A stretch of DNA of 64,000 bases, taken from Hysterangium stoloniferum. Lineage: Eukaryota > Basidiomycota > Agaricomycetes > Hysterangiales > Hysterangiaceae. The stretch spans positions 124,001 through 188,000 of the forward strand of contig WHVD01000028.1 in assembly GCA_015178975.1 (NCBI GenBank), written 5' to 3'. Shown here piece after piece: positions 1 through 64,000 of this stretch. Made by a program: the position numbers and the translations under genes. Under the pieces are notes generated by a model that saw only the letters and a program-made list of their open reading frames with translations, was not told the DNA's origin and searched no databases. Every line of letters begins with the position of its first letter. Within the stretch, counting starts at the first letter, position 1.

Positions 1-382
1 TGTACGTACGCCTTGGCGGCTCCCAAAAAAAATTTACATATTATGAAACCCGGAACCAATGCTTGGTGCCCTTTCGAGCGTTCTTCCATATATCGGTGAT
101 TCAATTGCAACCATATGCCATGGGCTACAACGTAGCCATCTCGAATCGGACTACTTTACGGGCCGATCCGAAATTGTCGCAGCGAGAGCCTCCGTGAAGA
201 CGCTTTGAAAATGGCGTGTGCGTCCGTTCTACGTCGATGCGACAAGACGTTTTTATTCAAAGGCATTTCCGTGGCTATTCTAAGTCCAAAGGCCGGGTGG
301 TCGTATTTCCCCTATACGAATGCCCGATCAATTTCAGTGATTGCCGGTACAATGAAATTCATCGTTAAGATTAAATAATTAA

Positions 383-1000
383 GGGTTGTGTTTTCGCGGG
401 TATTTAGTAAAGAGGTGTAAAATTTCTAATATAGCAAGGTGACCAAGACAACGCTAAAGTCACCAGCGTCTACCACAGCGTTGCTGGGCAGACCACCATT
501 TTATCACTCGCCGCAATCAATTGTCTCCGAAGATTGAACTTTGTCAGCTAAGGTAGAGGGTGGCTAGGGGAAATGGACTGTAACAGTTTCAAGCCGACGA
601 AAGCTCTCATCAGGGGGATACCAATACCCCTACTGTTTCGCCTGTCCAGAATTACTGATTAGGAGTCTACTACTGAGCCTGGTCCAAAGGGAGTGATAAG
701 ATAGTCGATTCGTGCCGACCTACACATGCATCGAACTCTGATAATCTTGGTGACCCAGTGGTGGGTAGTGTGCGGTTGGGTGGTGCACCTGTCAGGGGAG
801 GGAGGCTTCAACCCGAAACCAACGGTCACCGAAGCTGACAGGTCGTGTACCGGTGCCAGCAGGTTTCCCTGCTGGATCAGATTTTGTTGGTGTCCATACA
901 GCAAGACGATGGTAGACCATGACACGCAGTGTATCAGCTGTCAGCTGTGAGTGTGGGAAGCGGGACCAAAAGTGCCTCGAACAATGCTTACCAACAACAA
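383..1000 (+). mobile_element. Unclassified short mobile sequence, copy 1 (618 bp insertion)
   Basis: The right arm, read in reverse complement, has an uninterrupted site exactly where this segment begins and ends, so 383-1000 is an insertion. Its core (about 432-917) is shared with 15023-15499 in the same strand orientation although the surrounding arms are inverted. The core therefore inserted independently in the two arms. The core starts with an imperfect GGTGACC...GGTCACC type hairpin and ends with a perfect CCAGCAGG-TTTC-CCTGCTGG hairpin near 857-876. A weak RNA polymerase III box pair lies about 33 bp apart near 768 and 803. No protein is recognised and no clear target duplication is seen. 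The class is unknown. Confidence 0.6.
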
Positions 1001-1399
1001 ACACAGCGACGCGTTTCGGCAAAATCAAAAGCCATAGATTTTCTGGGAGTGGAGGGCCATCGGAGCCTTTTTCAATAAAATGGTTTTAAGCGCTAAGAGT
1101 AGGTCTCACTTCCGCTTACTGATGTTTGCCGATAGGAGCCAAACCATCTCCCTACAATTTGGGCGTCTTTTCTCGTTGTTGTACATACATAATGAACACC
1201 AGTAGTATATTTGATAATTAGTCTGGTCGACACTATTAAGTCAGATAAATGCTTTTCTATATTCTCTAGCCAGTCAAACTTTGGTAGCCACTCGAAATCC
1301 AATGGCGTGTTGACACCTTACACTGACATGAATTTTTTTATTCATAAGTCAACTCCCGTCTTGTTGACTCCAGTTTTCCCCCTTCCAGCGAGATTTCTC

Positions 1400-3159
1400 A
1401 TGGAGGAAACCACTCGCTCTTTAGGCCAAGGCTCAAATGAAGACATACTTGTAAAAAGGAAGATGTCACCACTTCCTAAACTCCAGCTTAGCCTGGTAAT
1501 GTGTTTGGAAGTGGCCGATGCCATGATTGTTTCAGTTATCCTACCTTTCATCGCCCAAGTGAGCCACTGAGAGCCAATACTGCTTTCCTGAACTGATGAG
1601 CGGCCCCGCCAGCTGGTCTACGAGACAGGGATTACCAGTGGTGATATGAACAAAGTAGGGTACTATGCCGGGCTTGTCGTATGTCTCTTTCCTGAACTAG
1701 CCGTATTTCGTATTTCTCGGAGTCTGACGAAAAACACGATAGGAGTCGATCTTTTTCGTTTCGCAAGCCGTGATGATGCTGCAATGGGGTCGCCTCTCCG
1801 ACCGTATTGGCCGCCGTCCTGTGCTCCTCCTAGGTCTATCCGGTCTCGTGCTGTCCATCCTTTCTTTCGGTCTAGCTCAGTCGTTTTGGACTGTCGTGGC
1901 AAGTCGAGCTTTGACGGCCGCTTTGAATGGAAATGGAGGCGTCATTAAATGCGCGATAAGCGAGATTACAGACGACACCAATTTTGCTCGAGCGCTCTCA
2001 TTCATTCCTATTGCATGGTCTGTGGGAAGTACCATTGGGTATGTGGTGACCGTTATTTCATACTTCTGTCTACCTCAATGCTATCTTTATTTTCACAGGC
2101 CGCTTGTCGGTGGAGCATTGGAACACCCTTATGAGAGATTTGGGGGAATCTTCCGCCTGTCAGAATTCTGGAGGACGAATCCGTATTTCTTACCGTGCAT
2201 GAGCGCCGCCTTATATTGTTTTTCAGCTTTTGCATTGTCGTACTTTTTATTGAAAGAGGTCTGTCTCAACTGAAATTGACTTTTCGTGCTCTCAACTGGG
2301 TTCCTTAGACTGCACCGTCTATTGTAAAGGCCAAAACTTGTATCATATCTCACAATCCCACTCCATATGAAGGCCGTAATAATGGAGATGTATCGTCGGG
2401 ACCCATCAATGAGCGTTCACCGCTAATCCTCCCCAACAAGCAGCCGCAGAGCCTCCCGCTCTCTGTGCTTCTCACCCCTCGTGTCCGTCTCGTCATTCTC
2501 AACAATTCTCTCCTCGCCTTAGTGGACATAGCATTTCATATATTGCAACCAATTCTTATGAGCCTTCCCATTGCCAATGGTGGCTTAGGAATGTCGCCTT
2601 CTCTCATCGGTGTCTGTCTCGCCTGCTCCGGAGTTCTCAATAGCCTGGTCTCTATATTATTTTTTTCTCCCTTAACCAGACGCTTTGGAAATAGAGCCGT
2701 TCTGGCGGGCTGCCAAATAGCATTCATTGGGTGCTTCGCCCTTTTCCCTGTCATGAACGGGCTAGCACGAGTTCAAGGGGGTTTTAACGCAGCTGTGTGG
2801 ACCACATTGATAATACAACTCGCACTCTCTACTTTGCCTCCCATGGCTTATGGTATGCACCCATCCGCTCGTATGCGTCAATTTAGCGCTGATGTATCGT
2901 AACAGCGAGCGTTTTTATATTCCTCACTTCCGCAGTACATACCCGTTCGGCCCTTGGCGCAACAACGGGGCTTGCACAGACTGCCACGTCTATAATGCGA
3001 GCTATAGGACCAGGGGGCGCGACATCACTTTTTGCGTGGTCAATAGAGCGTAATATACTTGGAGGAAACTTTGTTTATCTCGTATTATGTGGATTATCTG
3101 TTGGATCATTCACGGCGAGCACTTTCCTGCCTCGGAGCGCATGGGCGAAAGCAGATTGA
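1400..3159 (+). CDS. MFS transporter, left-arm copy (six exons, 492 aa)
   Basis: This is a major facilitator superfamily protein of the general-substrate/drug-proton antiporter type, expected in a membrane; the substrate is unknown. Exons read 1400-1558, 1613-1678, 1743-2038, 2099-2258, 2309-2852 and 2906-3159. All introns are GT-AG of 50-64 bp, and the exons sum to 493 codons with no internal stop. The N-terminus is hydrophilic. The loop between helices 2 and 3 has the signature GRLSDRIGRRP. There is a hydrophilic central loop (ERSPLILPNKQPQSLPL region) and a second repeat with LTRRFGNRAVLAG. The exons encode many hydrophobic helices, consistent with 12. Two TGA triplets near 1568 and 1589 fall inside the 54 bp first intron and are harmless if it is spliced. 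The GxVGYYAGL(I/V)ESIFF context across introns 1 and 2 supports both splices. It is a paralogue of 13045-14799. Confidence 0.85.
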
Positions 3160-3820
3160 TGAATGGAACGGGATCACTGTACTACAGTTATTTTTGGCTA
3201 CACGAACAAAGGTAATACTATAACAATCACGAGGCGTAACATAGGCGATCTTAGTAGTGAAATCGTATAATACAAATATTATCTTGAAAACATCGTAAAT
3301 GTTACTACAAAGACATTATTGACATGTATGCACAGTAAGAAGCTGGCCACATCTCCCCATTAATAAACCAGAAGACTAGCATGAGCTACAGTAAAAAAAC
3401 TGCACCATCGATTTTTCGATTAATAGTGAATGCGGGCTTGGGATAAGACATACGCAGCTGATCGGATTCGTCTCCAAACATTTACCGCATGTGAGTTGGG
3501 CACTGTCGATGGAGGATCCCTCAATTTACATAATCCTAAACTCTGCAATATATGGTAAGTGGCATAATTTGAGCTTAACGCAGGTAAATCCCCTATGTAC
3601 AATAAGGTATTCTGGTGCAGATAAGTCGATGATTTTATCACAATTTATATCGCTGTTTTTTTGTTCCACGTGATGTTCGTTGCAAATTTCCGAATCACAC
3701 TTTTATTTGAATTTTTTAAAACTATTTTTCTAAATGAATATTTATTAAAAATATTATAAATACAGCTAGAGCAACTGAAGAAATGAGAGTAGTGAGAGAA
3801 AAATATTTGCAAGAGATGTT
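3160..3820. other. Intergenic, conserved between arms
   Basis: This separates the MFS gene from the aldehyde dehydrogenase remnant. It matches 12370-13044 in the other arm. Short open frames here appear in both arms but show no recognisable domain and look like by-products of the duplication. No RNA gene is seen. Confidence 0.5.
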
Positions 3821-5254
3821 GTGAGCGTTCGCCGTCATTATAGTGCGGTGAGAGCATTTGAAACCGGGCGATGTTCTCTGAATACTCCGGTGCTGCTGGA
3901 GCCGCCCCAAGGCTCCAGAGCACACGCTCATTTTACTGATGAAGTACCAGCAGAACATCGTAGCCGCTATGCAGCGAGAAATTTCAGCTGTAGAAAGCAT
4001 GGCAATGGCAAACCTCAGGCTTTCGAAGAGCATGTTTCTAGCTGCTAGGACAAGCGCCCCAAAGCGATTTCCCTCCAGGTGCGACAGTCTTGGGCGAAAA
4101 ACGAGCATCGGGAACAGTTCTAGCAATAGCGCTGTTTAATGCTCCGACAGGTCTCGTTGCGCGAGCGATTGTGATTCCGCGTGGACACGCTGTTATGGCC
4201 AAATCTTCGGAGTTTCCCCCGCGTCTTGCTGAAATAATTGTCGAATTACTCTATGAGGTATTCATACACGTTACTGGTATTTCAGAGCACTCACCGGTCA
4301 TACAACCAGGCTGGCTTGCCGAAAGGCGTCTTTAGTCTACTTCATGTCTCGAGAGAGGACTCGCCCAAAGTTGTCGAACAAATCATCAGTCACGAGCTCA
4401 TTCGGCATGTCAATGTGAGGATGTTTTTTCACCAAACTTTGAGCTTGCTGAGTATATTCATAATTCACAGGAGGTGACCGTATTGGAGAGATCATCGCCA
4501 TGGCGGCAGCGAAGGATCTTACACCCTGTGTCCTCGAATTAGGCAGCAAGTCTGCTGTAGCCGAGGGTGTTAATTTGTTAATCGTTGCGCGTCCATTCTC
4601 ATTTTTATAATACTATGTTCTCAATGATTGTGATGTAATGGAAACAGCCAAGGGTATTATCATGGGTGCCGTAGCTAACAGTGGTCAGGGAAATATGAAT
4701 TTTTCGTCCATGCTCAATCATCGTCAAGTCCTGCCTGTTTAGGTATGCATGTCTACAGAACGAGTAATCGTGCAGAGAGATGTGCCGGTGCCCCTTCTCC
4801 AACGCCGACTGCAATTGCAAGCATTATGAAAACTGGGACAGAACCAACCTGTCCTTTGGTTCCCCTCGTCACTGCAGCTGCAGCCAAGTGCGTAGCCGCA
4901 TTACTCGCCGATGCAAAAGAGAGGGGAGGGAAACTTTTAGTAGGAGACCTCACCGCCCAGGGTGCCGTATTAGCCATATTACAGCCCCATATCATTTCGG
5001 GTGTGGACGAGGACTGGCCCATTTGGACCCAAGAAACGTTTGGGCCCGTCTTTGTGGTCAGAGTTGTTGATACCGAGGAAGAAGCCATTGCATTGGCGAA
5101 TAAGACTCCGTATACATTGTCGGGTGCCATTTGGACGCGGAACATGGATAATGGCCTAAAGCTTGCTCACAGCATACGGGCATGTAAGTGCAGAAGAATA
5201 TCAGTCAAAGTACCCCGATGTCTAACAAATACTCTAGCGCACGTACTGGTCAAT
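3821..5254 (+). pseudogene. Aldehyde dehydrogenase, left-arm copy, decayed
   Basis: NAD(P)-dependent aldehyde dehydrogenases oxidise aldehydes to acids. Recognisable blocks in order are the cofactor-binding stretch around VLAIALFNAPTGLVARA (4107-4260), AGLPKGVFSLLHVSRED (4308-4365), the catalytic-glutamate block VLELGSKS (near 4530-4555), the stretch after the catalytic-cysteine site, VCMSTERVIVQ (near 4742-4775), and the C-terminal ETFGPVFVVRVVDTEEEA block (5033-5090). Plausible short introns separate them. The copy looks dead: the glycine-rich ELGGK motif reads ELGSK, the donor of the intron before the MSTERV block reads GG instead of GT, other expected acceptors lack AG, and the N-terminal third is not recognisable. 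The 3' end is cut off by a LINE tail at about 5255. Some splice defects are shared with the right-arm copy, so decay probably began before duplication. Confidence 0.8.
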
Positions 5255-5727
5255 GTGAATAGAGAGCTGTATGTGGGTCCTAGGAGTAGGTACCCCTTTT
5301 TGTGACGAGTGCAAGACGAAAGAAGCAACGCCGTTCCACTATGTTATGACTTATCCGAAGTACCGAGCACAAAAGGATAAGATGAGAAATCGACTTGAAG
5401 TTCCTCAGGACATGCCTCTTTTCACGGACCATTTGTCAGACGGAAAGAATATCCCGGATTTGCTACACTATGCAGACGGAAGTAAAGTCTTCCAAGGATC
5501 GTCAATGGAATAACCGAGGCCAGATGAGCAGTAGCGTCATATCCATTCAAAACTGGCGACACCTCTTTATGAGACGCGCATGCCACAAGGCAAATGCATA
5601 GATAAGTTAGAACAGACGCAGGAATAACTTAGACATTCTGTATAATCTTATAATCTTATATATGACACGGTCCTCGAGAGATAGAAATGGAGAGAAAATA
5701 AAATTTTGGATTCAGGAAGATATATGC
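5255..5727 (+). mobile_element. LINE 3' end (non-LTR retrotransposon, Tad-like)
   Basis: A short open frame (about 5292-5513) carries the C-terminal zinc-knuckle region of a LINE reverse transcriptase polyprotein: FCDECKTKEATPFHYVMTYP, then YRAQKDKMRNRLE and NIPDLLHYADGS. This C-C-H-type tail with a following basic helix is usual at the end of fungal LINE ORF2. The reverse transcriptase proper is absent, so this is a 5'-truncated fragment plus 3' UTR. The same fragment with nearly the same left edge is at 17140-17615. The shared truncation point suggests the fragment was copied by segmental duplication rather than by two insertions. Confidence 0.7.
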
Positions 5728-5990
5728 GCCGTTTCTCTTCGCATCAGTAAAATAAGCATGTGCTCTGGAGCCTCGGGGCGGCTCCAGCGGCATCGGAGAA
5801 TTCAGAGTTTCAAATGCTCTCAGAGCACTATAGAGACGGCGAGCGCTCACAACATCTCTTGCAAATACCCTTCTCTCACTATTCTCACTATCCCATTACT
5901 TTTGTTGCTCCATCTGTATTTATAATATATTTAATAAATATTTATTTAGAAAAATAAATTTGAAAAATTTAAATGCAATTGTGATTTAAA
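5728..5990 (-). pseudogene. Aldehyde dehydrogenase 5' fragment plus upstream DNA
   Basis: On the minus strand this begins like the other two aldehyde dehydrogenase copies (MSVRRLYSALRAFET from 5850) and carries the same AT-rich upstream DNA as 12370-12500 and 3690-3820. It stops at the LINE tail at 5727. It is a third, 5'-only copy fused tail-to-head with the LINE fragment, with no function expected. The start is shared by three copies, but whether this reading frame was ever translated is unsure. Confidence 0.6.
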
Positions 5991-6639
5991 AAGCGATTAA
6001 TTGATGTTAGCATGGATTAGTACCAGTAGTGTACTAATGCTACATTATGAAATATTTTTATGCTCACTGATCATCAAAAACAATTGAGTTTCCACATCCA
6101 ATTCCACCCTTACCGCTGCCCCCTCAAATTCAAGCTTCTAATCTGAAGCTGCATCCATCTCAATTTCCCAGATGTGAAGTTATCCTCAAGATCAGACTCT
6201 CCTCCATTGGTGAGTTTGGCACTCCCACCAAACATTGGCAGTAAAAATAGAAATCTGATAATTTGTTTACATGCCAGTTCTAGAGAGTTCTTCCTGACGG
6301 CCTACCAGGAGCCTTCTTGGACATTCTATCAAGGAAACCTGTTAGGTTCTGGATCTAGCCAGACTTTCCATACATTGATGGATGATCTTTTCAACGCCTT
6401 CATACAAGACTGGGAGGCCTGGTTGCGTGCTGAGACTGTGAGTGCTGTTGCGATTGATGATATCACTCGGATTACGACAATACTCAGGCGCCTATATATA
6501 TATGGGACTAACTATACGATCACAATAAGCCGCCTGATTACCCATATCATCCCCAATGCTCAAATATCACCCCTGGTTAACAATCAGCCCTATTAAGTGG
6601 CACGAGTGTGTACAATGTTGCTGAGCTGATTTTGCTTGA
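5991..6639. other. No recognised gene; one unassigned open frame
   Basis: An open frame at 6174-6596 (140 aa, plus) has no domain I recognise. The part at 6430-6590 has a diverged direct copy at 10590-10750, which makes it look like part of a dispersed repeat rather than a host gene. Confidence 0.35.
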
Positions 6640-7267
6640 TTTCGCCGATTCGGCTTCTATGCCAGTGTTAGTTCACAGCTGGCGGGTCAGGCCCTCGGGC
6701 ACGGCTGGCTACAATCACTTAGTGAGCTGTGGGGAGAACCTGGCTGCACCCGTCCCCAAGCCTGAACCTTCCAAACGCTATTTATGACCTGCAGGAAGTA
6801 ATGCTTAGTAGGTGGACTGTTCAAAGTTAGTTCTAGCTCGAGCTAACTGCGTCGCGCGTACGTGGCAATCTCACCACATATATTATCGAGCAGAGGCGTT
6901 GCGATTGGGATTTTCCAGCCAACATAGGAGAGGATAAAGGGAAATTATTGGTCCCATGTCCAAGCAGCGACTTTCTGTTCAAATGGTTTCATTGAGAGAC
7001 AGTGACCAGATCTTTCAACAAGCAAAGTTTGCCCTCTGCCCGAAATGATTGGTCTCGGGCTAAGATAACTGTGAACGCTTCTAAAGGTTTCACAGTTTTC
7101 CACCAGAAATAGAATGTGGTCGATGGAGACGTCTCTTTGACATTTGTTGGTATGAAATAATAGAACTGTTTAAGACTATGGATGTAAGAAGTAGTATACA
7201 AGAAACACAACAAGGATTGTCCATCAGATCCTCCGTCTTGTCTTTCTCTTTCTCTTTCTCTTTTGAA

Positions 7268-7772
7268 CTATATAGAACTTAGCTGAGAAGGATCCTGGAG
7301 GGAAATGGGAGTGCAACCAACGTTCACCTACATCTCCGATTAAAAGGCATACTTCTTTATCGAAATTTAATACTTACAACACCATTGAACTTGACGTCCT
7401 TGCAGCATACAGGGTGTTGGGCACAGTCTGCTCCTTTTCCCCCTCCGCTGTGAAAAATATTTGAGAGAAATTACGACGAGCATGCTACCCTGCAACCTAC
7501 ACAAGATTGAGGGGAGTGCAGTCCAATCCAACAATAACAGTGGGATCGTCGAGGACAATGTTGAGCGGCTTCAGAAGGGCACGAATGGGGGAGCTGCCTG
7601 CGGCTCCAACATTCTTGCAACATTTTCGAGATCCTAAGGTCGCAGGACTTTTCAGTAAAGTAGGTTGCTAGAGGAGTGGAGTGGAACTACCTGTGTTGCA
7701 TTGAGAAAGAGGAGTGGATGCTGCGGCAGCGAGGAGACCAAAGACAGCAGGGACAACAAGAAAGAATTTCAT
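7268..7772 (-). CDS. Class I hydrophobin A
   Basis: Hydrophobins are small secreted proteins that assemble into amphipathic coats on aerial hyphae, spores and fruit bodies. The four exons on the minus strand are 7691-7772, 7501-7633, 7378-7447 and 7268-7327. They are joined by GT-AG introns and give about 114 aa. It opens with a signal peptide (MKFFLVVPAVFGLLAAAAS). All eight cysteines are present in the class I order: C-x6-CC-x32-C-x13-C-x5-CC-x12-C. The last cysteine is in VGCTPIS, followed by a short LQDPSQL tail. A TATAAAAG box lies about 75 bp upstream. It diverges from hydrophobin B across a 2 kb spacer, and the reading frame is intact. Confidence 0.93.
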
Positions 7773-7847
7773 TGTAATTTATTGAGGAGAAGACGATATA
7801 ATACTCAAGTGTGTTGTTGAAGTGGGGGGATGTGTTCACTCGCGGGC

Positions 7848-7855
7848 CTTTTATA
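7848..7855 (-). promoter_or_regulatory. TATA box of hydrophobin A
   Basis: TATAAAAG on the minus strand, about 75 bp before the ATG. It lies inside a block (AGTATAAAAGGCC, then a GAGTGAACACAT context) also found before hydrophobin B. Confidence 0.7.
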
Positions 7856-9045
7856 CTGGAAAGGACGCCTAAAATTTCCCTTTATTTTCCAACATTGTAT
7901 ACGTAATCATTATTCGAAAGTCACAGGGTGGATATCAGAAAAATCAATCAGGTCAAGATATTGATTTGCCATTCCATCCCGCTCTCAAGATACACAATCC
8001 GCAGCGTGTGACTTTCGTTGTAACACGGCTATTCGGCTGAGTTTCGGGGCCCGGGACGCCGTGGTAGTTCTGCGAGTACAATCTAAGGCTAGAAAAGGAC
8101 GGCAACCCTGGTCTTAGTGAGGAGGCAGAAGATTATGAAGAGCTGCAGACATAGTGATGTGATTCTGGTCCCCCACTACTCGTTTCCCGTCCAGTTCGCA
8201 TGACATGTCATAGCTCAATTCTGGTGAATATTTTATAAGGATAAAATACTACATGGTCCACTGTGCTTTTGATACGTCGATTGGAATCTAAGTGATATTT
8301 ACCCCTAGGCACAAACACGGAATTATTCGAGATGATGGTTGATATGGTGGACTCCAGACAGTCTGATGGAATATGAAGGGTAGAGTAAACCCGCGTACGG
8401 GTCCCTGATTGAAACCCAAACATATAGTAGATAGCGGAAAAAATGATACGGCAGTTGTTCCAGAAGCACGAGAGATGCGAATGCTCTACATAAATCCAAA
8501 TATGACGCGATACCGGGCATGATATGAATGGCCGACCAACCACGTACTTTACCTGCAAAAGATAAAAAATTGGCAAGATTCAATTTTTGTATCTCATGTC
8601 ACGACGGTCACGGTCACGTTTCTTCCACCTGCTGCGCAGGACATATTCCCGTCCAACGTCATTATTTCACAGTCGTCAAGGGCGTAATTGATCGATAATT
8701 TTTAAAGAGAAAAATCAGAAGAGCGCAGTCACCCTTGAATTTCCATTCCGGATTGTGGGTTGCGTAATGTTTTCAGGTCTGAGGCTGTGGCAATCTGTTT
8801 CCTATGAAACAAATAAAAGGTTTCAACGAATTAAACCCATTAAATCGAAAGAAGATCTATCTTCTTGTGTTAACGGTGCAACGAATTAATGTACGGTACA
8901 TACGTAAATTACATTTTTCACTATCTTTTACTGGACATGACCAGACACAGCCTTTTCTTTGGTAAATCATGATCCAACGGTGCGACTGCCTCAGATTTCC
9001 TAAGAAAAGGTTCTCTCTAAGTCTTTGGAGGTCTCATGGTGTACT

Positions 9046-9479
9046 CTCCTGTTATTAAGCCGAGATCACTTGGGGGGCAGGTGCCGAGACTCTGTTTAGC
9101 GGAAAAAGGTATTCTGACCTTATTGTCGCGATTTCAAACATTGTTTCTGACAATAATGGGTGCTCTGTTCTAACATGGAAGATGAAGATAGTACGGCTTA
9201 TCTTAATACGAACTACGAATCCAGAATCGGTTTCATGCTACCGCTATTCCAGGTAGCTACAGAGCTCTGTCATGCTCGGGCTAACAAACTGCGCCAACGT
9301 TATTTTTAGTTGTTAATATTTATATTTACATCGCTTTCTATCTACCTCTCTCCTATGTCCTGAAGGATTATGAACTGGGGTTACGACTACACCTCTCGTG
9401 TACGGTGTCACATAACTAACTCTGTATTTCATTTTAGGGAATTTCCTGCCTTCACGCCAAGATTATCACGAGTTGCTCA
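9046..9479. other. Spacer at the centre of the inverted duplication
   Basis: Unique sequence between the upstream regions of the two divergent hydrophobin genes. No open frame, RNA gene or repeat is recognised. It is the approximate symmetry centre of the palindrome. Confidence 0.5.
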
Positions 9480-9729
9480 TTTTTTCTAGCCTTAGATTGT
9501 TGCCGCGAAACTGCGACCGTGTCCCGGTCCCCGATATTCGACCGGATAGCCGTGTTACAACGGGGGCCACACACTGCGGATTGCTCGTCTCGAGAGCAGG
9601 ATGGAATGGTTAATCAATATACTGACCCGATCGCCTTTTTCCAATATCTACCTTGTGACCTTCGAATAATGATTGCATATGCAGTTTTGGAAAATAAAAA
9701 TAAAAAGGAATCTTAGGCGTCTTTTCGAG

Positions 9730-9737
9730 TATAAAAG
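9730..9737 (+). promoter_or_regulatory. TATA box of hydrophobin B
   Basis: TATAAAAG about 76 bp before the ATG at 9813, with the same flanks as at hydrophobin A. In copy C the box is damaged (TATAACGAG at about 48721), so its promoter may be weaker. Confidence 0.7.
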
Positions 9738-9812
9738 GCCCACGAGTGAACACATTCTCCCACTTCAACAACACACTTTAGCCATATACCTTCTTCTCCT
9801 CAATAAATCACA

Positions 9813-10289
9813 ATGAAATTCGGTCTTGCCTTCCCTGCTGTCTTTGGTCTCTTGGCTGCTGCAGCATCCACTCCTCTTTCTCAATGCAACACAGGTAATG
9901 CCACTCCACACCTCTAGCAATCTACTTTGCTGAGAAGCCCGGCGACCTTAGGATCTCGAAAATGTTGCAAGAACGTTGGAGCCGCAGGCACCTCCCCCAT
10001 TAGTGCTCTCCTGAAGCCGCTCAACATTGTCCTCGACGATCCCACTGTCATTGTTGGATTGGGCTGCACTCCCCTCAAACTTGTGTAGGTTGCAGGGTGG
10101 CATCTTCATCGTAATTTCTCTCAAATATCTTTCACAGCGGAGGGGGAAAAGGAGCAGACTGTGCCCAACATGCCGTATGCTGCAAGGAGGTTAAGTTCAA
10201 TGGTGTTGTAAGTACTAAATTTCGATAAAGAAGTATGCCTTTAATCGGAGATGTAGGTGAACGTCGGTTGCACTCCCATTTCCTTCTAG
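9813..10289 (+). CDS. Class I hydrophobin B
   Basis: Exons are 9813-9894, 9952-10084, 10138-10207 and 10257-10289, a total of 106 codons including stop. It has a signal peptide (MKFGLAFPAVFGLLAAAAS), then QCNTG, KCCKN, GLGCTP, DCAQ, VCCKE and VGCTPISF. The eight cysteines have the same spacing as in copy A. Intron 2 uses a GTAGGT donor. The protein ends directly after the eighth cysteine region because a TAG replaces the codon that is CAG in copies A and C, so it lacks their roughly nine-residue tail. The protein is expected to be functional because the eight-cysteine core is complete. Confidence 0.93.
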
Positions 10290-11082
10290 AATCCCCTTTC
10301 GGATAGGTTCAATATAGTAGTTTACGCAAGACGGAGGATCCGACGGACATTCCTTGGTTGTGCTTCTCATACATTACTTCCCACATCCATAGTCTTATCC
10401 CGTTTTGTTTTCTGATACCAATGAATGTCAAAGACACGCTTTAATAGACAACATTCTATTTCTGCTGGATAATCTGTGAAATGTTAGGCCGTCCACAATT
10501 ATGGAATACTGAAATGAATCGTCAGGGAAAGCCAATAGGTTAATAGAATATTATTGTCGACTCTATAGACAAGATCAGGAGACCTATGGGGGTGGACTGT
10601 GATTGCCGTTACGACAATGATATCACATACATTCAGACAATACTCAAGCCGCCTCTAGATGATTTACTATGGGATCAAAAGAAGCTGCCAAATTTCCTAT
10701 GTCACTAAATACTCAAGATAACACCCCTGGGTCGCAATCATTCCATGGTTGTTTGTATTTGGCTGTAGGATTTTACGTTGGAGTTGGAATGTGTTCGGAG
10801 CAGACGTCCGAGTTGCATCCGCCTTACATAAGTAATGCTTTGCGGTTGTTTCTCCTTAAAAAAAAATATATCTTTCTCGCATTTCCTTAAAGCATGAAAA
10901 GCCGTAATTTCAGCTTTGGTTGGTTGCAACGGACCTCGATGTGAAGCAATCTCTTATCTAAGTTACTCATTGCCCTATATCTTTCATATTAAACATTCTG
11001 GCACGTGCCTGCCAAGGCAGAAGACTCATTGTACTCTGTGTTGCATCTCCTGGCATTGCTTCACTGATTTTGAGTACACAAT
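10290..11082. other. No recognised gene
   Basis: The first 200 bp continue the hydrophobin downstream block. 10590-10750 is a diverged direct copy of 6430-6590. The remaining short open frames (10669-10890, 10916-11218) have no recognisable domain, and the second is a shadow of the aldehyde dehydrogenase remnant. Confidence 0.4.
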
Positions 11083-12500
11083 GACTTCTTCCTCGGTATC
11101 AACAACTCTGACCACAAAGACGGGGTTAAATGTTTCTTGGTTCCAAATGTGCCAGTCCTCTTTGACACCAGAAATGATATGGGACTGTAATACGGCTAAT
11201 ACGGCACCTGGGCGGTGAGGTCTTCTACTAAAAGTTTCCCTCCCCTCTCTTCTGCGTCGGCGAGTAATGCAGCTACGCAATTCGCTGCAGCTGCAGTGGC
11301 GAGGGGAGCCAAAGGACAGGTTGGTTCTGTCCCAGCTTTCATGGTGCTTGCAATTGCAGTCGGCGTTTGGAGAGGGGGCACCGGCACATTTCTCTGCACG
11401 ATTACTCGTTCTGTTGACATGCATGCGTAAACAGGGAGGACTTGATGATGATTGAGCATGTACGAAAAATTCATATTTACCTGACCACCGTTGGCTACGG
11501 CACCCATGATGATACCCTTGGCTGCTTCCATTACATCACAATCATTGAGAACATAGTATTATAAAATTTAGAATGGACTTACAACGATTACCAAATTAAC
11601 ATCCACGGCTACAACAGACTTGCCACCTAATTCGAGGACACAGAGTGTAAGATACGTGGCTGCCGTCATAACGATGATCTCTCCAACACGGTCACCTCCT
11701 GTGAATTATGAAAATACTCGGCAAGCTCAACATTTGGTGAAAAAGCATCCTCACATTGACATGCTGAATGAGCTCGTGGCTGATGATTTGTTCGGCAACT
11801 TTGGGCGAGTCCTCTCTCGAGACATGAAGTAGACTAAGGATGCCTTTCGGCAAGCCAGCCTGGTTGTATGACCGGTGAGTGCTCTGAAATACCAGTAACG
11901 TGTATGAATACCTCGTAGAGTAATTCGACGATGATTTCGGCACAACGAGGGGCAAACTTCGAAGATTTGGGTACAACAGCATTTCCACATGTGGGCGGAA
12001 TCACAACTGCTCGCGCAACGAGATCTGTCGGAGCATTAAACGGTGCCATTGCTAGAACTGTTCTCAATGCTCCATTTTTCGACCAGGACTGTCGCACCTG
12101 GAAGAAAATCGCTTCGGGTCGCTTGTCCCAGCAGCCGGGTCGTCATTGCGGCAGCATCCAGAAAAAAGGTCTTCGAAAGCCTGAGGTTTGCCATTGCCAT
12201 CCTTTCTGCAGCTCGAATTTCTTGCTGCATAGCGGCTACGATGCTCTGCTGGTACTGCATCAGTAAAATAAGCATATGCTCTGGAGCCTCGGGGCGGCAC
12301 CGTAGTATTCAGGGAACATCGCCCGGTTTTAAATGTTCTCAACGCACTATAGAGACGGCGAACGCTCACAACATCTCTTGCAAATATTTTTCTCTCACTA
12401 CTCTCATTACTTCAGTTGCTCTAGCTGTATTTATAATATATTTAATAAATATTCATTTAGAAAAATAAATTTGAAAAATTCAAATACAAGTGTGATTCGG
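11083..12500 (-). pseudogene. Aldehyde dehydrogenase, right-arm copy, decayed
   Basis: Minus-strand blocks in order are AAAMTTRLLGQATRSDFLPG (about 12170-12110), VLAMAPFNAPTDLVARA with the cofactor-loop CGNAVVPKSSKFAP (to 11930), AGLPKGILSLLHVSRED, a VLELGGK block with the catalytic glutamate (near 11630), AKGIIMGAVANGGQ, and MSTERVIVQRN after the catalytic-cysteine site. The copy stops near 11083 inside the C-terminal domain, so the last part is missing. One acceptor that is intact in the left copy (TTTAG) reads TTTAC here. Two other expected acceptors lack AG in both arms. I infer an old pseudogene copied with the arm. The AT-rich segment 12370-12500 is the former 5' flank. Confidence 0.8.
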
Positions 12501-13044
12501 AAATTTGCAACGAATATCACGTGGAACCAAAAAACAGCGATATAGCTTGTGGTAAAATCATCGACTTATCTTCACCAGAATACCTTATTGTACATAGGAT
12601 ATTTGCCTGCGTTGCGCTCAAATTATGGCACTTGCCATATATTGCAGAATTTAGGACTATGTAAATTGAGGGATGGGGAGTCCTCCATCGGCAGTGCCCA
12701 ACTCACATGCAGTAAATGTTTGGAGACGAATCCGATCAGCTGCGCATGTCTTATCCCAAGCCCGCATTAACTATTAATCGAGAAATCGATGGTGCAGTTT
12801 GTTACTGTAGCTCATGCTAGTCTTCTGGTTTATTGATAGGGAGTTGTGGCCAGCTTCTTACTGTGCATACATGTCAATAATGTCTTTGTAGTAACATTTA
12901 CGATGTTTCCTAGATAATATTTGTAGTATACGATTCCACTACTAAGATTGCCTATGTTATGTCATGCCCTGTGATTGTTATAGTATTACCTTTGTTCGTG
13001 TAGCCCAAAAGAATAACTTTAGTATAATGATCCCGCCCCATTCA
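12501..13044. other. Intergenic, conserved between arms
   Basis: This is the counterpart of 3160-3690. A 73-codon open frame (12549-12770) is matched in the other arm on the opposite strand but has no recognisable domain. No gene is called. Confidence 0.5.
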
Positions 13045-14799
13045 TCAATCTGCTTTTGCCCATGCCCTCCGAGGCAGGAAAGTGCTCGACGTGATTGATC
13101 CAATAGATAATCCACATAATACGAGATACACAAAGTTTCCTCCAAGTATATTACGCTCTATTGACCACGCAAAAAGTGATGTCGCGCCCCCTGGTCCTAT
13201 AGCTCGCATTATAGACGTGGCAGTCTGTGAAAGCCCGGTTGTTGCGCCAAGGGCCGAACGGGTATGTACTGCGGAAGTGAGGAATATAAAAACGTTCGCT
13301 GTTACGATACATTAGCGCTAAATTGATGCATACTGTGAGCGGATGAGTGCATACCATAAGCTATGGAGGCAAGGTAGAGTGTGAGTTGTATTATCAACGT
13401 GGTCCACACAGCTGTATTAAAACCGCCTTGAACTCGTGCTAGCCCGTTTATGACAGGGAAAAGGGCAAAGGACCCAATAAATGCTATTTGGGAGCCCGCC
13501 AGAACGGCTCTACTTCCAAAGCGTCTGGTTAAGGGAGAAGAAAGTAGTAGAGCGACCAGGCTATTGACAACTCCGGAACAGGCGAGATAGACACCGATGA
13601 GAGAAGGCGACATTCCTAAGCCACCATTGGCAATTGGAAGGCTCATAAAAATCGGCAGCAATATACGAAATGAGACATCCACTAAGGCGAAAAGGGAATA
13701 ATTGAGAATGACGAGACGGACGCGAGGGGTGAGAAGCACAGAGAGCGGGAGGCTCTGCGGCTGCTTGTTTGGAATTAACGGTGACCGCTCATTGATGGGT
13801 CCCGACGATACATCTCCATTATCACAGCCCTCATATGGAATGGGATTGTGAGATATGCAAGTTTTGGCCTTTACAATAGATGGTGCAGTCTAAGGAACCC
13901 AGTTGAGAGCACGAAAAGTCAATTTCAGTTGAGACGAACCTCTTTCAATAGAAAGTACGACAATGCAAAAGCTGAAAAACAATATAAGGCGGCGCTCATG
14001 AACGGTAAAAAATACGGATTTGTCCTCCAGAATTCTGACAGGTGGAAAATTCCCCCAAATCTCTCATAGGGGTGCTCCAATGCTCCACCGACAAGCGCCC
14101 TGTGAGAATAAAGACAACATTGAGGTAGCCAGAAGCATGAAATAACCGTGGCTACATACCCAATGGTAATTCCCACAGACCATGCAATAGGAATGAATGA
14201 GAGCGCTCGAGCAAAATTGGTGTCGTCTGTAATCTCGCTTATCACGCATTTAACGATGCCTACATTTCCATTTAAAGCGGCTGTCAAAGCTCGACTTGCC
14301 ACGACAGTCCAAAACGACTGAGCTAGGCCGAAAGAAAGGATGGACAGCATGAGACCGGATAGACCTAGGAGGAGCACAGGACGGCGGCCAATACGGTCGG
14401 AGAGGCGACCCCATTGCAACATCATCACGGCTTGCGAAACGAAAAAGATCGACTCCTGTCGTCCTTTTCGTCAGACCCCAAGAAATACGAAATACGGTCA
14501 ACCTAGGAAAGCAGACATACGATAAGCCCGGCATAGTACCCTACTTTGTTCAAATTACCATTGGTAATTCCTGTCTCGTAGACCAGCTGGTGGGGCCACT
14601 CATTAGTTCGGGCAAGCGGTATTGGCTCTCGGTGGCTCACTTGGGCGATGAAAGGTAGGATAACTGAAACAATCATGGCATGGGCCACAGCCACATACAA
14701 TAACAGGCCAAGCTGGAGTTTAGGAAGTGGTGACATCTTCCTTTTTATAAGTATGTCTTCATTTGAGCCTTGGTCTAAAGAGCGAGTGGTTCCCTCCAT
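13045..14799 (-). CDS. MFS transporter, right-arm copy (six exons, 489 aa)
   Basis: Exons on the minus strand are 14641-14799, 14521-14586, 14160-14455, 13940-14099, 13355-13889 and 13045-13298. All introns are GT-AG and 50-65 bp long. The sum is 490 codons with phases that agree at every junction. It has the same features as the left copy: a GRLSDRIGRRP loop, paired six-helix halves, a hydrophilic middle loop and the C-terminal end AWAKAD. Intron 1 (54 bp) has a clear CTAAT branch site. Because 54 is a multiple of three and this copy has no stop in it, retention would add 18 residues. The start was chosen because it is the first ATG common to both arms before the first helix. Substrate unknown. 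Confidence 0.88.
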
Positions 14800-15022
14800 G
14801 AGAAATCTCGCTGGTAGGAGGAAAACTGGAGTCTACAAGACGAGAGTTGACTTATGAATAAATTTTTTTATATCATTGTAAGGTGTCCAGACGCCATTGG
14901 ATTTTGAGTGACCAAGGTTTGACTGGCTAGGGGGAGGGATATAGAAAAGCATTCATCGACTTAATAGTGTCAACCAGACTAATGGTCAAGTATACAATAC
15001 TGGCGTCATTATGTATGTACAA

Positions 15023-15499
15023 TTAGCAAGGTGACCATAGCAACGCATGGTCACCAGCGTCCACCAGAGCGCCGCTGGGCAGACCACCACCTTATCAATC
15101 GCCGCAATCAGTTGTCTCCGAAGATTGAACTTTGTCAGCTAGAGTAGAGGGTGGCTAGGAGAAACGGACTGTAACGGTTTCGAGCCGACGAAAGCTCTCA
15201 TCAGGGGGATACCGCTACCGTTTCGTCCTTCCAGAGTTACTGTTTAGGAGTCTACTACTGAGCCTGGTCCAAAGGGAGTGATAAGATAATGAATTCGTGC
15301 CGACTTTGCGCGCAACGAAATTCCAAGAATCTTGAGACCCAATGGTGGGTAGTATACGGTTGGGCGATACACCTGTCAGGAGGTAGAGGCTTTAACCCGA
15401 GATCAACGATCACCTAAGCTGACGTAGGTCGTGCTGCGAGGTAGCAGGTTTCCCTGCTGGCTCGTCTGTCGATGTCCATGCAGCAAGACGATGGTGGAA
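15023..15499 (+). mobile_element. Unclassified short mobile sequence, copy 2 (477 bp)
   Basis: The core of the element at 383-1000, here inserted between a TGTACAA and a CAACGAG that are contiguous in the left arm (near 1183). It has the 5' hairpin GGTGACCA...TGGTCACC and a 3' hairpin around a TTTC loop. No open frame and no clear target duplication are seen. It has the same strand orientation as copy 1 although the arms are inverted, which argues for independent insertions. Confidence 0.6.
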
Positions 15500-16110
15500 C
15501 AACGAGAAAGTACGCCCAAATTGAGTAGGGAGATGGTTTGGTTGCTATGTCCAAATGGATCGGCAAACATCAATAAGCGGAAGTGTCTAGATCTAGACCT
15601 CTCGGCGATGGCACTCACTCCCAGAAAATCTATTGCAATTATCGTGAGCTTAGAGTCGGTTTAAAGGTTTTGCCGAAACACCGGTTCCTGATGGGATCAA
15701 ATGCTAAGTTGCCGAGACGTGTCGCTGTGTTTAATTATTTAATCTTGATCAGATTAGCAGTCCATTGTGCCGGCAATCACTGAAATTGATCGGCTATGCA
15801 TTTGTATAGGGGAAATACGGGCACTCGGTTTTTGGGCTTAGAATTGCCACGGAAATGGCTTTGAATAAAAACGTCTTGTCGCATCGACGTAGAACGGACG
15901 CACATGGCATTTTCAAAGCATCTTCACTCGAGGCTCTCCCTGCGACACAATTTCGGATCGGCCCGTAAAGCAGTCCACGTTGTAGCCCATGGCGTATGGT
16001 TGACACTCTTACAATTGAGTCGCTGAACGCTCGAAAGGGCACCAAGCATTGGTTCCGCGTGTCATAATATGTGTCAAATCGCCCGAGGTAACAAGCAAGG
16101 GCCATAGATA
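15500..16110. other. Outer edge of right arm, no recognised gene
   Basis: Reverse-complement partner of 1-382 and 1001-1180. An open frame on the minus strand (15794-16105) has a counterpart in the left arm that is interrupted. No domain is recognised and it may be the remnant of a host exon. Confidence 0.4.
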
Positions 16111-16166
16111 AGCTGAATTAAAGTTAAACAAAAGTAGGTGCAGACATTTCTTCTTTCTAGGTATAG

Positions 16167-16469
16167 ATGAATAGAAATATCCCTCCAGCTCATAATTTTT
16201 TAGATGACCTATATATAGATGGGGAAGCTGGATATGCTTGCTATGGGAGAAGTTTCAAAAAATTTAGACTCAAAAACTATGAATTGCCAATGGATTTAAT
16301 GGGAGATGATGTAGGTGCAAGGATGTTCTCGTCTACCGACGGGAGTTTTGATCACAAAAAAAAGAAGAAAATTTCCCAATGGATCAAAAAAATTCAGGAT
16401 TGGACAGGTTTTCCCGCGATGTGGAAAGGAATTTTGCATGTCTCGGCTGCATATGCCTTTTTACCTTAA
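16167..16469 (+). CDS. Hypothetical small ORF (100 codons)
   Basis: Starts at an ATG, is AT-rich, has a lysine run in the middle (DHKKKKKIS) and ends in a mildly hydrophobic stretch. No family is recognised and no duplicate is seen in the window. Composition differs from the hydrophobin and MFS genes. It could be chance or a fragment of an unseen element. Confidence 0.2.
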   Translation: MNRNIPPAHNFLDDLYIDGEAGYACYGRSFKKFRLKNYELPMDLMGDDVGARMFSSTDGSFDHKKKKKISQWIKKIQDWTGFPAMWKGILHVSAAYAFLP

Positions 16470-16696
16470 TTGAGCGATAAATAAAAGTGCAAATAATCTA
16501 CAATTGTAGATAAACCTTTGGATATGCGGTCGGGGTATTTAACAAGTTAGCGTGATTATTCATAATATCTAATTGTATAGAAATGTTATTGGAGATTGTC
16601 CGCTTGCTGACACCATAAGACCTCACCCCACCCCCCACCCCGCTTTCCTTAAGGCTTTCTCGCCTTACCAGGAGATCCCTGCAGAAGGTCATCGAC

Positions 16697-17139
16697 ATTG
16701 TCGGGTGCCATTTGGACGCGGAACATGGGTCTAAAGCTTGCTCACAGCATACGGGCATGTAAGTGCAGAAGAACATCAGTCAAAATGTCCCGATGTCTAA
16801 CAAATACTCTGGCGCGCGTACTGGTCAATGCGATGACGATTGCCTTTGAATCCGAGTTAGGTCACACGGCCTTGGGTGTGTCCTTTTGGTCCCTACTTTT
16901 TTCAGGGGGAAAAGCGGTTATGGTCGATTTGATATTGATAACTTCACCCAACGCCGTACTGTCGTCCTTGTGTTACCGGCAGCGGCGTCTGAAGGTGTCA
17001 ATGGGCTCGCCTGAAGGTGGAGAGAAAGAAGTAGGCATGAATGATGATTTATTGAGTTGTAAATTATCTGTATAAAATATTTTGGCAATTGTAGCCCATT
17101 CAATGGCTTTTTTGGGGGGTCTAGACGGTATTATATAAT
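16697..17139 (+). pseudogene. Aldehyde dehydrogenase C-terminal fragment
   Basis: The segment starting SGAIWTRNMGLKLAHSIRA matches the left-arm copy at 5118-5250. It then continues past the LINE junction into the C-terminal part (VNAMTIAFESELGHTALGV), which is missing from both arms. This is the third separate piece of the same gene family and cannot code alone. It ends at a LINE tail. Confidence 0.65.
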
Positions 17140-17615
17140 ATATCAATGTGAAAAGAAAGTTGTATGTGGGTCCTAGGAGTAGGTAACCCTTTTTTGTGAT
17201 GAGTGCAAGACGAAAGAAGCAACGCCGCTCCACTATGTTATTACCTATCCGAAGTACCTAGCACAAAGAGATAAGATGAGAAATCAACTTGAAGTTCTTC
17301 AAAAGATGCCTCTTTTCACGGACCATTTGTCAGACGGAAAGAACATCCCGGACTTGCTATGTAGACGAAAGTGAAGTCTTCGAAGGATCTTCAATGGAAT
17401 AACCGAGGCCAGATGAACAATAGTATCATTTCCATTCAAAACTCGCGACACCTCTTCATGAGACCCACATGCGGCAAGGCAAATGTATAGATAGGTTAGA
17501 ACAGACGCAGGAATAACTTAGACATTCTGCATAATCTTATAATCTTATATGGCACGGTCCTCGAGAGATAGAAATGGAGAGAAAGTAAAATTGTGGATTC
17601 AGGAAGATATATGCG
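17140..17615 (+). mobile_element. LINE 3' end, second copy
   Basis: Close copy of 5255-5727: the same FCDECKTKEATP zinc knuckle and the same 3' UTR ending near GATATATGCGCC. The frame is interrupted. It again follows aldehyde dehydrogenase DNA, which points to shared segmental origin. Confidence 0.7.
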
Positions 17616-17694
17616 CCTTTTTTCTTCAGAATACAGCGTTAAAAAAACGAATTTGAGTCTGAAACTCGAACAAAAAAATCCTAATTCATCCCTA

Positions 17695-18594
17695 TTAGTT
17701 ATCACTCGGTGTAGATTCCGGTTTGGTCAAATGCGATTTCGGTTCTTGTGCCTCTCTGGGCGGGCCGATTGGAATGACCGGGATGGGACCCGGGGGGAGA
17801 CCCTGGGGAGGCGGAGGCAGGTGAAGACCCGGACCCACGGGGAGCGGGATACCTGGAAGACCCGGGGGAAGCGAAGGCGGGGATGTGGGCGGGCTGATAA
17901 GTACGATTCGTATGACCGTGTCATCGTTATCGTTGTCTTGCGAATCTTCAGAGGTGATCGTTATCTCAGTCTGGGTTCCGCTAACGTTTTTACTTGGAGA
18001 TTGATTGACGACTGCATTTCGAAACCCGGAGCCGCCTCGATCATCGAACTGGAACACGAGTGTAATGGTGTGCGCCTGGGCGTCCGGCTGTTTGGTAAGC
18101 ACATCACTTCCAGAGAGCAGCCTCATTGTCACATTTTCGCCTGAGCCTTGGAAGGTAGCGATCTGCACCCCGTCCCACTTGATTATAACTCTTTGATTGA
18201 AGTGCGCGAATGACTTCGCACCACAAGAAAGGGTGACTCCAAGTGGAATCGGTATTGTCACCGGATTGTAATCAGTCCCAGAGAAATGGATGCCAGTAGT
18301 ATTCCGTGCGGGGCTCTCCACTTTTTGAGTGTAATTAGTATAATCAAGGTAACATAGTATTGACAAGGGGCTCACCTACAGCTCTGTCGTACAATGACAT
18401 GTTATCAGCCATGGCTAACATAAGCGAACACTGTGAGATCATACCTTTCCGATACTAGAAAGAGTTCATTAGGTTACAATACTGCAAAACTTGGCGAGAC
18501 GAGGCTTACATTTCGCAGCAGCATCTTTGTCGGATGGCGCAGACTGTACAAGAGCAGCAATACAAGCAAACAAGGCAAGGAGAGAGAAATGCAT
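17695..18594 (-). CDS. Probable secreted protein with proline-rich tail
   Basis: Exon 1 (about 18510-18594) encodes a strong signal peptide, MHFSLLALFACIAALVQSAP. The main exon runs to a stop at 17695 and reads from about VESPARNTTG. It is a beta-rich, serine/threonine-rich region with a potential N-glycosylation site, then an acidic stretch (SEDSQDNDNDD), then a proline/glycine-rich tail (PPSLPPGLPG repeats). The joins around the small middle exon (near 18376-18454) could not be settled: the GTAAGC donor after exon 1 and the CTAG acceptor do not give an obviously open phase. Function is not recognised. A secreted cell-wall or effector-like role is only a guess from the architecture. Confidence 0.55.
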
Positions 18595-18659
18595 TGTGTC
18601 TGGACTTTGACGGCGACTCTGAAAAGTTGAATGATAGTGGGGTAGTAGAACCATCCCAT

Positions 18660-19024
18660 TTATAAGAAACTAGTATCGCTATCCGAGGAGGTGAGGTGTA
18701 ATGCGGAGCAGCGGAAATCCGCAAATACTGGGCAGTGCATAAATTCATGTCATGCGCAGGACTCTTTGATATGTTGTATTTTAAATTTTGACAATCTGAA
18801 TACAGCGTTATAAGCTGGTGAACAACCACACGCATTTAATAAGAGGCCGTCATTGTTAGTGCGAGTAACTGCTGACAGGAGCTGGCATGAATTAGAAACG
18901 TATACTTAGATTGATGTGTGATTTCATCGGTCGAGTGCCTCTGAATGAATGAGACCAAAATAATACGGCGATGGTTGAAGGTCAGTTGAGTATTATATGT
19001 GCATAGTGTTCACAACTCGAACGC
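18660..19024. other. Upstream region of the secreted-protein gene
   Basis: This likely contains its promoter (CATTTATAAGAAA near 18656, antisense TATA-like) and is echoed in diverged form after 19240. No other gene is seen. Confidence 0.4.
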
Positions 19025-19440
19025 TTACTTGCAGCTCTGTCGTACAATAACTTATCATATTATCAGCGATGGCAATGCCATTATAGACGAAAACTATGGG
19101 ATCAAGCATTTATAAGAGCAGAAAAAAGTTCAATAGGCCACAATACTGCTGAGCTTGTGGCGATATGAGGATTACGTTTCGTAGCAACCCCTTTAGCGGA
19201 TACTAAGCGGAGAATGCCAGTGTGCAATTGAATAACACCGGGCTAGCGGTGGGTGGAGTGCGGAAATCCGATAAATACTGCCAGCAAATGAGTGAAGGAG
19301 CTCATGGCTAAGCAGCATGCTTCAGTGAGTTGTGTTTTGAATTAACAATATTTAGCAACATGAATACGGCGGTAAAATCTGGTGCCATACAGTTTACACA
19401 TTCAATAAGCCGCGGCGTCCCAGACATACTACAGCGGACC
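19025..19440 (-). pseudogene. Diverged partial duplicate of the secreted-protein gene 5' end
   Basis: Blocks at 19030-19080 (GCTCTGTCGTACAATAAC), 19130-19200 and 19245-19420 match 18370-18520 and 18700-18850 in the same order and orientation. The signal-peptide exon is not preserved, so this is a decayed tandem duplicate covering the 5' part and promoter. Confidence 0.6.
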
Positions 19441-19444
19441 TTTA

Positions 19445-20123
19445 CAGCTGTTCTGAATACCTAAGGCGGAGTTTAAAGTTTAAAAAATAATTCCACTTTT
19501 GACCCACAGACACATTGTGCTGTATCTCAGGAAGGGACCTAATTAAGACAAAGCGATTTGGGGTGTGTACTATATAGTATAGGTCTATATACCTATGTAT
19601 ATAGTTGGCCTTATGAGATGCTATTTAATATTCAGTGAAATATCAGTGCAATGGCTCCCCTTCATTCAATCCTTCCTTGATTTGCATATAAGCTGGTGGG
19701 ACTAATACTATATATTGTGTATGAATATACCCTAAGCTGTGAGGCTTAATACCACCCTTTGAACAAGCTGTGCCACTTACTGTATGCACACTTGATAGTG
19801 AGTAGTATAACTTGTTCAAAAGGTAGTATTAGGCCTCACAACTCAGGTAATGTTTAGATACAATACATAGTATTAATTCCACCAGCTTATATTCAAATAT
19901 AGAGAGAATTGAATGAAAGGGAACCATTGCAATGATATTTCACTGAATATTAAATAGCCTGTCATAAGGGCAAATATATACATATATACATAGATCCATA
20001 CAATATCATACACATAGAATGTTATTATGCCTTAATTACCACTCATTCTGGAGATATGGCACAATTTGTGTGGTGGGATTTTTTTAAAATTCTGAACTCC
20101 GCCTTAGGTACTTGGAACAGCTG
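19445..20123. mobile_element. Foldback MITE, Tc1/mariner-like (679 bp)
   Basis: The two halves are reverse complements of each other over about 330 bp, with the centre near 19788. The ends read CAGCTGTTC...GAACAGCTG and lie between TA dinucleotides (19443-19444 and 20124-20125), as expected for a TA target duplication. There is no transposase. The shared CCTAAGGCGGAGTT block sits about 15 bp inside each end. Assignment to the Tc1/mariner group rests on TA plus a terminus starting with CAG. Confidence 0.8.
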
Positions 20124-20303
20124 TAACTATGTTAGATAAGCAGACCTGTTTCCTTGTAGATCTAGTACTACCACAATAACAAGACACCATCTGCAATGAC
20201 TCCAGCATTTGAATGTCTCAGAATATTTGATGATGCATGAAGTCGAGGATAATTCAAATGTAAAGATTGATGTGAGTACTGTTGGAGTTGGATATACAAT
20301 ACC

Positions 20304-21126
20304 TGTTATGACTGGAATTCCCGCCAGACTCTGGGTGCTAACTTATACACACCTGCACCCTATATGCATCAATTGTCAGTTTACTGGAATACCTGCCAGA
20401 CTCCGTACATCAGACTTGTCCACATTCAACTTTGTTACTTCATGTATCAGTCACTGGAATACCTGCCAGACTCCATCCCTGTCTATGTCCGACTCTGTCC
20501 CATGCATCAGTCACTGGACCCTGCTTGGAAAACCCATCATCCCTCTAACTGAGCCCTATTTCCATTATAGTCAATGACCTGGCATGATTTGGACTCCGCT
20601 CCTGCTCCATTCCCATTATGGTTTTATGACCTGTCACAATTTGGACTCCACTTCTGTTCCGTTCTGTTCCTAACACCAAGTTTGGTGTTTACTTATCTTG
20701 CTTTATGTTTGTTAGTTTTGTTTTCATTATTACTGGATTTGGTATGTTATTCATTCCACAGTCTATATAGTCTGGCAGATGTTGTACATACAATCCAGTC
20801 AGAAAATCAGCTTAGATTCTCCCCAGTAATCTAGTACATTTTACGCTCTAAACTCCTCTTTGAATTACACTGCTCTCACTAGTCAGAGCCCATGGGCTCT
20901 GACACATGTATCACTCAACCTCTGACTTATCTATCTCGACTCTCTGACCTCTCGGCCCACAACGCCTCAACCTATGAACTCTGCCTGGACTCCCTGGGAT
21001 TCCTGTCTGCCCGTTTGAAACTGGACAACACGATCTCGCAAGGGCGCAGCCTATAAGCTGAAGCCAAGTCCTACCGGATTTCCTGTGGGTTTTTCTGGAA
21101 ACCCTCCGTGTATGCACCCTTAACAA
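20304..21126 (+). mobile_element. Solo LTR, gypsy family I
   Basis: Starts TGTTATGAC and ends CTTAACA, 823 bp. It matches the LTRs at 24587-25444 and 42385-43200 over the whole length, including the CTATATAG promoter box and the CAGCCTATAAGCTGAAGCC block near the 3' end. Flanking 5-mers are ATACC and ATATC, a probable target duplication with one transition. No internal region is attached. The flanks (20126-20303, 21127-21323) have no recognised gene. Confidence 0.85.
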
Positions 21127-22277
21127 TATCTGTGACTGGAGTATCAATAAATGTCAGACTGTTATAAAAGCACTGGTTGCTATTCCTCAGTAAAAGTGAC
21201 TTCTGAATATATTGCCTTCAAATTCATGTATCACATTGGACCAATTTTAATCACAATATACTTGTAGACCAATTAGATCCCATCACAAAGTATATCATTA
21301 AAATGAATTAAAATGTACATAAATGTTATGACCAGAATACCTGCCAGACTCCAGGCACTACCCTATAGGCACCCACACCCTTTACACACCAGTTATCAGT
21401 TTACTGGAATACCTGCTGGAACCCAGACATCAGACCTGTCCATGCCTGATGTCACAACCATCACAAGTCACAACATGTCACAAACATTCAAAGGTAATAT
21501 TCGACAACTCTTCGATTCATCGAATTCGACTCGATAAACCCAAACATTATTTGACAACATTGAATCTCTTTTGACATGTCTCATTTCAATGTCATGAATG
21601 ATTTCATTATTAAGGAGGTTGTCCGTAATCATTATTGTTAAGTTTTCGTGGTGCTGTTCCTAGACCATATAACTTTCTGTTTGTCTGAGTGAGGTGGCAG
21701 TACTCATTGTAAACGGATAAGGACTAAATAAATACAAATAGACCTTATGTAACCCATAGTACGTGGTGAATCCCCAATGCTGCGACCCGAGCCCTAATGC
21801 TCGCAATCCATCACTAATCCGAAATTCCAGAAAAGTCAACAATTATAATATCAGATGTTTACTGGTAAAATTTATATTTCTACAAAACTCCATCTTTAAA
21901 TAGTGATATATCCTCTGAGAATATTATATTATTAACCACCAACCATAAGAAATAATTCTCCATATTACATCCTAAACAATTCAGAGTCAATTAATAGAAC
22001 CTATTGTATATGGATTTCCAAGTTCTGTAAATACTTACTAATGCTTTTGTTGTTAATTTGTTTTTTAAAAGCTAAACTGTAGTTATTTCCTAGTAAAATA
22101 TGTGGTTTATAATTGGAAGTTTTTCATCCTATGGCCTTCTTTATTAAGTGAAATCACCTATATATTCTGGGTATGTTGAATCAAGTAGAAATCTGTTCAG
22201 ATTGACAGATCCATTCCAAAGTAATACATATGTATTTAGAGGTGCCAATGATATACATATGCATGGAATGGACTATC

Positions 22278-23742
22278 TGTTACTGTTAGGGTATGTACAT
22301 GGCAGGTTTCTGGAGAAACCCACAGGATATCTGGTAGGACTTGGCTTCAGCTTATAGGCTGTGCCCTTGCGAGATCGTGTTGTCCAATTTCAGACAGGTA
22401 GACGGGAATCCTAGGGAGTCCAGGTGGGGTTTGTGGGTCGAGGGGTCATAGGTTGGAGGTCGTGGGTCGAGAGGTCGGGAGTCGAGATAAATAAGAGAGA
22501 TAGATGCATCGGAGCCTGTGGGCTCCGACTAGCATGAGCGGTGTAATTCAAGTAGGAGTTTAGAGTGGAAAATGTATTAGATTACTGGGGGGAATCCAAG
22601 CCGATTTTCTGACTGGATTGTATGTACAACATCTGCCAGACTATATAGATTGTGGAATGAATGACATACCAAATCCAGTAATAATGAAATGAAACTAGCA
22701 AAACATGAAATGAGAATAGTAAACACCAAATTTGGTGTTAGGAATGGGATGGAATGGAGCGGAGTCTGAATTGTGACAAATCATAAACCATAATGGGAAA
22801 TGGAGTGGGACCAGAGTCCAAATTGTGACAGGTCATTTGACTAAAATGGGAACAGGGCTCTGTTAGAGAGATGATGGGTTTTCCAAGTGGGGTCTGGTGA
22901 CTGACATGTGGGATGAGGTCGGACATAGACAGGGGTGGAGTCCAGTGGGTATTCTGGTGACTGATACACAACATAATGAAGTCGAACGTAGACAAGTCTG
23001 ATGTACAGAGTCTGGTGGGAATTCTGGTAAACTGACAATTGGTGCGTATGGGGCATGGGTGCATATAAGTTAGTGTGAGAGGTATGGCGAAATACACTCA
23101 GGAAATATAGTCGGATGAGCTCTTACTATATTTCCTTTATTATTTCTATTTTCTCTCTTTTATTATATCTATAATTAGTTTGACAACCTATGTATGCGGT
23201 ACATCGACTCTTGTGGGCGCACACATGCCAGACTTATGTATTCTAGTGCCCGTAGTTTAGAACTCAGACACTTTTTACACTGCAACCACGACTTACCCAG
23301 ACACCCATTAGTGTCCTGTAAGTTGTGATTGGTGTATCGTCTTGACCGTCACAGACGGGCTTTAGCTATCTACTCTATCAGAGTTTTGAACTGTACCAGT
23401 CGAAACTCAATCCTTATCGCAACTCGCATGGACCACATCCATGCTATTCTATTATTCGACTCTCTAGTACTCTACTTTACTCTTGAGCAGTCGTTCAGAA
23501 TCGCACTTGACAGTCGATTCTACTTATTCGTTTTAGCTCTCTACCTTATTCTAGATAGCTACTTCCTTCTACCGTATTGAACTAAGTAGTCAATACGCGT
23601 TCATTCTGTATTAGACTTCAACAGTCAATACATCTTAGTGTCGTACCTAAACGGTCAATATTCTTCGTATATAGAACGGTTAGAACTTCCACTACTCTTC
23701 ACAGTTAGTGCCCGGAGTCCAGCAGGAATTCCAGTCGTAACA
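22278..23742 (-). mobile_element. Solo LTR family I (reverse), itself interrupted
   Basis: Reverse-oriented family I LTR flanked by CTATC at 22273-22277 and 23743-23747. It carries six extra bases at the left edge before the usual TGTTAGG. It is interrupted by another solo LTR at 23074-23703. Confidence 0.8.
23074..23703. mobile_element. Solo LTR family IV (630 bp)
   Basis: Starts TGTGAGAGG, ends CTCTTCACA, and is flanked by perfect GTTAG duplications (23069-23073, 23704-23708). It sits inside the family I LTR. It is the innermost layer: outer LTR, F2a, Harbinger-like, LTR I, LTR IV. Confidence 0.85.
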
Positions 23743-24586
23743 CTATCTAAAGGTATCTATCTTTTAAAAGTATTAGTGTTTCAAACTACTAATTTTTTTT
23801 ATTGTCTACTTGTATCCAGAAAGATTCTTTAGTTTGTAATATACAAGGGAGTTTAAAACTTTCAAAAAGTTTTAAAAACCAAATTATGTTTGAATCACAT
23901 CCCAGATGTTTAAATGACCTTTAGAGTATATTAGAATTTGGTATACTTAATATTTTTCAGATATCCTCCTAAATCATAATATAGTCATAGCGATATGAAG
24001 AAAAGCATAAAAGGGCCATGAAAGGAGCAAGGGAAGTCAGTCAAAATATCTGTAAAATTAGTGTCATATTGATAATCTAACTTGTCATAACTTCTTTGAC
24101 AACACTTCCGTGAGCTCTTGTGACTGGTAATAGCCTCTTACTTCATTGACAGGGCGAATATATACATTGTTGAATGAGGCTTTCAAATTTGACTAATAGA
24201 ATAATATTCAACTGTATTGAAGGATATTCGATTCATGACAGTATATTTCAACTATCGACTGTTGATGAAGCCCAGGATGTGATCTGAAACTACCAAAGCA
24301 TCGAGTACCACAGCACTTCAATACATGGCCCCCATTTCTTCACTGAGAACTATTCAGCCATTGCGAATTCCAGTTTCTCCATTGACCAAAACTTGAAGAG
24401 CTATGAGGTCTTCAATTCGAGAACCTGAAGAAGTTCAAGAAGAGCCGATTTTGCCTATTCAAGAATCCAAGTCTCCTTTAACACCTCTGCCTGAGTCTCC
24501 ATCTCCCAAACCTGTTATGCCCGATGATGAAACAATGCTACAACATTTTGGAGATGCCCTCAGAAAAGTATTGAAGGAGCAGATGT

Positions 24587-25444
24587 TGTTACGACCGGAC
24601 AATCCCACCGGACTCCGGGCACTAACCTGTACGCCCCCACGCACTACAAGCACCAATCGTCTGTTTATAGGATTTCCTGCCTGGACTCCGTTACGACAAG
24701 ACTTGTTACGTTCGACCTCATTACGACACATATCAGTCACTGGACTTCCCCGGACTCCGTCTCTGTCTATGTCTGTCTTCATCCCACGCATCAGTCACCG
24801 GTCCCCGCTTAGAATCCCGCCACCGCTCTAATCGAGCCCCGTTCCCGTTTTAGTCAAATGACCTGTCACGATTTAGGACTCCGCTCCCGCTCCATTTCCT
24901 GTTATGGGTTATGCTTTGTCACGATTCAGACTCCGCTCCATTCCGTTCCATTCCTAACACCAATTTGGTGTTTACTATTCCCGTTTCATGTTTTGTTAGT
25001 TTCGTTTCGTTATTACTGGATTTGGTATGTCATGCATTCCACGGTCTATATAAACTGGCAGGTTGTACATACAATCCAGTCAGAAAATTAGCTTAGATTC
25101 CCCCCAGTAATCTAATAATATTTTCCGCTCTAAAACCTTACTCGATTCACATCGCTCGCACTAGTCGGAGTCCACGAGCTCCGGCACATCTATCTCTCTC
25201 AACCAACTCGACTCACGACCCACGACCTCCGACTTACGACCCATGACCTCCGACTTACGACCCACGACCCCCGACTTATGACCTACGACCCACGAACCCC
25301 ACCTGGACTCCCCGGGATCCCCATCCGTCCATTTGAAATTGGACAACACGATCTAGCGAGGGCACAGCCTATAAGCTGAAGCCAAGTCCTACCAGATATC
25401 CCGCGGGTTTCTCCAGAAACCCGGCCTGTGTGTGTATCCTAACA
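24587..25444 (+). mobile_element. Solo LTR family I in F2a gag
   Basis: 858 bp, starts TGTTACGACC, ends ATCCTAACA, with perfect GATGT target duplications (24582-24586, 25445-25449). It has a promoter box CTATATAA and the conserved CAGCCTATAAGCTGAAGCC block at about 25366. Confidence 0.92.
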
Positions 25445-27472
25445 GATGTCTTTGAAGGAGCCTGAAATTACAGTGAATAAGCCCAAAGAGTTTACCGGAG
25501 AAGAACCTTTGATGTTAAAGAATTTCATCGCTCAATGTGAAATGGTTTTTTGATCTTGACCAAAATCATTTGAATCCAATCAATTGAAAATTATGATGGT
25601 ATTTCCGGAAAATGGCTCAAGAGTGGTGGCAACCTTATCTATTAAATCCTCCAATTCCCTTTCCATCCTTCCTTGTGGATTATCTCGATTTTCTAGATGA
25701 ATTATATGCTCAATTTGGAGAAATTGATGCAGAAGGAGAAGCCAAAGAAAAAATTGACAATCTTTGAATGAAAGCTCATCATCATGTTGTAAAGTATTCA
25801 ATTCAATTTACAAGCCTCACTGCTCAAACTTGATATGATGAATTCACTTTACAACAACAATTTTATAAAGGACTTCCAAATTGAATTATGGGTGAAATAG
25901 TGAAGCTTCAAGTTCAACTGGAGAGTTTTACCGAATTGTGAACGGCAGCCTTTTGACTTGATTCTTACTATTGGATGTGAGAAAATGAATGACAACGTGA
26001 AACAGAATCAAGTTCAACTCTGCAAAGATTCAAAAGAAGACAATTGACAATGCCTTTGACTTATCCTTCAACATCATGAACATCTTTGACTTCAAAACTG
26101 ACAACTTCGACTTCAAGAATAATTAGGCCTTCAACTCAAGTGAAACCATCTTCAACAATTCTAGGATCCAATGGATGATTACTTCCTGCTGAATGAGAGA
26201 GAAGATTTAAAGAAGGATTATGTATATTATGTGGAGAAAAAGGCCATTCAGTGAGGGATTGCCTGAAAAGAAAAACTTGTCAAATAGCAAAAGAATGAAT
26301 CGTTGAAGTTCAAGATTTGACAACTCAATCCAATCAGTCGAATCAAACATCAAATACTCAATTGGAAAATTGAAAAGGAATACTCTTCAGACATGTGAAG
26401 AGTATCGAAGAAAACTCGATCACATTGAAAAAGATTCCTGTGTAATATTACAAGTGGTAACAATTTCTGATTCTTTAATTATCGAACTTAAATCAAAGAA
26501 AATTCTGAAAATAAAAGCATTAATTGATTCAGGGTCTAGTCATATTTTTATGGACAAAACATTTGCATGACAAAACATTCTACCTTTCAATCAATTGAAA
26601 AATTCAGTATCATTGAAATTAACTAATGGATCAATTCCAACATCAGGACAAATTACGCATACAACTACATTACAAGTTTACTTTCCATCCGGGCAAACTC
26701 AAGAATTACAATTCTTCTGAACCAATCTCGACTCATCTTGTCAAGTATTAGGACTCAACTGGCTGAAGCAATACAATCCTATATTGCTCGAACCTACTTC
26801 GACACCTTCGACAAATCCAAATCCAATCTAATCATCAATTGAAACGTTATCGGAAGAAAAGCATGCTTCGATCTCAGCGAGTGATTCATCTACATCTGAA
26901 AAAATTGTGAAGAATTGAAATCCAAGACTATTAATCTGAATATCAATATAGTCAATCAGAAGACATTCCTATGAACTGCAAAAGCAAAAGATTCTCAAAC
27001 CTTTGTGGTCTTCATTCACAATGAATCTTTCAAGACTTGTAAGGCCTCTCAACATACCGAACATTCTGACCAAATATTCTGACTTCTCGGATGTTTTCAA
27101 CAAAAAGGAAGCTGAAGCTTTACCTCAACATTGAAGTTATGATCACGCTATCCCATTAGAAGAAGGAACTACTCCACTGATGGGACCGATCTATTTGTTA
27201 TCTGAGACAGAACTTCAAGTGCTACGAGAATATCTCTGAGAAAATCTTTTGAAGAAATTTATTCAATTGTTGCAATCTCCCACTGGCACACCAATTTTAT
27301 TCATTAAGAAAAAAGATGGAAGCCTATGACTTTGCATCGACTATTGAAGACTCAACAAAATTACTTGAAAAAATCGATATCCACTTCCTTTAATTCCTGA
27401 TCTTTTGGATCAACTTCGAATGGTGAAATATTTTATGAAAATCAATCTCTGAGGCACCTATAATTTAGTTAG

Positions 27473-28734
27473 TGTGATGTATCTAGTATATATTCACGAA
27501 TTTTCCCTTAATTTTCCCGAATTTATTTCAATTTATTTTATTCTATTTTATTTTATTTATTATTTCAAGAATTAGGTGGTTTCCTTTTAACTTCGAATAC
27601 TCAAAGCTTTGAATGACATCATATTATGTAATCGAAGCCTAGAGCGGTCGAAATATAAATATAATAAAGCCGGGTTATCTAATTTCGAGAGGCTGGGTTT
27701 TTATTATATTATATTACTACATATATGCACATTATTATCGCGCGATCACGTGACGTCACGTGACGACGACGTCACGACGTGTTTACAAATCGTCACGAGT
27801 AGTTTTCGCAGCCGCCCGGCCGCATTTATTTCCGTTTCGGCGCCACGGCTTATTTTGCTTCCACCCTCGGCCATCCCGGGTTTATTTCCTGACTCGACCG
27901 GTTCGGATCTTCGGTTCGGATCTTCGAGTCGGGTGATAGCTATGATATCATAGCGGAATTATAGAAACTTTTAGAAGCTTCTAATAATTTCCTAATTAGT
28001 TATTTAGATATTATTAAGCAAAAATCTCTACATGTATAAAAGGAGGCCTAAATCACTGAATAAATCACTACTACTTTACTACTATCAACAGCACCAGCTC
28101 AAAGCTTATCTAATCATCCTAAGGACAAAAATAGCCTTAGTCTGATATCTAACTGCAAGCACCTACACTTGCAGCATCTTGAACTCTTTCTCTTGAACTT
28201 AGCTAATTCATCTAAGTTCCCTCAGCTTCCCGGAAAACCTTTAGGCTTACTAATCACTTAAGTAAATCTAAATTCTCATTACTGAAATCCCTGCCCGTTT
28301 AGGTTATTCAAGAGCCCATTTTAACAGCACAGTTAATTGATCTTTAAACAAACGCTTGGATATTCGACTCTCGGACGATCTCTCTATTTATATATTATTT
28401 AACAGCTTGTTAAATCTTTATAAATAGTAAACTAAAAGGCTACAAGAAAGCGAAGGCTTACGACAAGTTTCCGCCAACTTATTGCGCATACATTCAGCTC
28501 CCGAACCTTTATTCTCAAGGAGAACTTAACCTTCGTAGAGCACATCACTACAAGTTCATCTGAATTTGTCAAGAGACCAAACAAATATTGACTTTAGTTG
28601 GTTAAGCTTAATAGCGCAGCTAATTAATCTATCAGTATTTAAATTACTGGACCTTTATTTGTTTATTTCTTGAATCCCTTGCCGTGTCAACATTTGTTAA
28701 CTATTTGAGAGAGTAAATAACCGGATACCTTACA
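27473..28734. mobile_element. Solo LTR family VI (1262 bp) in F2a pol
   Basis: Starts TGTGATG, ends ACCTTACA, with perfect GTTAG duplications (27468-27472, 28735-28739). The GC-rich interval near 27750-27900 contains CACGTGACGTCACGTGACG, a dense run of CACGTG and TGACGTCA boxes that are typical bHLH/bZIP sites. An AT-rich 5' part and a leader with short direct repeats follow. No other full copy is in the window. Confidence 0.9.
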
Positions 28735-29099
28735 GTTAGCATTGCTCCAGGTGAAGAATGGAAAACAGCCTTTCAGACTCGATATGGATCTTTTGAATAT
28801 TTGGTTATGTCTTTTGGACTATGCAACACTCCAGCAACCTTCCAACAATTAATGAATGAAATATTTTCAGATTTACTTGATATTTGGGTAATTATCTATC
28901 TCGATGACATATTAATATTTTCTGACAATCTCGAAGAACATTTACAACATGTTCAAGAAGTTCTTGGATGACTTCAACAAAATTGATTATGTGCAAAACC
29001 CGAAGAATGTGAATTTCACAAAACTAGTGTCAAATCTTTAGGATATGTTATTTCTCCTCAAGGTGTATGTATATATGGATCAAGAAAAAATCAAAGTTT

Positions 29100-32000
29100 A
29101 CACAGGATCCTTGGCTCCGCAGCATCTATGGAACTCTATTGGATATCGTGCTTGATGTTTTACAGGAATTGGAACCCTTGATCTAGATCCGCTGGGAGGG
29201 GTGTACAGAGAAAGTGATCTTGATCGAGTTAAATGCATGTTGACATTTTTCATTGAAATGCCATTGAACCTTTTTTTGAGTAAGTTGGGTCAATAATAAA
29301 ATGATTTCAGAATAACTTGGAATAAATCTTCAATAGAAAGTCACAAATCCTAAAAACGATTGAATGTTGCAGACTTTCTGTGGTTTGGGCCAGTCTTGAG
29401 AAAATTGATATTTTCAGGTAAATCAATTTCATGTGTCCAGATTGGTTTCGATCATATCTGCATAATTCTCATTTTGGCCATTCTCCAAACAGAGCAACGG
29501 TCAAACTTACAACCTCATCCAGAATTTGTTAGAATATTGGAAGCCATTGAGAGTGCTCACAGTCTGACTACACTCGGCTATTTATTACTGTACAGTAGCT
29601 TAGTCATCACATGTATTTTGGTAGGGACTTTGTCATCCCCTCCCACATGAAAACCCATTGCATATTCTTACAGAATTTGAGATAGCTTTTAATTACATTG
29701 AGGTCTTCATGTGACAGGCTCTAACCATCATGCATGTCTTTAATAATGGTGGATAAACACTCAGTAATAGTAGAATAATCTAAAGTGGTGAGGGTGGCAC
29801 CCGATGGGCCACAGAGGTATTTGCTACGGTGTGATATGGGTGTCGAGGTGGCAGATAGCAGTCCCCAGGAAGTTGTGACCTGACCAGGGCAGTGTAGAGC
29901 ATAGGAACAATTTTAGCTGATTCATCCTCAATATACGCCATGAAATTGATTACATTCACCATATACTTATATACTATAAATCTGCCCGTTTTCGCTTCTT
30001 CATTACTACCAAACCAAGACCTAAAGGCACCATGCATCTTCATGAGGAGCCATTTCCCCCGATATCGTATTTTATGCGGGTAAGATGGTCTTCATTAAAG
30101 TTATTTCAGCATGTGATTAATGCATTTTATTAGAAGAGGACATGCTTCAAGAGGTCCACCCCCTCTTTAATGATTCTGCTCAATTGCCACACAGCTAGAT
30201 GTTTATTGAGCAGTCTCGTCGCTATTTCATCAGGTGTGAACACAAGTGTTTGGGCAACTCTTTGGTACTCCTCCATACACCTTGTGCAGAACAAGCACTT
30301 CTCACCCACAATAGATATCTTGGTGCCGTACAGTAGTTTCTTCCCGATCCGCTCCATTGCCAGACCACAAAAGTTACCGGGGCCAACTTCAACTTCTGTT
30401 GGATTGTGAATGACGTGCTCTGTAATCCTGGCAGGCTTACCACACAGATACGGCCAACCACAACTGCCCAAGATTGATTTATTTGCATGTGGCAGCCATT
30501 ATCGCTACCTTGGTTATCTATGTATTCTAGATAGACTCTATGCATTATTTAAGGATGTCATATTACTGGCAGAAAACATTGATAGAATTAATGCCATTGT
30601 TTCCATCGGGGTTAAAATGCTGCAGTGAGTTCACAGTTACAACATCATGGACCTGTCATCCCAAAATTATTCGGCTATCAGAAGACTAATTCAGAACCCA
30701 AAATCAGACCATTCATCTGGGACTTGGGAATGCCTACACCCACTATGTAGATAGACTCCCTAGACTCCCTAGATCTATAGTAAGCTTTTATACCAACTAG
30801 TAAATAGGGATCTCGCGAAAGTAGTGTGTCTGGAGGAGTCTAGCTAGATGGCTGTAGACAATATGGATGGCATACTTACTGATCTTCCCACTCTCCTGAT
30901 GTTTATTGTTTCATGGTGCCTGGAGGCTAATACGGGGCTCATCGTCATGAACTTCACAATCTCCAGAACCCGAAATTGCATGCATGGCAGTGCGAGGGAA
31001 TAGTAGCCCAATCAATCCCTCCTCTCCATGCTATCGGATCGCATGCAACATCCACCAATCTTTAGCCCTACTCGTGTCACAGGTTTAATGTATACCAAGC
31101 CAATGCACTACCGATGCCATAGACTCTACGACTATGCCAGTCAAGAAGGAAGGTAGGTAGGTAGTCAGTGAATTTACTCGGCCTCCCCCAGATATAAACA
31201 CCAATACATGTTTCTCGACATTATACAGTCTCCACACTCGAGCCATATATTTCAGCTGTTTCCACCCTGGCGATCCTTCATTTGATGTCATGTGATTGTG
31301 ACCAGTGTGACTGACCACTGGTTGTGGAGAAAGAAGCAAAGCTAAAAATAGAGCTGATGTCTCCATATTAAAACAACAATTCAAAAAGCAGGGGTAAATA
31401 AAGAATTTGAGTCCCAAGAAGTCCGAAAATCGGTTCAAATACTATACATGAATCACATTCCACAGCACACGGCCTCATGTGACCGACACTGAACATTAGT
31501 GACTTGCCTATCATGGGTCCCAAGGGCACCCATGTCAGATCAAGCACCAAAGAAGCATCCTTCCAATGCTTAAAACAGCCGATCCCAATCACACGTGATC
31601 TAAATCGATGCTTTGTCTGGTCCCTGTGTCTTTGGCCAAATAGAGGTTGTGTAGGATATCGGCTGATATGGTTTTATTACATCTAAAACAATAAAGATAA
31701 ATACTCCTATTTTTTTCTATAAATAACTTAGAATTATCCTCATTCCGCTGATGTGAAAATGAAAAAGAAATTGTTCACCAATTTGTACTTTGACCATGCT
31801 CAGCAGGCTGATGCCTGATTTAACCCATGTACACCCAATCTATCACCCAACCTATCATGTCAGAAGGTGATTCACTGACTGATACATTGATTGGTACAAG
31901 TACTTCATTACAAGCTTATTGAGCCGTTGTAGTTGTGCATTGACATTAACCCAACCCATAATATTTTTTAATAGAAAGTAAATGAAATTTTATAGCTTGA

Positions 32001-32120
32001 TCTATGGGAGGAAAACACCTCAAGCTGTGCAGGACACTTGACAATTACTATTAATCACCTGAATAAATATCTATACAAACTGCCCAGCATTTCTTGATCT
32101 TCCAAGTTCCGATGCATGCT
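29100..32120. other. Rearranged 3 kb segment inside F2a, unexplained
   Basis: The F2a pol sequence is interrupted here. A short inverted piece of its own pol lies near 29220-29398, followed by about 2.7 kb unrelated to family II. Minus-strand open frames at 29780-30043, 30130-30471 (with an FC-x2-C context: EKCLFCTRCMEE) and 31085-31592 read like coding sequence but match no family I know. Composition is less AT-rich than F2a. It may be captured host DNA or part of an unrecognised element. No clear target duplication is seen. Confidence 0.4.
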
Positions 32121-32248
32121 TCCTAACATGCCATAGCTTCAATATTTTCTATGCAAACTCCAAATAATGAAATTCATCCAGTTGCTTATCATTCAAGAAC
32201 TCTTTTGACCTCCAAAATCAATTATGATATTTATGACAAGGAATTATT

Positions 32249-32555
32249 TGTTGAAACAGTTGAATAACACTTTGCAGAACACCCCTGTGAGTGTGATTGG
32301 AAAGTAAACACTAAGTATATTCAACTGTAAAGACATACCTGTGAGTGTGATTGGAAAGTAAACACTAAGGAGACTTTCCCACACCCACAGTGGACTATAC
32401 TACTAGGTGCTTATCTAAGCACCTATACAGGAGGTACCGACCTAAGGTAACTCACTCAATACTGCACCTACAGTGCTGGGAAAAATACTACAAATATCAG
32501 AACAATATGGAGATCATAATAGACTATGTTAGAGCTGTAGTATCATACTCTAACA
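32249..32555. mobile_element. Short solo LTR family VII (307 bp)
   Basis: Starts TGTTGAAAC, ends CTCTAACA, with perfect TTATT duplications (32244-32248, 32556-32560). It contains two direct copies of a 33 bp unit beginning CCTGTGAGTGTGATTGG (32283-32315 and about 32338-32370). Confidence 0.8.
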
Positions 32556-33904
32556 TTATTAGCGATATTTGAATCTTTCAAAATTTGGGTACATTATTTT
32601 GAAGGAACAAAAGAACCAATTGAAGTTTTGATGGATCACAAGAATCTCAAATATTTTGTGACAACTCGAATTTTGTCTCAACAACAAGCTTGGTGGGCAG
32701 AATATTTATTGACTTTCAATTTAATCATTTGATTTTGACTGGGAAAACTAAATTTGAAAACAGATATTCTTTTGAGAAGAAATGACATTTACCCAAATGA
32801 ACTTGACTATTTGAAAAGGAATCTGACTAATCTTTGACCAGTATTTATGAATGAACAAATCAAAGCTTCCTTATGTGCTGTTAGGATATGTACAGGGCGG
32901 GTCTCTGGAGAAACCCGCGGGATATCCAGTAGGACTTGGCTTCAGCTTATAGGCTGCACCCTCGCTAGACTGTGTTGTCCAATTTCAGATGGATGGATGG
33001 GAGTCCCGGGGAGTCTGGGCGGGGGTCATGGGTCGAGGGGTCGTAGGTCGGAGGTTGTGGGTCATGAGTCGAGACTGGTGAGAGAGATAGATGCGCTGGA
33101 GGCCATGGGCTCCAACTAGTGCGAGCGATGTGAATCAAGTAGCGTTTTTAGAGCAGAAAATGTATTAGATTACTGGGGATCTAAGCTGATTTTCTGACTG
33201 GATTGTATGTACAACATCTGCCAGTTTAAATAGACCGTGGAGTAAATGTTATACTGAATCCAGTAATAATGAAATGAAACAAGCAAAACATAAAACGGGA
33301 ATAGTAAACACCAAACTGGTGTTAGGAATGGGACGGAACAGAGCGGAGTGTGAATAGTGACAAATCATAAACCATAACGGGAAATGGAGCGGGAGCGGAG
33401 TGCGAATCGTGACAGGTCATTTGACTAAAATGGGAATGGGGCTCAGTTAGAGGGATGACAGGTATTCTGAGTGGGGTCCAGTGACTGACACGTGGGATGA
33501 GGTCAGAATTAGACAGAGATGGGGTCCGGTGAGTATTCCGGTGACTGAAACACAACGTAACAAAGACGAATGTAGACGAGTCTGACATACGTATGGAGTC
33601 CAGTGGGAATTCCAGTGAACTGATAATGGGTGCATATAGGGCGTGGGTGCGTATAAGTTGGTGCCCGGAGTCCGGCGGGATTTCTGGTCGTAACAGTACC
33701 CTCCCTTTATGCCGAAGTCCCAAAGAGGCTCTAGACCTCGAGAAGGTTCTTGTCGGCTACGTGCATGTGTCAAAGGTCATGTCAGTTACACGTATGTGTC
33801 AAGAAGTCATGTGATCTGGAAGGTAAGGTTCAAACGCGACGAGCCTATATATAAATTTGAAAAAATAGAAATTCTTCTGCTTTATTACCCCCATCATCGG
33901 CGAA

Positions 33905-34436
33905 ATGGGACCAAAGCCAATGCCAAGACAGGCGATGCCAACCGCCGGGCCTTCCACGGGTACTGCACATCGGGCGACTTGGAGCGCGGCCCAACTCTTG
34001 GTGTGGCGAGAAGAGCAACGCCAACTTCGCAAAGAAGCAGAAAGGGAAGCCAGGGAGGCCGAGGAGGCCTTAGACAGGGAGTACCAGGTGGCATTGGCCG
34101 TGGAGGAGGCTGAGAGGCAGAGGCAGAGAGATGAGGAGGAGGCTGTGTGGGTGGCTGTGGAGAAAGCACAGGTGACTGCAGACAGAGCTGCAATTGTCGC
34201 GGGAAAGGTAAGTCCCAATATTTCAACTTGTCATTTTTTTTTTTGACTTGGCATTTTCAGCGCAAGGTGACAGAGGTGGAGTCCGAGTCCGAGGGGGAGC
34301 CAGAGAGCCCCCAAAAGGCAAGCCTCAGGTCCGTGGGATAACCGTGGAACTGACTGTATCAACAGAAGGCAAGGAAGGTGGCACCAGTCCATCTTCCGAC
34401 GTGGAACGATCTGCAGTGTTCCGGTTGTAATAATTA
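33905..34436 (+). CDS. Antisense accessory gene of the gypsy element, left-arm copy (partial fossil)
   Basis: It runs opposite to the pol of the left half, between the LTR and the chromodomain. It begins MGPKPMPRQAMPTAG and enters a long charged helix (REEQRQLRKEAEREAREAEE...EEAERQRQRDEEEAV), a strong coiled-coil candidate. A GTAAGT...TTTTCAG stretch (34208-34260) that looks like an intron is followed by an acidic block (EVESESEGEPESP). The cysteine cluster found in the right-arm copy is not present here. It is part of a broken element and is described as a fossil. Confidence 0.6.
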
Positions 34437-37400
34437 CCGAGTTTCGTGGCCAAAATCCATGAAGTTTCTTCATCGGTGCCCTCGTAACCCGCCCACTTGA
34501 CCAAGTAAAGCAGTTTACAAGTGTGTCGACGCTTATCAATTTTTGAATCTAAAATCTGTGAGATTTCAAACTCAGGTTCTCCGTCAATAATGACCGGAGG
34601 AGGGGGAGATTGCACGTGATCTGGGATAGTGTTAGCAGTACAAGGTTCTAACATAGAAACATGAAATACTGGGTGTACCGCGCGCATGCTATCCGGAAGC
34701 CGTAGAGTCCAGGAGACTGAACCTACTTGTGCGATAATTTCAAATGGACCTAAATATTTTTCAGCACGCTTTTTCGATGGATGGGTAGTCTGGAAGAATT
34801 GAGCTTTGACAAAAACACAATCGCCAATCTTGAAGTTTGGTGGCAGGATCTGGTGTTTGTCCACTGAATGTTGGTATTGCTCTTGGGTGGATAGCATTGC
34901 AGTCCAGAGTTCCTCGTGGAGCTTGTGGAGGTCCGTGGTGAACTCTTGAGTGCGAGCAGAGGTGAGATTTCATTCTGGATGTACTGTAATATTTGGATTA
35001 TATCCTTTATTTGCAAAGAACGGGGAAACACCAGTAGTGGCTGAAGGTGCATTGTTGTAAGCAAACTCTGCAAGTGGTAACAAGGATTTCCAATTGTCCT
35101 GTTGGTAGTTGCAATATACATGGAGATATTATTCCAATGTCTGGTTGACACGTTCGGTTTGTCCGTCACCTTCCGGTGGATGTCCAGACGTGAAATGTAA
35201 TGTCATGTCCAAGGATTTCCCAAGGGATCTAAAGAAGTGAGACACGAACTCTGATCCTCGATTGGAAGTCATGTGGGATGGAACTCCATGCTTGGAAAAT
35301 AAGTGGATAATGAAAAGTTCCACTAACTGCATGGATGTAATTGTGTCATAAGCAGGGATGAATATACCTTGTTTTGAGAATCTGTCAACAACGACTAGAA
35401 TGGCGGAAAAGCCTTCAGAATCTGGTAGGTGTTCAATGAAATCCATAGAGATAGAATTCCATGGATGTTCCGGTACTGGGAGTTGTTTCAAAAGGCCGTA
35501 TGGCTTGTGTCGCTGAGATTTCGAGCAGGGACAAGTAGTGCAAGATTTACAATAGTGCTTAATGAATCCACGGAGTCCAGGCCAAGTGTATTCTCTTCTT
35601 ATTAATGATAGAGTTTTGTTGTACCCGAAATGTCCTGAGAGTGGATGATCATGTTTGTATTGAAGGATCCTGAGGCGGAGGCCGTTGGAGTCCGGTACAT
35701 AGATTCGATCGTCAAGTCTAATGAAACCATGTTGATCAAGAGACCACCGGGGTTGACTGGGGTCCACGGGATTGTCAAGGTGAGCTTTAGTAATTGGGTC
35801 TAGTGGAATTGCCGATAGAATATCTTGATGTAACTTCTAAATATCCATAATGATAATTCCATGGACAATGGGATTGATGAGGAAAGTTGTGCAGACCAAT
35901 GCGGTAAGTTGTTGATTCATGAAAATAGGTTTCAGGTTGTGCAGATTTACCATGGCATAGTCGTTGCTCCCCTCTTTAGGATAGACGTCCCATCGTCTAG
36001 TTAAAGCATTGGGTTTGCCGCCGAGATGGCTGGGTCAAAAACAGATAATCATGTTGAAAGCAGATAGATATTCAGACCAGCGGGCCTGCCGGTGGGTCAA
36101 AAGTTTTGTGGTAGAAAAGTATTCCAGGTTTTTGTGATCTGTTACAACATCAATAGGAGTTCCCGAGCCTTCCAAATAGTGTCGCCACGCTTTGAAAGCT
36201 GAAAAGATTGCCAGGAGTTCCTTATCATGAACGTCATAGTTGAGCTCTGCTCCGGTGAAAGTCTGGGACAGAAAAGCCACGGGATGGACTTCTCCATCAG
36301 AGTCCTGATAGAGAGAATGGCTCCAAGTGCATAATCCGAGGCATCCATTTCGACAATGAGCGGGAAGTCTGGTTTCCAATGCGACAGAATAGGAGCTGTA
36401 GAAAAAGAATTTTTTAAAAGATTGAAAGCTTTTTGACACTTATCATTAAAATACCCTTACATGTAAGATGGGTAAGGGGTACCGTGATGTGGAATATCCA
36501 CGGATAAAATGTCGGTAAAAATTGGCAAATCCGAGGAAGGATTGTATATCTTTAACTTTTCAGGGTTCGGGCCAATCTTTGATGACTTGCACTTTAGTTT
36601 CGTCCATACGGAGTCCATCAGGTCCCATCATGAAACCTAGGTATTCCATGGAGTCTGTGTCAAAAGTACATTTTTTTCCATTTGTGAATAAACCATGTTG
36701 TCTGAGTCTCCGGAGAACTTCACGGACTTGTTTGTCATGGTCCGCGGGATTCTCAGAGTAGATAAGAATGTCGTCCAAGTAAACAATGATGCATACATCG
36801 AGCATGTCAGAGAAAATGTCATTGATAAAACGCTGAAAAACAGACGGAGCATTGGTGAGTCCAAAAGAGATCACCAACCACTCAAAGGCCCCATAGCGGG
36901 TTCTAAAAGTGGTTTTCTATTCGTCGCCTGCAGCAATCCGGACCAAATGATAGGCGTGTTTGAGATCTATTTTGGTGTAAATCTGGGCATTCCGCGGAGC
37001 ATTGAGCAGATCAGATATAAGTGGGAGTGGATATTTATCCTTTTTGGTGACAGCATTGAGTCCTCTAAAATCAACACATAGTCGAAGGGATCCATCCTTT
37101 TTTCTGACACCAGAACAGGTGCTCCAAGACAAGACTTTGAGGGTCTGATAAAACCTATGGACAAATGTTCATCCAGGAAATCGCGGATTGCGGAAAGTTC
37201 CGTGGATGAGAGCGGGCAAATATGTCCTAGGGGTGGCTGGGCGCCATCTTCAAGATCGATTTTTAAGTCGTATTCTCTGTGAGGCAGAAGCTGGTCAGCT
37301 TTCCACTTGCTAAAAACATCCGCGAAGTCATGATATTTCTCCGGGATGCCTTCTAGGTCAGCGGCTTGCTCAGATTCAGATACCGGGGTTGAAAAACGTC

Positions 37401-40131
37401 CAGTTGCTTCATCAATTTTTAAGTTGATAGTGAACGCCTGGGACCCATCCATTTTTGAAGCCCTAATAAAAGCTGCAGCATTAATCAGAGAAATGGATGG
37501 AGGTGCTGTGGGTTCCGGGGAAGCCATTGGTGCCGTAGGGATCACAGGAGTCCTCAAGACTGCAGGTGCCGGGAAGGCCATGGGTGGTGCCATGGAGGCC
37601 GAGACAGGCGCAGTTTCCTCCGCTGCCGCGGGAGTCCAGAATGTTATACTGTTAGCTATCCAGTCAATCAACGGATTGTAGCGGGTAAGCCAGTTATGTC
37701 CTAGGACCACCGAGCAACTTGAGTCTAACTGGGTCACATAGAAAGTGATCAATTGAGATGTTCCACATGGGAAACAGATGGGTAAATCACAAGCTTGGGT
37801 AACAACTGAATTACTTGTGCCATCACAGAGGTGGAGACCGACAGGATTTATCGAATAAGTTGACAAAGAATTTTTTTGCGTGAATTTTGTATCTAAAAAA
37901 CAATGAGTCGAGCCAGAATCTATAAGAGCTGAAAAAACGAATTTCGGAATCATATTAGACATAAGTTTAACAAAAAATGAATCAGAATGCGAAAGAGCAG
38001 ATGCATTGAGACGGGTAAACTCTTGAATGCACGGAGAGGCAACGCAACCCCCAACCGTGCGGAGTCCGTGGGGTTGCTTACTCTTTTTTCGAGTCGGAAG
38101 CCAGTTTGTCCTTCGACGGGGTTTCCGTGGAGGCCTTGGCTGTTCGACCCTTTGAAGAGTTTGCTTTTGCCAGTGGACATTCCGGGACTTGATGACTGGG
38201 TTTCCCACACAAGAGACAGAGGTTGTTGTCCATATGATGTTGTCTTTCCTGTGGGGTCAATTTGCCATCGGGTCCGAATTTGCCTGAGAGGTCAGGTTTT
38301 CTGGCTTGCTTGCCGGACTGTTGATCCTTGTTATTGTCCTTATTGTTATTGTTGTTGTTATTGTTTGAAGAGTTTTTATCGTTCTTCTTGTCGGATTGCG
38401 TGGAGTTTTGGTTGCTGGTTGACAAATTGTTGTTGTTGGTTTTATTGGCCGTGGACTTATTCACTTTGTCCGTGGAGGTCTCGTGGGCAACTTCTGCATG
38501 ACGTTCCCAATAGTGTGCATCCACGTTTTGAGCTTTGAGGCACATATGGGACAGGGTTTTTGGCTTGCCATCTTCTCCTTTCGAGACTTCGTCTTTAAGG
38601 TGGGATGGCAGACCAGCATAGAATTGGTGGCGGAGAGCGGGATTGCCCCACTGACAGTGAGCTGCAAGATTATTGAATTGGACAATATAGTCCGTGATGC
38701 GCTGCGTGTCCTTCATACGAAGATTTGTGAGACTATTCTCGGCTTCTCCTGTCGGGTCATACGGGCCAAAGTTGGTTTCAAGCTCCTCAACAAAAGCATC
38801 CCAATTGTCGAGCCAGAGCGGCTCTTTAACTAGACGATGGGACATCTATCCTAAAGAGGGGAGCAACGACTATGCCACGGTAAATCTGCACAACCTGAAA
38901 CCTATTTTCACGAATCAACAACTTACCACATCGGTCCGCACAACTTTCCTCATCAATCCCATTGTCCGTGGAATTATCATTATGGATATTGAGAAGTTAC
39001 ATCAAGATATTCTATTGGCAATTCCACTAGACCCAATTACTAAAGCTCACCTTGACAATCCCGTGGACCCCGGTCAACCCTGGTGGTCTCTTGATCAACA
39101 TGGTTTCATTAGACTTGATGATCGAATCTATGTACCGGACTCCAATGGCCTCCGCCTCAGGATCCTTCAATACACACATGATCATCCACTCTCAGGACAT
39201 TTCGGGTACAACAAAACTCTATCATTAATAAGAAGAGAATCCACTTGGCCCGGACTCCGTAGATTCGTTAAGCACTATTGTAAATCTTGCACTACTTGTC
39301 CCCGCTCGAAGTCTCAGTGACACAAGCCATACGGCCTTTTGAAACAACTCCCGGTACCAGAACATCCGTGGAATTCTATCTCTATGGATTTCATTGAACA
39401 CCTACCGGATTCCGAAGGCTTTTCCGCCATTCTAGTCGTTGTTGACAGATTCTCAAAACAAGGTATATTCATCCCTACTTATGACACAATTACGTCCATG
39501 CAGTTAGCGGAACTTTTCATTATCCACGTATTTTCCAAGCACAGAGTTCCATCCCACGTGACTTCCGATCGAGGATCAGAGTTTGTGTCTCACTTCTTTA
39601 GATCCCTCGGGAAATCCTTGGACATGACATTACATTTCACGTCCAGACATCACCCGGAGGGGGATGGACAAACCGAACGCGTCAACCAGACATTGGAACA
39701 ATATCTCTGCATATATTGCAACTACCAACAGGACAATTGGAAAGTTTGCTTACAACAATGCACCTTCAGCCACTACTGGTGTTTCCCCGTTCTTTGCAAA
39801 TAAAGGATATAATCCAAATATTACAGTACATCCAGAACGAAATCTCACCTCTGCTCGCACTCAAGAGTTCACCACGGACCTCCACGAGCTCCACGAGGAA
39901 CTCTGGACTGCAATACTGTCCACCCAAGAGCAATACCAACATTCAGTGGACAAACACCAGATCCCACCACCAAACTTCAAGATTGGTGATTGTGATTTTG
40001 TCAAAGCTCAATTCTTCCGGACTACCCATCCATCGAAAAAGCTTGCTGAAAAATATTTAGGTCCATTTGAAATTATCGCACAAGTAGGTTCAGTCTCCTG
40101 GACTCTATGGCTTCCAGATAGGATGCGTGTG

Positions 40132-40714
40132 TGTTAAGTGCCGTGTCGGGAACTTATTCCGGAACTATCGGGAAGTCACCGGGAAGTCGGAAACTCGTGG
40201 ATAGGGTCAGGACGTCGGCTTCAGCTTATGTGCTGCGCCTCTACGCAAACGCTCAGTGTCCTTAATTTCGGAAGTGAACTAACGACGGAAGATATGGATA
40301 TTCAGAGTTCCGAAGAGTTCCGAATATTGAGCGTACAGAAAGATGGGAGGAGGAATAAGAAACTAAGTCGATATCAGATCTAAAGTAAAGTACAAATTCG
40401 CGGAAACTAATATAAGTCTACTCATTATTGTACTACCAACTGAGACCATAATAAGACGGAAACGGAAGTGTTCTTAAAACAGAAATACAATAAGACATAT
40501 TAGGAAGACAATATTCCGAGACGGGAATACAACAACAAACGAGTGAATACTTGTCAATGGACAAATTACCAAATGCGGAACAAACGAAGAACGGGGATGA
40601 TACGGTAACTATGATGTTCCGTAGTCGGAGGTCAAAGTCGGAAGTCGGGGATCGGAAGTCGGGAATGGGAGACCGGAAGTCGGATATTGAAACATCCGGG
40701 AACGGGTCGTAACA
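40132..40714 (-). mobile_element. Solo LTR family VIII inside the palindromic element
   Basis: 583 bp, edges TGTTAAG and CGTAACA, perfect GTGTG target duplications (40127-40131, 40715-40719). The uninterrupted site is visible in the left arm near 34680. It contains the reverse of the CAGC...TAAGCTGAAGCC block (40214-40239) in diverged form. It inserted after the palindrome formed, because the left arm lacks it. Confidence 0.9.
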
Positions 40715-41220
40715 GTGTGGTACACCCGGTATTTCATGTTTCTATGTTAGAACCTTGTACTGCTAACACTATCCCAGATCGCGTGCAATCTCCGCCTCCT
40801 CCGGTCATTATTGACGGAGAACCTGAGTTTGAAATCTCACAGATTTTAGATTCAAAAATTGATAAGCGTCGACGCACTTGTAAACTGCTTTACTTGGTCA
40901 AGTGGGTGGGTTACGAGGGCACCGATGAAGAAACTTCATGGATTTTGGCCACAGAACTCGGTAATGCCACAGAAATCGTTACTGACTTTCATATAGCTTA
41001 CCCACTCAAACCTGGACCATTATCATCTCTCTGACCGCACTCCATGGTGCCCGTGTTACGTTTGGACTCATTTTCATTTTTCCCTGTCGCCCTATGTCTC
41101 TCTTTGCTTTTACAGGTTCTGACATGTTCTTCCAGTCCTTAAGCGGTTTTCCCGCAGAGTTTGACTTTTATGTTTTTTCACGCTTTACTTTTATGATTCA
41201 AATTATTCTTTTATTCTATA

Positions 41221-42184
41221 CTACTTTTTCAGTCTACATTTATGGGACTGTTTTTTCCCTGCTTCCTCAGCCATCTCCTCAGGGAGCTCCACGACCTCCG
41301 CGGCAACCCCGTCCTCATCTGACCTGGCATCCTCAGAACTCCCAACTTGTGGCTCTTCATACACATAGCCGCCATACTCTGCCAGGAATCTCCAAAACTC
41401 CTCATGGAGTCCACACAGTTCCTTTGACACCACTATGTGGACCTTGTTGCTCTTCCGGAGCAACTCGTTTTGGGCCTCGATGCCCTCGGTGATCTGTCCC
41501 AGGACTTCGTTCAACCCAGAAAACCCTCCGACCCACTAATGTCTCGCACCCTGGACCCCGCAGCCTGCTCGTGAACGAGTGAGCACCTTGCCTTGAAGTG
41601 CGCGCATTGGTAGCAGCCCGGACCCCAGCCAGACTTTCGGTTGCATTCCGTGTTCCGGTTGTTACAACCGGAACACCGCGGATCGTTCTGCATTAGAAGA
41701 TGGACTGGCACTGCCTTCCTTGCCTTCTGTTGATACGGTCAGTTCCACGGTTATCCCACGGACCTGAGGCTTACCTTTTGGGGGCTCTCTGGCTCTCCCT
41801 CGGACTTGGATTCCACCTCTGTCGCCTTGCGCTGAAAATGCCAAGTCAAAAAAAAAAATGACAAGTTGAAATATTGGGACTTACCTTTCCTGCGACAATC
41901 GCGGCTCTCTCCGCAGCCACCCATGCTTTCTCCACGGCCACCCACACAGCCTCCTCCTCATCTCTCTGCCTCTGCCTCTCAGCCTCCTCCGTGGCCAATG
42001 CCGCCTGGTACTCCCTGTCTAAGGCCTCCTTGGCCTCCCTGGCTTCCCTTTCTGCTTCTTCGCGAAGTTGGCATTGCTCTTCTCGCCGTGCCAAGAGTTG
42101 GGCCGCACCCCAAGTCGCCCAATGTCCAGTACCGGCAGTCGGCATCGCCTGTCTTGGCATTGGCTTTGGTCCCATTTTGTCCAT
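41221..42184 (-). CDS. Antisense accessory gene with Zn2Cys6-like cluster (right-arm copy, fossil)
   Basis: Read on the minus strand, opposite to pol. The first block (42184-41880) starts MDKMGPKPMPRQAMPT and carries a charged coiled-coil helix (REEAEREAREAKEALDREYQ). After a GTAAGT...TTTTCAG stretch comes an acidic block (VESKSEGEPESP). Next is a cysteine block (41675-41583) reading C-x2-C-x6-C-x9-C-x2-C-x6-C (RCSGC...GCYQCAHFKARCS), the spacing of the fungal binuclear zinc cluster. A last block (41514-41221) has a helix (LGQITEGIEAQNELLRKSNK) and an acidic tail. The blocks lie in order, separated by short GT...AG stretches that resemble introns. DNA binding is inferred from spacing only. 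The shell of basic residues normal between cysteines 2 and 3 of Gal4-type clusters is weak (NNRNTE). Confidence 0.65.
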
Positions 42185-42370
42185 GATGGGGGTAATAAAG
42201 AAGAAGAATTTCTATTTTTTCAAATTTATATATAGGCTCGTCGCGTTTGAATCTTACCTTCCAGATCACATGACTTCTTGACACATACGTGTAACTGACA
42301 TGACCTTTGACACATGCGTGTAGCTGACAAGAACCTTATCGAGGTCTAGAGCCTCTTTGGGACTTCGGCA

Positions 42371-42384
42371 TAAAGGGAGGGTAC
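42371..42384 (+). other. Polypurine tract before the right family I LTR
   Basis: AAAGGGAGGG plus TAC immediately before the LTR start at 42385, as in Ty3/gypsy plus-strand priming sites. The mirror copy is at 33696-33709. Confidence 0.8.
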
Positions 42385-44501
42385 TGTTACGACCAGAAAT
42401 CCCGCCAGACTCCAGGCACCAACTTATACGCACCCGCGCCCTATATGCACCCATTATCAGTTCACCCGACTTCCCACTGGACTCCGTACATCAGACTCGT
42501 CTACGGTCATCTTCGTTATGTTGTGTTTCAGTCACCAGAATACTCACCAGACCCCATCTCTGTCTAATTCCGACCTCGTCCCGCGCATCAGTCACTGGAC
42601 CCCACTCAGAATACCTGTCATCCCTCTAACCGAGCCCCATTCCCATATTAGTCAAATGACCTGTCATGATTCGGACTCCGCTCCCACTCCATTTCCTGTT
42701 ATGGTTTATGATTTGTCACTATTTGGACTCCGCTCTGTTCCGTCCCATTCCTAACACCAGTTTGGTGTTTACTATTCCCGTTTTATGTTTTGCTTGTTTC
42801 GTTTCATTATTACTGGATTCGGTATGACATTTACTCCACAGTCTTTTTAAACTGGCAGATGTTGTACATACAATCCAGTCAGAAAATCAGCTTAGATTCC
42901 CCCCGGTAATCTAATACATTTTCCGCTCTAAAAACCCTACTTGATTCACACCACTCACACTAGTCAGAGCCCATGGGCTCTGGCGCATCTATTTCTCTCA
43001 CCAGTCTCGACTCACAACCCATGACCTCCGACCTACGACCCCTCAACCCACGACCCCCTCCCAGACTCCCCGGGACTCCCATCCATCTGTCTGAAATTGG
43101 ACAACACGATCTAGCAAGGGCGCAGCCTATAAGCTGAAGCCAAGTCCTACCGGATATCCCGCAGGTTTCTCCAGAGACCCACCCTGTACGTATCCTAACA
43201 TGTGCAACATATGTATTATCTTCCAATAGTGAGAAAAGCTACTCTTATTATGGATACAGATCAACTACTAAAAGATATAGTGAAAGCTCAAAAAGAAGAT
43301 CAATTCACTTTTGATAAAATTTGACAAATGTCTATCAAACAATATATCGAGATTTCTTTTGGCCACAACTCCGACAAGATATTCAAGATTTTATTCAATC
43401 ATGTGTAACATGTACAAAATCGAAAACTCCACGACATCGACCCATTGGATTACTTAAGCAACTTCCAATCCCTCTTCAACCATGGCATTTGATCTCAATG
43501 GATTTTATTGAACAATTACCAACCTCGAATGGTTACGACTCAATACTTGTAATCGTCGATCGACTTTCAAAACAAGCAATATTCATTCCAACTTATATTA
43601 CAATCAATGCTCCTGAACTTGCTTGACTTTTCATATTACATGTCTTTTCAAAACATGGAGTTCCAAGTCATGTAACTTCCAATCGAGGATATGAATTTGT
43701 ATCGCATTTCTTTCAATCTCTTGGAACAGCACTCAACATTAGACTTCATTTTACTTTGGGATATCATCCTGAAGGTGATGGACAGACCAAATGAGTCAAT
43801 CAAACTCTTGAACAATATTATGAATATATTGCAATTATCAACAAGACAATTGGGCCGAATTACTCCCTTTAGCCAAATTCACTTTTCCGAAACAACTGGT
43901 GAAACACCATTTTTTGCTAATAAAGGTTATCATCTGTTATTAGAAATTCACCTTGAAAAAGATCTAGCTTCAGCTCTAGCTTGCAATTATACAACAGATC
44001 TTGAAGCTCTACATAAACATCTCAAATCAAATATCCAAAAAGCACAAATATGTTATCAAAAATATTCTGACATACATCAAAAAGAATCATTTGATTTCCC
44101 AATCCATTCTCAAGCCTTTGTATGATCCAACTTTATTCGAACAACTCGACCATCGAAAAAACTATCAGAAAAACTATTAGGCCCATTTGAAATCATTGCT
44201 CAACCAGGATCCCATTCATATACATTAAAACTTCCCAATCATCTCAAAGTAATTCATCCTGTCTCTCATGTTTCAATGTTAGAACTGTTTTATCCCAATA
44301 CTTTCCCAAATTGAAAACAACCACCTCCACCAATTTACATTGAAGAAGAACCTGAATATGAAATTTGAGAAATTTTAGATTCAAAATTCAATAAAAGATA
44401 TAAAGATTCATTACGATATTTAGTTGCTTGGTTAGGATACAAAGAGACAGATAAAGAAACTTCATGGTTAGGATCTCAAGATCTCAAACATGCTTTTGAC
44501 C

Positions 44502-44920
44502 TGTCACGAATCGATTATTCTTCAATAAAGTCAAATAATATTCTACTAATCGAACTCGAAAGCCTCGTTTGATGAAGTATATATTCGCCCTGTCAATGAA
44601 GTAAGAGGCTATTACCAGTCGTGAGAACTCACGGAAGTATTTGTTGAAGAAGTTACCGCAAGATAGTTTACTAGTATCACTAATTTACAGATATTTCGAC
44701 TGACTTCCCTTGCTCCTTTCATAGCCCTTTTATGCTTTTCTTCATATTGTTATGACTATGTTATGAATAATAATGAAATCATACATGATGTCGAAATGAG
44801 ACATGTTGAAAGAGATTCAATGTTGTTGAATAATGTTCGGGTTTGTCACATCAAATTTGATGCGTCGAATATTACCTTTGATTGTTTGTGACAATGTTGT
44901 GACTTGTGATGGTTGTGACA
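44502..44920 (-). mobile_element. Solo LTR family II, reverse, in F2a 3' region
   Basis: Edges TGTCACG and TGTGACA, perfect TGACC duplications (44497-44501, 44921-44925). It belongs to the same family as the F2a and F2b LTRs, so family II stayed active after F2a inserted. Confidence 0.92.
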
Positions 44921-45150
44921 TGACCTTATCAAAGAATTTCATCAAAAATATCTGAATCTTCCATGACATTGAAAATTTAACCAACTATCTTTCAATATTC
45001 ATTTCGACATTTATTCGACAAAATCAAAAAACAATCAAAAAATGTCAAAGATCAAATTAAATCAAAATTTCAAGTATCTATAAATCCTCAATTCCTTCTT
45101 CTCTCAATTCCGCCATCTTATCAAACCATGCCCCTCTAAATCTCCCACTA

Positions 45151-45960
45151 TTAACACTTACATATATCAGTCTCTTTGCTAAAATCCCCACTTTTGACCA
45201 ATTTCTTTGACAAAACCAAAAAATCATCCCTGAATGCTTTAACCTCACCAATTAAATCCTCAATCATCTTCTCCATTTCCGACATTTTTTCCCACATCAA
45301 TTTTACTTCTTTTTCAAACTGGTTATCCGATTGATTCTCTGACCTTCTTGACCTTCTTGAAAAGTTCAACATTCTCAATATGACATTGTGATGGATATTA
45401 TTCCTTTGCCCAAGCTTACAAATTCCAGGACTACCATTTTTGACCTCATCATCCGACTCTTTGATTATGTTTCAACTTTTATTATGATTTTGATGTGGTT
45501 TTCCAGCTGGCCTATTTATGGTCCAATAACAAGCCCGATGCAATTCATTGCAATGATTGCAATTTGACGAAGCATTCATTTTCTTGCACACAAAATTCAT
45601 ATTAAAACACATTGTGCAACTGAAAAAACAAGTTATCAAAAATAAAATAAAATTTAACAAATTGAAAACTTATGAATTTTCCAATTTCGCTTCAAATTCC
45701 CATTGCATATCAATTCCTTTCTGATTTGCCTTATCAAATGGTTCTTTGCAATCCACTAATTGTTTTTTGGGAATTTCTTCTAAAAAATAACTAATTAACT
45801 AATTTCAACAAATCCCAGAAATCAACTTACCAACTGCATCAATTTCTATATCCCTATATTCAAAACCCAAGAATTTGGATGCTGATTTGAAATCATCACC
45901 TTCTACATCAGACATTGATCGATTGAAGATGAAAATAGATGATGAAAAACTTTTTAAACT
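45151..45960 (-). CDS. Antisense accessory gene with Zn2Cys6-like cluster in F2a (fossil)
   Basis: Located between the end of pol and the 3' LTR, opposite to pol. On the minus strand a charged block (DCKEPFDKANQKGID, near 45720) precedes an intron-like stretch ending TTTTTTCAG at about 45620. A cysteine block (45618-45529) reads C-x2-C-x6-C-x8-C-x2-C-x6-C (CTMCFNMNFVC...CNHCNELHRAC), followed by a helical coiled-coil candidate (FEKEVKLMWEKMSEMEKMIE, near 45310-45240). The order cluster-then-helix and the location are the same as in the palindromic element, though sequence similarity is low. The element is old and broken. Whether this region still codes is doubtful, but the pattern is clear. 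Confidence 0.6.
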
Positions 45961-45980
45961 CCGACCTCGTGGGCTCAGTC

Positions 45981-45995
45981 ACAAAGGGGGGATAC
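45981..45995 (+). other. Polypurine tract of F2a
   Basis: AAAGGGGGGA then TAC, directly before the 3' LTR start at 45996. Confidence 0.85.
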
Positions 45996-46406
45996 TGTCA
46001 CAACCGTCACAAGTCACAACATTGTCACAAACATTCAAAAGTAATATTCAACAACTCTTTGATTCATCGAATTCGACTCAATAAACCCTGAACATTATTT
46101 GACAACATCAAATCTCTTTCAACATGTCTCATTTCGACATCACAAATGATTTCATTATTAAATCATAATATAGTCATAGTGATATGAAGAAAAGCATAAA
46201 AGGGCATCAAAATATCTGTAAAATTAGTGTCATATTAATAATATAACTTGTCGTAACTTCTTCAACAACACTTCTGTGAACTCTTGTGACTGGTAATATC
46301 CCCTTACTTCATCGACAGGGTGAATATATACATCATCGAACAAGGCTTTCAAATTTGACTAATAGAATAATATTTGACTTTATTGAAGAATATTCAATTT
46401 GTGACA
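45996..46406 (+). repeat. 3' LTR of F2a (family II)
   Basis: TGTCACAACC...TTGTGACA, 411 bp. It aligns with the 5' LTR (21450-24240 minus insertion), with 58105-58536, and with 44502-44920 in reverse. Confidence 0.9.
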
Positions 46407-46653
46407 CCCAACCTCCATTATCTCATGTACCAGTCACCAGGATACCCACCTGGACCCTGCACATGTCATCCCTGTCTATCTCCAATCCTGTCCCACACAT
46501 CAGTCACTGGACTCTACCTGGCAAACCCATCCATGCTCTAACTGAGCCCCATTCCCATTATGGTCAAATGACATTTTGGACTCTACTCCATCCCATTTCT
46601 AACACCAAATTTGTTGTTTACTTATCTCATTTTATGATTACTTGTTTGGATCT

Positions 46654-47377
46654 TGTTATGACTGTGTTGCAACCTGACAGTCCCCAAGGATATCACTGCC
46701 TATTGACATTTCAAGTTATTGTTCAAGTCATTGCATTGGAAACCGTCGGTCCCCAACGCTGATGTATGCTTTCACGGCGATCAAACTCCATTTATGCCCC
46801 CGTCAAAATATACTTGAACTATCTGGTTATACTCTGATACGTCCCTTTTTATTATGATGATCCATTCTACTCTATGTTTCACATATGCCTATATATACTT
46901 GTAACCCTCGGATTATTTCCTTTTCTCGTAATCCCACTCTCAGTTAATCACAGCCTCCGAACTAATTGTAACCTTCCCATTCCTAGTCAAGCTTATTTGT
47001 CAATAATGCTTTCTGCTCTTCTCCTAGTTAGTATTTTCTAGATGCCAAAATACTTGTATATGGACCTGCTGTAGTTGTAGTTACTAGGCAATCATAATAT
47101 CAACTCAGAATACCCTCATACATCTCTAGAAGTCTCATACTAAGTATTCCACTCTCCGCCTTCACATGCACTCACCCACTCTCGGTCCCTGACCCCTTGG
47201 CCCGACACTCGACTTATCCTTTGGTCCCGATCAGTAACTCGCCGAGAGGTACTCATTAGGACTAGTCTTTGCCCATCCGAAATTTAAGGACACCTGATGG
47301 ATATTTGCGAGGGCACAGCATATAAGCTGAAGCCAAGTCCTTCCAATCTGACATTAGTCAGTTTTCAGTTCTTAACA
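46654..47377 (+). mobile_element. Solo LTR family V in the outer LTR
   Basis: 724 bp, TGTTATGACTG...TTCTTAACA, perfect GATCT duplications (46649-46653, 47378-47382). It carries the shared block TATAAGCTGAAGCCAAGTCC at 47321-47340 although the rest differs from family I. Confidence 0.9.
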
Positions 47378-48795
47378 GATCTCATTATTACCAGATTTGG
47401 TATTGCATACATTCTAAAGTCTATATAACCTAGCTAATGTTGTACATACAATCTGGTCAGAAAATCAACTAAGTTTTCAGACTAAATCCTCCCCCAGTTA
47501 CTTTACATACATACCCACTCCATCTCTGTCTCACAATGCTTGACCTCATTGGACCATGAGACCTCCAAAGACTTAGAACCTTTTCTAGGAAATCTGAGCA
47601 GTCGCACCGTTAGATCATGATTTACCAAGGAAAAGGCCGTGTCTGGTAATGTCCAGTAACAAAAGATAGTAAAAAATGTAATTTGCGTATGTACCGTACA
47701 TTAATTCGTTGCACCGTTGGCACAAGAAATTGGATCTTCTTTAGATCTATTGGGTTTAATTCGTTGAAACCTTTTATTTGTTTCATAGGAAACAGATTGC
47801 CACAGCTTCAGACCTGAAAATTACACAACCCACAATCCGGAACGGAACTTCAAGGGTGACTGCGCTCTTCATTTTTCTTTGTAAAAATCATCGATCAATT
47901 ACATACTTGACCACTGTGAAATCATGACGTTGGAGGGGAATATGTTCTGCGCAGCACCTGAGGTGGAAGAAACGTGACCGTGACCGTCGTGACATGAGAG
48001 GTAAAGTGGTTGGTTGGCCATTCATATCACGCCCGGTATCGCGTCTATTTGAATTTATGTAGAGCATTCACATCTTGGCATCTCTCGTGCTTCTGGAACA
48101 ACTGCCGTATCATTTTTTCCGCTATCTTCTAAATGTTTGGGTTTCAATCAGGGACTTCTACGCGGGTTTACTCTACCCTTCATATTCCATCAGACTGTCT
48201 GGAGTCCACTATGTCAACCATCATTCTCGAATAATTCCGTGTTTGTGTCTGGGGTAATTCAGTTAAAATATCACTTAAATTCCAATCGACGTATCAAAAG
48301 CACAGTGGACCATGTAGTATTTTATCCTTATAAAATATTCACCAGAATTGAGTTACGACATGCCATGTGAACTGGACGGGAACGAGTAATGGGGGCCAGA
48401 ATCACATCACTATGTTTACAGATCTTCATAATGTTTTGCCTCCTCACTAAGATCATCACGGGGGTTGCCATCCTTTTCTAGCCTTAAATTGTACTCGCAG
48501 AACTGCCACGGCGTCCCGGGCCCTGAAACTCAGCCGAACAGCCGTGTTACGACGGGAGCCACACGCTGCGGATTGTGTATCTTGAGAGTGGGATGGAATG
48601 GGGAATCAATATCCTGACCCGATCGCCTTTTCCAATATCTACCTTGTGACCTTCGAATAATGATTGCATATGCAGTTTTGGAAAATAAAAATAAAAAGGA
48701 ATCTTAGGCGTCTTTTCGAGTATAACGAGTGAACACATTCTCCCATTTCAACAACACACTTTAGCTATATACCTTCTTCTCCTCAATAACTCACA

Positions 48796-49292
48796 ATGAA
48801 ATTCGGTCTTGCCTTCTCTGCTGTCTTTGGTCTCTTGGCTGCTGCAGCATCCACTCCTCTTTCTCAATGCAACACAGGTAATGCCACTCCAGCAATCTAC
48901 TTTGCTGAGAAGCCCGGCGACCTTAGGATCTCGAAAATGTTGCAAGAACGTTGAAGCCGCAGGCAGCTCCCCCATTAGTGCGCTCCTGAAGCCGCTCAAC
49001 ATTGTCCTCGACGATCCCACTGTCATTGTTGGATTGGGCTGCACTCCCCTCAAACTTGTGTATGTATTAGGGTAGCATCTTCGTCGTAATTTCTCTCAAA
49101 TATTTTTCACAGCGGAGGGGGAAAAGGAGCAGACTGTGCCCAACATGCCGTATGCTGTAAGGAGGTTAAGTTCAATGGTGTTGTAAGTATTAAATTTTGA
49201 TAAATAAGTATGCCTTTTAATCGGAGATGTAGGTGAACGTTGGTTGCACTCCCATTTCCCTCCAGGATCCTTCTCAGCTAGGTTCTATATAG
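48796..49292 (+). CDS. Class I hydrophobin C
   Basis: Exons are 48796-48877, 48927-49059, 49113-49182 and 49233-49292, giving about 114 aa. The signal peptide MKFGLAFSAVFGLLAAAAS, all eight cysteines and the spacing match copies A and B. The C-terminal tail LQDPSQLGSI is shared with copy A. Substitutions against copy B include KNVEAAGSS for KNVGAAGTS. The intron positions are identical in all three copies. The upstream TATA element is altered compared with copies A and B. The frame is intact. Confidence 0.93.
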
Positions 49293-49333
49293 TTTAAAAG
49301 AGAAAGAGAAAGACAAGGCAAAGGATCCGATGG

Positions 49334-49620
49334 TGTTAGGTAATCGAGCCTTGAAGAATGCGCAAACGGAAAAATGAGACAGTGTATGTCTCAAAATGAC
49401 ATAATTAACTTCGGTTTGAATCTCCTCTTGAAATGTATTGTTATATACGTGTAGTATAGTAAGGTGGAACTCTCAGCGAATCGCATATTGCTGAGAGTAA
49501 GTACTTAGGTGTTATCATTTACAAAAACAAACAAACTCATATGTATTTGTAGCTTATAGTTGCTATTAGGTAACGTATATACAGCGAATCGCATATCGCT
49601 GAGACTTTTAGTTGCTATTA
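49334..49620. mobile_element. 287 bp hairpin-bearing insertion
   Basis: Absent from the two other hydrophobin loci and flanked by perfect GATGG duplications (49329-49333, 49621-49625). The left edge is TGTTAGG and the right edge is GCTATTA, so it lacks a CA end. Inside is a perfect hairpin ACTCTCAGC...GCTGAGAGT and a second copy of its core (CAGCGAATCGCATAT) about 100 bp away. There is no open frame. It could be a small LTR/TRIM or another non-autonomous element. Confidence 0.65.
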
Positions 49621-50280
49621 GATGGACATTCCTTGTTGTGTTTCTTGTATACTACTTCTCACATCCGTAGTCTTAAACAGCTCTATTATGCCTCCGGCCC
49701 TGTGATGATTGACGGAGTAACCCGGCCCTTTTACTTGCGAAGCACAGTCATACCAACAACTGTCAAAGAGACTCCATCGACCACATTCTATTTCTGGTGG
49801 AAAACCTGTGAAACCTTTAGAAGCTTTCACAGTTACCTTAGCGCGAGACCAATCATTTCCGGCAGAGGGCAAACTTTGCTTCTTGAAATATCTGGTCACT
49901 GTCTCTCAATGCAACCATTTGAACAGAAAATCGCTACTTGCACATAAAACCAACCCTTCTATATCCTCTCCTATTTTGGCCGGAAAATCCCAATCGCAAC
50001 ACCTCTGCTCGATAATCCATGTTGTGAGACTGCCACGTACGCGCGACGCTTAGCTCGAGCTATAACTAACTGTAAACCATCCACATTACTTCCTGCAGGT
50101 CATGAATAGCGTTTTGAAGGCTTTGGCTTGGGGCCGGAGAGCGGGTACCAGGCTCCCCCACAACTCACTAAGGAAAGCTCACGGCTCGGCTGGTGATTGT
50201 AGCCAGCCGTCCCCGAAGGCCTGAGCCGCCGGCTGTGAACTAACACTGGCATAGAAACCGAATAAAGTCAAGTAAAGGTG

Positions 50281-50907
50281 AGTGGGCTAGCTGGGATGGA
50301 CATGGGAAAAAAAGCTTGGAGTACTGCCAGTTGTTGTGACCTGTGCAAGTAAATGGACTACCTGTGTTGAAGCCAAGTGGCAGGATGTGCTGTGAAAGAC
50401 AATTTAAGTATATCAGCGATAAAACATTTGCTATATTGTACAATATCTAAAGACAATTTAAGGACTAAATACATATAATCTGTTTCTTGACAATGAGACA
50501 ACAACAGATTACTTACTCTGAGCAATAAAATGTTTGCTAAGAGATTCACTCGACTATCACCAGGAAACCTATGTGCTTTATCGCTTTCTGATAAACAGTT
50601 CAGTATTAGAATATTAACACATATCATAAGATAGTACCTTTTGGGACATAGTTGGCACACCAATCACTCATGATCCCGAGCCTGTGGATACTTGCCACTA
50701 CAGTGGTTTTGAAGCGGAATCACACGTGAGTATATTAGCGGTGACTTGTCTCTTCCAAGTATATCCTCGCATCAACCTTGATCAACGGGGTTACTTGCAT
50801 ATTTGCTAATCGAAACAACATATACTTCTATAGGATAACAAGGGAACGACACAAATTAAAACTCTTATCTAAACATTCCAAGTCGCTTTGATCAAAAAAA
50901 TTGACAT
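50281..50907. other. No recognised gene
   Basis: AT-rich interval between the hydrophobin C segment and the 3' end of the NTPase gene. The short open frames on the minus strand have no recognisable features. Confidence 0.4.
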
Positions 50908-53900
50908 TCACCGCGTAGTTTTAATTTTCTTGTGAGGGTTGCCTTGACTGGAACGGGGCCCTGTAGCCTTCAGTACATCGGCCGTCGAACCAATATAACC
51001 CTTCACAACATCCCACTGCAAAACGGCCACATCACCCTTCCATTCCTTTTTCAGACGTTTCTGCTGTTTATCGTCAGGGGTTGCAATGATGCGAAGGAAT
51101 CTGGGGGTCTGTCGCGTTGAGTGCGAAACAGATTGCTGCTGAGCTCGGATGCTGCTGCGGAGTTTGCTGCGATAAATGTCAGCTATTGGCGTGTATACTG
51201 CTGGCCCGAGAACCATCTCCAAACACCCTGTCAGATCATCTATGAGATTTGGGTAAGACACTCGTGCATATCGATCCGATTTCTCTCCCTTCTATAAGCA
51301 TCAGAATAAAGGTTGAGTGCGATAGCGTTTACAAGGATACATACCTGCATCGTGTAAAAGAATTCGGGCGTAACAGAAATGATGGCATCTCGCCATTTCT
51401 GAGCATTGAGGGTTGGTGAGACTTTTGCTTGCACTGCAAGGATAATCAGCTCCTTCGTCTCCTGGTCTTGAAGGGTACACAACACGTCGGGGCCCATGTG
51501 AATGCCTGGAAAAAGAAAGGGCTTTCCATCTGGATCGTGCAAGAAAGCGAGAACGTCTTCAGGAGAACTAGCCTTGAGACCCAAGCGATCAGAATTGCCT
51601 GTCTTCCACGATACCGGGGAGCACTGCATTATGCCATCAGCCCCACGCTTCAGCGTGACTAAGGTAACATTCCTCAACCCTAATGACTCGCTACAGTGGA
51701 AGGCGTGCGAGAGAGGTCTGAACTTCCCCCCAAAAGTCTCCATGAGCACGAGAAGGATCGCCTCTTCAAACATATATTCAAGTGATGTGGCATTACGAGC
51801 ACTGCGAACTGCATTGGCCATCCATGTCTCCCTCATCGTGTTACTGTGCCTTTGGAAAAGCGAGCTGAGGGCGAGAACTATCAATGGTTCGGAAATGTAT
51901 ACAGGATAGTTCATATCAGGATTGAATTCGCAAGGGTTCGTCGTCATCTTGTCCAAAAAACCTACGCCCCACGCAATTATGTCGTGCATATGAGTGTCGA
52001 TGGTGATAGTCGTAGGTTCGCTTCCCACAGTCCACCGCCTTAGAATTTCAACTAGGCATTGTATCAATCCCTCTCCTATCAAATACGCGGTTGGTCCTTG
52101 CATTAGTAAAAGAGATATTACACTGACTATTCTTTTCGTTGAAAAGGCGGTGCAAGTTACAAATTGGTCCATAATGGAGGATCAACATGGACAGCTCAGG
52201 GGAAATGGGGGGTTCATCATCCTCCAGTTCGATTGCGTCAGTAACTTTAAATCCAGTCAAGAGTTGTATGAACGAGGTGAGGACACGGTGGCGCGGGACA
52301 TTTTCGAAGCAGATAAACAGCTCAATAAGGCTAGCTGTCAGGCGGTGGCTACAATATCAATGATCAAAAGGGAATCTCGGAGCGTCAAACGATAGACATA
52401 CCGGCCAGAAAACCAGTACACCATGCGTTCCAACAATCGTCGATCTGAGTGATTGTCGGAGAGAGTGAGGTACCGGCGAATATAGTCCAATTGAGAAGAA
52501 TCGTCCTTCGTGAAACGCCCAATATCAGTGAAGACCCGCGAACCCGGTACATTTTTTGCGGAAACAGCACCACCCACGGCATCCTTCACCATATTCGTCG
52601 CGAGAGCAGTTCCCGAAATAATAAACCCAGTAAATATTTTAGTGTGCAGAAAGAATCTATACATTTCACGAAGAATGGGGCGTATATCAGCCACTGTGTT
52701 GGAGCGAAAGGGATTGTTCAGATTGTCGGCAGCCACTTGTGCCTCGTCGACCGCAAGGAACTCCTTCAGATTGTCGGAAGCCACCTGTGCCTCGTCGATC
52801 ACGACGAATAGAGCTGTGTGGCGTCCATCTGGAAACAAATCTTTCCTCTTAGTCGTGAGCTCACTTAGGGTGGAGGTGATAATGTCAAGCATGATCTGCG
52901 TGTCAGCATGCTCGAGGGTCCAGAGTACTCTGACGAAGAGATCGTCACGGCGAAACCGTAAATGGGGTGGTAAAGCTTGAGCAAGAACCCATCGCCGTCG
53001 AGCTAACGTGGCATCTGTATTGACAGGAACTTGTTGCACAAATCGCTTCAGGATGGAGAGGCGCGCGCACAACAACATTGCAAAGACTCGGTCTGCAGCT
53101 CTAGCCTTCTTGGTATGCTCATCAATTTCTCCTGTGTGCCAAGTGCGTAAAGTTGGCAATATGTCTTCTATCGCTACCTGTAAGTCTTTGGAGCCCCCTC
53201 CTGGACTTCCTGTGCCCGCGCACACAATATAAAGGCCCCAATTTAAGCAAAGACCCTCAAGTGCAAGGCGTGATTTACCCGAACCAGAGACGCCGAACAG
53301 ATGGCTGGAAAGGGGAATATTAGGATTTATTATCTGTAAAATTGTGCAAACGCCACGAACACTGTGTCACGGGTGAACAATTTCTCGATCCGAACCTTGT
53401 CTGGGCGGTTGCCGAGGTCGTGAAGGAGAAGAATTTGGCCAAGGGGTAATGTCACCTCGAGGTCTGTAAGTTTGTCTTCACGTCGGGTCGAGTCGAGATA
53501 TCCATCCAATTTCCCAGTGGCCAAGTATTTAATGTAGTCCTCAAAGGGTTCAATTGCGGTGGCCATCGTAGCCTCCGTCTCTTTGTCTGTGAGGCGGTGC
53601 CGGGATTGACGTAACAAAAATTATTTACAATGCCATCCACACTTGAAAATATACCACCTACATTTGGCGACAACCTTTCCTTCTTGTATTGGGCTGTGTG
53701 GGGGTTCGCTATGATCAGGTTGGAGCATCCCTGATAAGAGCGATGAGGACAAATGGAGAGAGATTAATACATTAGAAACTAACCAAGGCTCCGAATTTCT
53801 GAAAACGACTCTTTTTGCAAACATTCGCCCAATAAGTTGAAGAGCTCTTCGTTCTCGGTGATACACTTGCGAACAAAGACATAGTTGTTTAGGCCAGGCA

Positions 53901-54072
53901 GGAGAGGTGGATTGGCTGTTTCAGCAATCCGAGACAGGAGAATGACAGCCACTTCTATATCAAATTCTTTCACGCCTGACTTGACGCCTCTGAGGACATC
54001 TGCGGTAAGAGTGTTCGTTAACACCTCACGATCTTGCCTCTTCTCGTCTTCAAGGGATGCTCTTGTGGCCAT
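50908..54072 (-). CDS. P-loop NTPase with C-terminal nuclease-like domain (Crinkler/RHS-type family)
   Basis: Exons on the minus strand include 53784-54072, 53662-53730, 53361-53586 and 52402-53304 with agreeing phases, then a region from 52348 to 51345, and a last exon 50908-51291. The N-terminus begins MATRASLEDEKRQDREVL. A Walker A motif FGVSGSGKSRLALE lies near 53300-53250 and a Walker B motif ALFVVIDEAQ near 52810. The C-terminal part includes LIILAVQAK (near 51420), like the core of PD-(D/E)xK nuclease folds, and a basic end PHKKIKTTR that may target the nucleus. This architecture, an ATPase joined to a restriction-endonuclease-like domain, is known from large Crinkler/RHS-like families in Agaricomycetes. 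One internal join in the 52348-51345 region is unresolved, so whether the gene is whole is uncertain. Confidence 0.7.
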
Positions 54073-54733
54073 GGTTGTGATGGAGTAGGAGAGTGTTAGG
54101 AGAAATAACGCTGGTTATTGAGGAGTCGAATGGTGGATAACATAATAAATATTAGCAAACGTTCCATCACATTCCAGTATGACGAGTCAGCGGCTTGTAG
54201 TGGGGCCGACAATCCATAGTCCCGGTCCGCTAGACCTGAGTTGTGTATTGACAACACGTGACAGCCGCGGGCTTGTCCAAATGCCGAAGAACACGAAGGG
54301 ACAAAACATAATGACGCACGGCCTGCATCCCTCTACAAACTCTAAATTTTATTGCGAGAAACTTAGTCGTTTTCCTACTACCTTCGAGCAGCAACTGAGG
54401 TGAGTATTTTAAATAGCGTACACATGTGGTAACAACAAACTCATGTAATTAGTTTGGTCATTGTCTGCACGAAGTTGGGCGCCAATCCTATTCTAAAGAA
54501 GGAATCAACCCACCACAGGTATTTCTTCCATGCATCTAGGGAGAGATGAAGGATCACCGTGATGTCAAAGGAAATATTTGGACAAATTGTCAGTCCTATC
54601 AGCCCTTTCACCAATAGCATAGATCGAAGCTTGTGTGTATATAAAGCAAATACAAACGGCTGGACCGGATCCAAAGAATTACTATCACTAGTTGAACAGA
54701 TACGAGCGCCGTAAAGTACGCACCACTATGAAT
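54073..54733. other. Spacer between NTPase gene and partial paralogue
   Basis: A minus-strand open frame at 54441-54674 could be a degenerate continuation of the paralogue (KKYLWWVDSFFRIGLAP) but is not recognised. The plus-strand open frame 54179-54403 has no features. Confidence 0.35.
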
Positions 54734-55141
54734 TCACCCAAAACATATAGCCTGCTTACCTCCAATATCTTGAAACCAGCGTCTCATCGCACCATACCAT
54801 ACCTCGTCCCTCAGACATACTCGCGTTGCCCATAAAGTCCATAGCAGGCCCCCTATTTCTTCATGAGAAATTCTCGACTCGGAGTCATGTGCTGTGGAGT
54901 TATCTAAAGAGGTACTACTACTAAACCCTATTAGTGTCCTTCCATGCGGGAGGCTGGGAGAGTTGGCATTTTCTTTCACCGTAATACGGAACACGGGAAG
55001 GTCGAGTTCAACAACATTGACCCCTCCTTCAAATTCGTGTATTATTACACCTGACTGGACGCCGTGGAGGATAAAAGCGACAACAGGGTTCTCCAAAATC
55101 TCATGATCTTGCCTCCGTTCGTCCTCAAGAGATGTGGGCAC
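54734..55141 (-). pseudogene. N-terminal paralogue fragment of the NTPase gene
   Basis: Starts MPTSLEDERRQDHEILENP and resembles the first exon of the 50908-54072 gene (SLEDE(K/R)RQD, then a ...GVKSGV / GVQSGV block). It then carries a longer insertion. No Walker motifs follow, and a GTAAGC donor ends the exon near 54756 with no convincing continuation. Probably a truncated tandem duplicate. A separate small gene is possible. Confidence 0.5.
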
Positions 55142-56314
55142 CAGGTTGTACGAAGTAGTTTCTTGGTTGATGATTGCTACGAGGAGAAAGCATAGTTTAG
55201 TTAAATAGAAATTGTTATCTTCATAATAGAGTAGCTAGCCCCATATAACACTAGCTAGCAGACACCAAAGGCAAACACTTTAAGCTGCACTCGGTATTTT
55301 TTAACATCACCTGGGGCCTTATAGGCTTACTATGCAATCTAGGCAGAACAGGCACACATTTCCAATTTCCTGATGCACTGTAATCCTGGTGGTCTTACGA
55401 CAGAAACATACGTCACACCAACACTGACCGCTCACCTATTGTCTCCCCGATCATCCCTCTTCTAGTGGCCACACCATCCCGCTCGCCTATTGTCGCCGAG
55501 ATTGTTCCCCCTTTTTTCGTCTCACTGCCCTGATCGCAATTATTAATTTCCTGTCTCCGCGATCACTTCCCCCTCGAACAACATTTTCCTTGTGCCTTGG
55601 TGCCTTTGTTCTCCGACTGTTCCGCCGGAAGAAGTCCTTTAAGAGAGAATCTTTTAGTAGCTACTCTCATAGAAAAAAACTCACCTATCACTTACTGTGT
55701 TACTGTATATCGTTACGATTTGCAATCAGATAGCATTGTCCTGTCTGTTGCTGTCTGAGGCTGATACCTACAGCCTTACATGCACTCTATTATTTTGTCA
55801 AACTGAGCACGTTTATTTTTTCTGTCGCACGTCACTGAACATATGGGCTCGACCTGTCATGCTTCAAATGAATATGTAATTGCAGTACACACATCAGGAT
55901 TTAAGGCGGCACTAAAATATTATCTAAACCTGTTTACAAAACTTTAAGTCCTAAAATGGATTTGAACTCAGTTATTACTTCAATTATAGACATAAGTTCA
56001 AGTAAGAATGTAAACTCAAAGTGTGGATATCTGTGGAAAGCAATGTCTAAACCTAAGACTATACTTCAGGTATAATTAGGCCCCAAACTTATACACTTAC
56101 AACTCCTTTTAATTCTAGTTTAGACGTGATCTGAACTTGTTGTTTAGGACACACTTTTACCAGAGTTTTTATTCTAAGTCCAGACAAATGTTTACCCCTT
56201 AGAGAAACCTCAAGTTTGAACATAGGTTTAAAAATAAAATAAAACCATAAGTTTTGTAAAGACCTTAAACTAATTGCCCACTCACTGCCCACCCATTGGC
56301 AGATCAATGCCTAG
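55142..56314. other. No recognised gene
   Basis: Low-complexity and AT-rich intergenic DNA. The short open frames (55697-55879 and others) show nothing. Confidence 0.4.
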
Positions 56315-56434
56315 GAGAGGGTACAAGTAGAGTGGGATAAAATAATGCCAGAGGTGTGCCAGAATTTGATTGAAAGTATGCCTAGGAGGGTTGCAGCAGT
56401 GGTCAAGGCTAAAAGAGGTCACACCAAGTACTAG
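56315..56434 (+). mobile_element. Tc1-like transposase C-terminal tail
   Basis: The plus strand reads VEWDKIMPEVCQNLIESMPR then VAAVVKAKRGHTKY and a stop. This is the normal last 40 residues of a Tc1-family DDE transposase, closely like the end of 57203-57586. Nothing before it is recognisable, so it is a fragment. Confidence 0.75.
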
Positions 56435-56963
56435 AATGCATAGCTTTATGTTTATAAAATGAAAGCAAAAAAAGGGTTGCAATGATACTCCTGTACAAAA
56501 TATTTAATATCTCAACAATGAGTGAATATTTTTGAACAAACTTGCTTATCATGTCAAGTACAGAAACAGGGCTTTTGTGAGGTATCAGCATTATCTCATA
56601 AGGTTTTCTTAATTTTCTTTGAATTATTTAATATTTTCTCAAATTTATTGTATTTTTATTATATTTCTATTGTGAAATATAAGGCCTAGTTCCTTTTAAC
56701 TTCACATAATAATAGCATATATGAGCTCATATAATGCTATCATATCTTAGTCAATTTATTATAATTTTTAACTAAATATTTATATTTTATTTACTTAGTT
56801 ATTGCTTCTCGGCACATTCATCCATATATCAATATATAGTAAAGTTGCTTGGTGGGTGGGTGCTTTTAGGCACCCCAGTGAGGGCATGGAGCACCCGAAT
56901 CCTTCCACCCAATGAGGGTGCATGAGGGCATGTTAGTGCCTGAATTCCCATACAAGGCAGGTA
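56435..56963. other. AT-rich intergenic DNA
   Basis: Long A/T tracts (56600-56820). 56690-56720 vaguely recalls the 5' part of LTR family VI (a CCTTTTAACTTC block) but the match is too short to call. Confidence 0.35.
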
Positions 56964-57835
56964 CAGTAGGCAACAAAACCCTTACAATGTTTTGCACTTT
57001 TTGAAAGACATGGCTATTCCTCCAGAAATAAATTCTGTAAATTGCTGAAAATATTATGTAATATACTTCAACATCATACCTTCCAGAAATGCACAGCCAC
57101 AAGGCACCATGTCCTTATTTGGTAAGTCCACATCACACATAAACCAATAGCTCATTGTAAGGGTTTTGTTGCACACTATTTTGAGACTATTATTACAAGA
57201 AATTAGTATTTAGTATGGCCCCCCTTTGCTCTAATCACTGCTGCAAGTCTTCTAGGCATACTCTCAATAAGCTTCTGACACTCCTCCTTTGGAATCTCTT
57301 CCCACACCTTCTGCACCCTCTCCCACAATTTATGAACACTATTTGCAGACTGTTCATACTCCTCCAGCTTCTTTTTGACATGATTCCACAGATGTTCAAT
57401 AGGATTCATGTCAGGAGATTGTGCAGGCCACTTGAGGACTGTAACATCATGGTCAGTGAACCATTTCTGGGCCTTTTTGCTGGTGTGTTTGGGGTCATTG
57501 TCTTGTTGAAACACAATGTCAGCCACTGTTTTGTTGTAATATTTGAGGGTTTGCTGGAGTTCATCATTCAGGATCTCCAAACCCAACTCATGTGACTAGG
57601 ACCCATTTTGAACTTTAAAAATGTGTGCAACAAAACCCTTACAATGAGCTATTGGTTTGTGTATGATGTGGACTTACCAAATAAGGATGTGGTGCCTTGT
57701 GGCTGTGCATTTCTGGAAGGTATGATGTTGAAGTATATTACATAATATTTTCAGCATTTTACAGAATTTATTTCTGGGGGAATAGCCATGTCTTTCAAAA
57801 AGTACAAAACATTGTAAGGGTTTTGTTGCCTACTG
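56964..57835 (-). mobile_element. Tc1/mariner deletion derivative with 210-230 bp terminal inverted repeats
   Basis: The ends are CAGTAGGCAAC...GTTGCCTACTG inside TA duplications (56962-56963, 57836-57837). The inverted repeats extend about 56964-57176 and 57623-57835. Between them, minus strand 57586-57203, is the C-terminal half of a Tc1-type transposase. It has the second catalytic aspartate in FQQDNDPKHTS and the final acidic residue in SPDMNPIEHLW, ending ...GGHTKY. The DNA-binding N-terminal half and the first aspartate are missing and an in-frame stop lies just upstream, so the element is non-autonomous. Each long repeat has a 20 bp inverted copy of the outer end at its inner edge (57153-57172 and 57627-57646). 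Confidence 0.88.
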
Positions 57836-57890
57836 TACCAGGTACCATCAAAAGGTACCATTATTAGCACCATATTGCGATATTTGTCAC

Positions 57891-58010
57891 CACGGGAGCA
57901 TTTTCGATTGTGCGGGAGTATTTTCCACACTGCGGGAGTATTTTCTACGCCACGGGAGTATTTTCCATGCCGCGGGAGTATTTTCCATGCCACAGGACCT
58001 TTTCTCCAAG
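57891..58010 (+). repeat. 20 bp tandem repeat, five copies plus a degenerate sixth
   Basis: Units begin at 57891, 57911, 57931, 57951 and 57971 with consensus (C/T)GCGGGAGTATTTTCCA, and a weaker sixth follows at 57991. It lies just before the F2b LTR and is not part of it. Confidence 0.85.
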
Positions 58011-58104
58011 TGCGGGTCACTCATGGGACCTTTGTGATGCCGTGGGAGCTTTGCAACGTCACGGTCTGGAAGCCCACTGTCAAGCCTCAAGGCTGCCACT
58101 CTTA

Positions 58105-58536
58105 TGTCACAACCATCACAAGTCACAATACTGTCACAAATATTCAAAGGTGACTTTTGATAACTCTTCAACTCATCAAATTCAACTCAACAAAACCCAA
58201 ACATTATTCGACAACATCGAATCTCTTTTGACATGTCTCATTTTGACATCATGAATGATTTCATTATTAGTTCAGAACATAGTCATAATGATACAAAGAA
58301 AAGCATAAAAGGGCTACGAAAGGAGTGAGGGAAGTCAGTCAAAATATCTGTAAATTAGTGATACTAGTAATCTAACTTGTCGTAACTTCTTTGACAAATA
58401 TTTCCGTGAGTTCTCGTGACTGGTAATAGCCTCTTACTTCATCCACAGGGCGAATATATACTTCGTCGAATGAGGCTTTCGAGTTTGATCAGTAGAATAT
58501 TATTTGACTTTATTGAAGAATAATCGATTCGTGACA
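58105..58536 (+). repeat. 5' LTR of F2b (432 bp)
   Basis: TGTCACAACC...TTCGTGACA. It matches the F2a LTRs over the full length. Confidence 0.9.
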
Positions 58537-61067
58537 GTATATTTCGACTATCAACTGTTGATGAAGCCCAGGATGCGATCTGAGACTACCAAAGCATCAA
58601 GTTCTACAGCACTTCAATCTGTGGCTCCCATTCCTTCACTGAGAGTCATTTGGCCATCACGAATTCCAGTTTCTCCTTTGACCAAAACTCAAAGAACTAC
58701 AATGTCTTCAATTCGAGAACCTGAGGAAGTTCGAGAAGAGCCGATCTTGCCAATTCAAGAATCCGAACCCCCTTTAACGCCTTTGCCCGAGTCTTCACCT
58801 CCCAAACCTGTTACGTCTGAGGATGAAACAATGTTACGACATTTTGGAGATGCACTCGGAAAAGTATTGAAGGAACAAATGTCTTCGAAGGAGCCTGAAA
58901 TTACAGTGAATCCCAAAGAGTTTACTGGAGAAGAACCTTCAATGTTAAAGAATTTCATCGCTCAATGCAAAATGGTCTTTCAATCTCGACCAAAATCGTT
59001 CGAATCCGATCAATCGAAAATTACAATGGTAACTTCGTATTTCCAGAAAACAGCTCAAGAGTGGTGGCAACCTTTTCTATTAAATCCCCTGATTCCTCTG
59101 CTATCTTTCCTTGTGGATTATCTCAACTTTCTAGATGAATTATATGTTCAGTTTGGAGAAATTGATGCAGAAGGAGAAACTGAAGACAAACTTGATAATC
59201 TTTGAATGAAAGCTCATCATCATGTTGTGAAGTATTCAATTCAATTTACAAGTCTTGCTGCTCAAACTCGATATGATGAATTCACTTTATGATGATGATT
59301 TTATAAAGGACTTCCAAATTGAATAAAGGATGAAATAGTGAAGCTTCAAGTTCAGCCCAAAAGTTTTGCCGAATTGCGAACGGCTGCCCTTTGACTCGAC
59401 TCTTATTATTGGATGTGAGAAAATGAACGACAATGCGAAACAGAATCAAGTTCGACTCCGCGAAGATTTGAAAGAAGACAATCGACGACGCCTATGACTT
59501 ATCCTTCAACATCATGAACACCTTCGACTTCAAAACCAATAACTTTGACTTCGAGAACATTTAGGCCTTCGACTCAAGTGAAAGCATCTTTGACAATTTT
59601 AGGACCTGATGGATGATTACTTCCTGCCAAATGAGACAGAAGATTCATAGAAGGGCTATGTATATTATGTGGAGAAAAAGGCCATTCAGTGAGGGATTGC
59701 CTGAAAAGAAAAACTCGTCAAATTGCAAAAGGACGAATTGTTGAAGTTCAAGATTCGACAGCTCAATCCGATCAGTCAAATCAAACATCAAATATTAAAT
59801 CAAAAAATTGAAAAGGGATACTCTTCAGGCATGTGAAGAGTATTGAAGAAAACTTGATCACATCAAAAAAGATTCCTGTGTAATATTACAAGCAGTAACA
59901 ATTTCTGATTCTTTAATTATTGAACTTAAATCGAAGAAAATTCTGAAAATGAAAGCATTAATTGATTCAGGATCTAGTCACCTTTTTATGGATAAAACAT
60001 TTGCATGACAAAATAATCTATCTTTCGACCAATTGAAAAATTCGTTATCATTAAAATTAATCGACAGATCAACTCTGACATCAGGACAAATTACATATAT
60101 GACTACATTACAAGTTTATTTTCCATCCAGGCAGATTCAAGAATTACAATTCTTTTTAACCAATCTTGACTTGTCTTCTCAAGTGGTATTAGGACTCAAC
60201 TGGCTGAAGCAATACAATCCTGCAATTGACTGGCGATCTAGCCGTATATTGTTCAAACCTACTTTGACACCTTTGACAAATCCGAATCCAATTCAACCGT
60301 CAATCAAAATGTTATCAGAAGAGAAGCATGCTTCGACCTCGGCGAGTCATTCATCTACATCTGAGAAAATCTGTCAAGAATCAAAATCCGAGACTATTAA
60401 TCCGAATATTAATATAGTCAATCAAAAGACTTTCTTATGAGCTGCAAAAGCAAAAGACTCTCAAACTTTTGTGGTCTTCATTCGCGATGAATCTTTCAAG
60501 ACTTGTAAGGCCTCTCATCACCCACTCTACCCCAGTGCCATTTTTCCCTGGTGCAAAAACTATGACTTTGACTTCATTCGACATACCAAACATTCTGACT
60601 GAATATTCCGATTTCTCAGATGTTTTCTACAAAAAAGAGGCTGAAGCTTTACCTCAACATCGAAGTTATGATCACGCTATCCCATTAGAAGAAGGAACTA
60701 CTCCACCTATGGGTCCGATCTATTCATTATCCGAGACAGAACTTCAAGTGCTACGAGAATATCTCCAAGAAAATCTTTTGAAGAAATTTATTCGATTGTC
60801 ACAATCTGCTGGCACACCAATTTTATTCATTAAGAAGAAAGACAGAAGCCTACAGCTTTGCGTCAACTATCGAGGACTTAATAAAATCACACGAAAAAAT
60901 TGTTATCCACTTCCTTTAATTCCTGATCTTTTGGATTGACTTCAAATGGTGAAATATTTTACGAAAATTGATCTCCAAGGTGCCTATAATTTAGTTAGGA
61001 TTGCTCCAGGTGATGAATGGAAAACAGCCTTTCAGACTCGATATGGATCTTTCGAATATTTGGTTAT

Positions 61068-62097
61068 TGTCAGGAACCGGAAAACCCGCTGGCCTCCGGG
61101 CCCCCGGACCCTGTCCTACATGCTCCCGACCCTCTATATTGTATAGTTACAACCGGAGTTCCCGCCGGAGCCCACACGTCAACTTGTTTATGCCTGACTC
61201 TGTACGTACCCCACCTGTCTGCACCTAACCCTCTGTGTCTCATACACCAGTCCTCAGACTCCACTGGACTCCAGACTCCACTCTATGTACACCCAACACT
61301 CTGTGTCTTATGTACCAGTCACCGGACTCCAACCGGACTCCTGGAACCCCTCTAACAGAGCATAGAACCCCACTCCTGTTATGATCTGTCTCTGCATCTC
61401 ACACACCAGTCATCGGAAAACCCACCGGACTCCACTGGACCTCCTGCATATCAAACCTGTCTATACCCGACACTATCTTGTGCACCAAGTCACTGGACTC
61501 TGACTGGACTTCCAGAACCCCTCTAACTGAGCCCCGCTCCAGTTATGGTTAAATGACCTGTCATGATTCCGTCCCTAATTCCCAGTTTAGTATTTACTTG
61601 TTTCGTTTTATGTTTAATAGTTCTGCCTCTCATTAATACCAGATTTGGTATTATTACATTTCACAGTCTATATAAGTCTGCTATATTCATGTACTTAGAA
61701 TCCAGTTTCAATCTCGAACTAGTTTTCCCCCGAACAAGTTTGACCCTTGAACAGTCTCTAGTCCTCTTGTCTGTCTGCATGCTCGATTCCTGGAACTCCC
61801 ACGGGCACTCCGGAATCTATATCTTCCTGTATGCATTCTGTCAGCTCGAAATATGGATGCCTGAATGAGTGTACAAGGGCGCAGCCTATAAGCTGAAGCC
61901 AAGTCCATCTCAGTCGTACCCATTCTCTGGTAACTATTCTGATACAACACTCCCTTGTACTACTAATATTCTCAGAAACTCCCCGGACCTATTACCCGGG
62001 GAGTCCGTGGGACTATTACCCGGAAAGTGTGTTCGGAATATAGTTACTGGAGAAACCTCCGTGGGACTATCTGTGGAGCTTTGTTTGGAACTTAACA
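61068..62097 (+). mobile_element. Solo LTR family III (1030 bp) in F2b pol
   Basis: Starts TGTCAGGAACC, ends GGAACTTAACA, perfect GTTAT duplications (61063-61067, 62098-62102). It is distantly like family I, including the GCGCAGCCTATAAGCTGAAG block at 61880-61899. The promoter-like CTATATAAG is at about 61670. Confidence 0.92.
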
Positions 62098-64000
62098 GTT
62101 ATGCCTTTTGGACTATGCAACACTCTGGCAACCTTTCAACAATTAATGAATGAAATATTTTCAGATTTACTTGATATTTGGGTAATTATCTATCTCAATG
62201 ACATACTAATATTTTCTGACAATCTCAAGGAACATTTATGACATGTTCAAGAAGTTCTTTGATGGCTTCAACAAAATTGATTATTTGCAAAACCCAAAAA
62301 ATGCGAATTTCACAAAACCAGTGTCAAATTTTTAGGATATGTTATTTCTCCTCAAGGTGTATATATGGATGAAGAAAAAAATCAAAGTTATTCAAGATTG
62401 GCCCGAACCACAAAAAGTCCGCGATATTCAATCATTTTTAGGATTTGCAAATTTCTATTGAAGATTTATTCCAAATTATTCTGAAATCGTTTTACCATTG
62501 ACTCAACTTACATACTTGAAAAAAGGTTCAATGGCATTTTGACAAAAAATGTTGACATGCATTTAACTATTTGAAAAAAGAATTTACTACAGCTCCGATT
62601 TTAATTCATTGGAATCCAGATTATAAACCCATACTCAAAACTGACACTTCCAATCATGCCGTAGCTTCAATATCTTCTATGCAAACTCCTGATAATGAAA
62701 TACATCCAGTCGCTTATCATTCAAGAACTCTTTCAACCTCCGAAATTAATTACGACACTTAAGATAAAGAATTATTAGCAATATTTCAAAATTTGGCGAC
62801 ATTATTTCAAAGGAACAAAAGAACCAATTGAAGTTTTAACGGATCACAAGAATCTCGAATATTTTGCGACAACTCGAATTTTGTCTCGACGACAAGCTCA
62901 ATGGGCAGAATATTTATTGACTTTCAATTTAATTGTTCGATTTCGACCGGGAAAACTAAATTTGAAAACAGATGTTCTTTCAAGAAGAAATGATGTTTAT
63001 CCGAATGAACCCAACTACTCGAAAAAGAATCCGACTAATCTTTGACCGGTATTTACAAATGAACAAATTCAAGCTTCCTTACATGCAACATATTATCTTC
63101 CAATAGCCAGAAAAGCTACTCTTATTATGGATACGGATCAACTATTGAAAGATATATTCAAAGCTCAAAAGAAGATCAATTTACTCTCAACAAAATTTGA
63201 CAGATTTCTGACAGTACCGAAGAAGATTGGCAAAAGAACAAACAAGATTTTTTATGTTTCCAAAACAGAATTTACATTCCCGATTATCAAAATCTCTGAC
63301 TTCGAATTCTTCAATCATGACACGATCATATTACCACAGGCCATTTCGGTCAAACAAAAACATATTGAACAATATATCGAGATTTCTTTTGGCCATGACT
63401 CCAACAAGATATTCAAGATTTTATTTGATCGTGTGTAACATGTACAAAATCGAAAACTCCACGACATCGACCCGTTGGATTACTTAAGCAACTTCCGATT
63501 CCTCTTCGACCATGGCATTCGATCTTGATGGACTTTATTGAACAATTACCGACCTCGAATGGTTACAACTCAATACTCGTAATTGTCGATTGACTTTCGA
63601 AACAAGCAATATTCATTCTAACTCATACTACGATCAATGCCCCCAAACTCACTCGACTTTTCATATTACATGTCTTTCAAAACATGGAGTCCCAAGTCAT
63701 GTAACTTCGGATCGAGGATCTGAATTCGTGTCCCATTTCTTTCGATCTCTTGGAACAGCGCTCGACATGAAATTACATTTCACTTTGTGATACCATCCTG
63801 AAGGTGAGGGACAAACCGAACGAGTCAATCAAACTCTTGAACAATATTTACGAATATATTCCAATTATCAACAAGACAATTGGGCTGAATTACTTCCTTT
63901 AGCTGAATTCGCTTACAACAATGCACCTTCTGAAACAACTGGTGAAACACCATTTTTTGCTAATAAAGGTTATCATCCATTGTTAGAAATTCACCCTGAA

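What the first reader, a model, noticed from the sequence alone, without database searches (positions are those of the whole stretch)
32874..43205. A gypsy insertion with inverted LTRs and one perfect target duplication: integration of a palindromic copy?
Seen: the left LTR is reversed, the right LTR is forward, both outer edges are the same LTR terminus, and TGTGC flanks both sides. The inverted arms (about 3.1 kb of shared sequence) surround a single-copy gag/pol middle. The arms meet at 38824-38830, where CTTTAAC is common to both sides. Known: gypsy integrase makes 5 bp duplications and normally uses one U3 and one U5 end. Inference: a palindromic cDNA, from template switching or self-primed fold-back synthesis, with two U5 ends was integrated as one piece. 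Ordinary inversion after insertion would not place the same LTR end at both edges with an intact duplication.
Basis: partly seen in the sequence, partly recalled or inferred. Interest (0 to 1): 0.9.

Follow-up and report, generated by a model that had tools for sequence, protein, structure and literature searches.

The report
Back-to-back retrotransposon inserted in one piece
A jumping element that normally carries its two end repeats in the same direction is found here as a mirror-image dimer that most likely entered the chromosome in one step, and a second, separate case in the same genome suggests a repeatable error of its copying machinery rather than a freak or an assembly mistake.

Summary
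Window 32879-43200 is a chromodomain gypsy insertion with inverted LTRs. Both outer edges are the U5 terminus, a perfect 5-bp duplication (TGTGC) flanks it, and a related target copy without the insertion lies at 62780-63209. New here: a second composite of the same design at G000:C420:285133-291808, from another subfamily, with GTTGG on both sides and a different junction carrying about 40 nt of templated filler. Of 14 listed outward-facing U5 pairs within 20 kb, only these 2 have identical 5-mers; of 10 inward pairs, none. In each composite the arms are sisters (bootstrap 100), and their LTRs differ no more than those of the one normal element compared. Best reading: a minus-strand cDNA switched onto another minus strand, or folded back, giving a linear dimer with two U5 ends that integrase inserted normally. 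End joining of two truncated cDNAs is not excluded. My searches of the held papers found direct-repeat template-switch complexes but no inverted U5-U5 insertion.

The parts
32572..32873 (+). Left flank: target, a different gypsy element
   Evidence: 87% identical to 62780-63081
32874..32878 (.). Left target-site duplication TGTGC
   Evidence: Sequence
32879..33695 (-). Left LTR, U5 terminus at the outer edge
   Evidence: Inverted match to 42385-43200; U3 start TGTTACGACC after GGGAGGGTAC
32879..36006 (-). Left inverted arm (LTR, 3' region, chromodomain, integrase)
34431..34433 (.). Point where the left arm lacks the 693-bp block kept in the right arm and in 8 of 8 spanning loci
34325..34969 (-). 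Tf2-1-like SH3 and chromodomain reading frame
   Evidence: PF24626, PF00385
35129..35836 (-). Integrase reading frame (H2C2, core)
   Evidence: PF17921, PF00665
36007..38823 (-). Single-copy middle: RNase H, RT, protease, truncated gag
   Evidence: PF17917, PF00078, PF08284, PF03732
38824..38826 (.). Junction of the two halves, CTT microhomology
   Evidence: Compared with four gag copies and three RNase H/IN copies; only the window's own place covers the whole junction query among 40 scored genome hits
38824..43200 (+). Right inverted arm (integrase, chromodomain, 3' region, LTR)
39321..39803 (+). Integrase core reading frame of the right arm
   Evidence: PF00665
40127..40719 (.). Private solo LTR of another family (40132-40714) with GTGTG duplication, later insertion in the right arm
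   Evidence: absent from the left arm and from the 8 loci that span the place
40615..41034 (+). Chromodomain reading frame of the right arm
   Evidence: PF00385
40966..41658 (+). 693-bp block present in 8 of 8 spanning loci, deleted from the left arm
42385..43200 (+). Right LTR, U5 terminus at the outer edge
43201..43205 (.). Right target-site duplication TGTGC
43206..43333 (+). Right flank: the same target gypsy continues
   Evidence: 43193-43333 is 84% identical to 63076-63209; joined flanks collinear
62780..63209 (+). Related target copy without the insertion (empty site)

Best explanation
An LTR retrotransposon cDNA that is an inverted dimer was integrated as one piece. Inferred steps: minus-strand DNA starts at its tRNA primer, so its 5' end is the U5 terminus; it copies LTR, integrase and RT and stops in gag. 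Its 3' end then switches, with 3 bp of pairing, onto a minus-strand DNA (the twin in the same particle, or its own earlier part) at the RNase H/integrase boundary and copies that strand out to its U5 end. The second strand is filled in. Integrase treats the two U5 ends as it would a normal U3/U5 pair and makes the usual 5-bp duplication. Shown: the anatomy, the duplication, the collinear target, the sister arms, and the second case. Inferred: the cDNA route.
For: U5 terminus at both edges with identical 5-mers in two separate loci. Collinear empty-site relative for the window case. The C420 composite has a different junction: RNase H | about 40 nt of templated filler from the element's own 3' region | chromodomain, as expected of strand switching. 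Arms are sisters: 1.5 kb of 3' region plus LTR, ultrafast bootstrap 100 for both composites among 31 rows; window arms also 96 on an integrase-chromodomain segment among 25 rows. Transversions between arms whose two states both occur in at least 3 other copies are 1 of 15 and 1 of 10, against 5 of 19 and 13 of 29 in two independent sister pairs (Fisher p = 0.011 on 2 of 25 against 18 of 48). Arm LTR divergence of 7.8% and 8.0% is no higher than the 9.6% of one normal element's LTR pair.
Against: No reads were seen. Counting all differences, most have both states in at least 3 other copies (87 of 114 in the window arms, 100 of 128 in C420); this is also so in pairs sharing one insertion flank (44 of 50, 102 of 129) and in independent pairs (120 of 156, 118 of 160), so recurrent transitions make that measure uninformative and the transversion test rests on small numbers. 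LTR ends share the terminal repeat TGTTA/TAACA, so a repair switch inside those 5 bases would mimic a U5 edge (sequences). For C420 no empty site was found. The route (fold-back, inter-strand switch or end joining) is not resolved. In a second terminus scan neither of 2 outward pairs matched (100 of 162 hits listed, read by eye).
Confidence: 0.68

Rival explanations
1. Two truncated, mostly double-stranded cDNAs (each with a good U5 end) were joined at their broken inner ends by host end joining, and the dimer was then integrated.
For: 3-bp microhomology in the window and templated filler in C420 are also typical of microhomology end joining (recalled). All edge evidence fits equally.
Against: Needs two incomplete cDNAs made double-stranded far beyond the PPT-primed segment. 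Sister arms need two near-identical cDNAs.
Confidence: 0.2
2. Two elements inserted at exactly the same 5-bp site in opposite orientation, and a deletion later removed the inner parts.
For: Would give identical 5-mers and a microhomology junction.
Against: Needs an exact double hit in two unrelated loci. No inward U5 pair 5 bp apart was seen among 10 inward pairs (smallest distance 499 bp). Independent copies would not be expected to be sisters, unless later gene conversion made them so.
Confidence: 0.05
3. A normal insertion was broken inside, and fold-back repair copied one arm and switched at the 5-bp terminal repeat TAACA to the original far edge.
For: U3 and U5 ends share TGTTA/TAACA.
Against: Must switch within the last 5 bases in both loci; a repair copy would normally run on into the reverse complement of the duplication and flank (inference).
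Confidence: 0.04
4. Assembly artefact.
For: No reads were available; the family is repetitive (913 terminus matches with up to 2 mismatches).
Against: Matching 5-mers at both edges, collinear target, arms that differ by 5-10% and so are distinguishable, and a second separate locus.
Confidence: 0.03

Closest known systems
Template-switching complex LTR retrotransposons (Sabot and Schulman 2007, PMC1950507; whole text read)
   Same: Composite of two copies, flanked by one 5-bp duplication, outer LTRs alike, attributed to abnormal template switching before a single integration
   Different: Theirs have three LTRs, two direct core sequences and ordinary outer edges; here the copies are inverted, with two LTRs, both edges U5, and no 5' LTR or PBS
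Tf2-1-like chromodomain gypsy (chromovirus) elements
   Same: gag, protease, RT, RNase H, H2C2 integrase, SH3 and chromodomain by Pfam
   Different: Normal members have direct LTRs; this copy has inverted LTRs and is truncated in gag
DIRS elements (inverted LTRs; recalled, plus a search listing only, PMC5633606)
   Same: LTR-type repeats in inverted orientation
   Different: DIRS use a tyrosine recombinase and make no target duplication (recalled); here there is an rve integrase and a 5-bp duplication
Inverted-repeat forms of unintegrated avian retrovirus DNA (recalled from the 1980s-90s literature; one title-phrase search of the held library gave no paper)
   Same: Palindromic retroviral DNA explained by aberrant reverse transcription (recalled)
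   Different: Recalled as unintegrated DNA; here fixed in a chromosome with a target duplication, twice

Membership tests
Chromodomain gypsy LTR retrotransposon | gag, protease, RT, RNase H, integrase in gypsy order, with C-terminal chromodomain | tested here: met
   Pfam hits in that order on the minus strand of the left half
Chromodomain gypsy LTR retrotransposon | Two LTRs in direct orientation, U3 outside left and U5 outside right | tested here: not met
   Both outer edges are U5; LTRs inverted. A relative, C1:149562-158219, has the normal layout with TGACT at its U3 and U5 edges
Chromodomain gypsy LTR retrotransposon | 5-bp target duplication | tested here: met
   TGTGC/TGTGC here, GTTGG/GTTGG at C420
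Template-switching complex (Sabot and Schulman) | Flanking duplication and alike outer LTRs | tested here: met
Template-switching complex (Sabot and Schulman) | Third, internal LTR shared by two direct copies | tested here: not met
   No LTR at the 38824 junction
DIRS-type element | Tyrosine recombinase instead of DDE integrase | tested here: not met
   rve and H2C2 domains found; no recombinase family among the Pfam hits of the 9 reading frames tested
U5-U5 inverted dimer integration | Palindromic cDNA exists before integration | not testable with these tools
   Needs particle or cDNA sequencing

The most novel reading that the evidence does not exclude
LTR retrotransposons have a recurrent side pathway that makes integration-competent inverted dimers with two U5 ends. 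Their integrase accepts such ends in vivo, and the pathway seeds the genome with long inverted repeats that lie under flanking promoters, point their own promoters outward, and could give hairpin RNA that silences the family.
Probability: 0.35. Interest if true: 0.78.

Novelty: new variant of a known kind. Interest (0 to 1): 0.62.

Why it matters
It is genomic evidence that a retrotransposon integrase can complete concerted integration with two identical U5 ends, and that RT strand switching between minus strands (or an equivalent joining) makes dimers that reach the chromosome. It gives a simple signature (outward U5 pair plus identical 5-mer) that can be scanned in any genome as a count of such errors. 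It also suggests a direct route from a retrotransposon to a kilobase inverted repeat, the kind of locus that can start RNA silencing (inference; a passage of PMC11624286, proposes that head-to-head or tail-to-tail insertions might form LTR hairpins that favour silencing).

Tried and rejected
Autointegration: rejected, because the inner junction contains no LTR terminus. Simple inversion after insertion: rejected, because it cannot put U5 at both edges. Recombination between two inverted elements: rejected, because it leaves mixed duplications and normal edges. Arms from two unrelated copies: rejected by the trees. Left-arm 693-bp difference as a subfamily marker: rejected, because 8 of 8 loci that span the block keep it (two of the 8 are the arms of the C420 composite), so it is a private deletion. 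One script run gave nothing (wrong file layout) and was repeated. Counting all arm differences as private or shared: uninformative, because recurrent transitions swamp it. C420 empty site: the joined-flank search found only the locus itself plus a repeat in the right flank, so it could not be tested. Paper searches for inverted, palindromic, tail-to-tail, defective or snap-back forms: six gave no paper; some searches listed 4, 10 and 5, judged from titles and the starts of abstracts, except that passages of PMC11624286, PMC3017797 and PMC12477816 were read, as were passages of PMC5668417. None describes an inverted U5-U5 insertion in what I saw. U3-U3 outward pairs were not scanned (no searches left). 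Host species was not identified.

Full report
What was checked. The window lies at G000:C201:124001-188000 of an unnamed 111-Mb assembly in 554 contigs. The repeat finder and self-BLAST give inverted arms 32879-36006 and 38824-43200 around a single-copy middle, 36007-38823. The left half codes on the minus strand: chromodomain and SH3, integrase, RNase H, RT, protease, and a gag that is cut off at the junction. The right half codes on the plus strand and starts between RNase H and integrase. The LTR is 816-817 bp, starts TGTTACGACC after a purine-rich tract, and ends CCTAACA; after the 5' LTR of one relative the sequence continues GTATT. Both outer edges of the insertion are this CCTAACA (U5) terminus, and TGTGC lies on both sides.

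Target. The flanks belong to a different gypsy element. When joined with a single TGTGC they are collinear with a relative at 62780-63209, which reads CATGC at that place and lacks 4 bases shortly after it. So 10.3 kb entered at one point with a 5-bp stagger. A normal member of the same family, C1:149562-158219, has TGACT at its U3 edge and at its U5 edge, so 5 bp is the family's own duplication length in the one case read.

Junction. Four gag copies and three RNase H/IN copies show the parents' sequence past the join. The whole junction query is matched once among the 40 scored hits; the other 39 match one side only.

A second case. Among the LTR hits, C420:285133 (minus) and C420:291808 (plus) face outward; the flanks are GTTGG and GTTGG. 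Its left half runs from U5 through chromodomain and integrase into RNase H (to 289318). It is followed by about 40 nt that match the element's own 3' region in the orientation of the right half, then by the chromodomain-to-U5 right half from 289356. The arms are 89.5% identical, gaps counted. Junction and target site differ from the window's, and it falls in a different subfamily, so I take it as independent. No empty site for it was found.

Scan. The exact U5 terminus with a leading 5-mer gave 358 matches, of which 334 were listed (24 of the A-partition were not shown). Within 20 kb there are 14 outward U5 pairs, of which 2 have identical 5-mers (the window and C420), and 10 inward pairs, of which none do. 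A random pair of typed outer flanks matches with probability 0.00136. The window case was the given one, so the fair test is 1 match among the other 13, about 0.02 by chance; C420 had been seen before this scan. A related terminus gave 100 of 162 listed hits with 2 outward pairs, neither matching (by eye).

Arms. On 1.5 kb of 3' region plus LTR, of 38 distinct loci 7 were dropped as shorter than 1,450 bp, leaving 31 rows (the loci are the best-scored copies; only 40 of more than 5,000 first-look candidates are scored per search). The window arms are sisters with ultrafast bootstrap 100 and a shared private branch of 0.041; the C420 arms are sisters with 100 and 0.036. On an integrase-chromodomain segment of 25 rows (loci with less than 600 bp of it left out) the window arms are sisters at 96; that tree holds few of the copies ranked highest. 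In whole-genome ranking, the left arm is the best other match of the right arm in both segments, and the right arm is the best other match of the left arm in the LTR segment. In one search the right arm was not among the 40 scored hits of the left integrase segment, whose best other hit scores 2024 bits against 2032 for the arm pair.

Differences between arms. They are mostly transitions (99 of 114 and 118 of 128). Counting all of them, both states occur in at least 3 other copies for 87 of 114 and 100 of 128, which taken alone would not speak for arms identical at entry; but the same holds for two pairs of copies that share one insertion flank (44 of 50, 102 of 129) and for independent sister pairs (120 of 156, 118 of 160), so recurrent transitions hide the signal. 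Transversions are more telling: shared in 1 of 15 and 1 of 10 for the arms, 0 of 4 and 1 of 10 for the flank-sharing pairs, 5 of 19 and 13 of 29 for two independent sister pairs (arms against these two: p = 0.011), and 5 of 17 and 6 of 19 for each window arm against L013, an independent copy. The simplest reading is that the arms were identical, or nearly so, when they entered and decayed since.

Later damage. The right arm gained a solo LTR (40132-40714, GTGTG both sides) and lost 20 bp; the left arm lost 693 bp that 8 of 8 spanning loci retain.

Mechanism. The U5 terminus is the 5' end of minus-strand DNA (established knowledge of LTR reverse transcription). A linear DNA with two such ends is two minus-strand starts joined through their 3' parts. 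That follows if a nascent minus strand stops before the PBS and switches onto a minus strand, its own (fold-back) or its twin's. The filler and the short microhomology fit switching; end joining of two truncated cDNAs would look the same in the final DNA. One arm is always the longer, so arm length does not decide between them. Integrase then makes a normal concerted integration. The product has no 5' LTR and no PBS and so is a dead end for transposition, but it is a kilobase inverted repeat (inference).

Literature. Direct-repeat complexes with one duplication are described by Sabot and Schulman (PMC1950507, whole text). Ten searches of the held open-access library were used (plus nine); the nine on inverted, palindromic, tail-to-tail, defective or snap-back forms showed no inverted U5-U5 insertion in the listings and the passages read. 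One passage (PMC11624286) suggests that head-to-head or tail-to-tail insertions could form LTR hairpins. Subscription papers, including recalled work on avian retrovirus palindromes, are not held, so I do not claim it is absent from print.

Noticed in passing
G000:C179:426361, 473716, 489827, 587922; C334:66132; C346:42533, 60428: Seven listed U5 ends carry the same 5-mer CAGTC (the four whose flanks were read share 10 bases), so one insertion with its flank seems to have been multiplied as a larger repeat unit.
   Followed up: partly
L038 (G000:C541), about 2756-2759: Two LTRs joined tail to tail near their U5 ends (1-798 forward, then 728-1 reverse), another inverted LTR arrangement but with U5 inside.
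   Followed up: no
L011, L014, L021, L059: A second LTR in opposite orientation lies about 270-480 bp beyond the U5 edge, U5 ends facing each other, in 4 of 38 loci examined; possible target preference near LTRs.
   Followed up: no
   Followed up: no
window 20303-25445: Three more diverged LTRs of the same family (77-83% identical) lie close together in mixed orientation.
   Followed up: no
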